Assembly: GCA_008330645.1 (NCBI GenBank) | Contig: VLTN01000002.1 | Location: forward strand, 62,001 to 126,000 | Direction of reading: 5' to 3' | DNA from: Cafeteria roenbergensis | Taxonomy: Eukaryota; Sar; Bigyra; Bicosoecida; Cafeteriaceae | DNA: 64,000 nucleotides | Shown here: piece by piece, positions 1-64,000 of the stretch | Numbering within the stretch: position 1 is the stretch's first letter | Layout: each line of letters begins with the position of its first letter | The notes under the pieces: generated by a model | Databases searched by the model: none | What the model saw: only the letters and a program-made list of their open reading frames with translations | What the model was told of the DNA's origin: nothing | Program-made: the position numbers and the translations under genes

Positions 1-1
1 C

Positions 2-2896
2 GCCATTGTCGAGTCCGTCAGCGGCGATGCGGCCTCGGCCAGCCCCGCCGCCGCGCGCGTGGCTGCCGAGGCGCTCGGGTGGTGCGCCCAGCGGGCCAGC
101 GTCAAGCTGCTCTTCCCGCCCATGCCGCTGCTTCGCCGCCTGATGGAGCCGGCCGCCCTCGAGCGGGTCGACCGCAGCCTGCAGGCCGCTCTGCAGGACC
201 CGGCGGCCCCCGGCGCCACCGCTGCCATCGCCGCGGCGGCCGTCCACATGAACTCGCTGCCGGACCTGCCCCAGGGCGAGGCCGCCGAAGTGGCCGCGCG
301 CATCTCTGCAGCTCTGCTGGGGAAGGCGGCCCTGCAGCGACTGGTCACGGCGCTGGAGGCGGGAGACGAACGGCCGTCCCTGCTGGCCAAGGGGGCCTTC
401 GCCGCCGCCCAGTACGCCACCACGGCCCTCGTCACGGCCCTGCGCAGCGCCGACGAGGCCGCCGTGGACCACGCTCTGCTGGGGGCCAAGCCCCTCATTC
501 TGGCCGCCGGCAGGGTGGCCGCCCACCGTGTGGAGGCGTCGCGCGCTGCGGGGAAGAGGTCCCCCGCGGAGGGGGCGTTCCACGCGCCGCCAGTCAGCGG
601 CGACGGCGCCGCCAGCGGCCTGCACGCCCTTCACGACGATGATGTTGGCGCGCTCGCCTATGCGCCGAGCATGCTGCTGCACATGGCCACCATGGGGCGG
701 GGCCGGGAGCAGCAGCGCGACATGGAGCTGGCGGCGGCGGTGCTGGCTGTGGGGGCGATGCCGGTCGCGCCGCGGGTGTTCGGGCCGCGAGCCGACAACC
801 CGACCAGTCCACCCGGCATCATCCCGGTGTCACACGCACTGGGCCCGCTGGGGATCCTGGCCAACGCCAACGGCGCCTACGCGGACAGGGCCGCCGACGT
901 GGCTGCCTCGCCGCTGGCCGGGGCTGGCGTGGCGGGCTTGGCTCGGGCCCACGAGCGGTTTGCGGCCATGATGGTGGCATCCGCGCCAGGCTACGACGGC
1001 AGTGGGGGACAGCTGGAAGCCCTGCTGCGGCCGCTGCTCGAGGGCTCGGAGACCCTGGAGGAGCTGCTGGACGCGGTGAGGCCGGGATCGCTCGACACGC
1101 GGGCTCTGCCCGACGGTCTTGCACTCAACGCCAGCGCGGTGACGCTGGCCACGATTCTCATCGCGGGAGAGGCGGCCTGCGCGGAGGCGGCCGCGTCGGG
1201 CGCCGCCGCCAGCTTCGCCCGCACGTCGCTGGTCGCGCTGCTCCCCTGCTCCGGCTGGAAGCCGGCCAGCCCGAAGCACGACCGCATGACAGAGGCCTGG
1301 CTCAAGGGCATGATGGAGATGCTCAAGGCCCACCCCGCCGCGGTGGCCGCCGACCCCTCCGTCCCGGCGGCCTTCACCGCCATGGCAGGCGCCGCCATCG
1401 CGAACCAGTACGCAGAGGCATCGGAGCAGTTCCTCGGCGACGTCGTGGACTGCCTGGCCACGCTCGACACCCACGCTGGCTCGCACGCCGTCGCCGACGC
1501 TGCGCACCTCTTCGCCGCCACGCTCGGCAGAGCCGCAGAGCAGCCCCGTAAGGCCGGCGACGCCGCCACCGTGGCCTCGCTGCGCTGGCTCATGGGACAC
1601 CTGCGCCTGCTGCTCGAGCGGGGCGGCGAGGCGGCGGCCAGCCCGGGTCTGTTCGCGGCCCTGCTGGACGCGCAAGTGCCCCGCGCGGCCGTGGCGGTGC
1701 TCTCGGCCGTGGACTACTCCGACAGCGAGAAGGCGGTGCTCTCCTCGGCCCCCCTGCTGCTGCTAGCCCTGGGCACAGCGTGCCTGCAGCAGCCGGCTGG
1801 CGGCAGCTCGGCGGCGGCGGCGGCCGCGGAGGCCCAGGCATCCTGGCTGCGCGGGGCCCTCAGGCCCACGGCAGAGCTGCGCGGCGCGGCAGGCTCTGCC
1901 ACCGCGGACGCGGACGCGGACGGAGCCGGAGCCGGCGGCGGCAGCGGCGGCAGCGGCAGCGGCAGCAGCAGCGGCAGCAGCAGCGGCACTGCCGCGCCAG
2001 AGGCGGTGGCCAGGGCGGTGCTCACGCTGTTCCGGACACACGACCTGGCCAACCCGGCCGACCTGATGGGGGCATGGGCGTTCGGGCACGTCTGCGGGTG
2101 GCTGGCCGCGGCGGCGGAGCTGGACGAGGGGGCGCTGGTGCGGCCTGTGCTGGCCCACGGGGGCCTCCTCGCGCGCCTTGCGACGGTGCCCACGCGCGAC
2201 TTTCAAAGCGCCAAGGCTGTCGTTCCCGGGTCTGCAGCGCATCTCCTGTCGGTCGCCAGCGAGTCAACACCAGCGGTGGGCGCCGCCGTGGCGGAGCACA
2301 CTGCCGTGGAGAGCATGCTGCTCCCGCTCGCTGCAGCGCTCGCGGGGGATGACGCCGACCTCGGCGGAAGCGCTGCGACGGAGCGGGCCAGAGCCTCCGC
2401 GCAGGAGGCCGGCCAGTTCCTGCGGATGATGGCGCCCTTCACCACGCGGATGCTCGTTGCCGTGCAGCGCCACGGGGCGCCCACCGCCATGGCCTCCCAC
2501 GTGCTGCGAGCCAACAGGCAGCCGCTCCTGACCCTGCTCGGCAACAACGAGCGCGGCATCGCCTCGGCCTGCCGCCGCCTCGCCGGGCCGGACGGCGCAG
2601 TTGACAGCGACCTCGCCCGAGTCGTGCAGGCCTCGGTCGAGCTCCTGGAGGGGCTGGCGGAGGACGAGGAGCTGGCCATGGAGCTGGTGGGCGGGGGCTT
2701 CCCGGAGCTGCTGGATGACGTGGCGTCCCTCTTCGAGTCGGCCGAGCAGTGGCCCCTGCGGCCGCACGCCTTCGCTCAGCTGAGCCCCACGTATTGCAAG
2801 ACCCCGGGCGCGCTGGCCGGTGGCTTCAGCAGGGCGGATTTTGCGGCCACCGCCGCCCGCGCGCGAGCCCTGTCCCAGCGCCTCGACGAAGTGTGA
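2..2896 (+). CDS. Unrecognised alpha-helical protein, 3' part (5' truncated by window)
   Basis: The frame is open from base 2 and ends at TGA 2894-2896, giving 964 residues with no clear ATG near the left edge, so the start lies outside the window. The protein is almost entirely short amphipathic helices rich in Ala, Leu and Glu, with no membrane segment and no catalytic motif that I can identify. This suggests an armadillo/HEAT-like alpha-solenoid scaffold. A Gly/Ser-rich linker with Asp-Ala repeats (about 1903-1995) separates a large N-terminal part from a C-terminal helical part that ends in a basic helix. Third positions are strongly G/C and no internal splice is needed. A large scaffold protein (nucleoporin- or importin-like) is one possibility, but I see no diagnostic motif and give no name. 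It converges on the Mrs2-like gene, with about 250 bases between the stops. Confidence 0.75.
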   Translation, partial: AIVESVSGDAASASPAAARVAAEALGWCAQRASVKLLFPPMPLLRRLMEPAALERVDRSLQAALQDPAAPGATAAIAAAAVHMNSLPDLPQGEAAEVAARISAALLGKAALQRLVTALEAGDERPSLLAKGAFAAAQYATTALVTALRSADEAAVDHALLGAKPLILAAGRVAAHRVEASRAAGKRSPAEGAFHAPPVSGDGAASGLHALHDDDVGALAYAPSMLLHMATMGRGREQQRDMELAAAVLAVGAMPVAPRVFGPRADNPTSPPGIIPVSHALGPLGILANANGAYADRAADVAASPLAGAGVAGLARAHERFAAMMVASAPGYDGSGGQLEALLRPLLEGSETLEELLDAVRPGSLDTRALPDGLALNASAVTLATILIAGEAACAEAAASGAAASFARTSLVALLPCSGWKPASPKHDRMTEAWLKGMMEMLKAHPAAVAADPSVPAAFTAMAGAAIANQYAEASEQFLGDVVDCLATLDTHAGSHAVADAAHLFAATLGRAAEQPRKAGDAATVASLRWLMGHLRLLLERGGEAAASPGLFAALLDAQVPRAAVAVLSAVDYSDSEKAVLSSAPLLLLALGTACLQQPAGGSSAAAAAAEAQASWLRGALRPTAELRGAAGSATADADADGAGAGGGSGGSGSGSSSGSSSGTAAPEAVARAVLTLFRTHDLANPADLMGAWAFGHVCGWLAAAAELDEGALVRPVLAHGGLLARLATVPTRDFQSAKAVVPGSAAHLLSVASESTPAVGAAVAEHTAVESMLLPLAAALAGDDADLGGSAATERARASAQEAGQFLRMMAPFTTRMLVAVQRHGAPTAMASHVLRANRQPLLTLLGNNERGIASACRRLAGPDGAVDSDLARVVQASVELLEGLAEDEELAMELVGGGFPELLDDVASLFESAEQWPLRPHAFAQLSPTYCKTPGALAGGFSRADFAATAARARALSQRLDEV

Positions 2897-3149
2897 CTTG
2901 CTCTGCAAGCCCGTTGGCGGCGCGCGGGCGCCCCGATCGAGGCGCCCAAGCTCGGGACGGGTCTGGCTGTGGGTGTGTGTTTCTTTCCGGGGCGGGTAGG
3001 GCGGAGGCACGGCGCGCCTTGCACAGAGCAGGCGGAGTGGGCGAGTGTGTGCGGAGCGTGAGGCACGCAGCTGCGCCGCCCGCGTACCGGCCATGCCCGC
3101 GCGGTCTATACCCGAGACCGTTGCGCTGTGAGCCACACATTTCTGCGCG

Positions 3150-5689
3150 TCACAACCGGTCAGCAGAGCTCTCCTGTGAGTCGTGGTCAGCAGCGTCCGG
3201 GTCCGCGTCTGCCAGGGCCTGGAGCGCGCGGTTGTCGATGCGGCCCTCCTCGTTCATCATGCCCAGCACCTCGTCCATGGCCAGCGCGCCGTCCTGGTCG
3301 GCGTCGAAGATGGAGTACACGATGTCCACGCTCTCGAGCGGGATGGCCGTGCCCGTGACTTTGAAGTACAGCCTGCAGTGGCAGCCGCGGGGAGAGCGGG
3401 AAGAAGCGCGTTGGGGGGAACCCACGGGGAGCGGCGACGCCGTCCGCGCAAACAGCGCGTCGAGCCAAAGCAAGGGGGGCGGTTGCCTGGACACTGCACG
3501 TGCGGCGGATGGCAGGCAGCGCGGTGCCGCGAGCAGGCGCGCAACGACGGCTACGGCCGCGGCAGGCGCGTCGGCCGACCGACTCACTGGGCGAACTGGT
3601 CGCGGGTCAGCCTGAGGTGCTGCGCCCCGCTGATGCCGTCGCCGCTGGTGGATACCACGAGGGGCTTGGCTGTCGTTGCAGCCCCGCTGAACGCAGCTGC
3701 GAGGGGGCTGACGGCCGGCCGAGGAGCCCGCAGGCCGATCCTCGAGACGAACTGGCCAACCCTGTGAGCGTGCCTGCCCGCCGGCGAGGACAGCACGGTC
3801 CAGTCCCGCACGGCGTAGTACGTGCCGACCGTGGCAACCACGCACGCGCCGGCCACCGCGTAGAAGGGGCCTCGCGACGCCACCTCCTCCAGCCCGTTGT
3901 AGAGGTTCATGCCTGAGGCGGGGTTCGAGCAGCGCAGAGCAACAGGGCGCTACGGGATCACATGGGCAGGATGGGGCGCACGAGGGGCGCACGAGGGGCG
4001 CGACCGATGGGTTGGGCGGCTGCGGCGACGCGACGCGACGCGACCGGCGATGCAAGTGAGATGGCAGCGGCGCCCGCCGCACGTGGCCTTGGCCCGCTCT
4101 CGGCCCCGCTCACCGAACAGCCCGGACGCGAGCGTCCCGAACGACACGCCCAGCCCAATGATGGTCATCCGGAGGTTGATGTCGATGAGGTGGTTCCGGT
4201 AGGCATCGAGCGTGGACCCGAGGATGGCCTGGCGGGTGTCCATGTGGCGGAGCATCTGCTGCGCCTGCTGCCGCACGTCGGCTGCGAGTCGGAGATGCGT
4301 CTCCAGCATCACCTCCAGGTCGAGGAGCGCATCCTCGTGAACCCGCTCGAGGACCACGGTTGGGGAGCCGGCCTCCACCGACGTGCCCTTGTTGGGGCCC
4401 CAGCCCCTGAGGATGCGGCGGGGCGCGGCTGGCGAGCCCGGCGGCAGCGGCCGCACCCTGGGCACGTCAGCGATTGCAGGGAAGGCCTCGGAGAAGGCCC
4501 GTCGCTTCTCGCTCAGGCAGGCCTCGCGCATGTCCCTGTCGCTCTGGAGCACCTCGGTAAGGCACTCCACCACGTCGTGGGAAGCCGTCCTGAAGTGCTC
4601 GAGCGTGTTGCGCAGCGGGAAGAGGGTGTACAGCCGGTCAGGCTCCGAGTCGAGCGTGGCCAGCGCGTTCTGCACAAGCGGCCGAACGAAGGCGAGCCGG
4701 CGGGAGTGGCGCGAGTGCGTGGACCGCAGGAGGTGGTCAAGCATCACGAACTCAAACGCCGCGGCCCGGTCCGCGGACGGCGCGTCCATGCCCGAAAAGC
4801 CGGGGGGCGCGGGGGCGCTGTGCTTGGCCGAAGCGCCGTGGCGGCCGCCCCCCCTGCCGGGCTGCGGGCGGTGCTGCACGGCGTCGGCCCCCGGCGCGCT
4901 GGGCGCCCCTGCCGCGGCCAGAAGCTCCCCGTCAGCACGCTGCATCGGCCCGCCCATGGAGGGCTCGTCTGTCGTCCACGGGTCGACGAACACCTGCTCC
5001 TCGGATTGGGGCACAGCCTCTGCCAGGTCGGCCACGGTCTCCGCGGCTGCGGCCTGCTCGGCTATCGCGCCGGGCTCCACAGACGGGGACGCCGGCCCGG
5101 CCGGCTGCTCCGCGGCCGAGCCAGCAGCCTCGGGAGCCGCCTTGGCTGCATCAGCGGCGGCTCGCTCGGCGGCGTCGGCAAGGGCGCTGCGCGCCTGGTG
5201 CATCGTCTCGGCCTGCTGCTGCAGCAGCTCCGCAAAGGCCTCCACGGACTGAGCCTTTTTCGTGGCATCAGCCGAGCGCCCTTGCGGCAGCCAGAGGTGA
5301 ATTTCGTTGTTGTACAGAATGCCGCGCAGGTGCGACAGCGCGAAAATAATGCAGCGACGGCGCGGCAAGAGGCGGTACTGCGGCTGCCCGCTGCCCGCGT
5401 CGAACCCAAAGTCCAGCGCGCTGACCAGGTCCCGCGAGTGCAGTCCGGAGCGCCGCTTGACATCGGCCAGCGACCAAGTCTCGCGAGAAACGGCCCCCGT
5501 GGAGACAATGCGAATGACGGAGATCAACTGGCTTCCGGTCAGCGTCATGGCCTCGCGGACCCCCGGAGGCGGGGCTGCGCGCACGCTCGGCGCGTCACGC
5601 CACGCGGGCGCACGCGCCACTGCCGCGGACGCAGCCGCGACGGCGCGGCGTGCGGCAGACACTCCGCGCCGAGCGATTGAAGCTGACAT
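3150..5689 (-). CDS. MRS2: Mrs2/CorA-type Mg2+ channel fused to a C-terminal EF-hand (mitochondrial)
   Basis: Three exons: 5689-4114, 3912-3588 and 3372-3150; introns 4113-3913 (GTGAGC...CAG) and 3587-3373 (GTGAGT...CAG). The spliced product is 707 residues. Residues 1-45 are Arg/Ala/Ser-rich without acidic residues, as in a mitochondrial presequence. An Mrs2 N-domain follows (RRSGLHSRDL near 76; RGILYNNEIHLWL), then a low-complexity insert (about 152-300) and the long helices, including LEVMLETHL near 455 and RNHLIDINL. TM1 ends in LASGLFG; the next residues from exon 2 complete the G-M-N filter signature at 526-528, with the Gly codon split G|GC by intron 1. TM2 is about 542-561. Exon 3 encodes a canonical EF-hand loop, DADQDGALAMDE (657-668), whose preceding helix resembles the C-terminal EF-hand region of MICU proteins. 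Mrs2 moves Mg2+ into the matrix; Ca2+ control through the EF-hand is inference. Confidence 0.9.
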
Positions 5690-6088
5690 GGGGTCGCACC
5701 TCGACCACCCGGCACTGGGTCACTTGCACCGCCGACAGCTGCAGCACTCGGTTCCCAGCCACCCTGCCGCGCGTGCTCGAGGAGCAAGTGAGGCGCAGGG
5801 CCCCGGCGCCGCGACATCTCCGGCTCGGACCTGCCGACGGTTCCTTGCAGAGCCGGCCGGCGAGGATGGGGACGGCCCGAGTCGCAGCGCTCCGCAGGCG
5901 CGCTGCGGGCAGGTGGGCGGGTGGGAGGCGCTTGCCCGCAGCGCACCGCACGTGTGTGGCTACCGCCGGGCTGCTCGCGCGCTGCGCGGCAGTCAACGCG
6001 CATTGAAACGGGCAGTCGCGGCGCCGATGCGCCGGGCGAATCACAGCCAACACACACTGCGCAGGTGCTCAGTCCGCCACCTCTGGCA
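5690..6088. other. Intergenic, upstream of Mrs2-like gene and downstream of DDX56-like gene
   Basis: This 399-base gap lies between two same-strand (minus) genes. It must hold the Mrs2-like promoter and the 3' end of the helicase gene. Open frames crossing it lack conserved motifs. I see no RNA gene or repeat in it. Confidence 0.6.
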
Positions 6089-8538
6089 TCAGAAGGGGCG
6101 GTCGCCCTTGCTCGCGCGCTTGGCAAACTTGCCCTTGCGGTGGCGCATCTTCCACTGCACACGGCCGGCCTTGGAAGCGCCGGCGCCCGCGCGGCCACCG
6201 CCGATGGTGAAGGCTCCGGGGCCCACCTTGAGGGTGGTGCCGGCGCCCACACCCATGCGAGCGGCGTGCTTGGAGTACGCCTTGAGCGGGTCCTGGCCGC
6301 CCTGCGCGCCCTTGCGGCCGCCCGAGGCTGCGCCGGCGCGCTTTGCCTGAGAGTCCGCCGCGGCGGCCTCGGCAGCGGCCTTGACCGAGTTGGGGAGGAG
6401 GTAGGCTGGGACGGTGGCCAGCTCGGGGCGCACGCGGCTAGGGAGCAGCGGCCCGTCGTGGCGCAGCACCCGCAGGTCGTCGGGGTTGTCCTCAAAGTGC
6501 GCCTTGAGCCGCTCTGAGTTGAGCATCTCGTTCTTGAGCTCGGCGGCACGCGCCTCGCGGATCACCTTGCGGCCCCGCAAGCTCTGCAACACCTGCTGCA
6601 CGCGGTAGCGGAAGCCGGTCACCTCGTTCTTGTCGAAGGGGAGCAGGGCCGGCTGCGGGGCGCCGTCCGCGGCGGGCGCCTGGGTGGCCCGTGCGCGCTC
6701 CACGATGGATGCTGCCGCGGCGTCGCCGGGGCGCATGAACGACAACGAGGCCCCGGACGCGCCGCCGCGGGCAGTGCGGCCGATGCGGTGCACGTAGGCG
6801 TGGAGGGTTCGGGGGAAGTCCACGTTGACCACGGTGCCGACTCCGCGGAAGTCAACGCCGCGAGCGACGCCATACTCGATGTCGGCGCGGAGGCGGCGCA
6901 GGCGCTGCTGGCGGCGGGCGCTGCGGCGGGCGATGGCCACGGCCTCGGCCGAGGGGCGCTCGCGCTTGGCGGCCTTCTCCCCGGCGGCAGAACGCTCCTC
7001 GCGAGCGCGCTTGCGGGGCGCGGCGGCAGCCACGCGCTTCTTCGCGTCCTCCTCATCATCTTCATCACCGCCCTCCTCCTCATCGTCCTCCTCGCTGTCG
7101 TCGGCGCTCTCGTCGTCCGCGTCATCGTCCTCGTCGTCCTGCGGATCCTCCTCGTCCTCGTCATCATCGTCCTCCTCCTCCTCCTCGTCATCATCATCAT
7201 CGTCATCATCATCGTCCTCGTCCTCGTCCTCGTCCTCCGCGTCGCGCGCTGCCGCTGCGCGCGCAACCTCGCCCAGCCCCTCCCTGATGAGATCGCCCTC
7301 TGCGTCGTCCTCCTCCAGGGCCTCCTCGGCCCCGCCCTCGCCGTCAGAGTCCTCGGCGTCCACGCCAAGGCTCTCGTCCGTGGCGATGAGATAGTCAAAG
7401 ACCCCCTGGTGGAACTGGCGCAGCACGTGGGCGCGCGAGTTGGCGGGGAGCTCCGCGTTGAGCACCGCCGCGCGGATGCCGAACGCCTCGAGGAAGAGCT
7501 TGAGGCGGTAGCAGGAGTCCAGGTCGTTTACGAAGAAGATTGCGCGGCCGGACACGAGGCGGAGCTTGACGAGCGCGTACAGGAGCAGGTATCTGTCCTC
7601 CTCGCCCACCTCGACGACCCACTGCGTGAGGGTGCCGTCGGTGCTGGAGGCGCCGTCCTCGAGGCGCAGCACGGCAGGGGAGTGCAGCACGACGCGGCGC
7701 ATGTCCTCCAGCTGCTGCGGCAGGGTGGCTGAGAGGAGGAGGGTCTGCACGGCGCGGGGGAGGCGGCGGACCACCCCCTTCACGTCGTCACCGTGGCCGT
7801 AGGACAAGACGAGGTCGGCCTCGTCCACGATGAGCTGCTCCAGGCGGTCCAGCACAAGCTTTCCAGCGGCGAGATGGGCCATGACGCGGGCGGGCGTGCC
7901 GACCAGCACGTCCGGGTCGCGGGCCAGCGCAGCAGCCTGGGACTCGTCCGAGCCGGAGGCCAGCGAGGCCACGGACACCACGTCGCGGCAGAAGAACGCA
8001 AGAGCCTCGAAGACGGACGCGGTCTGGGCGGTCAGCTCCCTCGTGGGAACCAGCACGAGCACGCGAGGCGCGCCGCCGACAGCGCTCGCAGCCGCGGCGC
8101 CGTCCTGTGTGCGGGCAAGAACGCGCTGCAGCGCCGCCAGGGCGTACGCAGCGGTCTTTCCAGAACCGGTCTTCGCCCGCACAAGCAGGTCACGGCCCTC
8201 CAGGGCAAGCGGGATGGCCTTGGACTGCACCAGAGTCGGGGTCACATACCCCATCTGCTGAACGGCCGCAACCAGGCGCCGGTCGAGACCTGCGCCAACG
8301 GGAGCAGCACCACAGGCACACTGGAGACTGCTTGCAGTTGGATGCCGCCGTGCAGCAGTCGGTGGCGCGCGCGCGCGCGGCGCGATTGCGAGGCGAAGCG
8401 CGCTCGCAGAAAGGCACGCAGCTCACCCAGCTCGGCATCGGTGAAGGCCGCCTTGTTGTCCAGGTACTTTGCGTTCAGGACACCCGCGACAGCCCCCCGG
8501 ACCGCAACGGCGCTCGCAGGCACAGCTTCAGCCGCCAT
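6089..8538 (-). CDS. DDX56: DEAD-box ATP-dependent RNA helicase, DDX56/Dbp9 family
   Basis: Two exons: 8538-8427 and 8289-6089; intron 8426-8290 (GTGAGC...GCGCAG), total 770 residues. Splicing joins ...FTDAEL to GLDRRLVAAVQQMG, restoring the family's LGLDxRLL Q-motif region. ATG 8538 was chosen for its good context (CCCCATGG); an in-frame ATG at 8640 is possible. Visible motifs are PTLVQ, AKTGSGKT (about 78), PTRELTAQ, VDEAD (about 193), LLLSATLP, YLIATDE, RGVDFRG (about 518) and HRIGRTARGG (about 541). Between YLIATDE and RGVDFRG lies a long Asp/Glu insertion (about 388-450) followed by a basic stretch. Dbp9/DDX56 proteins are known to carry a shorter insertion there, so this is an exaggerated family trait. 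The C-terminus is basic (RKGKFAKR). The family acts in the nucleolus in 60S ribosomal subunit assembly. Confidence 0.93.
7042..7243 (-). repeat. Acidic (Asp/Glu) simple-repeat tract inside the DDX56-like gene
   Basis: On the plus strand this is a run of TCC/TCG/TCA triplets; in the gene's frame it reads as Asp and Glu almost without interruption for more than 60 residues. It stays in frame and separates two conserved helicase motifs, so it is an expanded coding insertion, not an intron. Confidence 0.85.
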
Positions 8539-9810
8539 GGGGCCAAAGTGCTGCGCAGGCGCTTGCCGCTCTGCCGGGCTCTGCTGCCATCTCGCCACTC
8601 GCCTGCCCTCCAGCAAGCGCGCCTCCGGGTCGCAAGCCAAGCAATTTTCTGCTGCGAACAGCAGTCATGCATGTCCCTCCGCAGCGTGGTGCAACGCTCC
8701 GGGGACGCTGCTGCACGTGCCAGTGCCTGCGATTCGGCGTGCGCCCAGTCCGAACTGCAAGCGGGGCGTAGCTCGAATACTGTTGCCGCTATCTTACGGC
8801 TGTTGCACAAGAGCAGGGATGGAGTCGATGTGTTCTCGCCTCACGTGCCGGGGGCTGGCGGCCTGGTGGGGCCGGTTCGCGTGTGTTTTGAATCAGCGAT
8901 GCAGCCGCTCGGTCGCGGCCAACGCTGTGGGCAACGCTGGCGGCTTCGGGGCAACACTTCAATTGTACTCAGTGGAAAGGCCGTGGTGCAGTTCATGAGA
9001 CTCTTCTCTGTCTTGCAAGCATTTTCCTCCGTGCCTGAGCGCGCTCGAGTGCCTGTTGGGCCAGTCAATCTACTGCCAAGCACTCAACTTGCCAAACAAA
9101 TTACAATGTCAGCCTTCCATGGCTGGAAGGCTGCCCGGAGCCTCACACGCTGTCGCATTTTCGGCCACCTGCCGTGTCTTCGCCACCTGCATAGGCTCGC
9201 AACGAACGAGCAGGCCAGACAGTATAGTATCCATTGCGTGCCACTGTGTGGATTTTTTTCGGTGCTGTGAAAATTGTATCCGTTCACGCCGCGAGCTGCA
9301 AGCGATGAATGCTTTGTTTGGCTCTCGGAAGGGCCGACAAGTGCCACTGCGGCGCGAAGCACGAGAAAAGGCCAGCTCGATCCGGCTGCGCGATCTGCTG
9401 GCGAGCGTGTCCAGTCGCGCATCGGGGCCGCTGGTGCTGCGCCGCGTCGAGGGCCGTCCGCGGGCCCTCACGCGTGCAAAGCGCCAGCAAGGCTGCCAAC
9501 CACAGGCAGGCCAGCCGCTCCGGCTCTGGGGGCCCGGTCGTGGGGCCAGCTGAGGTTGGCGCATCTGCGCGGGCGTCGCACAGAAAGTGCCGGCTGCAAC
9601 TTGGCAGAGGCGCCCTTGCCAAAGCCTGGACAACGCAGCGCCTTGCCATTTCTTTTCGGCCCCCTTGGCACCTCTGCCGAGGAGCGGGAGCGCGCGCAGC
9701 GGGCATCCGCCACAGAAGCGCCTGCCCTTTGCAACCGCGCGGGCCGCCGGGTGCTGCGAGAGTCGCTGGGACCGCTCGCGCCGGAAGCTCCAGGCGCTGA
9801 CGGGGCCGCC
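8539..9810. promoter_or_regulatory. 1.27 kb divergent intergenic region between DDX56-like and MFS genes
   Basis: The two flanking genes start at the edges and point away from each other, so both promoters should lie here. Composition is visibly less GC-rich in 8880-9310 than in the genes. Open frames crossing it show no conserved domain. The frame of the MFS gene is open well upstream of its ATG at 9811, but that stretch is Arg/Pro/Ala noise. No tRNA or repeat was recognised. Confidence 0.5.
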
Positions 9811-11580
9811 ATGTTGAAACGACTCCAGGAATGCCTCCCCAGGCTGTCGGCGGGCCGCATGGTGGTGCTGTTCTGCTACATCAACCTGCTCAACTACATG
9901 GACCGCGGCATCGTGTCCGGCGGGTACCAGCTGCTGAACAAGTTCATCATGGACACTCTGCCCGGCGCGAGCGCAGACAATGTCGACGCCTTCCGGGGCT
10001 TCCTGACCTCGGCCTTTATCGTCTCCTACGCGCTCAGCAGCGTGGCCTTTGGGCACCTTGTGCACCGCTTCCCCCCGTTCAAGCTGATGGCGGTGGGGCT
10101 GTTCGTGTGGTGCATTGCCGTGGTCACGTGCGCCGTCTCGCCCAACTACTGGGTTCTTCTTTTCGGCCGCGCCCTCAGCGGCGTCGGCGAGGCTTCGTTC
10201 CAGTGCGTGGTGCCCCCCTTCATCGACGACAACGCGGGCAAGAAGCAGCGGTCCACGTGGCTGGCGTTCTTCTTCGCGATGATCCCCTGCGGGACGGCCA
10301 TCGGCTACGGCTGGTCCGCCATCATCGGAGACAACCTGGGCTGGCAGTGGTCCTTCGGCCTGGAGGCCCCGCTGATGATCCCCGCGGCGCTCGTCACCTT
10401 CTTTCTGCCCTACCACCTGCACAAGGTGGAGGTCGCCGAGGCGGCGCACGAGCCCGTGGACGAGGACGAGCCCATCCTGCCGCGCACCGACAAGCCCGAG
10501 ACAGAGGAGGGCGAGACGCTCACGCTGGGGCAGGAGTTCTACCAGGTGCTGACCTCTCCCATCTACCTGGCCTCCAGCTTCGGCTACGCGGCCTACACCT
10601 TCGCCGTGGCCGGCTTCGCCGCCTTCGGGCCGCAGTTCCTCCACGACCTCGGCCTCACTGAGAAGGAGTCCACCGGCTCCCTCGTCTTCGGCGGCGTCAT
10701 CGCCGTCACGGGCTTCATCGGCACGGCCCTGGGGGGCCTGTGGCTGGACCGCATGCAGGCAGGGGACGACGCCCAGCAGCGGGCCCGCCTGGGCATCTCC
10801 GAGGCAGGCGACACGCTAGTGTCCGGAATGTCCGTGGAGGCGGACACGCCGCTCAGCAAGGCCGAGTCCGCCGGCGTGCTGGGCTCCATGGAGATTGACG
10901 GGTCGCGCGGCCAGCCCCTCCTGGTCAACGGCGCCCCAGACGGGCTCGTGGCCAGCCGGCTGAGCGACGCTGGCGACGCTGGCGGGGCCGCAGTCGACGA
11001 GGACAGCGAGGAGATGTCGACGCGCCTGCGCTCCCTCGACGTGAAGCTCTGCGCGGCCCTCAAGCAGATCAGCATTCTCACGGCTGCGGGCCTCGCGCTC
11101 ACCCTCATCGCGCCCTTCGTCGTCCCGTACGGACTCGTCCCCTTTGTGGCCGCGCTGGCGGCCGGCACCATGCTGCTCTTCGCCGCCACCGCGGGGACCA
11201 ACATCGCCATCATGGCGTCCGTGCCCGCCAAGTCGCGGCCTTTCGCCATCGGGCTCGGCACCGTCATCACTCACGCCTTCGGCGACGTGCCCAGCCCGCC
11301 GCTCATCGGCTTCGTGAGCGACGCCCTGGCCCCGCACGTGGAGCACGGCATGCGCTCCAGCTGGGGCCTGCGCATCACGCTGCTCCTGATCATCCTCTGG
11401 ATCGGGTGGGCGGTTCTGCTCTGGACGGGGGGCTGGCTCCTCTCGCGGTCGCGCCGCTCCTTCAACGAGCGCCACCGCATGTACGAGGAGCTTGGCGGCT
11501 CGGGCGAGATGGTGTGGCGCGCCTGCGGCACCTCGGACCCAGACCCGGCCGAGGACGAGAGCGTGCTCCGCCGCCGGTGA
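9811..11580 (+). CDS. Major facilitator superfamily transporter, Spinster (Spns)-like
   Basis: Single exon, 589 residues. ATG 9811 sits in good context (GCCGCCATG) directly before TM1; the open frame upstream is not protein-like. TM1 carries INLLNYMDRG, the INxxNYMDR signature of Spinster proteins. Next come FLTSAFIVSYALSSVAFGHL, a loop/TM4 GRALSGVGEAS and PPFIDDNAGKKQRS before TM5, all matching the layout of the Spns family. About twelve hydrophobic segments are visible. A hydrophilic central loop of some 100 residues (about 325-425) is Asp/Ser/Gly-rich with many acidic residues and separates the two six-helix halves. The C-terminus ends in an acidic tail (DPDPAEDE). Spns proteins export lysophospholipids or sphingosine-1-phosphate from lysosomes or across the plasma membrane; the substrate here is not shown by sequence. 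The gene is transcribed away from the helicase and converges on the SulP gene. Confidence 0.85.
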   Translation: MLKRLQECLPRLSAGRMVVLFCYINLLNYMDRGIVSGGYQLLNKFIMDTLPGASADNVDAFRGFLTSAFIVSYALSSVAFGHLVHRFPPFKLMAVGLFVWCIAVVTCAVSPNYWVLLFGRALSGVGEASFQCVVPPFIDDNAGKKQRSTWLAFFFAMIPCGTAIGYGWSAIIGDNLGWQWSFGLEAPLMIPAALVTFFLPYHLHKVEVAEAAHEPVDEDEPILPRTDKPETEEGETLTLGQEFYQVLTSPIYLASSFGYAAYTFAVAGFAAFGPQFLHDLGLTEKESTGSLVFGGVIAVTGFIGTALGGLWLDRMQAGDDAQQRARLGISEAGDTLVSGMSVEADTPLSKAESAGVLGSMEIDGSRGQPLLVNGAPDGLVASRLSDAGDAGGAAVDEDSEEMSTRLRSLDVKLCAALKQISILTAAGLALTLIAPFVVPYGLVPFVAALAAGTMLLFAATAGTNIAIMASVPAKSRPFAIGLGTVITHAFGDVPSPPLIGFVSDALAPHVEHGMRSSWGLRITLLLIILWIGWAVLLWTGGWLLSRSRRSFNERHRMYEELGGSGEMVWRACGTSDPDPAEDESVLRRR

Positions 11581-11983
11581 GCGACGCTTTTCCAGCCGCG
11601 AGTGTGTGTGCAAGGGTCGCCCCAGCGGCGGTCCTGGTTGCACAGGAGCGCAGAGGCGACCCGAGTTGCAATTCAAGCCAGAGCAATGCAGACAGCTCCA
11701 GCGCCGCGGCTGCTGCGACTGCGACTGCGACTGCTGGCGTCTGTCTGCCTGTCTGTCTGTGTGCCTCTTTGCCAGTCTTTGTGTGTCTGCGCGATGGAAC
11801 AGAGCTTGAGCCCAAGTTCAAAGTCACTCTATTTGCGATTGCGTTGTGCCCACGCCACAGCGAGCAGAAGACCGGGTCCGGGACCGGGTTCTCCACAGCA
11901 GCAAACGGCGCGCAGCGCTGCATCGTCGAATTTGCTTCTATTGTCCTCCTCTCGGGCCGCTGGCCGCGGGCAGCGGGCCTCGC
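11581..11983. other. Convergent intergenic region between MFS and SulP genes
   Basis: About 400 bases between two stop codons, so it contains only 3' untranslated regions and terminators. It holds pyrimidine/GT-rich stretches (for example GTCTGTCTGCCTGTCTGTCTG near 11740). No gene, RNA or repeat of note was seen. Confidence 0.6.
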
Positions 11984-14900
11984 TCACGGCTGCGCCGCTG
12001 CGGGGCCGTGGCAGCGAAGGATGACGTCCTCAACGTAGCAGAGCGCCGTGTCCACGTCCGGCAGCGCGGCAATCGGGGGGTGCGCGACGGGGCTGGCAGT
12101 CGGCGCAGCTCCAGGCTCTGGCTGGGGCGGCTTGGCCACTGCCGCTTCCCACGAGCCCGGGACGCAGGCCACGCCCAGCAAGTTCGCGCACCCGGCTCCC
12201 CGCTCGGCGATCTGCGTGGCAAGCAGCCTCGGCCCTCCCACCAGCGCCACAGTCACGCGGTTCGCGGCCGCCTCGGTGAATGCGTCGGCCAGCACCTCGG
12301 CGGCCGAGAAGTCCATGGACGTGATCAGCGAGCAGTCCACGACGAGGTACCGCCGGGTGAGTGAGCCAGGGGGGCAGAGCCGCTCCACTTCGTGAGCGAC
12401 GCGCCCGGCGTTCCCGAAGAAGAGCGTGCCCTGCAGGACCAGCCCGTGCCGCCGCCACTGCTCGCGCTCCAGAACAAGGCGAGCTGCCGTGCCTCGGAGG
12501 GCTGCGGCGCTGGACGAGAGGACTGTGTTTGCAGGCTTGGGGCCCGTCCCGGGCGCCGTGGCGCCTTGGTTCGGCTGGGCTGCGGCAGGGGAGGCGGCAG
12601 TGGCTGCCGCCGCGTCGTCCGCGGCAGTGGCTGCCGCCGCGTCGTCCGCGGCAGTGGCTGCCGCCGCGTCGTCCGCGACGACGCGCCCCGCTGCGGGGGT
12701 CGCGGCCGAAGGCAACATTGGACGCACCACCTCGGCGCGCGCCGCCGCTGCGATGAAGGCGAAGCACGCGAGAACGATGCCGACCAGGATGCCCTGCTCG
12801 AAGCCCAGCACTGCCATCGACACCGCGATGCCCCACATGGTGATGCGCTCGCCCCAGTCCATGCGGCGCCAGGGCTCCACCAGCCCGTCGAACACGAGGT
12901 CGCCGCCGATGTGCAGCATGACGCAGCCGGCCAGCATGCGAGGCAGCCCCGCGACGGCGGTGCCACCGATGAGCATGCAGCCGAATGCGCCGGCAAGCGC
13001 CAGGATGGAGGAGACCCTGCCCACGACGCGGCGCGCCAGGCCGCGGCACGTGGTCGGGAACGTCCAGCACACGGCCAGGCGCCGGGACACGCCGCGAGGC
13101 AGGCAGCCTCGCCCGGCTGCGCCGGAAGAGGCCGAGCTGGGAGCGCCGGCGGCCCTGCCGCAGCGGCAGCAGGCCGGGTCTGCCGGCCTGCGGAGCGGCG
13201 CGCCCCGCGTGCCCATGCCCGCAAAGCTCCTGACAGTGTCGACGTAGCGGGGCCGGATACGCTGGTACGTCGTGCCGAGCAACGCGTCGCTCGGCGCGGC
13301 AGACGCGCGGACGGCGACCCGCGCGCAGGGGGTGGCGAGCGAGTCGAACGCTGCGCGGTCTGCCGGGTGGGCGGGGTGGGCGGGGGCGGCATCCGCCTTG
13401 GAGGCAGCCGCATCGGGCTCGAGCTCCGCCGCCGCCGCCGAGGACTTGCTGGCGGCTTCGGAGCCAGCGTCGGGGAGAGCGGCTGTGGCGGGAAGGGCCA
13501 GCGGGGACAGGGGCGACTGCGGGCGGGCGGCGTCCGAGCGTGGCGACGTCCACACCGAGCAGGCCAGGCGGCTTGGCTCCGCCGCTTGCGGGGTGGGCAT
13601 GCGCAGCGGGCTAGTGAGCAGGTGGCGGATGGGCACCTCGGCCATGGTGCCGTAGCCCCCGAGCGTCAGGCTTGAGGCGTCGTCGGCGGCAGGCCCGCAC
13701 CGCCTCACTCTGCCCTGGGGCCCGAGGAGCGGTGTGCCGATCTGCTGCGCCTCGTGCACAGTGGGGCGGTCGGCGTTGCCTGCCTTGCCGCGGGCGGTCA
13801 AGGCCAGCGGCGGCACCATGCCGTTGCAGCCGTCCGGGTCGCGGAGCATCTCGCAGCGGGCGACGACGGGGGGGAGGATCTGGCACCCGTTGCACTTGGC
13901 AAACAAGGCGCTGGCCGAGAAGCATAGATAGTTCATGGGCGCACCGACCAGCGCCGCAAGGAAGTTCGACCAGCCGTGCACGGCCATCTCGGCGTTGAGA
14001 TCTGCCGCCTGGCCGGTCGCGACAGCGAGCGCCGGCACGTTGATGGGCACGTGGATGAGCGAGAAGACGACGAGGCCGAGCAGCGTGTGCGTTTGCGACG
14101 CAATCGACTCCCAGCGAACGGGCGCGGCGCCGTCGAACACCTCCGGCCAAACCGCCTGGGAGTCCTCGACTCCGTCGAAGCCCATCGCGGCGGGGTCGAA
14201 GAGCCAGCCGCTGGCACGCGCCTCGTCAACGCTGAACCCGCCGGCCGCGAGCACAGCCCAGAAGGCCGCGGGAATGGCGAGGAAGAAGAGCGGGGGCAGC
14301 AGCGGCGACTGGATGAACTGCACGAGCACGCGGAGGGCGGCCCCCAGAGCCGCCGCCGAGACCCAAAGCGGCCAGATGCCGCTGGCGAAGTACGACGACA
14401 GCGTCGCGCCGTCCAGGCTCCACTCCAGGTCGCTGGACACCGACAGCCCCGTCGTGACGAGGAACACGCCGATGCCGCCCACGCAGCCGCACAGGACGGG
14501 CTTGGGAAAGAACTGGGCGGCGGAGCCGAGGCCGAAGATGCCCAGCGCCCAGAACAGCAGCGCCACAAGCAGCGTGGAGAGAATCAGCCCGGCGAGCACG
14601 GTTGGGAGGGCGGCGGCGTAGTTTCCCCCAAAGTCCTTGAGCACCTCGTTGGCGAAGGCGTGGACGAACGGGAGGTTCTCCACCATCATGCTGGAGAGGC
14701 CGGCGTCGAACGAGCTGCCGAGCAGGTAGACCAGCTGACCCGCGAGAGCAGAGCGGAAAAGCATCACGACTCCGATGTGAGCGGGAAAGCCAGGAGGGAG
14801 CATGATGATCCCGTACGGCAGCGTGTCGAGGACGATGACCAGGAGGGCCAGCAGCACGGAGGGGACCTGCGAACGCGGCGGGGGGGCGGGCGCGCGCGGC

Positions 14901-15131
14901 CAAGGTGCGGATCGGCGACACGCGCACAGCAGCAGTGCTGAGCAGGCAAGTGCAGCTCACGTGGCGGCGCGACCGCCGCCTCAGCCTCACCTCCGTGCCA
15001 AAGGCCGCAGCCCACTCGGCCATTCCGGGTCCCTGGCGACGGATGGGCCCCGCGCCAGCCAGCTGCACAGCCCGGGATGCCTCCTTGCCGCTTGGCGCAG
15101 CGCCAGCGGCCTTTGTGATTTCGAAGGCCAT
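11984..15131 (-). CDS. SulP/SLC26 family anion or solute transporter with STAS domain
   Basis: Two exons: 15131-14991 and 14866-11984; intron 14990-14867 (GTGAGG...GCAG), 1007 residues. ATG 15131 (CGGGATGG) heads a 47-residue hydrophilic N-terminus ending FGTE, joined to VPSVLLALLVIVL, the first membrane helix. LPYGIIMLPPG and the NAEMAVHGWSNFL...NYLCFSASALF block (about 335-370) are SulP hallmarks, closest in style to the fungal Vsb1/YGR125W branch. A hydrophilic Ala/Pro/Ser insert of about 270 residues (about 370-640) interrupts the membrane domain before the last helices (ILALAGAFGCMLIGG near 668; FEQGILVGIVLACFAF). A low-complexity linker with a triplicated 27-nt repeat leads to the STAS domain (about 850-960; GTLFFGNAG, YLVVDCSLITSMDFSAAEVL). 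The substrate may be sulfate, another anion, or a basic amino acid at the vacuole; sequence alone does not decide. It ends tail to tail with the MFS gene. Confidence 0.88.
12594..12674 (-). repeat. 27-nt tandem repeat, 3 copies, in SulP linker
   Basis: Three identical head-to-tail 27-nt copies (12594-12620, 12621-12647, 12648-12674) encode three ADDAAAATA blocks between the last membrane helix and the STAS domain. Identity at the nucleotide level points to recent duplication; copy number may vary between strains. Confidence 0.9.
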
Positions 15132-15692
15132 CCCGGCAGGCAATGTTCCGCCGTCGAGCACCTGCTTGCGGTCCCTGTGCTGCTTGCTGCGCGCTCGCCT
15201 GTGGCCCCGGTGATGCCCCCGGAGCAGCCTCTCCGGGCCAGGCGCTCGTGTGAGGCGCCCCGGCGCTGCCAGCTCGCGACGGTGACAAGCCGTCCAGTCA
15301 GGCAGAGCCTGCCCTCAGAGCGCCCGCTTCGGCCAAGTTCAACCGCGCGCGCCAGCCAGCGCGGAGGCCCGCCCCGCAAGACTGGCTTGCTTTGATACTC
15401 GCCGGCTTTGGTGTCGCGTCGAGCAGGGCGGCGGTCGGAGCACTTGCGGTGCTGCAGCGGGCGCCTGCGGCCGTGGTGTCTGCTGCGTGACGCCTTGGCC
15501 GGCGGCTGTCTCGCGCGCCCCCGCCGGAGTGCAGAGCAACGCGTGGCATGTGCGAGCGTGCGCGTGTGAGCATCCAAACTAGATGCGCCCGGTGACGTGA
15601 CGCGGAATCGCCGTGCATTGTTGTGGAGTCACGATGGAGCAAGTGCGCGGGCGGGCGGCTGCAGCTGAGGTCGGCCTGACCGGCGCTGCCAC
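15132..15692. other. Intergenic region between SulP start and AsnRS stop
   Basis: About 560 bases upstream of the minus-strand SulP gene and downstream of the minus-strand AsnRS gene. It should contain the SulP promoter. Frames across it are Arg/Pro/Ala-rich noise. No RNA gene, repeat or other feature was recognised. Confidence 0.55.
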
Positions 15693-16229
15693 TCAAACGT
15701 CCGCGTGTCCGGGGTAGCGGGGGAAGGGGATGACATCGCGGATGTTCTCCATGCCCGTCACGTACATGACGAGGCGCTCAAAGCCGAGACCGAAGCCGGC
15801 GTGCGGCACGGTGCCGAAGCGGCGCAGGTCCAGGTACCACTGCATGTTGTCCTTGGGCACGTCCATCTCCTCCATGCGCTTCTCCAGCACGTCCAGGCGC
15901 TCCTCGCGCACGGATCCGCCCATGAGCTCGCCGATCTGCGGGGGGGTGCGTGGGCGCGGCAAAGGGGCGGGGCGGTGGTGGGCGGGGAGGGGGCAGGGAG
16001 GTGCAGGAAGAGGGAGGGGGGGGGGCTTGGGCGTGGCCAGCACGGAGGACGGCGGGGTGGTGGTGCCACCCGCGCTGCGAGCGCGAGCCGGCGGCGCTTC
16101 TGTGCTCAGACGGGGGCGCTGCGGCGAGCAGGGGCGACGCGCAGGCGGGCGTGGCAGCAGAGCAGGCGGGGTGCTCACGCGCGGCACAAGCACGTCCATG
16201 GCCTGCACGGTGCGGCCGTCGTCGTTGGC

Positions 16230-16266
<37 letters not shown>

Positions 16267-16778
16267 TTGACGATGACGGGCTTCTTGAACATGACGTCGG
16301 TGAGGTAGCGCTCGTGCTCGGAGCGCATGTCCATGCCCCAGGAGGGCTTGATGGAGAACTTGGCCTTCTTGAGGACCTCGGGGCGGCACAGGATCTCGAT
16401 GGCGTCGGTGTAGGAGAGGCGCACGAAGTCTTCGTTGACGACGTTCTGGAGCCGGTCACGGAGGCCCTTCTCGACGCGCTGGTCGAAGAACTCGATGTCG
16501 GCGGCGCAGTGCTCGAGGACGTACGCGGTGCAGTACTTGAGGTAGTCCTCCGCGAGGGACATGTCCTCCTCCAGGCCGGCGAAGCTGCGGCGGGGCGGCG
16601 CCGGACGGGGGAACCGTGGGGGGGGGGGGGGTGGTATCGTGGGCAGCGCTGCCGGCTGCCAGCGGCTCGCGCGGCCGGTTGCCAGCGACTGGAGCGCAGG
16701 CCAGCGACAGCAGGCGGCGGCAAGAAAGCAACGGGCGCAGGGACGCAGCGGCGTGGCGGGCGGTGCGCAGCGCGACTC

Positions 16779-16811
<33 letters not shown>

Positions 16812-18822
16812 AGAGGTGGCGGGAGGTGTGGCTGTTCTCGGCGCGGAAGGTGGGGCCGAAGGTGTAGACGTCGCTCATGGAGCAGGCGAAGGACTCCACC
16901 TGGAGCTGGCCGGACACGGTGAGGCCGGCGGGGTTGCCGAAGAAGTCCTTGGAGTAGTCGATGCTGCCGTCCTCCGTGCGGGGGGATGGGGCCCTTAGGG
17001 TCGGCAGGCATCATGGTGGTGACGCTGAACATCTCGCCGGCGCCCTCGCAGTCGGCGGAGGTGATGATGGGGGTGTGGATGTACAGGAACCCGCGCTCCT
17101 GGAAGAAGCGGTGGGTGGCAAAGGCGCACGCGTTGCGGACGCGGGTGACGGCGGCCAGAGCGTTGGTGCGCGGGCGGAGGTGCTGGTGCTCGCGAAGGGC
17201 CTCCATGCTGAGGCGAGCCTTGGCCACGGGGTACTTGGAGGGATCCGGGATGTCGCCCATGACGGAGAGGGAGGTGCACTCGAGCTCCACGCTCTTGCCG
17301 TCGCGGGTGGCAACCACCTTGCCGGTGCCTCGCACGCAGGCGCCGGTGCCCACCTTGGCCACGGCCGCGATGGAGTCGGCGTCGGCGATGCCCTCCTTCA
17401 CAACGAACTGGAGCTTGGCCATGGTGGACCCGTCGCTGACGTCGATGAAGGCGAGGCCGGACTGCTTGCGGGCGGAGCGGACCCAGCCGCCCACGGTGAC
17501 GGTCTGGCCGATGATGGCAGCGCCGGCGGTGAGCACCTCCGAGGCGCGAGCGCGGCCGCGGCTCCAGCGGGTGGCGAAGGCAGGGGGAGCGGAGAGCGCG
17601 CCGGCCGACACGGAGCCGGAGTTGGTGAGGCCAGTGGCGGCGGGGGCCGCGGCGGAGGCGGCGGCGGAGGCGGCCGCGGGCGCGCCGGCGCCAGAAGCGG
17701 CAGCGGCAGCGGCAGCGGCAGCGGCTGGGGCGGCCGGCGCCACGGCCGAGGCAGCGCTCATGATGCGGTTCACGGCGGCCTCGGTGGGGGCGCCGCGCAC
17801 GGCCACGAAGGCGGCGTGGTGGGCGCAGGCGAGAGCCCAGCGGGCGATCGCAGGCGCCACGGAGGGCATGGCCCCGGACTCAAGGAGGGGGAGCAGCTGG
17901 GAGGCCACGGCGATGTCGGCCAGGGTGATGCGCTCGGTGACGAGGCAGCTGTGGGTCTCCAGGCGGGCGGCGAGGGCGGCGAAGACGGCCGCGGTGGCGG
18001 CCTCAGCGCGGGAGCGCAGGGCGAGACCGGCCTTGGGGGCGACGGGCTTCCCGCGCGCTGCCTGGGCCACGGCCGACCCCTCGGCCACGGTGCCGTCCGG
18101 CGCCACGTCCTGGAGGATGCGCAGGTTGGGTGCGATGTCGGCGAGGAAGACCTGGAGCCACTGGTCGACGACCGCGTCGGTGTAGAGGCAGTCGCCGTGC
18201 AGCGCCGAGTGCGCGTGGACGCCCGCCAGGTATTGCAGGATGGGCACGGTGCGGGCAATGGGGCCCTGGGCCGTGGAAATCACGGGCACACCGCCCATGG
18301 CCGGACCGAAGCCCTCGGCGCCGGGGCAGGTCTCGCCCGCCTTGACGACGAGAGCCACTCCTGCGGCGGCGGCCACGATCTCGATCTGCGGGCGGGAGGG
18401 GCCACGGAAGCGCACAATCGGATGATCCTCGCACGTTCTAGCTCGCCGCTCGCGCTGCTGGGAGCGCGCGCCAGCCTGTGTGCGCCTGCGAGCTGGCGAG
18501 AAGCTGGGCGCAGCTCACCACCTCGCGCCGGTCGTCATCGGCGGCAACAAACAGCGTCTGCGACAGGAGGAAGCGAGGTCACGCCAGGGCAGCAGTGGAG
18601 CCGCATGCGAGCGGATGGGCTGGGCGAACAGGGCCCGCCCACGCGAGCTGCCGGCCGTGGTAGACGTGGAGGGGGCGAAGCGCGAACTTGGAAAGTCGAG
18701 AAAAGCGTGCGCAGCAGCGGCCGACGCCAGAGCTCGCGGGACGCGCCGGAAGCGGCGCTCGCGGCAAAAGCTCTGGCGAGCCCTCCCCGGACGGCCGGGC
18801 CGGCGCTCACGAAGCTGCTCAT
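15693..18822 (-). CDS. NARS1: Asparaginyl-tRNA synthetase with N-terminal GST-like domain; one frame break
   Basis: Five exons: 18822-18811, 18557-18519, 18385-16781, 16584-16179 and 15935-15693; all four introns are GTGAG...CAG. The spliced N-terminus is [29 protein letters not shown], the start of a thioredoxin/GST-type domain ([24 protein letters not shown] follows); a GST-C-like helical part runs to about residue 215. After an Ala-rich linker comes the OB fold ([20 protein letters not shown], about 311) and a class II catalytic core of bacterial/organellar AsnRS type: HLRPRTN (about 418), DCEGAGEMF, motif 2 around [20 protein letters not shown], and motif 3 [10 protein letters not shown] run of six G (plus strand 16980-16985) breaks the frame between PADPKGPIP and [10 protein letters not shown]; one base too many there puts the rest of exon 3 out of phase. 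As everything else is intact and conserved, a sequencing homopolymer error is likelier than a dead gene. It attaches Asn to tRNA-Asn. Confidence 0.9.
16618..16631. repeat. G14 homopolymer in AsnRS intron
   Basis: Fourteen consecutive G on the plus strand (C on the transcript) lie in the third AsnRS intron, about 33 bases before its acceptor, where they act as part of the polypyrimidine tract. It is a candidate for length variation and read errors. Confidence 0.9.
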
Positions 18823-19122
18823 TCTCGCAGGCGGAAGGCGAGCCCGGGTGCGCCTTCGGCCGAGATGGCGGCAGAGGGTTATTGCTCGCAACTCTGCTGC
18901 AGTCGCTGCCGAACTCAAGCCCGAGTTGGGCGGCTCTGCCGGCTGTTGCAGCGGCGCGCGAGGCCGGCCCTCCGAGGGAGGGGGACCGAGCACAAGCGCC
19001 GCGCGGGGCTCGCAGGCACATTTGCGCTCGCCGGGCCTGCCGCGTGGGCGCGCTCGAGCTCCCAGCGCCTCGGAGTCGCCCGGGACACAGGCGGCGCCCC
19101 TCGCTCCGACCAAGCCGTTGCC
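18823..19122. promoter_or_regulatory. 300-bp bidirectional promoter region (AsnRS / SPEF2-like)
   Basis: The AsnRS ATG (18822, minus) and the SPEF2-like ATG (19123, plus) face away from each other with exactly 300 bases between them, so both 5' UTRs and promoters must share this segment. It contains the inverted repeat AACTC...GAGTT (near 18912-18927). No TATA-like element is evident. Confidence 0.5.
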
Positions 19123-22100
19123 ATGGCCGCCAAGCTGAGGCGCTGGATTGAGAAGGACCTGGGGCTGCCGGCGGTCGGCTCGTTCGAGCGCGACTTTGCC
19201 AATGGTGTGCGACTGGCGCAAGTTCTGGTGGCGGCGGGTCTCGCGGACGACGACCTCGTGGGGGCGATGCGGCAGCAGTCGTCCAGCAGCGCCAAGCAGG
19301 CGAACCTGGCCGCCTTGCGGCCCAGGCTGCAGGGGATCAGCGTGGCAGTCGGCGCCGAGCTGATGCGAGAGATCGCCACGGAGAAGCGGGGCGCGGCCGT
19401 GCAGGTGGTGCAGGGCGTGTTTCGCGCCTATCAGGCCAGCCGGCTGCCTCCGCCGCGCAAGCCCCGCACGTTCGACCCGCCGGCGCCCATGATGGCGGAC
19501 GCGACTGGCCGCGGCCCGCGCGAGCGCGCGGCCGCCCGCGAGCGCGCTGCGGCGGCCGACCCGGTGCTGCGCACGCTTCTGAACGGCGGCAGCCGCACCC
19601 AGGCGCAGCTGGCCGCGCGGCTAAGCAAGTTCGAGGAGACCAGGCACAGGCAGGAGGCCCTGGCAGCCTCGCTCGAGGCCGAGGAAAAGGCGGCGGAGGC
19701 CGGCGCAGCGGTCTCCCTGCGCCAGCAGCGGCTGGAGGAGGCGCGGTTCAAGCAGCAGTGGCGCCGGGACTACGACGCCGCGCAGGCCAGAGACCACGCC
19801 GCGGTGCAGCGGGCCAAGCTGGAGCGGCAGCGGCGGGAGCTCAGCTACGAGCTCGCCATGGCCGAGCGGGGCGGCCGTATCCGGGCCAACGCGGACGCCC
19901 GAGCCGCGACAGAGGCTCGCGGGGGCATGGCCGACTTTGAGAGGACGCAGCGGCGCCTCGGCATCCCCACGCTGGACGACGCCGAGGAGGCCGGCGCCGG
20001 CGGCGAGGAGGAGGAGGCCCGCACTGCCGCGGCGGTCAGGCTCGCAAAGCGCGAGCCGGGGAATCGTTTCGCCGACCGCATCCGCGCCGCCGCAGAGGCC
20101 GGCCTGGCCCCGGCGGAGAGCGATGCCTTTGCTCTGCAGCTGCAGAAGCGGTCGCGAGCGGACGCGAAGGCGCGTCGGGAGGCCGCTGCCAGACGGCGGT
20201 TGCAGGCGGTGCAGCAGGAGCGTGAGCTCGCCGCGGGGGCGCTGGCTAGCGAGGCGGAGGCGCGGCTGGATAGGCTGGGGCAGGAGGCCCGCGTGGAGGG
20301 AGCGGCGGCGCGGCAGGCCTGGCTGGCGGCCAGGCGGCGGGCGCAGGGAGGAGGCGTTGCCGCCTCTGCCGCTGGCGCAGCGGCAGGTATGCCCGCCCGC
20401 CCACCGGCCGGGCAGGTGTCGCTCGCTGCGGGCGACGGCTCCGCGGCCGGTGGCGGGGCCGACGGTGTTGTTGGGGGCGTTGGCGGGGGCGCAGTTGCCC
20501 GACGCTGCCGCGCGATCGGAGCCGCAAAGCGAGCGGCGCGGGCGGAGGAGGCTGCGGCGCGGAGGCAGCTGCTGGCCAGAGAGAAGGCGGCGGCGCGCTG
20601 GGAGGCCCGCCGCGCTGCTGCCGACACGGCCGAGCTCATCGTGGACGCCGCGCTGCTGGCTGTGGAGGACACCCTCACGCCGCAAGAGTGGCGACGTGTC
20701 AAGCACGGCTTCGTGACGGGGGCGGTCGGGGGACCCCGCCTGCGGGAGCGCGGTGCCGAGATGACGCGGCAGCGGGTGCAGAACGAGGCACCGGGCGGCT
20801 GGGGGCTGGCGCTGCCGCCAACGCCGGCGGCGTCGAGTCTTGCAGAGCGCTGCGCCGCGGCGGCTGCCGGGCAGGGGGCGGGCTCTGCTGGGCCCGGCTC
20901 GGCAGCCGGCTTGCACCAGGGCGCGTTGGAGGCGCTGGGATCCGGGGAGGAGGTTTCCGTCGCCGGGGCGGCAGCCCTGACGCTCGCCCATGAGCCGGAA
21001 GCGGGCCGCGGCGCTGCCGGCTCTGACGACGAGGCTCTGCTGGCAGAGCTGCAGAGCTGCTCGCGGCTCTTGGAGCAGGAGGCTGCGGCTCTCGACCCGG
21101 CCGAGGCGGCTGCAGCGGCAGCGCGGGGCGAGAGCGTCCCCGTGGCAGTGAGCGTCGCGACCCGGGCCATGAGCGGGGGCGCTGGACGGGCTGCGGCTGC
21201 TGCAGCCGCCGATGTCTTCTGGGGGTCGTCCGCCGGAAGCGTCGCGTTTGTGGTGCCCTCCGCCAGGCCGCTGCTGCGCGCCCTGTGCGAGGCCGAGGCG
21301 GCCCCCGACGCGGGTGGTGCTCCTCCGAGTCAGCCGGCGTCGCCGTCGCTGGCCCCGGCGGATGCGGCGCAGGGGTCTGCCTCTGCAGCGGCGGAGGAGG
21401 GAGAGGAGGCCGGGCCGGCCGGCAGAGCTGACCGGGCACTCGCAGTCAGAGCACCCGCGACGGCGGCGGCGGCGTCGGCGGCGGCGGCGGGCGTGTCCGG
21501 TGCGACGGCCGGCGCCGCCTCCACGGCCGCAGTCGCCGGCGCGCCTGCTCTCGCCACGGCTGCAGAACCCCTCGCTCCAGAGGTCGCGGAGACGGGCGGG
21601 AGGGTGCCTGCGCTCTCGGCGGATCCCCCGCACGAAGTGAGCCATGCAGAGCACCACCAGATCCTTCCGCTGTGCAGCCTCGAGCAGGGCCGGCGGGCGG
21701 CCGCCCTGGCGCGGCTTCGCCTTCGCCCGGCCCCGGGCGAGGCAAGCGGCGTGCCCGGCATGGGCGATGCCCTGGCTCGGGTGGTGGTTGCGGGCTGCGA
21801 GGGCGGAGCGGCGGCCCGCCGGCTGGCCGCCCGGCTTGGTTGCGCGCCTCTGTCGCGGCTCGGCCTCGCCTCCCTCGCCGTTCGACTGGCCAGGGCAGTG
21901 GCAGCTGCGGAGGAGGACGACGACGCCGCTGCAGGGCTCGCCACGCCAGAGGCAGACGCGGTGGCAGCGAGCGCAGCGGCGGCCACATCCGCAGCCACGG
22001 CGCCTGGTGGCAAGGGTAAGAAGCCGGGCGGGAAGCCTTCCGCGGAGGAGGAGGAGGCGGCGGCCAGAGAGGCCGCGGCGCTCGCTGCAGAGGGCGACGG

Positions 22101-25100
22101 GCGCCTGATGGCGCTGGAGGCAGCGCGCAGCAGTGTGGGGGATGCGGTGCCGTGGGTCGCGGGGCTTGACCTCGAGGGCGCGCTGGCGCTCGCGCGCGCT
22201 GGCGACGCGCTCATCGGCGCTGGCTTTGTGCCTACAGAATACGGCACAGCTTCAGCGGCGGCGGCCTCGACCAAGGCGGAGGATGTGGAAGCAGGTTCTG
22301 CACAGGCGGGCGAACCGCCGCAGGCAGGCAAGCCTGGCGAAGGAGGCGACGCCGATGACGACGCCGCTCCCGACGCCGCTCCCGACGCCGCTCCCGACGC
22401 CGCTCCCGACGCCGCTCCCGACGCCGCTCCCGACGCCGCTCCCGGCAGCAGCGACGCTCCGCCAGCGCCCACGCTCGAGGAGAGGCTGGGGCAAGCGGAG
22501 GCGCTCGCGTGGCGCCGCTGGTCAATCGCGCGGCTTGCGCTCGCCCGACGGGCTGAGGCCTCGGCCGTGGCGGCCTGCTCGGCGGCCCTGGCCGAGGCAG
22601 ACGCCGCCGGGGGCGGGGCGCCAGGCAAGGGCGGCAAGGGTGGCAAGGGCGGCAAGGGCGGCAAGAGTGGCAAGGGCGGCAAGAGTGGCAAGGGCGGCAA
22701 GGGTGGTGATTCGGCAGCGCCAGATCCGAGGTCTCGCCTCGACTGGTGCCCCGATGCTGCCGATGTCGCGGGCAGGGCCAGCTCTGCGCTGGGCGCGCTC
22801 GGTTCGGCGGGAGCCGCGGGCATCACTGGCCGCGTCGCCGCTGCGGCTGGCTTGGCGTCGTGGTCGCTGGCCGTGCGCGAGTGCGTGGCGAGCTGCTGCC
22901 CACCGGGCCAGTCGCCGGCTGAATCGCCACTGATGCTGGCGTTCGCGCCCGCCAGCGCCGAGGAGCTGCTCGCTGTGGAGGCGGGCCTGACCGAGCGGCG
23001 CGCAGCGCAAGCGGCTCGAACGGCGGCGGGCGCAGGCCAGTGGATGGTGTGGGCGGCTCAGATTGCCGGGATCGTCGCCCAGGCTGCCAGTAGCGAGTTC
23101 GCCGACGCCTCGGCTGGGCCCACCGCCAGGGCCCAAGCGCTGCGCTGGGCCGTGCGCGACTCGCTCGCCAGCGCGCTCGCGGCTCGGGCCGCGGCCGAGG
23201 GGTCGCTTGCCGGCCTTTGGGAGGCGCCGGAGGCTGCTGATGCGGCTGTCGCGACGGACGAGGGAAGTGGCAGATCCCGACTGGCTGCCGCTGCCGCTGC
23301 GGGCGACGCCTCGCTGATCGTGGGCAGCGTCGGCACTGCGGCGGGGAACGCCGTCACCAGCGAGGCCTCAGCCCTTCCTGCCCCCCTGGCCGCTGTCCTG
23401 GCCATTGCCGAGGATGTGGGGGCCAGCCCGGAGGGCGGCGGGTCGGAAATGTGCCCGGCGCTGCGACAGCTCGCCATCGCGGCGGCAGTCGGCTCGGCTG
23501 CTGCGTGGGCGCAGTCGCCGCCGCCGCTACTGACCATGCTTCAGGCAGCGGGGGAGGGCAGCTGGGCCGTTCCCAGCCCCGAGGCCGACGCCGCCGCCCG
23601 GCGCGAGGAGCAGGAGCGCATAGCGCGAGAGGCTGCCGACGAGGCTGCTGCCGCCGCGGCCGCCGCCGCTGCTGCTGCTGCTGCGGCTGCGAGCAAGAAG
23701 AAGCCAGGCAAGGCGGCCAAGGGGGAGCCGGCGCCCGCCCCGTCTGCTGCGGCCTTGCCGCTGCTGGCGACGAGCGCGACGCTTCTGGTGGCGCTGGGGG
23801 AAGGCGCCGGCGAGTTCCGCGCCGCTCCTGCGCCGGTCAGCCCGCATGCCGCCTCAGCAGAATCTGCTGCGGCGCAGGCGCCGGTGCCGAGCGCAACACA
23901 CAAGAAGTGGTTGACGGAGATGACGTCTACGGGGAGGGTCGACCTGGCCGCGGCAGAGCGAGAGGAGGGTATCTTTGCAGCGCTGACTGCCCTCCAGCTG
24001 TCCAAAGCGGAGAGGCGGGCGGCCGAGGAGGCGGAAGCTGCTGCGGCTGCGGAGGCTGCTGCGGCTGCCGAGGCACCGGCCCAGGCCGACGAGGCGGAGG
24101 GCAAAGAGGCGGAGGAGGCGGAGGAGGAGGCGGTGGAGGAGGCGGAGGAGGCGGCGGAGGTGTCGGAGGGGGCAAGCCCTGCAGGCAGTGCCTCGCTGGC
24201 CGTCGATGTCAGCTTGGCGGGTAGCGCGGCCGCCGGGGCAGGGGGAGCCTCGGGCGACACCGAGGCGACGCCCTCGAGCGCGCGGGCCGGGGACGGGGCC
24301 CTGGAGCCCGGCAGCGTGCTGGTGGCCGCCTGGAGGGCCTTTGCCTCTGGGGACGGCCCCGAGCTGCACTCTGCGCCGGCGCTGCTGGCTGCGAGCACGG
24401 CTCGCGAGGCGGCCGCGGAGGAGCTGTCAGACTTGCTGTGGTCGCTGTGGCAGGCGGAGGAGCGCGACGGTGCGGCGAGGGTGGCAGCAGCGGTGAGGGC
24501 CGTGCTTCTGGATCTCCGAGCGCCCCTGACGCAGGCTAAGGCGGCTGGTGCAGCGGCCCCGGGGCCTGGGGCGGAGCCAGCTGATGCGATGCTGTCAACG
24601 GGAGGGCTGGGCGCCACGGGCACCAGCGCCCGCAGCGGCAACGGCGGCACCTGGGGAGGCCGCACGGGCTTGACGGCCAGCGGGGTGCTTCCAGAGCCCG
24701 CTGCGGACGGGGCGCTGCCGGGGCTCCCGCCGGACGAGTCGGGCCCGCCCATTCCGGTTCGGGTCGCGCCCACCCGGCTGTCCGTTGCAGAGCTGGCGGC
24801 GACGGCGTCGAGGCGTCGTCGCGACGGCACGGTGGGGCGGGCGCACGTCCCGCCGGACCTGAGGCCGCTGAGGCGGCACCGGGCACTGGCACAGTCGGGG
24901 CCAGGCGGCGCGGCCCGGGCCGGGGAGGCGGAATGGACGGCCCGGGACGCGGCCGACGGCGACCCCGTGGACGCCGGCTGGTGTGCCGAGGGGGGCTCTC
25001 CGGCGCTTGCCGGACCGCTGGCGGGGCCCGGCGCGCAGGCGGTGGCCGCCGCCGTGTCGCGGGTGCGCGCCGCGCTGGGGCACGGGGCGGGGGGGGAGGC

Positions 25101-28100
25101 CGACGGCGGCGCGCTGGCGGCGGAGGCTGCGGCCGCCGCTGCTGCCACCGCCTTCGAGGCCGCCCAGGCGCGCTTTGACGCTGTCGAGGCCCGCATCCGC
25201 GCGCTGAGGCAGGACGGCTGGGCGGACTGGGCAGTGGCCCGGCGGTCGGCTGTCGGCTGCGCGTGCCTGTTGGCAGCGGGGGCCGCGTCGGCGGATCGGT
25301 TGCTGGCGCTGGCGCAGTGCGCGGCTGGCGTGGGGCTCGCCGGCGCCGTGAAGCGCGCGCTCGAGCAAGCGCCGACGCCGGCCGAACGCCCTGCAGTGGG
25401 CGGGGAGCGCGGCTGCCTGCAGGGCGCTGCGGCAGAGGAGGCGGTACTTGAGGCCAGTGGCGAAGCGGCCCGCGCGGCGGACGGGGGCGAGCCTCGCAGC
25501 GCGTACGGCCTCGTGGCACGGGCGGCGGGCCAAGCGACCTCGGCCGTAATGGCGGCCGCGGCGTCGGCTCAGGCCCAGCTGCAGGAGCGCGACTCCGCAG
25601 ACAGGGCGGAGGTGCGGCGCCTCCTGCGCGAAACCGCGGAGCGCGCTGCGAGGAGCATCGTGAGCGCCGCCCGAGGCATGGTCGCGAGCCAGCGCGGGCT
25701 GCTGGCCGCCTGCGAGGAGGCGTGGGAGCAGTGCCGCCGCTGGGCGGTGCGCCGCCTTGAGGCGGATGACGAGCGTATCCGCCTGGTCACCCGGCTGATC
25801 AGGAGGGCCGTCACCAAGGGCGACCCGGAGCCGCTCGCGAGCCTGCCCATGGCCCTGTCCCCCGGCCCGCACGAGGACGGCGTGGCCTCGAGGGACGCCC
25901 TGCCTCCCCTCGTCGTCTTCGTGCCGGCGGCTGGGGCGGCGGAGGACTCCCCCTTCGCGCGGGCGGCGCGCGACCTGCTGGCCTCGGCGTCGGAAGCGCT
26001 GCGCCCTGGGGAGGGCCTCGCGGACGGTCCCGCCAGTCGCGAGGGGACTGGTGGGGGCGGGCCCGGCGCCGGGGGTGGGGACAGCGGGCAGTCGGCGCTG
26101 GAGGCGCCGCTGCTGCTTCTCAGGCGAGTGGTCGGCAGCGGCACCGCCACCGTGCGCGCTCTCTCGGGGCCAGGGGTCCTGGACCAGCCGCAGGCAGCCG
26201 CGGACGCCGTTGCTCCCGGCAACGGCACTGGCGCCTCCGGCCGTGGCGGGTGGCTTGGCGGGCGGCTTGTGGACGCCCTGCCCGACCCTCCAGCTCCCCC
26301 CGTCGGCAGGTCCGGGAACGACGCCTTCGCCAGCATCCACGCCGCGGGCAGCGGCCCTGACCCGTCTGCCCCCCGACGGCCCCTCTCCCCCGGCCTCCGA
26401 CGGGCACTGCTGCGCACTGGGGGCGAGGCGGCGGTGTTGCGCGCCGCCGGCGAGGCAGGCCAGCCCGTCGCGGAGGCAGCTGGGGAATTCGCCGCGCCTG
26501 GCGCCACCGCGCCGGCGACGGGCGCGCCGGGCGGGACCGCGGCTGCCCGCGGCACCGCATCGGGCGCAGGCTCTGCCGGGCTGCAGCTGTGGCTCCCGGA
26601 CCCAGTGCTCGCCTCGGGGCGGCCCGGCGGAAGGGCTCTGCCCCGCGCGAGGCTGCTTGTCCCGCCCCAGGACCTGGCGGCATCGGCCTCGTCCTCGCTC
26701 GTGCTGGGCCCGACGGCGCTGGTCGCCGTCGCTCGCGGCGCAAGGCGGGCTCTGCTGGCAGACGTGGTGAACGCGTGCCTGGGGCGGGGCCCAGGCGCCG
26801 GCTCCGTGCGCCCCGCTGGCGACCACGCCTCTGTGGCGCGGCAAGCGGTGGCGCGCTGTCTGGCGGAGGGCGTCTGCGCTGCCGTGTCGCGCTGCGGGGG
26901 CAGCAGCAGCGCCCGCGGCCGGGAGGGCGGGAGCGCCGCAACTGAGGCCTTGCAGGTGCCCCCGCCGCTGCGGGCAGAGGCTGAGAGGGTCGTGAGCACT
27001 GTGGACACTCTGTCGGTCGCGGGGACGGAGCTGAGCGACGCCTCGCCGTTCGTGCAGCTCGCTGCTGCAGCCGTGAGCGCGGCTGTGGCGGCATCCGCAG
27101 CCGTTTCGCGGTCGACGTTGACGTCAGCATCGGCGGCGGTGGGTTCGTCGGGGAGTGGGCCTGAGAGCGGCAGAAGCACCAGCAGGTCGCTGGCCGCATG
27201 CGGCGGGGCGGAGGGGTGGGCCCCACTGGCCGCCGCGGGCCTCCAGCGGGTCTTGGTGCTGCTGGGTCTGTGCTTGCTGCGGGAGGGAGCCTCACCGCAC
27301 CAGCTGCTCATGAGCCAAGGCTGGGCGCTGCTGGAGGCGGCCGCGGCGCCGGCCAGCAGCAGCGCCGAGGCCGCCGTGCCGGACCTGTGGGCGTCCTGCC
27401 TCCCCTGGTTCGGTGTGAGCCCTAGCGTGGCCAGGCGCGGGGTGGAGGCAGCGGCGGCCCGAGACGGCGCCAGGCGACACAACGCCCGGCAAGCCGCGCG
27501 AAGCAAGGCGCCTGGCGGGACGGCTGGATCGACGGCAGCGGCCGGCAGCGCAGCTGGGACCGGCCCGACGGGAACGGCGCCCGTGCCTGGCAAGCGCGGT
27601 CGCGCGTGGTCCGGCCTGAGCGAGGCGGAGGCGGGCGGCGATGCTGCCCTCTCAGTGTCGGTGATGGGCACGACCGCGGCTGCCAGGGCCGCCAGCGCGC
27701 GCGCGCTGTCCGACACGCTCTTCACCGTGTTCGCCACCCAGCACGACGTGGCCGACGCGCGAGCAGCAGCGGCGGCAGAGCTGGCGGAGGACGACCGCCT
27801 GGCACGCGCGCAGGCAGCGAGGGACGCTGAGGACGCCAAGCGCCGCAGCAAGGGCATGCCTCCGCTCACGGGCAAGGCGCGTGCCCCCCTGAGGCGCAGG
27901 CACAACACGCTGGCCTCGGCCGCGATCGAAGTGCCCCCCAAGCGCTCTGACGCAATCGCGGTCGCGACCGTGTTCGCGGAGGCCAGCGCCTCAGGCGCCG
28001 GCCAGCCGGCATGGGCCTGCCCCAGCGGCCGACCTGCCAGCAAGTGGGCATCGCTCCTTCGGCAGGCGAGCCCTCTGACCTGCGCCGCGTCGCGAACTGA

Positions 28101-28320
28101 CTCGCTCAAGCACTGCCTCGAAAGGGCCTTGCGTGCGCAGCGGGCCGCCTTTGCCGCGGAGCTGCGCAAGGGCCGCTCCCCGGCCTGCGCAGCAGACGCC
28201 GGGTGTGCTGCCGGCCTGTGTGCTCTGGCCTCCCCCGCTGCTGCTGCGGCGCCGCAGCAGCAGCGGGTCGCCTCTGCGTGCGACGGAGCTGGCGACGTGT
28301 GGGCCTGCTTTCGCGACTGA
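19123..28320 (+). CDS. SPEF2: SPEF2/CPC1-like flagellar central-apparatus protein
   Basis: Single exon of 3065 residues. ATG 19123 (GTTGCCATGG) was chosen because the conserved domain starts at once. Residues 1-105 form the SPEF2-type CH-like domain: [31 protein letters not shown], a short Asn/Ala-Leu-rich segment and [22 protein letters not shown], matching the family pattern throughout. A long Glu/Arg/Ala coiled coil follows (about 125-330 and 480-520), then [32 protein letters not shown], which resembles the post-coil region of SPEF2. The remainder is Ala-rich helical sequence with low-complexity inserts: DAAP repeats, [10 protein letters not shown], poly-Ala and an acidic EEAEE tract. I did not find the P-loop of the adenylate kinase domain known from SPEF2/CPC1. 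The family sits on the C1b projection of the motile axoneme. The protein is longer than usual family members (about 1800-2000), mainly through low-complexity expansion. Confidence 0.82.
22360..22443 (+). repeat. 12-nt repeat x7 (DAAP) in SPEF2-like gene
   Basis: Seven identical copies of a 12-nt unit, GACGCCGCTCCC, encode (Asp-Ala-Ala-Pro)7. They stay in frame and lie between two Ala-rich helical segments. Perfect nucleotide identity suggests recent slippage growth. Confidence 0.92.
22620..22709 (+). repeat. Gly/Lys (GGCAAG-rich) simple repeat in SPEF2-like gene
   Basis: About ten GGCAAGGGC/GGCAAGAGT-type units encode a [13 protein letters not shown] series. The stretch is strongly basic and flexible and stays in frame. 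It may bind tubulin or nucleic acid, but that is speculation. Confidence 0.85.
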
Positions 28321-28600
28321 TCTGCGTGTTGCGTGACTCCGCGAACCTGCAACGGGCGCCTCTCGTCGATTGCGGCGCCTGCATGAATCTAGGAGCACGT
28401 TGTGGGGAATCGTGCGCCAGGCGTCGCGGCGCGGGCGCCCGGCAGAGGCGCTCCCGCTTCGCTGGAGTGGTTGGCAGCATCCATGTGCAAATGCCCCGAC
28501 AACACTCCCCCGCGTCCTGGGCGAGCCGCGCAACGTTGCGCCTCGGACCACACGTGGGCAAACACAGTGGCGAACGTTCCCCGCCGCTTCCAGCTCCGCA

Positions 28601-29699
28601 ATGCCTCGTGCAGCGCGCGGAGGGCGGGCCGCAAAGTCGGCGGCCGCCTCTCCCAAGCCGCCGAGGGAGCCTGCGGCGTCACGGCGCAAGAGGCAGGTTT
28701 GCGAGCTCCTGGCCAAGGTCGGGGCACGGGAGATGTCTGCAGCCGACGGAAAGACGGCAGTGGAAAAGCTGGCTGGGCGACTGCAAGCCAACTTGGCTGG
28801 TTTGTGAGCAAGGCTGCTCGCCGCGCGGTTTGGCCTCCAAAACGGCTGCTCGCCCCAGCCGCCCCGCCCCAAAGTGATGGCACGAAGCGGGCAACGACCT
28901 ACTGTCGTGGCGCACGGCCGTTGCTGCTGCGCCCGTGGCCGCGCTGCCGTTGCCGGCTTGAAGCGCGCCCGAGTGGTGCTTCCTCGTCGACTGAGTTTGC
29001 AACGCCCACGTTCTGGCCCGCAGAGAAGAGAGGGATGACGCCATCGCGGCCCTCGCTGGCATCCTTCGCTGCCAATCAAGCGGGTGGATGCCGCAGGCGT
29101 TTGACGACGTGGTCAAGGCGTTTGGCGCACGGTTCGAGTCGATCGGACACGCGCGGTGCTGTGCCACCGCGGCTGGCAAGCCCGCCCTCATGCTCCTCGA
29201 GGCATTCGTCGAGACCCAGGTATCTTTGGTTTCGCATGCAGGTGTCGCGTTGGCGCTGTGGGGCGTCTTGCAGTTTGCCATCGCAGACTTGCTCCGGCCG
29301 GCGGCTGCGCCTTCGGAGGAGGGCAGGTCTGCCGCGGCGCTGTGCGCCGCTGTGCTGGCGAAGCTGCGTGTCTGCCTGCACAGCCCGGTGCTGGAGAGCG
29401 AGGGCCGCCAGCTGGCGGTTCTGCAGGAGTTGATGGTTTTGGCAGCGGCCGCCACGCTGCGGTGCGCTTGGGAGCGCGGCCACCAGGGCGGCGCGGCCGA
29501 GGCGCCAACGCAGCTGCTCGGTGCCGACTGCGTGCGCATGCTGCGCAACCTCGTCCACCTCTCGGCGCCCTCGGCGGGGGACAGCCACGTCGCTTTGCTC
29601 GTGGGCATGGTTCTGCGGGCGGGCGGGGTCCACGGCATCGGCCAGCTGCTGGAGGCAGCAGGTGCGCCGGAGGGATTGCAGCCGCTCGCCCGGCTCGCC

Positions 29700-29780
<81 letters not shown>

Positions 29781-32700
29781 TCGAGCAGTTCGAGCAGCTC
29801 AAGCAGCTCGGGAGGCGGGTCTGCCGCCGCTGCCGCCGCTGCTGGCTCTGCCGGCGAGCTGCCAGAGATCCCGCTGATTTCCGCCGCACACATGTGGGCC
29901 GTGCTGGAGGTGCTCCTGGCGTCGGGGGCCGGGTCCGTGTTCGTCAGGCTGCCCGACTGCCTGCGGCTGCTCCCCGGCCGCGGGCAGCAGCTGCCTGCCT
30001 GCCTGGTTGACCCCGCCGTGATGGCCGACGCAGCGGGGGCGGCGCGCCCCGAGGCGGGGCCGCCCTCGCCGGCGCTTTGCCGCAGGGAGTTTGCCGTCGC
30101 CGCCCTGGCCGTTCACCTGCCTGCGGCGGGAATCACCCTGGCAACAGCCCTGGCATGCGCCGCCACGCGCGTAGGACGGAGGGCGGCGGCAGCGGGCGAC
30201 GCGGACGGCTTGCTCGCCGCCAAGGCCGACGTCGCCATGGTCAGGCGCTGGCTCGTGGCGCTGTTCCAGGGCAGGCACGTGGGGAGCCGGCCGGACACCG
30301 GCAGCCCCGAGCCGTTCAAGCCTTACGACGCGCTTCTGGCCGCCTCCCTGGCAGCAGCATCAGCAGTCGCGTTCCGGCAGGCCGCGCCCGCGGAACCCGA
30401 CGCCGCGGGCGCCGCCTCGACGGGGCAGCCAGGGTACCCGCTCGAGGACGCGCGTCTCGCGTGCGTGCCGGGGCCGCTGCCAGCAGCGCTCGGAGCCGGG
30501 CTCGCCAGCAGCTGCACCGGCGAGCGTTGCCCCGCAGTTCCCGCCGTGCTGAGCGGCGTCCAGAGCACGGCGAGCTCCGCGGCCAAGGCGGACGTGTCTT
30601 CACCAGCCTTTGCCGGGGAGCTGCTTCGCGCGATCGCGAGGGCGGAGGGCTCCATGGGGGCTTGCGACGCCGCCAGCTCTACCGCTGAGGCGCTGGGCGC
30701 AACTCTGTTCCCGGCCGGCCGAGCTGGCCAGGTCGCGGCCGAGCAGCTTGAGAAGGCGCGGACAAGCCTGTCTCGCGGGATGGTGTGGCAGCGAGCCATG
30801 CGGAAGCGCGAGGGCGAGCCTCAGGCGCCCTGTGAGGCGCTCGGGGAATGGCTGTCGGAGCGGAGCGGGCCCGCGCCCGACCAGGCCAGCCGCTGCGTGC
30901 TTGAGTCCGTCGCCTACGACTTGGTCTCCACGAGGGAATCGTACCGGGGCGTGCCCGGGGTGGACATCGACATGCCAGAGGGCACCGGCCTTGCCGAGGA
31001 CTTGCACGGAGCTCGGCAGTGGACCCGGCTGGAGCCAAGGGAGCTCTTGCCGGGGGAGCGCAGGGCGCAGAGGCGACCCGACCAGGCGGCGGCTCTCGCC
31101 AACGAGTGGGAGTTCGAGGGCCGCCCGCTTCCGGGCCCAGTGGGCCGGCTGCCAGAGGCCAGCGGCCGTCGAGCGAGCGGGTTCGACCCCGAGCTTGCAA
31201 CCAGAGCCTTCTCCCTCCTCGGCCAGCCCCGCAGCGTCGCGGAGATCGCGGAGGCCCTGCGGCCCGCGACCCCGTCGGGTGCGTCCGCGCCCGAACCAGC
31301 GGCGCCGGCGCCGTTCTCGTCTCCCTTCGGTGGCGCGACTGCGGCCGTGTTCCCTCTGCGGCAGGACGCGTCGGCCAAGCAGTTGGCCGAGCACTTGAGC
31401 GCCGGCTATCCCGTGAGCCTCGTCGCTGGGGCGAAGGGGCCGCACGCGTTCCCCGCTTCGGACGTGAAAGCGCGGTGGCTCGCCGGTCTAGCCGAGGGAG
31501 TGGAGGGCGCCATGGCGGCAACCGACCTCGCTCGCTCCCTGGAGAGTGCCACGGCCGCGCTGCAAAGGGGCACGCCGTTCATGGTGGCAGCGGGGGCAGG
31601 CGAGGCTGGGGCCTGCTCCGCCGCAGCCGCGCTCGACGCCCGCGACGCGCTTGTGACTGTGCTCCCGACCGCCCGGTCAGCAGCCGCGCTGGCGCTGTCC
31701 GTGCTGCGGAGTGAGGGCTTGTGCGTCCGGCTGGGTTCGCCAGCTGCTGCCGGCGACAGCGTCGGCCAGACTCGAATGGAGGTTGAGACGGCGGCAGGGT
31801 GGCAGCCGCTGCGCGTCCCCCTTCCGGCCTGGGCGAGCCTTGGCGACTCCGGCGCGGGTGGGCTGGCTTTCGAGGCGCCCCCCGCGTTCTGGCGGCAGCT
31901 GGAGGCGCTTGCGGGGGCCACGGACGCGGCAACACGGCGCATCCAGCTGGCCACAGCAAGCGCAGCAGCAGGCCGCGCCAGCCTGCCGGGCAGGCGTGCC
32001 GACGACCGGGTGTGGCATCTGCCGTCCTACACGCCGGCCGAGCTGCTGTCGCTGCACAGTGGCACCACGCTTGAGCGAATTGCCGCCGCAGTTGTCCGCT
32101 CGTCGGGCGCCTCAAGCGCGGTTCTGGCTGCCTTTGCCGTGCTGGCCGCACACTCCCTGGCTCAGGCTGCGTGCCGCTTTGCAGCAGCGGCCGCCGAGGC
32201 CGTGGATGGCGCCTTCCAGCTCGAGCGCGCGGCGCTGAGCTGCGGGAGACTGCCGCTTGCGCTGGCCGGCCCGTTGCGCGGCGTGGAGGCGCCGCTTGCG
32301 CTGGGGTCCGCCCTCTGCCACGTGGCCGCGGGCCACAGCTTGCTGCGCACACTGGCATCGTCAGCGGCGCTTCCCGCGGTCCAGCACGCCCTGTTGCACC
32401 CTGGCTTCCCGTGGCACAGGGTGGCAGGCGCGGCGCGCTCCATCGGAGCCGCGCTCAGCCTCGACGGCGCTCAAGGTCGCTCGGTGGGCTGCGTTATGGG
32501 GCTGCTCGGCTGGGTGCTGGCCCAGGCTGTGGACCCCGAGTGCTGGCGAGGCAGCCTGACGAGTGCTCGTATCGAGGGGCTTCACCGTTCGGGACCTGGA
32601 ACCGTCGAGTCGAGGGGACTGCGCCCGACCACGCTCGTCCGCTTCGCATCGAGGCGCAGCTCGACGATGTCGCTGACTTTCGCACTTGACGACACGGCGA

Positions 32701-35700
32701 CCTGGGTGCCTCCAACGGGAATCCGATTCGCCAAGAACAACATCGTCGACTTCACGACCGTTCGGGAGCTGCTGGATGTCGTGACAGGCCCAGCCATTCT
32801 CGTCTCGCCACCGAAGCGACCCGAGCCCACGCCTGCAGAGCAGTGCCTGCGCGCCTACGCAGCCTGGCTCGTCGGCCGCCACATCGCGCTCGATGTCCGC
32901 GGAGCTGGCATTGTGCCGGGGCAGCTGCTCGTGGCGAGCAGCTCGAGTCCGGTGGCGGAGCTGCCGGCGGCCACGCGCGCCGCGATGCGCCGCGCCACGG
33001 CTGACATGGTCGCATTCACGAAGGAGGGCGCGGCTGTGGCCGCGGACGGCGCGACGGTGTTGTCCAACCTTCCTGCTGGTGCGCCGGGTCGGGCGAGCGG
33101 CGCAGCTCCGTCCCCCGCGAGTAGCTCTGCGGCTGCCACGCCGCAGGCAGCGACCCCGTGCGAAAGCTCGGCAGCGATGGCTGCCGCTGCTGCCACGGCT
33201 CGCGCTGGTCCTCCCGCTGGCGCCGCTTCGTCGGCGGGGGCAAGGGCGCCGTCCCGGCCTTTGCCGGCGTCCACAGGCGCAGCTGCGCCCGCAGGCCGCC
33301 AGGAGAGTGCGTCTCGCAGGCTTCCAAGCGAGTTTGTAGCTGGCACCAGCGACGAAGACGACGCAGACGCTGAGGGCTTCGACCGGGATCCGGCTGGCGA
33401 CTTGCGCCGGCTTGTTCGCGCGCGGCATGACGACCAGGGTGAGGGCGATAGCGATGCTGGCGAGGGCGACGGCCATGGTCCGGACCACATGCTGCGGGAC
33501 ATCTTCGACGATGACGACGACGACGACGACGATGACGATAGCGACGACGACGACGATGACGACGACGACAGCGATAGCGATAACGACAACGGTGACGAAG
33601 ACATCGATGACGACGATGGTGATAGTACGGACGAGGGCGTGCGCATTGGCGGCCGCGGTGCGCGGCGCGCCCTTCCCGCCGGCAATCCCGTGCAGGGCAC
33701 CGGCTTCGGATCTCCACTGGCAGCCATGGCAGCGGACTTGAGCAGCTTTCGAAACCACCTCCACGGCATGTTTCGCCAACTGGCCGGCGTGCCCCTGCCC
33801 GATTCTGCTGCCACACAAGCCTCTTCGCCCAGGCTGCGGAGTCTCCCCTTTGGCATGCTCAGTGCACCAGTGCGCACTCAGCCCAGCACGGACGCCATCG
33901 AAGACCCTGAGCCATCGCTCTCCAACGAGCCTGCCGTGGCTTCAGCCGGCGACGCGAGGCCCGAGGCTCTCGGCTGGGCGTTGGGCGAGGTGGTCTCGTT
34001 CGACGAGGCTTCTGGCTGCCACATCCTAAAACTGTCAGAAGCAGATGACGACCCGAGCATGGAGGGACGGCTGCCACTCGCGCTGGGCGCCGACCCCACC
34101 ATCCGCCAGGCTACGCGCAGCCGGTTCGTGGCATTTAACGCGGCGCACGCCAAGTTTACAGTGCTGGCGGGCAGGCCTGTCTGGGACGCCGCGCAGCAAG
34201 CCATCGTGGCTGAGCGCGTGGCGGGCCAGAGGGCTGCAGAGCAGAGGCCCGCCTCGCCGCCTTCCTTCTCCGCCCCGTCTTCCTCCTCGGGCGCCCAGCC
34301 GGGTCGGACCGCGGCCCCTGCTGGGTCGGAGGCTATTGACCTCACGGACAGCACGGAGCTGCCCTCAGGGGCACAGCCGTCTTCTGGCACTGCGGCCGCT
34401 CTGGAGACGGCCCCAACGGTGATCGACATCGACGACGGTGCCGAGGCGGGCGCTCCTGCAGCGGGCGCGGCGGCGGCAGCGGGGCCCGCAGAGCCAGAGG
34501 AGCCGGAGGGGATGTGGGCGTGCCCACGCTGCACTGTCCACAACCGCCTCGAGGTCGCTGTGTGCACCGTATGCGGTGCGGACGCCCCGCCTTCGGCTGA
34601 GCGTCGCCGGCAGAGCGCTGGCGTCCAGCTCGCCGGCACCCAAGCCGTGGCCGCCGGCGAGGACGAGTGGTCCTGCTCCGGCTGCACGTTCCTCAACCCG
34701 CTCACTCAAGTCGCGTGCGGCATGTGCGGCAGCGGCATGCAGGCCGCCGACATGGAGCGCCGCCAGGCCCGCTTCGGCGCTGCTCCGGCAGAGGTGCCCC
34801 AGCACGTAGGCGTCATGCACAGGCTCCTGGCCCTCAGGGCAGAGTCCTCCATGCACCAGCGCCTGGCCCGAGCATCGCGGAGCAAGGCGGTGTGGGTGGA
34901 GGCCTTCAACGAGGCCTGGAAGCAGCTGCGGCCGCTCGAGTCGGTTCTTGCGACGATGGAGAGGGCGGAGCGAAGCCACACCGGGCGCATCCCGTCGGCG
35001 CGGCTGCATGACGCCGCCGCAGAGGCAGTCGCCGAAGGGGGAGATGCTGGTCCCAGCCTGTCGGACGTGAGCTTCACCCGCCCAGCGGACGTGGCCCGAA
35101 GCGTGTCCGCAGTCCTGTCTCCGAGCGTGCGGTCTTCGGAGGGGCGCATCCCGCTCCTGCCTATGGCCGAGCTCTCGGGGCTGCTGGAGTGCGGGGCCCA
35201 AACGGAGCGGGACGCAAGGCCGGTGCGCGGGGAAGACCTCTCCCCAGCGCGGCTGGCGGTGTGGGCGCTGACCGAGCTGCGCGTCGGCGCCCGGGTGGAC
35301 GTGCGGACGGAGACGTCGCCGTGGGCGGAGGGCCGTGTGGTCAAGCTCGTGTCGCGCGCTCTGGCGGGCCAGCACGCGCTCTGGGGGAGCGGGATGCCCA
35401 GGGTGCTCTTTGACGCAGTTGAGGTTCGCGTCTTCGGCTCGTCAACGACAGTCACGCTCCCGCTCCCGATCGCGCCCATTCTCGCTGTGCTTGAGGCGGG
35501 CAGCGTGTCTGCGTGTGAGAGCGGCACGGGTCTCGCTTGGGCGGCACCCGACCCTCACCACGTTCTCGGAGCAGCCGTTGGTGGGGCGCCAAGCGCCAAC
35601 AAGTCGCTGGCCCTGGCGGTGCTGCGAGCAAGCCTGCGCTCAACGCTGGACATGGGCGCGGAGCACTGGGACGCCTTTGTTGCGCCGCTTCGGGCCTTTA

Positions 35701-38700
35701 CTTCTGACAGCCGGATGGCCCTGCTGGACACTGTCAAGGGGGGCGTGGCGGCTTGCCTGGGCCCCGTGGAGCGGCCCCGGCCGGCGGGGAGCGAGCGCGT
35801 CCCGTTCTTCGTCCGAGGCCACAGGGAGGTTGCAACGCTGGGGCGCTTCTCGCAGCGAATGAGCGAGGCGAGCCGCTGCGGGGCCCTCGCGCGCTCAGCA
35901 GGTATCACGCCCGGGGGGCGAGCGGACCGCTTGCCAGCGTGGCGGAGCCCGACGGGGAGAGGCACGGCCCCTCGCGCGCACGTCTCGCCCGTCCACGGGC
36001 TCGCGCCCAGTCTGCTGCAGCAAGCCCGCGCCTCCGTGCCTGAGGCCTCCGCAGGTCAGGCCGCAGCGGGGAGGCCTGTCCGCGTGCGCAGCATTGGCGT
36101 GCGACTCGTGTTCAAGGCGGGTTCGCGGCGGCGTGAGTTTGTGCCGCCCAAGTCTCAGTCTACGCAGCGCGCCCTGGTGAGCAAGCCGATCAAGGGGGTT
36201 GAGGGCCGGGTCGGGCCTTACACGTTCGGGTCGGGAGTTCTTCGGCGGGCGGTCGCTGCGCTGCTTGACTTGTGTCACAGGCTTCCTGCCGGCGAGGACG
36301 TGACCCGCCGCATTGCGCGCGCGGGTCAGCACCTCGGAGGCGTGGACACGCTCATGCTCTTCGCGGCGTGCAGCTTGAAGGCGCACCGGGCCTCAACGGC
36401 CGGTCGGGGCGGCGGCGCGGGCGAGAATGGCGAGGAGGAGGACGACGACATGGATGCGCAGTTCCCCATCGCCCCCCTCATTGTGTGGGAGTCGAGCCAC
36501 ACCACGGACCCCGGCAGGTGCAGCGCCACTGGCATCTGGCGGCGACCCGCAGAATCGTGGCACTCCGTGGTGAGCAGGCTCCCCGGCGTCGACGCCGAGA
36601 CGCTGCGGCTCGCTGCCAGTGCCTCTGTCGAGGCAGCTGCCGGTGGAGCGGCTGCGGCCACTCAATCGCCCGCCTCGTCCTCCTCGTCATCAACCTCGTC
36701 CTCGTCCTCCTCGTCCCGCTCGTCCTCGTCCTCGAACTCGTCTTCGGGCTCGTCCTCGTCCTCGAACTCGTCAGAGGGCTCCTCGTCGTCCTCGAACTCG
36801 TCTTCGGGCTCCTCGTCGTCCTCCTCGTCGTCCCGCTCGTCGTCCGCCTCCTCATCCCGCTCGTCGTCGTCCGCCTCGTCCCCCGCAATGGCAGCTGTGC
36901 CCTCCGCGGACCATGTGTTGACCCCGGCTCACTTCAGAGCATCAGCAGCGGGAGCAGCAGCGGCAGCAGCAGCAGCCAGCGACACGGCCGCAACAGCAGG
37001 AGCCAGCGACGAGGCCGCATTGACCCAGCGCCCAGAGGACGCCATTCCCTCGATCGATATCGGGAGGGCTCGCGATCCGGAGGTGGAGTGGCTGCCAGGG
37101 CGCCTGGCCAGCACACGATACGCCCGCGATGGATGGCCCGAGGACTGCCGCCTGTGGCAGGGGCGGCTTAGCACGTCGCGCCCGGTGCCCATTCGCTTGG
37201 CAAGGCTGCTAGCAGAGGGGCGCGTCGCCGGAGTGGAGGGCTCTGACCCCCTCCTGGCTCTGCACGTGGAGCAGCCGGCAGGGGTGACGGCCACGGCCCC
37301 GCAGGGTCCTCCGCCTCGCCGCGTCAGGGCAAGGCTCGCTGTTCGCTTCGCCGCCCAGGTGCAAGGCTCTCCCTCGCACCTGGTGACCAGATGGCACGTG
37401 ATGGGGCCGCGCTTTGATTCGGAGGAAGGCTGTGCGAGCCACGACGTGGGCGCAGCGCTGCTCGACAACCAGGTCCGCGCTGCGGCAGCGCGCGTGCTCT
37501 CGACCTGGCGCGACCTCGATGCCCACCCGCTCGTGACAACAGCAGCTGGCGAGCCCGTGCGCGCGAGGGACGGCTGCGCGATCAACTGGATGATGGGCAA
37601 CCTTGAGCGCATCGTTCGCTGCGGCGTCTCCATCGAGCGCACGCCCAGCTTCGACCTGGAGCTCATGCTCGTGCATGCCGTGGATGACAGCCCAGAGGCC
37701 GTGGCTGGCCGCAGAGTCTCGCAGCGCGAACCGACTCTGTCGTCGCCCGTGGACCAGCGCGGTCAGCTGCCGGATGCTGACGCTGCGGGCGCAGACGGCT
37801 CTCGCGGCGGGGGTGCGGCTGCCAAGACGCGCGAGGCTCCCGGGGCGGAGGTGCCGTCCGGCCCCTCCAAATTCCTTCTTGGGCTTCACTTTTCGGACGA
37901 CATTGCTCTGCCCGCGCTGTCCCCGCACAAGGCGCTCGAGGCGGCCAGAAGACAGGCGGTCGGCGAGATTCCCGCTGGCGCCGAGCGCGCGTCGCTGGTC
38001 GGCCCGCAGCCCTTCGTTCGTTGCCTGCCATCGGCCCCGCTCGTGGGCGTGCTCGGGACCTCGTCTTGCGTAGCCCTCGACGCATGGCACCGCTGCGCCA
38101 CAGCCGCCGCGTCGGAGGGCGCGCCCGGGCTTCTCCCGCTTGGAGGCAGCGTTGCTTGCAGCCAGGACGCCCTCGTCGACCGAGCCGCGGATCAGGGCTC
38201 CGACCTGAAGCGAGGGCTCTCGGCGCTGGCAAGCGCCGGGTCCGCAGCGCGCGCCTTTGCCGAGGCGGTGGCGTCGCTCGAGTCGGCCCGGCGCGACGAG
38301 AGTGCCGGCCTGTGGGCGCAGCGGCCCGCTGCCTGGGCGAGGCCTGGCCATCCGCCGCTGATCCACCGCGCAGTCAGGCACACCGTGCTCGAGCCCGACA
38401 GCAGCCCTGCGGGGACCGGCGAGCTCCACGAGACGCAGCCCGCGGCGGAAGTGGCCGCGCGCTTCGCCGCGGACACGCTGCCGGGCATCGACAGCTTGGC
38501 CGGTGCGGTCGTGCGCGCGCAGGGGGTGGGGTCGATGCTGCACGGACTGTTCGACCCCGACGCTTTGGCCGCCAGCCAGCGCGAGGGCGCCATGCCCGAC
38601 GTCACCGCGGTGCTGTGCGGCGCGCTGGGCTCCTCCCTGGCGTCCACGACCTCCGCGGGCGCCAGCGGCCGCCTGCCCAGGTACCTCGTGGAGCTCGCGA

Positions 38701-39278
38701 TGAGATCCCCGCGGTCCCTTCCCTGGGGCGCGCGGTGGCTAATGGTGGTGGCGGCCGGGCTTGGGCCCCTGCGCTGGCGGCAGCGGCTCGAGGATGGGTA
38801 CCGCCAGGTGATGGCCGGTCCCGCGGGGGCGCACCTCCCCCGGACCGCTTTCCACGACCCAGCCAGCGCGATGCGAGCAGTGCTGCATCAGCGGGTGGCC
38901 GCCTTTGCGACGGCCACCGACGGCCGCCCGATGACGCTCTCCCAGCTTGCCCGGGGCGAGCTGGAGATGGTGGCGGACTCGGCGCGGGGCCTGGGGGCGA
39001 GGAGGGACCGCGTTCTGGTCAGGCGCTCGATGCTGCTGGATGACGCCAGCAGGCTGCTCCGCGTTCACACGTCGCTCCCGGCCTTCCGCCGCGCCCACCT
39101 GGAGGCTCGCTTCGAGGGCGAGATGGGCCACGGCTCCGGCGTCACTCGTGAGTTCTTCGCGCTGCTGGCGGAGGCCGTGGCTTCGATCAAGGTGCCTGAC
39201 GTGGCGGCAGCAGCCGCGCCTCGCGTCACAGCGCCAGCGAGCCGCTCTGCTCCAGGGACGACGTCTTCCTCTTCCTCC

Positions 39279-39327
<49 letters not shown>

Positions 39328-41261
39328 CGCCAACTTCCGGTGCGCCCCTGCGTGACATGGCTGCCGCGAAGCGGCCGCGGCCGGACCCGGCGCTGCAGAC
39401 GGCGGCGGCTCGGCAGCTCCTCGCCAGCGCAGGACTGCCCTCCTCGCTCGCGCGCGCGGTTGGCGGGCCCGCCGATTGGGACAAGGCCGAGGAGGGAGCG
39501 TCGGGCGAGCGGATGGCCTCGTTCGGCGGTGCCGGGGCCGGGGACCTCTTCTTCTCGGTCAAGGCCGACGAGCGGCCGAGCCGGCAAGGGGCAGCTGCGG
39601 CGGAGCACCCGGCCGGACTCTTCCCCCTGCCCCTGGCAACGACGGCTTCCCAGTGGGAGCGGACGCGCCACGCTTCCGTGTTCGAGACGGTGGGCAGAGC
39701 GGCGGGGGTCGCGCTCATGGACGGCCACGTGCTCCCCCTTCGGCTCTGCCCGCTCGTCTTCGAGGCTGTTCAGGAGGACGCCAGGCGGGAGGCGGCAGTC
39801 GCCTCAGAAGCCGGGCGGTCCCCACCTTCAGGCGAGGCCGCCAGCGCCGCAGCCAGCGCGACTGCTGGCCAGTCTGCATCGGCGCTGGTCGCCGCTGGTG
39901 CAGCCGCAACGAGGCTTGGCGCCGCGATGACGCCGGATGAGGACGGCACCGCTCGTAGCGCCGCTGTGCCCAGCCCGGCCCGGCGCGCAGCCAAGCGCAC
40001 ACGCGAGGGCCGCGCTTGGGACTCCGTGGCCGCCGGCCCAGCAGCGGACCCTGCCGCCGCAGCCGGCGCCGCCGCAGACGAGGACGGCGCTGACTGGGAG
40101 CTCGAGGCGCCCGCAGCGTCGGGCTGGGCCGGCGGCCTGTGCCAAGCCGGCCCGGAAGAGCTGCGAGTCGGAGGGGAGGCCGAGCGGGCCATCGCCGCCG
40201 GGGAGGCCGATGCGGAGGTCCTCTCCAAGCTGGCCCCGCCGTGGAGGGGGTCCCTCGGCGACCGTGCCTGGAGACACTTCGTGCCCTCGCTGCATGCCAT
40301 CGAGGAGGCGGCGGCGGCCCGCTGGCGGCTGCGGCTGCTAGCCGTGGCAGGCCACCTGACCGCCGAGGAGGAGCGCGCTGCGGTCAGCGAGCAGGTCACC
40401 GTGTCCGGCGCGGCGCTCGAAGACCTCGCGCTCGACTTCACCGACCCGGCTTGCGGCCACGAGCTGACCAACGAGGAGTTGCTCGTTGCGCCCCCCGTGC
40501 CGCCCGAGTGGCCGGTCGCGCTCCGGGCGGCACGCAGGCAGCGGGCGGCGCTGGAGCACGCGGCCGATGACCGGCTCTCGGCGGGACCCATGGCCCCCGC
40601 CGCTGCTGCGTCCGCAGCGCCCCCCCGCGCCACGGAGGTGCGGCCGCGCTACCTGGACCCCGCGGCCACGTGGGAGCGGCTCTTTGCGCGGCTGCGCGCC
40701 TCTGCGGCCGGCGCCCTGGAGCTCTCGAGCGAAAACGTGGACGCGTGGATGGCGGCGTCGCTGAAGCACATTGGAGACGTCGGCATCAGACCGGCGGCTC
40801 GCGCTCTGCGCAAGGGCCTGCAGGCCATCGTGCCCGGCTGGACCCTGCTGGTGATGACGCCGACCGAGGCCGTGCGGCTCTTCTGCGGCGAGGGAGAGGT
40901 GAAGTGGACGATGGCGGAGCTGCGGAAGCACGTCCAGTTCGGCAGCGGGTTGCAGCCAGGCAGCCAGCAGGCGGAGTGGCTGCTGGAGGAGCTGGTGGGC
41001 ATGAGCCAGCAGGAGCGGAAGGAGTTCCTCCGCTTCGTCACCGGGTGCCCGGCTCTGCCGGCGGGCGGGCTGGCCGCGCTTCACATGCCCATCCGGGTTC
41101 ACCGCCGCGTGGCCAGCAGCGGGCGGGAGGAGCACGCGCTCCCGTCCACGAGCACCTGCTTCCACCAGCTCAAGCTGCCCGCCTACAAGAGCCGGGCCGT
41201 TCTTGGCCGCCAGCTGCGCCTGGGTATGGCGGGCAGCGCCGGCGCGATCGACTTCTCATGA
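28601..41261 (+). CDS. Giant HECT-domain E3 ubiquitin ligase (TRIP12/UPL3-like catalytic end) with two RanBP2-type zinc fingers
   Basis: Two exons: 28601-28803 and 29024-41261; intron 28804-29023 (GTGAGC...CCGCAG), 4146 residues. Splicing joins ...GRLQANLAG to LEERDDAIAALAGIL in frame; a second in-frame ATG at 29088 would lose this helical N-terminus. The N-terminal part is armadillo-like helix, interrupted by poly-Ser (about 295-330). An Asp-rich tract lies at about 1563-1604. Two RanBP2/NZF zinc fingers follow: WACPRC...CTVCG (about 1898-1920) and WSCSGC...CGMCG (about 1949-1972); such fingers often bind ubiquitin. Further Ser-rich tracts lie at about 2620-2690. The HECT domain runs from about 3400 (FEGEMGHGSGVTREFF; FETVGRAAGVALMDG; ELTNEELL) to the end, roughly twice the usual length because of Ser and Ala inserts. 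The catalytic Cys is residue 4113 (codon 41157-41159) in LPSTSTCFHQLKLPAY, close to the TRIP12/UFD4/KAK consensus. It transfers ubiquitin through a Cys thioester; substrates are unknown. Confidence 0.9.
29703..29780 (+). repeat. (AGC)26 trinucleotide repeat encoding poly-Ser
   Basis: Twenty-six uninterrupted AGC codons, followed by ten mixed Ser codons (TCG, AGT, TCA, AGC), lie in the N-terminal region of the HECT ligase. A pure run of this length is a likely length polymorphism. In the other frames it would read poly-Gln or poly-Ala, but the long frame fixes Ser. Confidence 0.95.
33508..33630 (+). repeat. Asp-rich (GAC/GAT) tract in HECT ligase
   Basis: A run of GAC/GAT triplets with a few AGC/AGT codons encodes about 35 Asp with Ser spacers. 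It stays in frame and marks a disordered acidic linker before a second helical part of the protein. Confidence 0.9.
36676..36885 (+). repeat. Ser-rich (TCG/TCC) tract in HECT ligase
   Basis: Seventy codons that are nearly all TCG or TCC, with occasional Asn, Gly, Glu and Arg codons, contain partly repeated blocks (SSSSSNSSSGSSSS type). The stretch is disordered and in frame. A shorter copy of the same kind of tract lies at about 39266-39327 inside the HECT domain. Confidence 0.88.
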
Positions 41262-41867
41262 GTGCGAGCGTGCTGGAAGCTTGTGGCCCGGGATCCGGGG
41301 CCGTGGGGGGGGGAGGGGGGTGGCGTCAGAGCAGTTTTGCCTTGTGCGATGTGCGAGCGGCGCGCGCCAGCCGGAAACAGCTCATTCAGCAGCAGCCGCT
41401 GTCGCAACTGTGCGTGGCTCGCGGGAGGCGCAAGCGACTTGCAAGCAAACTAGCAAGCACTGGCGTGGAGGCTTGCTTGCCCGCGTCGCCCGCAGTTTCG
41501 GCGGCGTCTCACGCGTGGGCCTGCTGGCGTGTGAGGGCCGCGTTGGCCCCGCCGCTGAGCAGGCCGGCGCCGGCCAGTCAGTCGAGGGTCCTTGCGGCTT
41601 GGCCTAATGTTCGCTTGAGCGGACGGCAACCCCCCCGCTGGGCGCGTTCGCGCGAAGCGAGTGCCGGGCGGGATGCAGGCGGGCAGGCAGGCATGGCTGG
41701 CGCCAGGGACGCTGCGCTGCGCTTCTCTTGGGTTGAATGTGTGCGGGAGCGTGCGTGTGTCGCGCGGAGGGACGCCTCTTCCCCCCGCCCCCTTCCAGCA
41801 CAGCCACATGAACCACGTTGGTGCCTGCGTCGCCGCACTGCATGAATCATCGAACCGCAAAGGCAGC
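41262..41867. other. Convergent intergenic region after the HECT gene
   Basis: About 600 bases between the HECT stop and the stop of the small minus-strand gene, so only 3' regions are expected. It holds a G-rich stretch (about 41304-41320) that could form a G-quadruplex on the plus strand. No RNA gene or further coding signal was seen. Confidence 0.55.
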
Positions 41868-42824
41868 TCAGCGCACGCGGGCAATGCTCCGAGCCACTGC
41901 GTCGGCGGTGGAGGCGTCCTCGCTGGCCGGGGCAGCGACGGCTGGCTCGGCGGCGGGCACGGGGGCCTCCTCGCAGCCCACGGCCTGGCCAGCGCGGAAG
42001 CGCGCGTTGCCGCACTCCTCGGCGGCCGTCGAAGGGCCCGTGACGGCGATCTCGTCCGCAGCGGCCTGTGCCGCCTCGGTGTCCTCGAGCAGCCCCTCCC
42101 GCTCTGGCGTGCGCTCGCCGGTGCGGACGCCAGCGCTGGTGCTCCAGGGGGCGTCGGCATGCTCCGCCGCGCGCTTGGCTGCGGCAGCGAGACCCGCCGT
42201 GGCGAAGCGCGACTCAGAGGCCGCCTGCGCGGCGATGGACGCGGCCCTGGCGGCGCGGCTGGCTGCTTGCGCGGCCTCCTCGGCCCCAACCGGGTCCTTC
42301 TGCGCGGCGCGCTCCTTTGCGACGTGCGCCGCCCGAGTGGCCGCTTCGGCCGCCTCCGCAGCGCGGCGAGCAGCGCGCTCGGAGGCGCGCTCGGCAGAAT
42401 GCGTGGCCTTGGACGCCTGGGACATCTTCATGCTCACGCGGCGCTCCCGGAAGCGGAACGCCTGCAGGTCCTTGCGCAGCTGCATCTCCTCCGCAGACTG
42501 GGCGAGCGGCGCGGCCACCTTTCTCGCTGGCTTGGCCGCGAGGGCGCCGGCCTCGGAAACGGCTGGCACCGCCTTTGCGGGGGCCGAGTTGTCCGTGAAG
42601 CGGGAGAAGAACCGGAACGCGCGCGCCACCACAGACACAGCCTCGGCCACGTCCTCGTCCCGCACCTCCTGGCGCTCGCTCAGCAGGGCCTTGGCGCCCT
42701 TGGGCGAGAGCATCTTGGCGAATGTCGCCCGGGCCATGAGCGGCACCTCCCGCTTGTGGCGCGCAGCTGCCGCCGAGGCGGCCAGCACCGCAGCGGCCAA
42801 CGCCGCAACGAATAGGAGACGCAT
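41868..42824 (-). CDS. Small secreted or ER-targeted Ala-rich coiled-coil protein, unknown function
   Basis: Single exon, 318 residues, ATG 42824. Residues 1-21 (MRLLFVAALAAAVLAASAAA) form a textbook signal peptide: one Arg, a Leu/Ala core and small residues at the likely cleavage site, followed by a basic segment (RHKREV). Residues 25-95 are mixed and charged; 105-230 form a long Ala/Glu/Arg helix (AERASERAARRAAEAAEAA type), probably a single helix or coiled coil; the C-terminal 80 residues are acidic and Pro/Ala-rich. No membrane segment follows the signal. I recognise no family. The plus strand here is also open in the frame of the USP gene, but the signal peptide and good start context favour this strand as the coding one. 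It is head to head with the USP gene, with 511 bases between the ATGs. Confidence 0.65.
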   Translation of the reverse strand: MRLLFVAALAAAVLAASAAAARHKREVPLMARATFAKMLSPKGAKALLSERQEVRDEDVAEAVSVVARAFRFFSRFTDNSAPAKAVPAVSEAGALAAKPARKVAAPLAQSAEEMQLRKDLQAFRFRERRVSMKMSQASKATHSAERASERAARRAAEAAEAATRAAHVAKERAAQKDPVGAEEAAQAASRAARAASIAAQAASESRFATAGLAAAAKRAAEHADAPWSTSAGVRTGERTPEREGLLEDTEAAQAAADEIAVTGPSTAAEECGNARFRAGQAVGCEEAPVPAAEPAVAAPASEDASTADAVARSIARVR

Positions 42825-43335
42825 CCTTCACGCCCCTGATGCCCCGGCTCTCCCGGCAGCGTGCATGGCCCGCGCCCGCCCGCCTGCGGCCAGGCTTGGT
42901 CGATCGCCCCGCCCCGCCCTGCAGAGCCACGCGTGGCGTCTCGGCAAGCGCGCCTCCCGGCGGCCGGAGCGGTCGCGATACCAGCCCGGCGAGCCCCAAC
43001 CCCGGCCCCGCAAGGAGGCCCGGGACACGAATCGAGCCCAGCAGTGCAGGGAGGCGCCGGCGGCCCCAGCTCGCGCCGCTGCGGGCCGCGCCGGCGGCAA
43101 AAGCCCGACACTCGGCGCTGGACTGAGTTGGGCGCGATCGCAACTCAGGCCCCCCGACTCAGGCCCCGCGGAACCAAACTCAGGATCAGGCCCGAAAACT
43201 CTGCGCTGCAGCTTGCGGAGTGGCAGCCGCCCGAGCACATTTTGCCGAGACCCTGACTGCCGCCGCTCCTTCGAACGAGCGGGCGCTCCAAGGCCAGGGA
43301 ACAAAGCACGCCGCGCTCGACGAGGCAGGCCGACG
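42825..43335. promoter_or_regulatory. 511-bp divergent promoter region (secreted protein / USP gene)
   Basis: Both flanking ATGs point outward, so the two promoters share this gap. It holds three ACTCAGG direct repeats (about 43144-43178) and an inverted repeat GAGTTG...CAACTC (about 43125-43147). The plus-strand frame is open through the gap in phase with the USP gene, but its translation is Arg/Pro-rich noise, so ATG 43336 is taken as the start. Confidence 0.45.
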
Positions 43336-46300
43336 ATGGCGTTGTCGGGCGTCGATGGTGGCGCGGCAATGGCGCCAACCCGCGCGGTGGTGGACTTGGA
43401 TGTCACTTACGCGGCGGCCCTTCCCGACCCGCGCTTCCGCCGGCTGGTGGGACCTGGCGGCGTGGGGCTGAACGTCAACCCTCTCGGCGAGGCGACGTTC
43501 TTGTGGGTCAAGTCGGGCGCCTCCGAGGCGAGCGACGACGCTGGCTGCGCTGCACCGCCCGAGGGCGCGCTGGGCGACGTGATGCTGGTGGACCCCGACG
43601 CGGACGGAGTGCCCGCGGGCTACAGAGTGCACCCCAAGAACCTGTCGCACTCGCTGGCTGGCGCCTCGCAGCAGCGGCTTGCCCTGGGCCCGCTGAGCGC
43701 AGCACGGGCGCACCTCGAAAATGACAGCCTGCCGCCGCTGCTGCGGGTTGCCGTGGTGCCCGCCGGCCCCGACGGCCCGGAGCTGGACGACGACGGGTCG
43801 GAGTCTGACGGCTCCGTTGGCAGCCGCGACCCGCCGCTCCCCGGCTCGGCGGCGTGGCTGCTGGCCGGCTGCGGCCCGAGCGCGACGGCGCGCGTGCTCC
43901 CCACGCCCCTGGCAGGCAGCGCCGCGCCGGGAGGACGAGGGGCGCCGCAGCAGCTTTTGTGGCTGTGCCTCGTGTCCGGCCCGCTGCGGGCGCCCCCACG
44001 CGGCAGCGACGCGGCGGGGGGCCCCTCTGCGGGCGCCGGAGCGGCGCCGTCACAGGGCGCTGGAGCTGCCGCCGCTGGCGCGTCTTCGCTGTCGGCCGCA
44101 TCCGCGGTGGCTGGCATGGCGAACCCGGCCCTCGCCACGGCCCCGGCAAAGGCAGGGGCCCGCTGGGCCGTGCCTTGCGGGGCCGTGGAGGAGGCGCTGA
44201 TGCGAGTTTTGGCGATGCAGGGCATCCGATGCAGCGTGGCCGTCTGCGAGCCCGGGGCGCCGGGCGCCATCGCGCTGGGAGCCAGCGCAGTGCGATGGAC
44301 CACCACCGCCACAGCCGCCGCAACCGCCGCAACCGCTGCCGCCTCCAAGGCCAGGCCCAAGGCCAAATCCGACGCCGCCGCTGCCGCGCTGACCGCGGCC
44401 GAGGTGGACGAGTGCGCCGCTCGCATGGCCGCCGTGCGAGCCACAGCATACGCCGTGTGGGCGGGGGAAAGGCGGCGTCTGCACGAGGAAGCCGCAGCAG
44501 CCAAGGCCGCCGCTCTGGTCGCCGCCGAAGCGGCAGAGCCGCGGGACCGCGCCTCGTCGATGGCAACGGCAGCGGCTGTGAAGGTTCCGTCGCTGCCCCC
44601 GCCGCCCCCGCACTTGGGGCCGTACTTTGGGACAGGGGCAGCCTCCAGGCATGTGCTGGCAGCCGTCTACGCCGCGGCCACGGCGGGCGGCGGGGCCGGA
44701 GGCAGCGCGCAGAGCCCGACGGCCACCCCCAGCCTCGCCACGGACGCCCCGGCCGCGACCGCTGCACTTGAGGCTGCGCTCTCCGCAGCGACGGCGGCCG
44801 CGGCCCGGCGCCCCTCGGACCCCCGGCAGGCCAAGGAGGCGGAGGAGGCGCAGCTCGCAGCGGCGCGCGCCTTCGCCCTTGGCGGCTTGCAGGCGTTCCT
44901 GGCCAAGTGCCTGCGCTGCCGCCCCGCCGAGGACGCCACCGCCCCACTCATCGCTCTCCTCGCCACGCGCGTGGCCGCGTGGGTCGGCGGCGTCGTTGTG
45001 GACCCTGCCTCGGCGCTGTCCCCGCTCGCCAGCCCGCCGGAGCAGGCCGCGGCGCCGCCGTCCCCGGTCCCCGTGCCGCTCCTGGACGTGCTCGGCCTCG
45101 CGCTGGGCGCGGACTCGGCCTCGCGGGCAATCTATGACCGTTTCGGAAAGATGCCCACCGACGCGGGCGTGCTGGACGGCGTGAAGCTCTCGGCCTCGGC
45201 CGTGCCCGCCCCAGGCGCGGAGTTTGACGGGGCCCTCCTCGGCTTTGCTCTGGCTGACGCCGCGCCGCTTCCGGGCGTGCCGGAGCCCCTGCCTGGCCAT
45301 CACCGGCCAGTCATGCCGCAGGCCAGCCCGGCCACCGACATCGCGCGGCTGCCCTCCAAGACCTACGCCGCGCTCAGCAGCTCCCAGCCCTCGGGCTTCC
45401 TCGTTGGCGCCTTCAACGCCTTCCACGCCGCGGGGGGCACCGCCGGCGCTACCGCGCTGCTCGAGGCCGCGCTGGTGGCCCGCCCCTCCCGCTCCCCCCG
45501 GCTGGGCGACTCCCAGGCGGCCCCAGCCGCGGTGTCGGCGGCAGAGCAGGAGTTCACCACGGTGTCATCGTCGCATGGCAGGCGGGGCAAAGGCCGCGCT
45601 GGGGCCGGGCCCGCGGCCGGCGCCGGTGCAGGCGGCGGCGGCGGCGGCGGCGGGGGAGGCTTCTCCTATGCGTCGGCCGCCGCTGCCGCCCCGCAGGCCA
45701 CCAGCTTGTTCGACCCGGTGAGCCAGCGGCCAGGGGAGGTACCGGGGTACACGGGTGCGGGCCCGCTGCGCTTCGACCGCGGCTGGGAGTACGTCGATGC
45801 GTCGCCCGCGCTGCCACAGGAGGCCGCGCTGGCCCTTGTCCGGGCCGTGGGGGGGATTCGCGCCACGCCGCGCATGTGGGCGCCGCGCTTCGGAGAGGAG
45901 GACGCCCCCCCGCTGCTGCGGGCCGTGTTCGCGCGCGCCGCCCGGCCCTCCGCAGAGGATCTTGCCGCCCTGGCCGCGGGAGACCGCGACCGGCTCATCA
46001 AGCTCGCCGACGACGCCGCTGCCCTCGCGCGCGTGGTGACGGACAGCAAACGCTTCGCGCCGCTGGTGGCGGGCAGCAGCGCAGGCCACACGGCCGACCG
46101 CGTGCGGGACGGAGTCGTCCTCGCCATGGCAATGGCCTGCCTCCACAGCGCCAACGCCACGCTCAAGGAGGCGCCTCCCGCTGGCGCCGTGGCCCCTGGC
46201 GCCGCCGTTGCCGGAACCGCTGCAGGCGCCGTGGGCGCGCCGGGCGCGGCGCCTCTCGGAGAGGCCCTGGCCGCGGCCGGAGCGACGCTGCTGTCCGACG

Positions 46301-47665
46301 TGGTCGCTGCCGTTCACCGAGGCGACGGGCTCGTCCCGGCGGCAGGCTTCATCGGGCCAGCTGCGCGGTCAGCGTCCTCGTCCTCGAGCGGGTCTGGCGC
46401 CTGGACCGGCCAGGCAAGCGTTGGCCGGACCACGATCAACCCCATGTTCGCTGGGACCCGACCGGCAACACGGTCCGCCTTCGCCGCTGCCAGTGCCGCG
46501 CTCGACGACGACGAGGTCGAGGGCGGCTCGGCCGGCGGCAGCGCTGCGGCAGGGCCGACAAAGAGCTCTGCCGCGCAGGCCAGAGAGGACGCGGCAGAGC
46601 CGCAGGATGTGGCAGAGCTGCGGGTCGCCTGGCCGCGGCGCCGCCTGCCCATGCGGTGGGCAACGCCCCGCTGGCTCGCCGGCCACTTCGTGGCCGAGGG
46701 CGTCCCGGGCCTGCTCGCCCAGCTGACGCCACCGGCCGGCGCCGCCAGCCCTCCGGCGTGGGTCCGGCTGTCCACCCGCCTTCTCGCGCTCGGGGCCGAA
46801 ACGCTGGCCTTTGCAGCCAGGTACGGCGCGGAGAGCCTCGATGACGTGGCGGCGCAGCTCGGAGCCGCGGCCCTCGCCGGCACCGACTCTGCGGCAGAGC
46901 CCGCTGCAGCTGCCGCGTGGCAGGCGGCCGCCGCGGCCGCGTTTGCTGGTCTCTGCCGGAACGTCGGCATCGAGGTTCTGTGGGGCTTCTGGGAGCGGGT
47001 GGAGGCCGTGGAGCCGGCCAGCCTGTCGCCTGCCGCCGTGAAGCTGCTTGCAGAGCTCACCGTGGTCTCCGCGGACCGCATCCGGGCGCGGGACCGCGTG
47101 CCTCCGTTCGAGTCCCGCTTCGGCCACGGCGACGATGCCAAGGGCTCTGCCGGGCTGAACCCGCAGCTGCAGTACCACTTCGGCGCGCACGTGCTCTTCG
47201 AGCTCTGCAGCGGGGCGGGCGCGGCGGCGTCGGCGGAAGCGTCGGGGCTCGCGAGGCGGCTGCTTCCGCGCGTGCTCAACAGCACCCACTGCCGCATCTG
47301 GCTGCCCGGGTTCGTGGAGCGGGCCGTCACCGGCTTGGTGGACGCGGCAGGCGCGGGAGGCAGCGGCGGCGGGGGCAGCTCGGCAGCCGGGGCGGGAGCC
47401 GCCATCGAGACCGCGAAGCGCCTCCTTGCGGCTCTGCCGGCAACGTCGCTCGGCGGGGGCGCGTCCCAGGAGAAGACGCTCGCGTCGCTCTCGGCCAAGC
47501 TCGGGGGCGGCGGGGCGCTGGCCGGGCTGCTGCTGGACGAGCTGGAGGACCACAGGCGAGAGGCGCTCGCGGCGCTGGGCCTGCTGGCGGACCCGGAGGA
47601 CCAGGCGGCCGTGGCGGCCGCCTATGCGGCAGAGGATGCGTATGCGAGCAGCGCAGCCACCAGCT

Positions 47666-47698
<33 letters not shown>

Positions 47699-50600
47699 AG
47701 GGAGCGGCGGCGGGCCCAGGCGACGACGCCAGGGCGGAGGAGGCCGCCAAGGACGAGGCCCCCGCCAGGTGGGCTGTGGACGGCGCGGCTCTGCTGCGCG
47801 CCGCACCCTCTGGCGACGCCGGTGCGCTTCGCTACGGCGGCGAGACCCTGTCGGCGGGGCTGCACTCTCGCCTGAGCTTCGTGTGGTTCGTGCTCTCCGC
47901 AGCGAGGGAGACTCTCGGCGCGCAGGCGCTGCTTCGGCTGTGGCGCGTGTGCGTGGCCAGCGCTGTGGGACCCGGCGACGCGGTGTCGCTGTTCAGCGCT
48001 CTCCGCAAAGCCCTCCCTCTCAAGGAGCGGCAGTGGGCGGGCTCGTCCGCCACAGCCAAGTCGGGAGTCGTCAGGGTGGTCGTCAAGAGCGAGGCCGCGG
48101 GCGTGGTTCTCAGGCGGCTGGTGGGGCCCGCGGTGGCGGGCCCCAGCGTGACGCCCGCGTGGCTGCCCGCCGGCACCAGCGCCGCTCGTGATGACTGGAA
48201 CAGTCAGGTGCTGCCAGCCGCGACCAGCTGCCTCGCCGACGCGCTTGCCTTTGTCAACTCGCGGGAGGGCGGGCTGGAGCTTGATCACTCTTCCGCGGGC
48301 GCGGCTCGCCTCACGCCCTTCTGGCTGCGGGCTCTGCCGTCCAGTCTGGTGTCGATCAGCGCGCTGTGGACCGCCGCCGTGGACAGCGAGGCGCTGCGCG
48401 CGGCAGTGGCAGCGGCGGGGCCCGGCGGCGCCGCAGCCGAGGGCGCCCTGTCGGCGGCGCGGCGGATGCTGCTCGCGCTCCACTCGCGCGTGGAGCTGTC
48501 GCAGGCGTCGCGCGTGCAGGCAGGCAGGGCCGTCTCGCCGTCGGCCGTGTGGGTCGAGTTCGTGGAGGGCTGCCTGGCGCGAGCTGGGCAGGCCGCCGTC
48601 GCGATTGAGAAGCTTCACGCGCCGGTGGCGGGGCTCATGGGCCCCAGCGAGAGCAAGCAGGCGGCCGCCCAGGCCGCTGCCGCGCGGGCCGTGCCCCGGA
48701 TGGAGGCGGCGCTGTGGCTGATGCTGCTGTTCGTGCGCCGGCTCGCGGCCCGCGGGGCGCTGGCTCTGCCCGGCAAGTCGGCGGGGGGCGGCAGCGCGAA
48801 GCGGGGCAAGGGCAAGGCCAGCTCCAGCTCTGCCGGAGGCCGCGGCGGGATCGGCAAGGGGCTCGCGGCCGGCAAGCCCGCGGAGCCCGCCCTGCCAATC
48901 GGCGTGATCCCGTCCAAGGTCGTTGACTGGAAGCAGCCGCCGTCGGGCGGCAAGCCCAAGACGCACGTGGAGGTGACCTGCCAGGTGAAGGTGAGCCTCT
49001 CAGAGGGCCGGCTGGCGGGCCGCACCGTGCGGCACCGCGTGCGCCTGCCCAAGGGCAGCCCAGTTGGCGACCTGCGCGCGCACATTGCAAAGGACAGCGG
49101 GCTGTGCGGCTCGGACCGGCTGCGCATCCGGCACTCCGCCACCAACGTGCTGCCGCGGAGCTTTGACGAGCTGTCCTTCGAAGACGCCGGCATCGGCACC
49201 AGCTGCAGCGCGGAGATCCTTCCCTTCCCGGCCGAGGACACGGAGGGCGAGGGCGGATTCGTGTACGAGGGTCCGGCTGCTGTGGAGGACGCGGCGGACG
49301 ACGCGGCTCTGGACGTCGCGGAGGCATCGGGCGGCGGGGCCGCTGGCGCCGCGGCAGCTGGCTCAGCCGATGCTGGCGCTGCTGGCGCCGGAGGCCGGGC
49401 CGGAAACGCGGTCCCGGACGGCAGGGAGGAGGAAGAGGAGGAGCACGACGCGACGTCGGCGGGGTCGACGTCGGCCTCGGCGCCGATGCCATGGCTGCTC
49501 GACCCCTTCGCCAAGGCTCGCGCAGTGGCCGCGGCGGAGGCGGGTGCCAAGGCCGCGGCCGCCGGCGCTGCGCCCTTCGTGTCCGCTGCGGCGGCGTGGG
49601 CGCCGCTCCGGGGCGCCGGCCCGTACGGCGCAGGCCTGGCCGAGCCCGACGAGCGACGCGCCGCGATGGGCCTGCTGCGGGGCCAAGCCGGTTTCACCGG
49701 GACCATGCTCGCGGCTCTGCTTGCCGGAGGCGACGCCGCCCAGGTGGCGTGGCGCGTCCTCCGCCTCGTGCCCTGGAGCCCGCAGCTGCTGCGCGCGGTG
49801 GAGACTGGCTCGCCGTTGCAGCTGCGGACGGACCAGGCCTTGGTCGATCGCGTGCTCGCGGGCGGGTCGTCAGCGGAGCCGGAGCACTCTGCAGCGCCAG
49901 GCGGGAAGGGTCGCGGCAAGGGGGCTGGCGCGCGTGGCTCTGGCGCAAAGGTCTCCTCAGCTCGGCCGGCGTCGGGCCCGTCATGGGGGCAGGGGAGCCA
50001 GTGGGAGCTGCTCTTCGGCGGGCGGGAAGCCGCCGCCGTCGCCGCGCTGCCCGCCCTCCTGTGCGTGGAGCGCTGCGTGAGCGAGGCCGCCATCGCCGCG
50101 CTGGGCTGCCCGGTTCGGCCAGCTGAGGCCGTGCCTGCCAGGCAGCGCCTCGAGGCATCGACAGCCTCCGCCAAGGGCTCCTCGGCAAGCGGATCCAAGG
50201 CGAGCGCCAAGGCGGGCGCCGCCGCGACCAGCTCCTCGGCGGCGGGGGGCGCGTCCAAGGCCGGCGGCGGCCAGGCCGGCGGACCGGTCATGTCCTCGGC
50301 GGACGCGCAGATGCTTGCGGCGAGCGCAGCCGGGGCGCGCCCTTCCAAAAAGGCTGCTGCCAGCGGCGCGGCGAAGCAAGCGGGCGGCGCGGCCAAGGGC
50401 AAGCCCCGCGTCCGCCTGGCCGATGGCGAGGGGTGGTTCGCGGCGTGGGCGGCAGGCGGGGGCGCGGCGCACGTGATGTCGCTGGTGGCCCGGACGGCAA
50501 GCGGCGCCGCGCCTCCGGCGCTGCTTTGGGTTCAGTCCGCCGCGGCAGCAGCGAAGCGCGCGTCCGCCGGCTCTGGGTCCGCCGCGTGCGAGCGGGACGC

Positions 50601-53600
50601 GGCCAGCGGCGACGACGACGACATCGTCGGCCCGGCGCCCGATGCCGCCGCGTCGGCGGGCGTGGCGGCGGCAGCAGTGGCGCTGCGGGCAACGTCGACG
50701 CTGCTGTGGGCGGCTGGGCGGGAGGCGGCGGCCGAGGCCGCTGCAGCAGGCTCGGCCAAGCACGAGCCGGGTCTCCTGGCCGCCGCCGTTGGGGAGGTCG
50801 GCGGGGCGGGGGCCGTGGCTCAGGGCTGCGTCGACGTCCTCACGGCGCTGGCCAGCGCGTGCGCGGCGGCCCCCGACCACGGCGCCTCGATGGGGGCGGC
50901 GCCCCGCGGCTGGGGCGAGGCCGAGACGGCTGCCAGCTGGGAGGGGGGCGCAAGCGAAGCGGCAGATGCAGCGGAGCCTGCCAGCCCGTGGGCGGCAGAA
51001 CCCGGGGCAGCTCTGCCCGGGACGGGGTCCCCGCTCGCCAGCTGCGTGGCCTGGGCGGCGGACGCGGCATCGCGGGCGTCTGAGCTCGCCGTCCAGCTCG
51101 CTGGGCCAGAGGCAGCAGCAGCGGCGCTGAGCGACTTCGTCCTCCCAGGCAGCCCGGCCGATGCGGCGGTTCCGGCCCCGGCTCCGGCTCCGGCTCCGGC
51201 TCCGGCCCTTGCCCGCCTCCCCTCTGGGGAGCAGCCCGCGCTGCTTCCCGGCCTGGGGCGAGCCCCAGCGGCCCTGTGCAGGGTGTGTCAGCACCTCCTG
51301 CTGCGCAGCACAGACGAGCAGGCGCGAGAGGCAGCCGCCTCTGCGCTGCTCAGGCTTGCCAGCCTGCCTGCCGCGGCCGCTGCGGCAGCCGCATCCGGAC
51401 AGCCTCATCCCCTCGCTGTGCTCGCGGCGGCGCTGGTGGAGACGCTGCCCGCGCTCTCGCGCGCTCCCCGGCTCGCCGCCTCGTACTTCCGGCTCTGCCA
51501 GCGGTCGATCAAGGCCGCGGCTCGCAGCGGGGCCGTGGACTCCGAGGCGCTCGCTGCGGCCCTCGCCCGGCGGCTTCGGAAGCACAGGTCGGCAGAGGCG
51601 TCCCACACGGAGGCCGACGCGGTGGCCAGAGGGCTGCTCAGCCTCGTGTTCCGAGTGCTCGCCGTCTCGGGGGAGCGGCGCCCGGCGGAGCCGCCGGCGC
51701 AGGCGCCAGCGGGGGCAGGCGACGGCGCTGCGATGGCGCTTGACCGGACTGCGTCGGGGGCTGCGGGGCCGGCCGGGGGCCTGGACCGCGAGCTCTGCCG
51801 GCTGGTTCCGCACCTGTGGCACCGGTCGCTCTTCGCCGTGGGAGGCGGCGACCCCGCGGCGCCTCTGCTCCGCACGCCCAACTCCCGCGGGTTCGCGATG
51901 AAGCTCCTGCGGGTGGTGGCGAGGCGCGACCCGGCGGCCAGGGACCTCCTCCTCGCCCTGGCCTGCCGCCTATACGGGGACGACGGCGTGTGCGGCGACC
52001 CCCCGCCGCTCCCCGAGCCCTGGGCCAGCGCACGCCCTCCAGCAGGGGCGCTTGAGGGGGCATCGGCGATGCTGGGGGCGCGCACGTCGCTGGCGGCGGC
52101 ATGGGGGCGGCCGGAGGCCTCCGCCTCCTCCCTCGACACCAGGGCCGCAGAGCTGCTGGCCGCATCGGGCGCCGACGTCGACCGGTGCGAAGCCGACCGG
52201 GCAGCGGCTCTGGCGGCTGCCTCGCCGATGGGCCTTGGCTCCCCTGCGGCGGACGCCGTGGCCGCTGCCGAGTGGCGCAACTCGCCGGTGCCCGCCCGCG
52301 TGGGTGCCGCGGTGCGCGGGGCCGGCGCCAGCGCCAGCATGGCTCCAGGGCTCGAGAACCTCGGCGCCACCTGCTATCTCAACGCCACGCTGCAGCAGCT
52401 CTTCGCAGTGCAGAGCTTCAGGGCGGGCGTGCTGGCGCTGGACGTGGGCGAGGACGCGGACCTGGCGCGCCAAGCGAGGGCGGAGACGGGAGGGGCGTGC
52501 TCTGGCGAGGCCGGGTGCGACAACGGGGACCACGACAGCCTGCTCTTCCAGCTGCAGAGTCTCTTCGCGCACCTGCACGAGCACCGCGGCGGCGGCCGCG
52601 CCGGGACCACGGCGGCCCTCTGCGGGGCGTTCCGGGACTGGGAGGGCGCCCCGATCAACCCGCGGGTGCAGCAGGACGCGACGGAGTTTCTCTCCAGCCT
52701 CTTCCAGCAGCTGGAGGGCCGGCTGGCCGGCACCCGCCACGCGCGCATCATGTCCGCCCCCTTCGGGCTCGGGTACGTGTGCACGCTCAACGCGGACGTG
52801 GCGGCGGCGCGAGCGGCCGGCGCCGTGGAGTCCTTCTCCGCCCGGCGCGTTGACAACACGAGCGTGTCCGTGCCGGTGGTGGGCTCGGACGCCCGGGACG
52901 AGGGCCTTCGCGCCGGCCTCGCGGCGTTTGTGGCTGCCGACGAGGTGGAGTACCGGTGGCCCGTGGCCGGCAGCGCCAAGGGGGCGGAGCTGCGATCGCT
53001 CAAGCGCCAGCTCATCGGCTCAACGCCGCCGCACCTGCTCCTGAGCCTGAGCCGGTTTCAGTTTGACATGGAGGCGCTCTGCCAGCGCAAGGTGAACGAC
53101 CGCATCGCCTTCCCGAGCCTGCTGGACGTGTTCGAGTTCACGCCCAACGGGCAGCGCAGGCGGCGCCGCCGGCGGGCGGCGGGGCAGGGCGAGGGCGAGA
53201 GCGCGGCCGAGGCGGTGGCGGACGCGGCGGGGGCGCTCTGGCAGGCCGGGGGCGCCTCGACGCTCGCCGCAGCCAGGGAGGAGGAGGAGGACGACGTCGG
53301 CGAGGACGGCGAGGGCGAGTGCTGGGAGCGCCTGGGCGACGGCGCGCCCGTCCCGGGGCCCGCGGGCTGCGTGTACGTGCTCAGCGGCGTGGTTGTGCAC
53401 CGCGGAACGGCGCAGGCGGGCCACTACTGGAGCCTGGCAAGGGACCGCTCCACGCGCCTCTCGCTGCGCGCAGGGAGCGCCAAGGACGCCGCGGCCGCTG
53501 CCCGGCGCGGGGCGGTGGGAGCCAGCGCCCTCGGCCTCAACGACGCGGTGCTGTCCGGGCACGAGGACGCCTGGTTCAAGCTGGACGACCGGCGCGTGGC

Positions 53601-56600
53601 GCCCTTCCCCGTGGCCGACATGGAGCTAGAGGCCTTCGGCGGCGAGCTGACGTCGTCGGGGCAGAAACGGAAGGCCGACCAGAGCGCCTTCATCCTCGTC
53701 TACGACCGGGTCGACCCGGCGGCCGTGGCGGAGTGGGCGCGGCTGACGACGCTCGAAGTGGAGAGGGAGGCGCCGGCTCTGCCGGCCGCGGGCCCGGAGG
53801 ACGGAGCGGAGGCGGAAGCCGGCGCGAGCGGAGGGCCGGGCGCAGCGGCGAGCGGCGCCAAGGGCGGCGCGCAGCGGGCAGGCGGTAGCGCGGCGGGCGG
53901 CGGCAAGGGCGCCTTCCCTGGCCTGGGCGCTGGCAAGGGAGCGGCCGGCTCCGCGTTCCCGGGCCTGGGGGGAGCAGGCGGCGCGGCGTCGGGTGGCGGC
54001 GCGGTCTCGGGCGCGGGCGCGGGCGCGGGCGGCGACGCCGCTGACACCGCCGACACCGCCGACGCGCCGGCTCCAGACGACGCGCCCGGCCAAGCAAGGG
54101 CCCAGGACCGTCCAAGCGTGGCCACGGTGGTTGGCCTGGGCGACGTCAGCGGCACCGACCCCCCGCCCGGCGAGGATCTCCCGGCGCCGTCGGCGCTCGC
54201 GCCCGCCATGCCCCGCCGCCTCTGGCAGCGCCTCCGCGCCGAGCGCCTCCGGGCGCAGTACCTCGCGCAGGTCGCATGCCCCGACGTCGTGGAGTTCGCG
54301 ATGGACGTCGCGACCATGGGCAACCCGGCAGAGCCCACCGACGGGACGCCAGACACGTGGACCCCGGAGCCAGCAGTGGCCGCTGCTGCCGCCCAGCTGG
54401 GCTGCCGCCTCCTCCTCGGCGTCTTCCCGCACCTGGACGACGACGCCCGCGCGCCGCTCGCGCAGTGGGCCTTTGTCCTCGAGCGGCTCTGCCGGCAGAG
54501 CCGCGAGGTGGCGAGGTGGGTGCTCGGGAGCCTCGCCAGCCCCGCGGGGCGCGCGGCGCTGCGCGGGTCGCTGCTCTCCTGCCCTCACGAGGACGTGCGG
54601 GCGGCCGTCGGGCGCGTGCTCTCGTCGGCTGTGCGCGGCTGCGGCGGGGCCGCTGCCAGCGGAAACTGGCTCTGCTCGCCGCTGCCGTGGACGGAGCAGA
54701 CGTCCGTCGCCGGCGGCACCGCGGCGCGCTCGCAGTCGGCTGCAGCGGCCGGTGCAGCGGCAGCTGGTGCAGATGCGAGCGCCCCCGACGAGGTGGGCCG
54801 CTTCTTCGAGCAGGCGCTGGTGCCGCTGCTCGGTGTGGCTGCAGCGGCTCCCGACAACGCAGAGGCGGTGCTTGGGGTGGTGGGGGCGGCGGCCTCCGCG
54901 GGCCACAGGGAAGCCCTCTGGCGCGCTGGCGCACCTGCGGCGCTCGCCGCCGCGCTGGCTGGCGAGGGCCCGCTGACCGAGGCAGCGGCCGCAGAGCTGG
55001 AGGCGGACCGCGCCGCAGCCTTGGCCGCAGCCGGCGGCGCTGCCGGCGCTGGTGCTGGTGCCGGTGCAGGTGCCAGGGCCGGGGCCGGGGCCGGGGCGTC
55101 GGCCCCCCCTATGCCTCCCGGACTCGGCGGCAGCGCCTCGTCGCTGACGGCTGCGCTGTCGGTGCTTGCCCGGCTGGCCGGGGCGCGGGCCGACGTCGTC
55201 GCCGCGGCTGCCGGCAGCGCCTCCGCCCTCGCTGCCGTGGCAGCGCAGTGCCGCGCCCTGCTGGTGCCCCGCGTCGCGGCCGCTCTCACCGCCGCTGCGT
55301 CGCGCGCCGACTGCTCTCGCCACGTGCGCCGCGTGGTGTCGGTACTCTGCACCCCGTACGTCGCTGGTGCGGGAGCGCGCGCCGACACCGCGAGCAGTGG
55401 GTCGGTCAGCTGGGAGGTGACGGAGCACGGCAGAGCTGTCCTGGCCTTCTCCAAGGTGGCGGCAGAGCTCGTTCGGGTCGCCGACGACGACGGCGTCCTC
55501 GGCCCGCTCCGCGTGGTGGCGGCGCTGACAGGTGTTGCCAGGCAGGCCCGATACTCGGCGGCAGAGGCCACCTTCGTCGCCGCCGCCGCCGCCAAGCGCG
55601 CCGCGGCATCGGGGGCGGACGCGGCTGAAGCCGCGTCTGCGGTGGACAGCCTGACGCAAGACGAGACCAGGGCGCTGGTGACGGACGCGGCTGTGGCTGC
55701 GGCGGCGCGCTGGCGGGGGGACGATGCGGCGGGGCTCGATGGCGCCGCGATGCCGTCTGCGGCCGGCCGGCTGGCCGTGCCCACGCCGCTCAGTGGCGCG
55801 CTGCTCGAAGCGTGCGGGCTCGTGGCGGCCTCCGGCAGCGCTGCGGGCGCTGGCGGCGCCGGCAGCGCCTCACTGGCGGCGGCGGCGGCGGCGGCGGCCG
55901 CGGCGGAGGACGAGGCATCGTGGCGGCTGAACGCCGCCCTCCGCCCCCTGGTGGAGGCCGTGCGAGGCTGCAGGCGCTTCCGCATCGCGACTGCCGTCTG
56001 CTTGCGCGGCCTCTGCCGGCTGGCGGTGCGCAGCGGGCTGGTCCACGAGTGGCTGTTGACTGCCGTGGACACCGCGGCGGCGCCGGGCGCGGCGGAGGCG
56101 CCCGCCGTGACCGGGTGGTGGTCCGCCTGGCTAGAGAGCTGCGTGTCGCCGCGCATGCTGCCGCCGGACATGATGGCGCACAAGCGCTCTGCCCTGGAGC
56201 GCGGGGGGCAGGGCCCCGCCAAGGCGGGCCGGCAGGCGGCCGGAGCCTCCGCCGGCTCCAGAGGCGGCAAGCGGAGGGGCAAGGCCACCGGCGGCGGGGG
56301 CGGGGGCGCGAGCAAGGCGGGGGCGGCCGCCGCTGCCGCAGAGGCCGCGCTGGCCGCCGCCGGGGCCGAGGTGAGCGTGGACGCGCCGCTGTGGGTCCCG
56401 TCGTGGGCGCTTGGGGCGGAAGCGGAGGAGCCGGTGAGCTGGGACGACGTCGGCGCCATCATGACGGCCGTGCTGACCTCCAGCCCCGCGTCCGGGCCGC
56501 TCCCCGCCAGAGCGCTCTGCAGCGGGGCCTGGCCGGCGGGCCGCGCGGTCGTGGCCAGCGACGACGACTGCGCCGGGCTGGTGGGCAGCACGGTGCAGTT

Positions 56601-56814
56601 CCAGCGCGGGACGGGAGTGCGGGCCAAGCAGGAGACCATTGAGGGCACCGTCACCCACTTCGACGCGGGGAGGGGTGCGCCCGGCACTGGCGGGGAGTTC
56701 TGCGTGCGCGTCGACGGCGGGAGCCGCACACTCTGGCACAGGCTGTCCTACTCGCCCTTCAGGGCGGTGCCCCCCCCGGCGCAGCTGGCCAAGGCTGCCG
56801 CGGCGCTGCTTTGA
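43336..56814 (+). CDS. Giant ubiquitin-specific protease (USP34/USP9X/USP24-like, peptidase C19)
   Basis: Single exon, 4492 residues. ATG 43336 is followed by an ordered, acidic sequence, unlike the open but Arg/Pro-rich frame upstream. Most of the protein is alpha-helical solenoid with Ala/Gly inserts. A ubiquitin-like fold lies at about 1876-1972 (GDLRAHIAKDSGL, LRIRHSATNVLP), placed as in USP9X-type enzymes. The catalytic domain runs from about 3006 to 3470: Cys box GLENLGATCYLNATLQQLF with catalytic Cys 3013 (codon 52372-52374), VQQDATEFLSSLFQQLE, a long Arg then Asp/Glu insert (about 3272-3330), and His box HRGTAQAGHYWS with His 3363 (codon 53422-53424), then AWFKLDDRRV. All catalytic residues are present. 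A further helical region of about 1000 residues follows, ending in a small beta-rich module (about 4415-4470). It removes ubiquitin from substrates; targets are unknown. The neighbouring giant ligase makes an E3/DUB pairing possible but unproven. Confidence 0.92.
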
Positions 56815-57557
56815 CTTGCTGCGTTGGCCGCGACAGGGCACCTTTCTCTGGGTCCAATGGGTCAGCTCACAGTGATTTGCATGGCACTGGCAAGTTCCGC
56901 AGCCACATTGCAAGCCTCGACACCTAGCGGTGGTAGGCTACGCAGACAAAAGATTTGTTCGGGGGCGCAGCAAACGACCTTGGCACTCAGTACTCACGGG
57001 CGCGCACTCGGCCTTGCGTGCTTACCGGGCCTCTTAGCGGTACAGGGAGGTATGGGGGACGGGAGGCATTGCGGGTATGGAAAGCATCCGCTAGACGCCC
57101 GATAGGGCCCCCAAGTATTGCCCAGCATTCACCATGCTATCATGTTTCTGGTTGGCAGAGTGGAAGCGAGGATCGCCGACGCTGACCTAGTGGCTAAAGA
57201 TTCGGCTCGGCGGGGACCGCCAGGGTCGCCCGTGGGACGGGGTGTGGGTCACACGAGTTCACACACACACCACACGGGGCGCGCGCGAGAGAGAGACGGT
57301 TCGTGGGGTACGACCGGGAAGCCCACGTGGGCTTGAGAACCGGGATTCTCAGCTGTGCAACAAATAACGTGACTTTTCAGGTCGCTGTGGCTGCGATTCG
57401 CGTTGGTTGTTTGCTGAAATTTTGCGAGAAAAAGACAGAGTTCAGAGGGATTTGGCTCGAGCCTCGAGCCTCGGCACGAGGCGATGGACCTGTTGCTGAA
57501 CCCTGAGCGAGTCACCGCGCCGGCGCACAGCCGCGTTGGCATGACACGCCCGGCCCG
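56815..57557. other. Convergent intergenic region, 743 bp, between USP and RCC1-like genes
   Basis: Both flanking genes end here. Composition is less GC-rich than in the genes. A short CA microsatellite with adjacent GA repeats lies at about 57257-57296. The stretch TTGGCAGAGTGGA near 57153 resembles a tRNA A box, but no matching B box or cloverleaf was found. I see no gene. Confidence 0.55.
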
Positions 57558-60500
57558 TCACGGGCTCGCCACGCCGTCGACGAGCGGGTTGCTGTTGTGA
57601 GTGGAAGGATCCGCGGGGTTGGGGCTAGCAGGCGACGACAGCGGGGCGAGCCCGGCGCCGGCGTGGGGCCCGGGCGGCCCTTGCAGCGTGGGCGCGCCGC
57701 GCTGGGCGTGCGGCGGCTGAGCCCCGGCCAGGTTGGCGGGGCGGCTGGAGCGGAGCCCAACGAGCAGGCCGACGACGCACAGGGCTCCGGTGACGCCAGC
57801 AATGATGGGCAGGGAACTGGAGGGCTGCAGCGCAGACGTCGGGGAGTCGAGCTGCGCGGAGAGCAGCGCCGATTGCGACGGCGATGCTGTGGGTGTGGCT
57901 GTCGTCGATGGCGTGGCATGTGCTGAGGGTGTGGTGGATGCCGCTGGTGCAATGGTCGCCGAGGAAGATGCCGATACCGAGGGGGATTCTGACGTGGAGG
58001 GCGATGCTGACGAGGACGCCGAGGGTGAAAACGACACCGAAGGTGATGCCGACACCGAAGGCGATGCCGACACCGAAGGTGATGCCGACACCGAAGGCGA
58101 TGCCGACACCGAAGGCGATGCCGACCCCGAGGGCGATGCCGACACCGAAGGCGATGCCGACACCGAAGGCGATGCCGACACCGAAGGCGATGCCGACACC
58201 GAAGGCGATGCCGACACCGAAGGCGATGCCGACACCGAAGGCGATGCCGACACCGAAGGCGATGCCGACCCCGAGGGCGATGCCGACACCGAAGGCGATG
58301 CCGACACCGAAGGCGATGCCGACACCGAAGGCGATGCCGACACCGAAGGCGATGCCGACACCGAAGGCGATGCCGACACCGAAGGTGATGCCGACACCGA
58401 GGGCGATGCCGACACCGAAGGCGATGCCGACACCGAAGGTGATGCCGACACCGAAGGCGATGCCGACACCGAAGGCGATGCCGACACCGAAGGCGATGCC
58501 GACACCGAAGGTGATGCCGACACCGAGGGCGATGCCGACACCGAAGGCGATGCCGACACCGAAGGCGATGCCGACCCCGAGGGCGATGCCGACACCGAAG
58601 GCGATGCCGACACCGAAGGCGATGCCGACACCGAAGGCGATGCCGACACCGAAGGCGATGCCGACACCGAAGGCGATGCCGACACCGAAGGCGATGCCGA
58701 CACCGAAGGCGATGCCGACACCGAAGGCGATGCCGACCCCGAGGGCGATGCCGACACCGAAGGCGATGCCGACACCGAAGGCGATGCCGACACCGAAGGC
58801 GATGCCGACACCGAAGGCGATGCCGACACCGAAGGCGATGCCGACACCGAAGGCGATGCCGACACCGAAGGCGATGCCGACACCGAAGGCGATGCCGACA
58901 CCGAAGGTGATGCCGACACCGAGGGCGATGCCGACACCGAAGGCGATGCCGACACCGAAGGCGATGCCGACACCGAAGGTGATGCCGACACCGAAGGCGA
59001 TGCCGACACCGAAGGTGATGCCGACACCGAAGGCGATGCCGACACCGAAGGCGATGCCGACACCGAAGGCGATGCCGACACCGAAGGCGATGCCGACACC
59101 GAAGGCGATGCCGACACCGAAGGCGATGCCGACACCGAAGGTGATGCCGACACCGAAGGTGATGCCGACACCGAAGGCGATGCCGACAGCGAAGGCGATG
59201 CCGACACCGAAGGTGATGCCGACACCGAAGGCGATGCCGACACCGAAGGCGATGCCGACACCGAAGGCGATGCCGACACCGAAGGCGATGCCGACACCGA
59301 AGGCGATGCCGACACCGAAGGCGATGCCGACACCGAAGGCGATGCCGACACCGAAGGCGATGCCGACACCGAAGGCGATGCCGACACCGAGGGCGATGCC
59401 GACACCGAAGGTGATGCCGACACCGAGGGCGATGCCGACACCGAAGGTGATGCCGACATCGAAGGCGATGCGGGCGATGCCGACACCGAAGGTGATGCCG
59501 ACACCGAAGGCGATGCCGACACCGAAGGCGATGCCGACACCGAAGGCGATGCCGACACCGAAGGCGATGCCGACACCGAAGGCGATGCCGACACCGAAGG
59601 CGATGCCGACACCGAAGGCGATGCCGACACCGAAGGCGATGCCGACACCGAAGGGGATGCCGACACCGAGGGCGATGCCGACACCGAAGGCGATGCCGAC
59701 ACCGAAGGCGATGCCGACACCGAAGGTGATGCCGACACCGAAGGTGATGCCGACACCGAAGGCGATGCCGACACCGAAGGCGATGCCGACACCGAAGGTG
59801 ATGCCGACACCGAAGGCGATGCCGACACCGAAGGCGATGCCGACACCGAAGGCGATGCCGACACCGAAGGCGATGCCGACACCGAAGGCGATGCCGACAC
59901 CGAAGGCGATGCCGACACCGAAGGCGATGCCGACACCGAAGGCGATGCCGACACCGAGGGTGATGCCGACGCCGAGGGCGATGCCGACACCGAAGGTGAT
60001 GCCGACACCGAAGGCGATGCCGACACCGAAGGTGATGCCGACACCGAAGGCGATGCCGACACCGAAGGCGATGCCGACACCGAAGGCGATGCCGACACCG
60101 AAGGCGATGCCGACACCGAAGGTGATGCCGACACCGAAGGCGATGCCGACACCGAAGGCGATGCCGACACCGAAGGCGATGCCGACACCGAAGGCGATGC
60201 CGACACCGAAGGCGATGCCGACACCGAAGGCGATGCCGACACCGAAGGCGATGCCGACACCGAAGGCGATGCCGACACCGAAGGCGATGCCGACACCGAA
60301 GGTGATGCCGACACCGAAGGCGATGCCGACACCGAAGGCGATGCCGACACCGAAGGCGATGCCGACACCGAAGGCGATGCCGACACCGAAGGCGATGCCG
60401 ACACCGAAGGCGATGCCGACACCGAAGGTGATGCCGACACCGAAGGCGATGCCGACACCGAAGGTGATGCCGACACCGAAGGCGATGCCGACACCGAAGG

Positions 60501-61787
60501 TGATGCCGACACCGAGGGCGATGCCGACACCGAAGGCGACACAGACACCGACGCCGATGGCGATGCCGACACCGAGGGCGATGCCGATACTGACGGCGAT
60601 GGCGTGGACGATGGAGCGATCAGCGGCACAGCACCATTAAAAATCGGCACAGTGCCGGGCGTGTCGCCCAGTTTGTTTGTATTGCCGTACCCAAGCCGGC
60701 CCTTGGCCGCAAAACCAAATGCCAGGACTGAGCCATCATCCAAGAGCACCAAGTTGTGCAGGTCGCCTGCAGCAACGGCCACCGCAAAGCCACTTGTATG
60801 CACGAAGCCCTTCTTCTCAGGAGTCGTGCTTGGCGTCATGCCGACGCTGGCTTGGGAGCCGTGCCCGAGCTGGCCGGAAGTCGCCTCCCCAAATGTACGG
60901 ATTGTGCCATCGTCGAGCACCACCAGGCTGTGAAGCCAACCCGCAGCCACGGCCGTTGCATTGCCACCCAGCGGTACGGGGCCCTGCTCCTGCGGAGTAC
61001 CGCTGATTCCGACGTTGTCTGTGGAGCCGTACCCGAGCTGGCCGTTGGCCGCATCCCCAAATGCACGGACTGTGCCATCATCCAGCACCACCAGGCTGTG
61101 ATGCCAACTCGCAGAAACAGCCACTGCAGTGCCACCCAACGAAACGGGGGCTGGCGAGTACAAAATTTGGGCGCTGATGCCCATTTGGCCCATGCCTCCG
61201 TATCCGAATGCCATGACTATGCCATCACTTAGAAGCACCAAGCTATGCAAGTAGCCAGCGGCAGCGGCCGTTGCAGGGCCTCCCAGTGGCACGAAGCCCT
61301 TGAGCATCGGCAGAGTGGCTGGCGTGTCGCCCACGTTGGCTGCGTCGCCGTACCCCAGCTGGCCGAAAGTCCCCGCACCAAAAGCAAGGACCGAGCCGTT
61401 GACCAGCAGGGCGAAGCTGTGAGCTTTTCCGGCGGTCACAGCCGTTGCAGGTCCGCCCAGCGGCACAGCGTTCAGATTCGAAGGTGCGGTCTCGAGCGTG
61501 CCGCCCAGACTGTCTGTGTTGCCGTACCCAAGCTTGCCATCGGTCCCGTCTCCAAACGCTCGGACCGATCCGTCGCCCAGCACCACCATGCTATGATCGC
61601 CGCCAGCATCCACTGCCGTGGCAGTGCCACCCAGCGGCACCGGACCCTTCACCCATGGCAGAGTCGCAGGTGTGTCGCCCACATTGGAGGTGGACCCGTA
61701 CCCGAGCTGACCTTTGCTGCCATCGCCGAAAGCCAGCAGCGAGCCGTTGTCCAGCAGCACCAAGCTGTGTGCAAGCCCTGCAGCCAC
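57558..61787 (-). CDS. Membrane-anchored seven-bladed RCC1-repeat protein with giant Ser/Pro stalk (5' exon unresolved)
   Basis: The frame is open from 62039 to the stop at 57558 but has no ATG upstream of the first repeat, so a short first exon must be spliced on. The likeliest acceptor is CAACGCAG at 61788, just before [15 protein letters not shown]; an alternative with an 11-nt exon at 62275-62265 (MLH) joined at about 61814 is possible but weak. Seven RCC1 repeats (about 61787-60620), each with [20 protein letters not shown] and GQLGYG motifs, make a complete beta-propeller. A (SVSASP)n tract of roughly 870 residues follows, encoded by an 18-bp minisatellite. Then come a Thr/Ser/Ala spacer, one membrane helix ([20 protein letters not shown], about 57814-57755) and a 60-residue Pro/Ala-rich tail. 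The architecture implies a cell-surface protein with the propeller held outside on an O-glycosylated stalk. Nuclear RCC1 exchange-factor activity is not expected. Ligands are unknown. Confidence 0.82.
57990..60600 (-). repeat. 18-bp coding minisatellite, about 140 copies, (SVSASP)n
   Basis: The unit on the plus strand is GGCGATGCCGACACCGAA, repeated head to tail with no spacers. Variants change single bases: GGT for GGC, GAG for GAA, CCC for ACC (giving Gly for Val in the protein), AGC, GCC and one GGG. One partial unit near 59465-59480 shortens the period but keeps the frame. CCC-variant copies occur at about 58123, 58267, 58573 and 58735, that is 8, 17 and 9 units apart, a sign of block duplication. 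The array keeps three frames open (SVSASP on minus; DTEGDA and PTPKAM on plus); only the minus frame joins to conserved domains at both ends. Confidence 0.95.
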
Positions 61788-62923
61788 CTGCGTTGCTGCT
61801 GCCGCGAGCCGCCTGCTCACTCGATCGTGGAAGGACACGAGGTTTGAGCGGGGCCCACGGAACAGCGCTCGCGCACAGCTCAGGAGTGCTTGCTGGCGGG
61901 GGTGAGCGTGACTGCCGAGCGCGGCATGGTCGATCGCCCTCCAGCGCCTGGGGCGGGTTGTGTCGGTGCAATTTTCGGCCGACCCTGCTGCCCTCGCCCG
62001 CAATGCCTCCGCCGCGCCTCTGCCAGGGGCGATGTGCACGCTCCGGGTGGCTCGCGCGAGGCCCCGTCATCTCCCCGGCCCCAGCACGGCTGCTTCTCTG
62101 TGTGGTCCGGGGAGCCGCGGGGCTGGCGCCTCGACGTGTGTGACGCTGGCGGCGTCCCGGTGCAGCGCGAGACGGTACCAGCTTGCCGCACTCCGCCGTG
62201 GGCTCCTCCTGCCCCGCCCTCCCAAGCCGGCCGCATGCCTTCTCCCCCAGCCTCCCAGGCTCACAAGTGCAGCATGCCAACGTCGCATGCACTGCTCTGG
62301 GAGACGCCCCGGCGTCAGCCACGTGCGACCGGGCTGCCCCGCGGCGAGAGGCTCTGACGTGCGGCTCCATCGCATGCGTGCTGGGGCAGCACTGACCAGA
62401 GAACGCGCCGGATCGCGTCCGGCACGCCCGCATGCCGCATGCTCGGCGACTGTGCACGAGCCCAGCGCACACGGGCTGCTACCCGGCTTAAGCGCGAGCG
62501 CGGAGCGGCTCGATTGTCACACGCGACGCGCTCCAACGCTCGCCGCGTCGTGCTACGCCCCGGCAAGCCGATTGCTGCGCGCACCCGCCAGCGCCCCGCG
62601 AGGCGGCGTCGTGCCCCACTGTCCTGGCGATGCATTGCAGACGCCGACCCATCCGTGCTGCGCGCCCCGCACGCCAGGTCGCGGACAGCCGGAGCGCGGC
62701 GGCCTCGGTCGCACAACCTCGGCCGCAGCGGTCTGCGACCTCCCTCGGACGAGGCAGGTGCGTGTCTTCCCGGGCATGGGCGGCGCCGGCAAGGCTGGAC
62801 GGCCCCAAGGCCACGCCGAGAGCTTTGCGACTCGCTTGCGAACCACCTGCCGCGGCGCACACGAAACGAGCACACAAGCACACGGCGAGCCGCCGATGCA
62901 CTGTTCGCCCATCTTCCCACGGC
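61788..62923. other. Upstream region of RCC1-like gene; first exon not located
   Basis: About 1.1 kb that should hold the first exon and promoter of the minus-strand RCC1-like gene. No in-frame signal peptide with a convincing donor was found. GTGAG donors on the minus strand occur at about 61819 and 62264. Frames crossing the region on both strands are Arg/Pro/Ser/Cys-rich without motifs. Confidence 0.5.
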
Positions 62924-63133
62924 TCATGCAGCCGCCGCCCGGGCGAGGCCCTCGAGCTCGGATGTCCACCTAAGCTGCTTCGCGAGCTTGGCGCAGCTGC
63001 TGTCCTGGTCGCCGAGCACCACGGCGTCGCCTGGCAGGCTGCCGATCTCCCCGACTGCGCGCGCGCTCGTAGGACAGAGCTTTCCCCAGCTCTGCAGCGA
63101 GAAGGCCGCCCTCCTTTGCCTGGTCCGCATCAT
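62924..63133 (-). CDS. Possible small ORF or last exon of an unknown gene
   Basis: The frame from ATG 63133 to the stop at 62924 encodes 69 residues. Its second half (VGEIGSLPGDAVVLGDQD, then AKLAKQLRWTSELEGL) looks like ordinary protein and uses G/C third positions much more than the surroundings. A CTGCAG acceptor-like site lies at about 63099. It could be the last exon of a minus-strand gene starting further right, or chance. No family is recognised. Confidence 0.25.
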   Translation of the reverse strand: MMRTRQRRAAFSLQSWGKLCPTSARAVGEIGSLPGDAVVLGDQDSSCAKLAKQLRWTSELEGLARAAAA

Positions 63134-63795
63134 CGCTGCCTGTCCCTGTCGTGGGATGCGGTTCCCTTTGACTGGACGTGTAGATATTCGTTCAGCTCAG
63201 TATTCAGCCTCCATTGGCTTGTTGTCAGACTATACCAGCCCGAGTTGCGTGGCTGCTGCACGCTTGCACAGGCAATAAAGTCAGCCCGCCCGGTACTTCG
63301 GCAAACTTCAACATGAGCCACCTCGCGTCCTCGGCATGCTGGGAGCGCGCATCTTTCAATTCCAGCGTGAAGGGGAAACGCTCGGCACGGTGTTTCATGC
63401 GAATCGAATACCGCACTGTGCTGCTGCCCCCGGCAAATGTCCCACGCCTGCGCACCCGTTCAGCTCCGCGCCTGCTGTTGCGAAGGCTACAACGCGACGC
63501 GACCCCGTTGCTCGTCGCTGTAAGCTACCGGTCGATTTGGACAGGTGTCGACTGCGCTGTGCGTGATTGATACCAACTCTCGCTACCCTCAGGAGGCTGG
63601 GGAGAAGCCTGATGCCGGCTTCAGTCCCGTGTGAAACAAAGAGCAATCAATTGCGAGTCTCCCGACTTGCTGTCGCTCGAGGGCACCAACCTGGCGCACA
63701 TCGGCCGCTGCCGATGAGTTTGGATCCACTCAGTCTGCCACAGAAGGACAAGGGGCGTGCCTGACCACTGTTGACCCTGCCATCCTGAATTTCAG
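63134..63795. other. Low-GC intergenic stretch near the right edge
   Basis: About 660 bases with more A/T than the genes and short frames only. An AATAAA sits at 63273 on the plus strand. No RNA gene, repeat or coding signal could be supported. Confidence 0.5.
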
Positions 63796-64000
63796 CTCCA
63801 GCACCGCTTGCCACTCAGACGCGGCGAGCGTCCCTGGGCGAGATTCCCGCGTCGTGCTCGGGGTGGGAGCTTGCAGGGGAGGCGCTGGCGCCGTCGGCGG
63901 CGGGCGTCCCCGGGAAGGGCGGCATGACGACGCCGTGGGCCGCGACGCCGCGCGCGTCGGCTCCGAGCCGCCCACCCCGCAGGTCCTGCGGCGCCGCCTG
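63796..64000 (+). CDS. Possible exon of a gene running off the right edge
   Basis: Composition becomes strongly GC-rich again from about 63810 and a plus-strand frame is open to the edge, reading SSTACHSDAASVPGRDS near its start and SEPPTPQVLRRRL at the edge. It follows a good acceptor-like sequence (CCTGAATTTCAG, ending 63795). A start ATG inside another frame (63924) is an alternative. No domain is visible in so short a piece; the call rests on composition and the acceptor only. Confidence 0.25.

Follow-up and report, generated by a model that had tools for sequence, protein, structure and literature searches.

A probable fusion of an Mrs2-type channel with a C-terminal EF-hand in Cafeteria roenbergensis

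Mrs2 proteins of the CorA/Mrs2 2-TM-GxN superfamily, with structures of human MRS2 (8ip3, 8tul and 8ts1) and of Mrs2 (8q8p and 8q8q) available for comparison, combine a presequence-like N-terminus, a matrix domain with a characteristic profile, a long stalk leading into the first transmembrane helix (TM1), a GMN signature and a second helix (TM2). In human MRS2, both the N-terminal domain and the end of TM2 are on the matrix side of the membrane (PMC10632456), and the DALVD motif serves as a Mg2+-feedback site (PMC9909464). The description of the human protein drawn on here mentions no EF-hand. Mitochondrial transporters with a fused Ca2+-regulatory EF-hand domain include the ATP-Mg/Pi carrier (SCaMC/APC) and the aspartate/glutamate carrier (PMC6283063). 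The ATP-Mg/Pi carrier has four N-terminal EF-hands on another transporter fold, whereas the protein described here would have one canonical hand, at its C-terminus. A further point of comparison is provided by MICU1, MICU2, MICU3 and the MICU homologue 9k6m, in whose C-lobe a degenerate half-hand is followed by a canonical hand.

The gene considered here lies in a window of 64,000 nucleotides (positions 62001-126000 of contig C2), within a genome searched as 36,303,456 bases in 167 contigs. Its predicted product shares with Mrs2 the matrix-domain profile, the long stalk and TM1, the GMN signature and TM2, has a presequence-like N-terminus, and differs from Mrs2 in a low-complexity insert of approximately 130 residues, which by eye interrupts the matrix domain at about residues 175-305, and in a tail of 147 residues after TM2 that contains the EF-hand. 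The fusion itself is judged likely from the sequence.

Exon structure and coding signal

The original prediction placed an Mrs2 domain, TM1-GMN-TM2 and an EF-hand loop in a single spliced frame, and this arrangement was borne out by three exons that join in phase (Table 1). The Gly codon of the GMN signature is split by intron 1, and without splicing the first ORF stops short of GMN. The Mrs2 chain 8q8p was matched with 46.6 bits by the full spliced protein, compared with 29.0 bits by exon 1 alone.

Table 1. Features of the Mrs2/EF-hand gene, in window coordinates
Feature	Position	Strand	Content
Whole gene	5689-3150	minus	3 exons and 2 GT-AG introns, giving 707 codons plus stop
Exon 1	4114..5689	minus	residues 1-525 and first base of Gly526; first in-frame ATG at 5689; Arg-rich presequence-like N-terminus, Mrs2 matrix domain, low-complexity insert, TM1
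Intron 1	3913..4113	minus	GTGAGC..CTCAG, 201 nt
Exon 2	3588..3912	minus	GMN signature, intermembrane loop, TM2, linker, second half of degenerate first EF-hand (LRLTRDQFAQ)
Intron 2	3373..3587	minus	GTGAGT..TGCAG, 215 nt
Exon 3	3150..3372	minus	EF-hand helix-loop-helix, acidic C-terminus; stop codon 3150-3152
Canonical EF-hand loop DADQDGALAMDE	3270..3305	minus	residues 657-668

Codon usage was scored against a training set of seven other long ORFs of the same genome (5,349 codons). In the proposed frame, exon 1 scored +194.8 over 525 codons and exon 2 scored +39.4, with both other frames negative in each case, while exon 3 reached +59.9 over its 74 codons and its alternative frames gave -74.9 and -45.1. 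As a yardstick, a score of 46 is reached by 1.07% of 10,344 73-codon windows taken in six frames across the whole window, real genes included. Both introns scored negative in all three frames. The coding signal begins at the acceptor of intron 2, the last 90 intron nucleotides being negative in every frame and the first 90 nucleotides of exon 3 scoring +29.9. Among the 172 GT-AG joins that keep exon 2 open to the stop at 3150, intron 2 as proposed gave the highest coding score (102.3), followed at 99.6 by a join that differs from it only in the donor, which lies 9 nt further upstream.

The original prediction had named a separate start for the EF-hand part as an observation that would speak against it. 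The open stretch of the exon-3 frame extends from 4109 to 3150, and its first Met, after 277 residues, sits within the EF-hand loop itself. A separate downstream EF-hand gene was therefore rejected, as the frame has no ATG of its own. Because no Met precedes the EF-hand loop, translation of an independent exon-3 protein would have to begin in another exon further upstream or at a codon other than ATG. Downstream, the long ORF is on the opposite strand, in convergent orientation, and ends at 2896. Given the coding signal that begins at the acceptor, the best score among 172 joins, the lack of an ATG of its own and an EF-hand similarity that reaches into exon 2 (see below), exon 3 is very probably part of the Mrs2 gene, and these same observations, together with the agreement in splice phase, upheld the predicted fusion of Mrs2 with an EF-hand. 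AlphaFold single-sequence models were of low confidence (mean pLDDT 53.0 for exon 3 and 45.2 for exon 1) and are neutral with regard to the interpretation preferred below.

The GC content of the window varies from 0.64 to 0.78 in 2-kb steps. Upstream of the Mrs2 gene and on the same strand, an ORF at 6089-8422 (minus) resembles a DEAD-box helicase by eye and has a long acidic low-complexity stretch. Elsewhere, positions 58032-60601 hold a 2.57-kb array of approximately 143 copies of an 18-bp unit, the plus strand of which reads GDADTE by eye, and which adjoins apparent RCC1-type repeats (also by eye).

Channel domain and EF-hand tail

Membership of the Mrs2 family is firm on the basis of sequence comparison. 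In a profile search with the 707-residue protein, the MRS2-like family PF22099 was matched in three stretches with 52.9 bits (cut-off 27); the CorA profile scored 13.7 bits, under its own cut-off, and a scan of the same protein against NCBIfam returned no families. Five distinct Mrs2 sequences in the PDB were matched at E-values of 1.9e-11 to 9.4e-8, with 8q8p and the human MRS2 chains aligning along the stalk and TM1. The GMN signature occupies residues 526-528, between two C-terminal transmembrane helices, and hydropathy exceeded 1.4 (19-residue windows) only at residues 508-527 and 542-560. Residues 1-40 contain seven Arg, no Lys, one Asp and no Glu, and the N-terminal helical moment of 0.57 from residue 4 lies at the 98th percentile within this protein, an assessment of targeting from composition and moment. 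At the position of the DALVD site, alignment with human MRS2 suggests that the first Asp is replaced by Ala and that the second is retained as Asp, a lead only, as this stretch of the alignment is weak (2.6 bits). A Mg2+ channel remains the best reading of the role of this protein.

The EF-hand loop starts 96 residues past TM2. It satisfies, as DADQDGALAMDEV, the 12-13-residue loop consensus PS00018, and in a six-frame translation of the window (127,996 residues) this is the only match. The same pattern arose in 382 of 200,000 shuffles of a 90-residue tail consisting of exon 3 and 17 exon-2 residues. The loop has Asp at positions 1, 3 and 5 and Glu at position 12, which is the usual pattern of Ca2+-selective EF-hands. 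Among the best 60 of 173 PDB matches to the 90-residue tail, the top was 9k6m_A (E 1.4e-5, or 7.9e-5 with exon 3 alone), followed by 1jfj, a chain of an Entamoeba-type calcium-binding protein (E 2.8e-5), then by calsenilin, NCS-1 and recoverin (E 4e-4 to 1e-3) and by MICU1 (E of about 8e-3). The possibility that an EF-hand motif had arisen by chance in a GC-rich open frame was considered and rejected in view of the unique pattern match, the strong codon signal and the E-value of the top PDB match.

Pfam EF-hand profiles all remained under their gathering scores (EF-hand_7 17.2 of 30, EF-hand_8 16.4 of 28, EF-hand_6 14 of 25 and EF-hand_1 12.7 of 25.4 bits), and matches at E-values of up to 1 were confined to residues 626-675 of 707. 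The proposed domain search of the spliced product gave a match above cut-off for the Mrs2 part and only matches below cut-off for the EF-hand part. The loop is accordingly described as EF-hand-type by its consensus and by PDB matches, without Pfam certification. That there is only one canonical hand was, like the sub-cut-off Pfam scores, counted against a Ca2+-sensor fusion. Judged by sequence, one EF-hand loop with its helices is real.

The similarity to EF-hands does not begin at the exon junction. Matches to the pair profiles span 48-49 residues starting from the half-hand encoded in exon 2, the first loop being degenerate. Addition of the 17 exon-2 residues to exon 3 raised the scores of EF-hand_7 (13.5 to 17.2 bits) and EF-hand_8 (12.6 to 16.4 bits), whereas in eight of eight controls with these residues shuffled (of 18 made, eight were scored) the two profiles gave only 13.3-14.7 and 12.1-13.9 bits, respectively. 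The same addition improved the matches to 9k6m (26.4 to 28.8 bits), 1jfj (24.2 to 27.8), NCS-1 2l2e (20.8 to 23.6) and MICU1 6wdo (17.0 to 19.9), and brought no gain for calsenilin 2jul (24.5 to 24.1), calmodulin-like 2b1u (22.4 to 21.3) or calmodulin 2l1w (23.0 to 21.2). As the EF-hand similarity starts in exon 2, it is hard to account for unless exons 2 and 3 are joined.

The tail had also been called MICU-like. In support of this, the top solved match, 9k6m, is a MICU homologue (itself found by the MICU1 C-lobe at 6.9e-16), the order of degenerate half-hand and canonical hand is that of the MICU C-lobe, and the tail is 28% identical to the MICU1 C-lobe over 57 positions. However, 1jfj ranks second, and NCS-1 (at the score given above) and recoverin (23.5 bits) exceed MICU1, all among the best 60 of 173 matches, and the tail has neither the N-lobe nor the C-terminal region of MICU, nor its two-lobe architecture, and is attached to a channel. 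MICU1 is located in the intermembrane space, whereas a matrix location would be expected here. The description as MICU-like is only partly supported, the link to MICU is weak, and by sequence the ancestry of the module among EF-hands cannot be fixed.

Related genes in the same genome

The host genome was searched in six frames exon by exon, so that gene counts are lower bounds. The exon-3 segment found no match in it beyond itself. At least one other MRS2-like gene is present, on contig C56, and its ORF stops soon after TM2 with no EF-hand profile match at E 0.01. At least two MCU-type uniporter ORFs were found, on contigs C92 and C16, and from their sequences uniporter genes are present apart from the Mrs2/EF-hand fusion. 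The ORF on C92 (L014:1330-2601) additionally matches Pfam COR-A at residues 85-160 with 38.6 bits (cut-off 35.3).

A candidate MICU gene lies on contig C1, where the MICU1 C-lobe matched at E 1.1e-4 (26% over 121 columns, 44.3 bits). Counting against its identity as a MICU, the sequences of known structure nearest to the whole ORF are calmodulins, and no MICU chain occurs among the best 60 of 84 matches. Descent of exon 3 from this candidate was considered and set aside as not resolvable, the two being 27% identical over 60 positions at 30.8 bits, near the scores of unrelated EF-hands.

A second combination of channel and EF-hands was observed on contig C13 (15,614-19,030, minus strand; L016:1115-4531), where an ORF of 1,139 codons, for which splicing is not needed, encodes a protein with a pair of EF-hands in its N-terminal part and a GMN-containing CorA domain in its C-terminal part. 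All of its scores are above cut-off (CorA 85.3, EF-hand_1 31.6 and EF-hand_7 30.6 bits). Both proteins are GMN channels with EF-hands, but the C13 protein has the CorA and not the Mrs2 profile and carries its EF-hands at the opposite end. From these sequences, the genome has apparently combined EF-hands with a GMN channel on two occasions, at the C-terminus of an Mrs2 and at the N-terminus of a CorA.

With regard to occurrence elsewhere, no relative of the fusion was confirmed by tblastn in viral and prokaryotic contig collections (10 and 7 pattern matches in two scans of viral_contigs, 89 in one of genome_contigs), a scope that says little. No description of an Mrs2-EF-hand or CorA-EF-hand fusion was found in a literature search covering titles and the beginnings of abstracts, to the exclusion of most subscription papers.

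Proposed role and competing readings

The preferred reading, to which a probability of roughly one half is assigned, is that of a nuclear-encoded Mrs2 Mg2+ channel of the mitochondrial inner membrane whose EF-hand tail would act as a matrix Ca2+ sensor and adjust Mg2+ uptake. By family topology, both termini would lie in the matrix; given that the end of TM2 in human MRS2 is on that side of the membrane, the tail would be expected there too, where it should sense Ca2+. We infer that the protein would be imported into mitochondria in this orientation, that it would bind Ca2+ and that Ca2+ would control its gating, in whichever sense. An Mrs2 tail would have gained an EF-hand module comprising one canonical Ca2+-binding loop and a degenerate half-hand; Ca2+ entering the matrix, for which the genome offers the two MCU-type ORFs and the MICU candidate, would occupy the loop, and the Ca2+-bound tail would then pack differently on the pentameric matrix domain. 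This altered packing would tune Mg2+ uptake, in the way that nucleotide transport by the ATP-Mg/Pi carrier is adjusted through its EF-hand domain, and by this analogy the adjustment of Mg2+ uptake upon matrix Ca2+ entry would be the most likely role. A bolder version is offered more tentatively, namely that this is a Ca2+-gated mitochondrial Mg2+ channel in one polypeptide, in which uniporter-delivered Ca2+ binds the tail and sets Mg2+ uptake, in a lineage that apparently put EF-hands on GMN channels twice.

The fusion could also be real and the EF-hand a Mg2+ or mixed Mg2+/Ca2+ site which, at near-millimolar matrix Mg2+, would be mostly Mg2+-loaded and would serve as an additional negative-feedback sensor or a structural element rather than respond to Ca2+ signals. 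The side chains at loop positions 1, 3, 5 and 12 argue against this, being those usual in Ca2+-selective members of the family. On the other hand, matrix Mg2+ is described as regulating Mrs2 channels through their own matrix domain (PMC9909464 and PMC11919701), and with the first Asp of DALVD apparently lost here, if the weakly aligned stretch is read correctly, a substitute site would make sense. This explanation is considered unlikely, though it retains some weight. Somewhat less probable is a module that forms only a structural or protein-interaction tail, with no Ca2+ sensing that affects transport; the combination of one degenerate and one canonical hand and the Pfam scores under cut-off would suit such a tail, while a full PS00018 match would be unexpected in a decayed site.

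An error in the gene model is the least probable of these alternatives. If intron 2 were kept, translation would run from exon 2 straight into an in-frame TGA, giving a protein of 634 residues that lacks the EF-hand, and exon 3 would then derive from elsewhere or belong to a minor isoform, or both forms could arise by intron retention. The strong coding signal of exon 3, the absence of an upstream Met, the phase-compatible GT-AG intron that scored best of 172 and the EF-hand similarity extending into exon 2 all oppose a gene that ends at this TGA, although an EF-hand-less isoform produced through retention of intron 2 is possible from the sequence.

It is not settled whether Ca2+ governs the uptake of Mg2+ by mitochondria, or by what means, and a natural EF-hand channel would make the question directly testable. 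If its tail senses Ca2+, the Mrs2/EF-hand protein would provide, among Mg2+ channels, an equivalent of the ATP-Mg/Pi carrier with its regulatory EF-hands, and in this organism the sensing of calcium and the entry of magnesium may be combined in a single protein.
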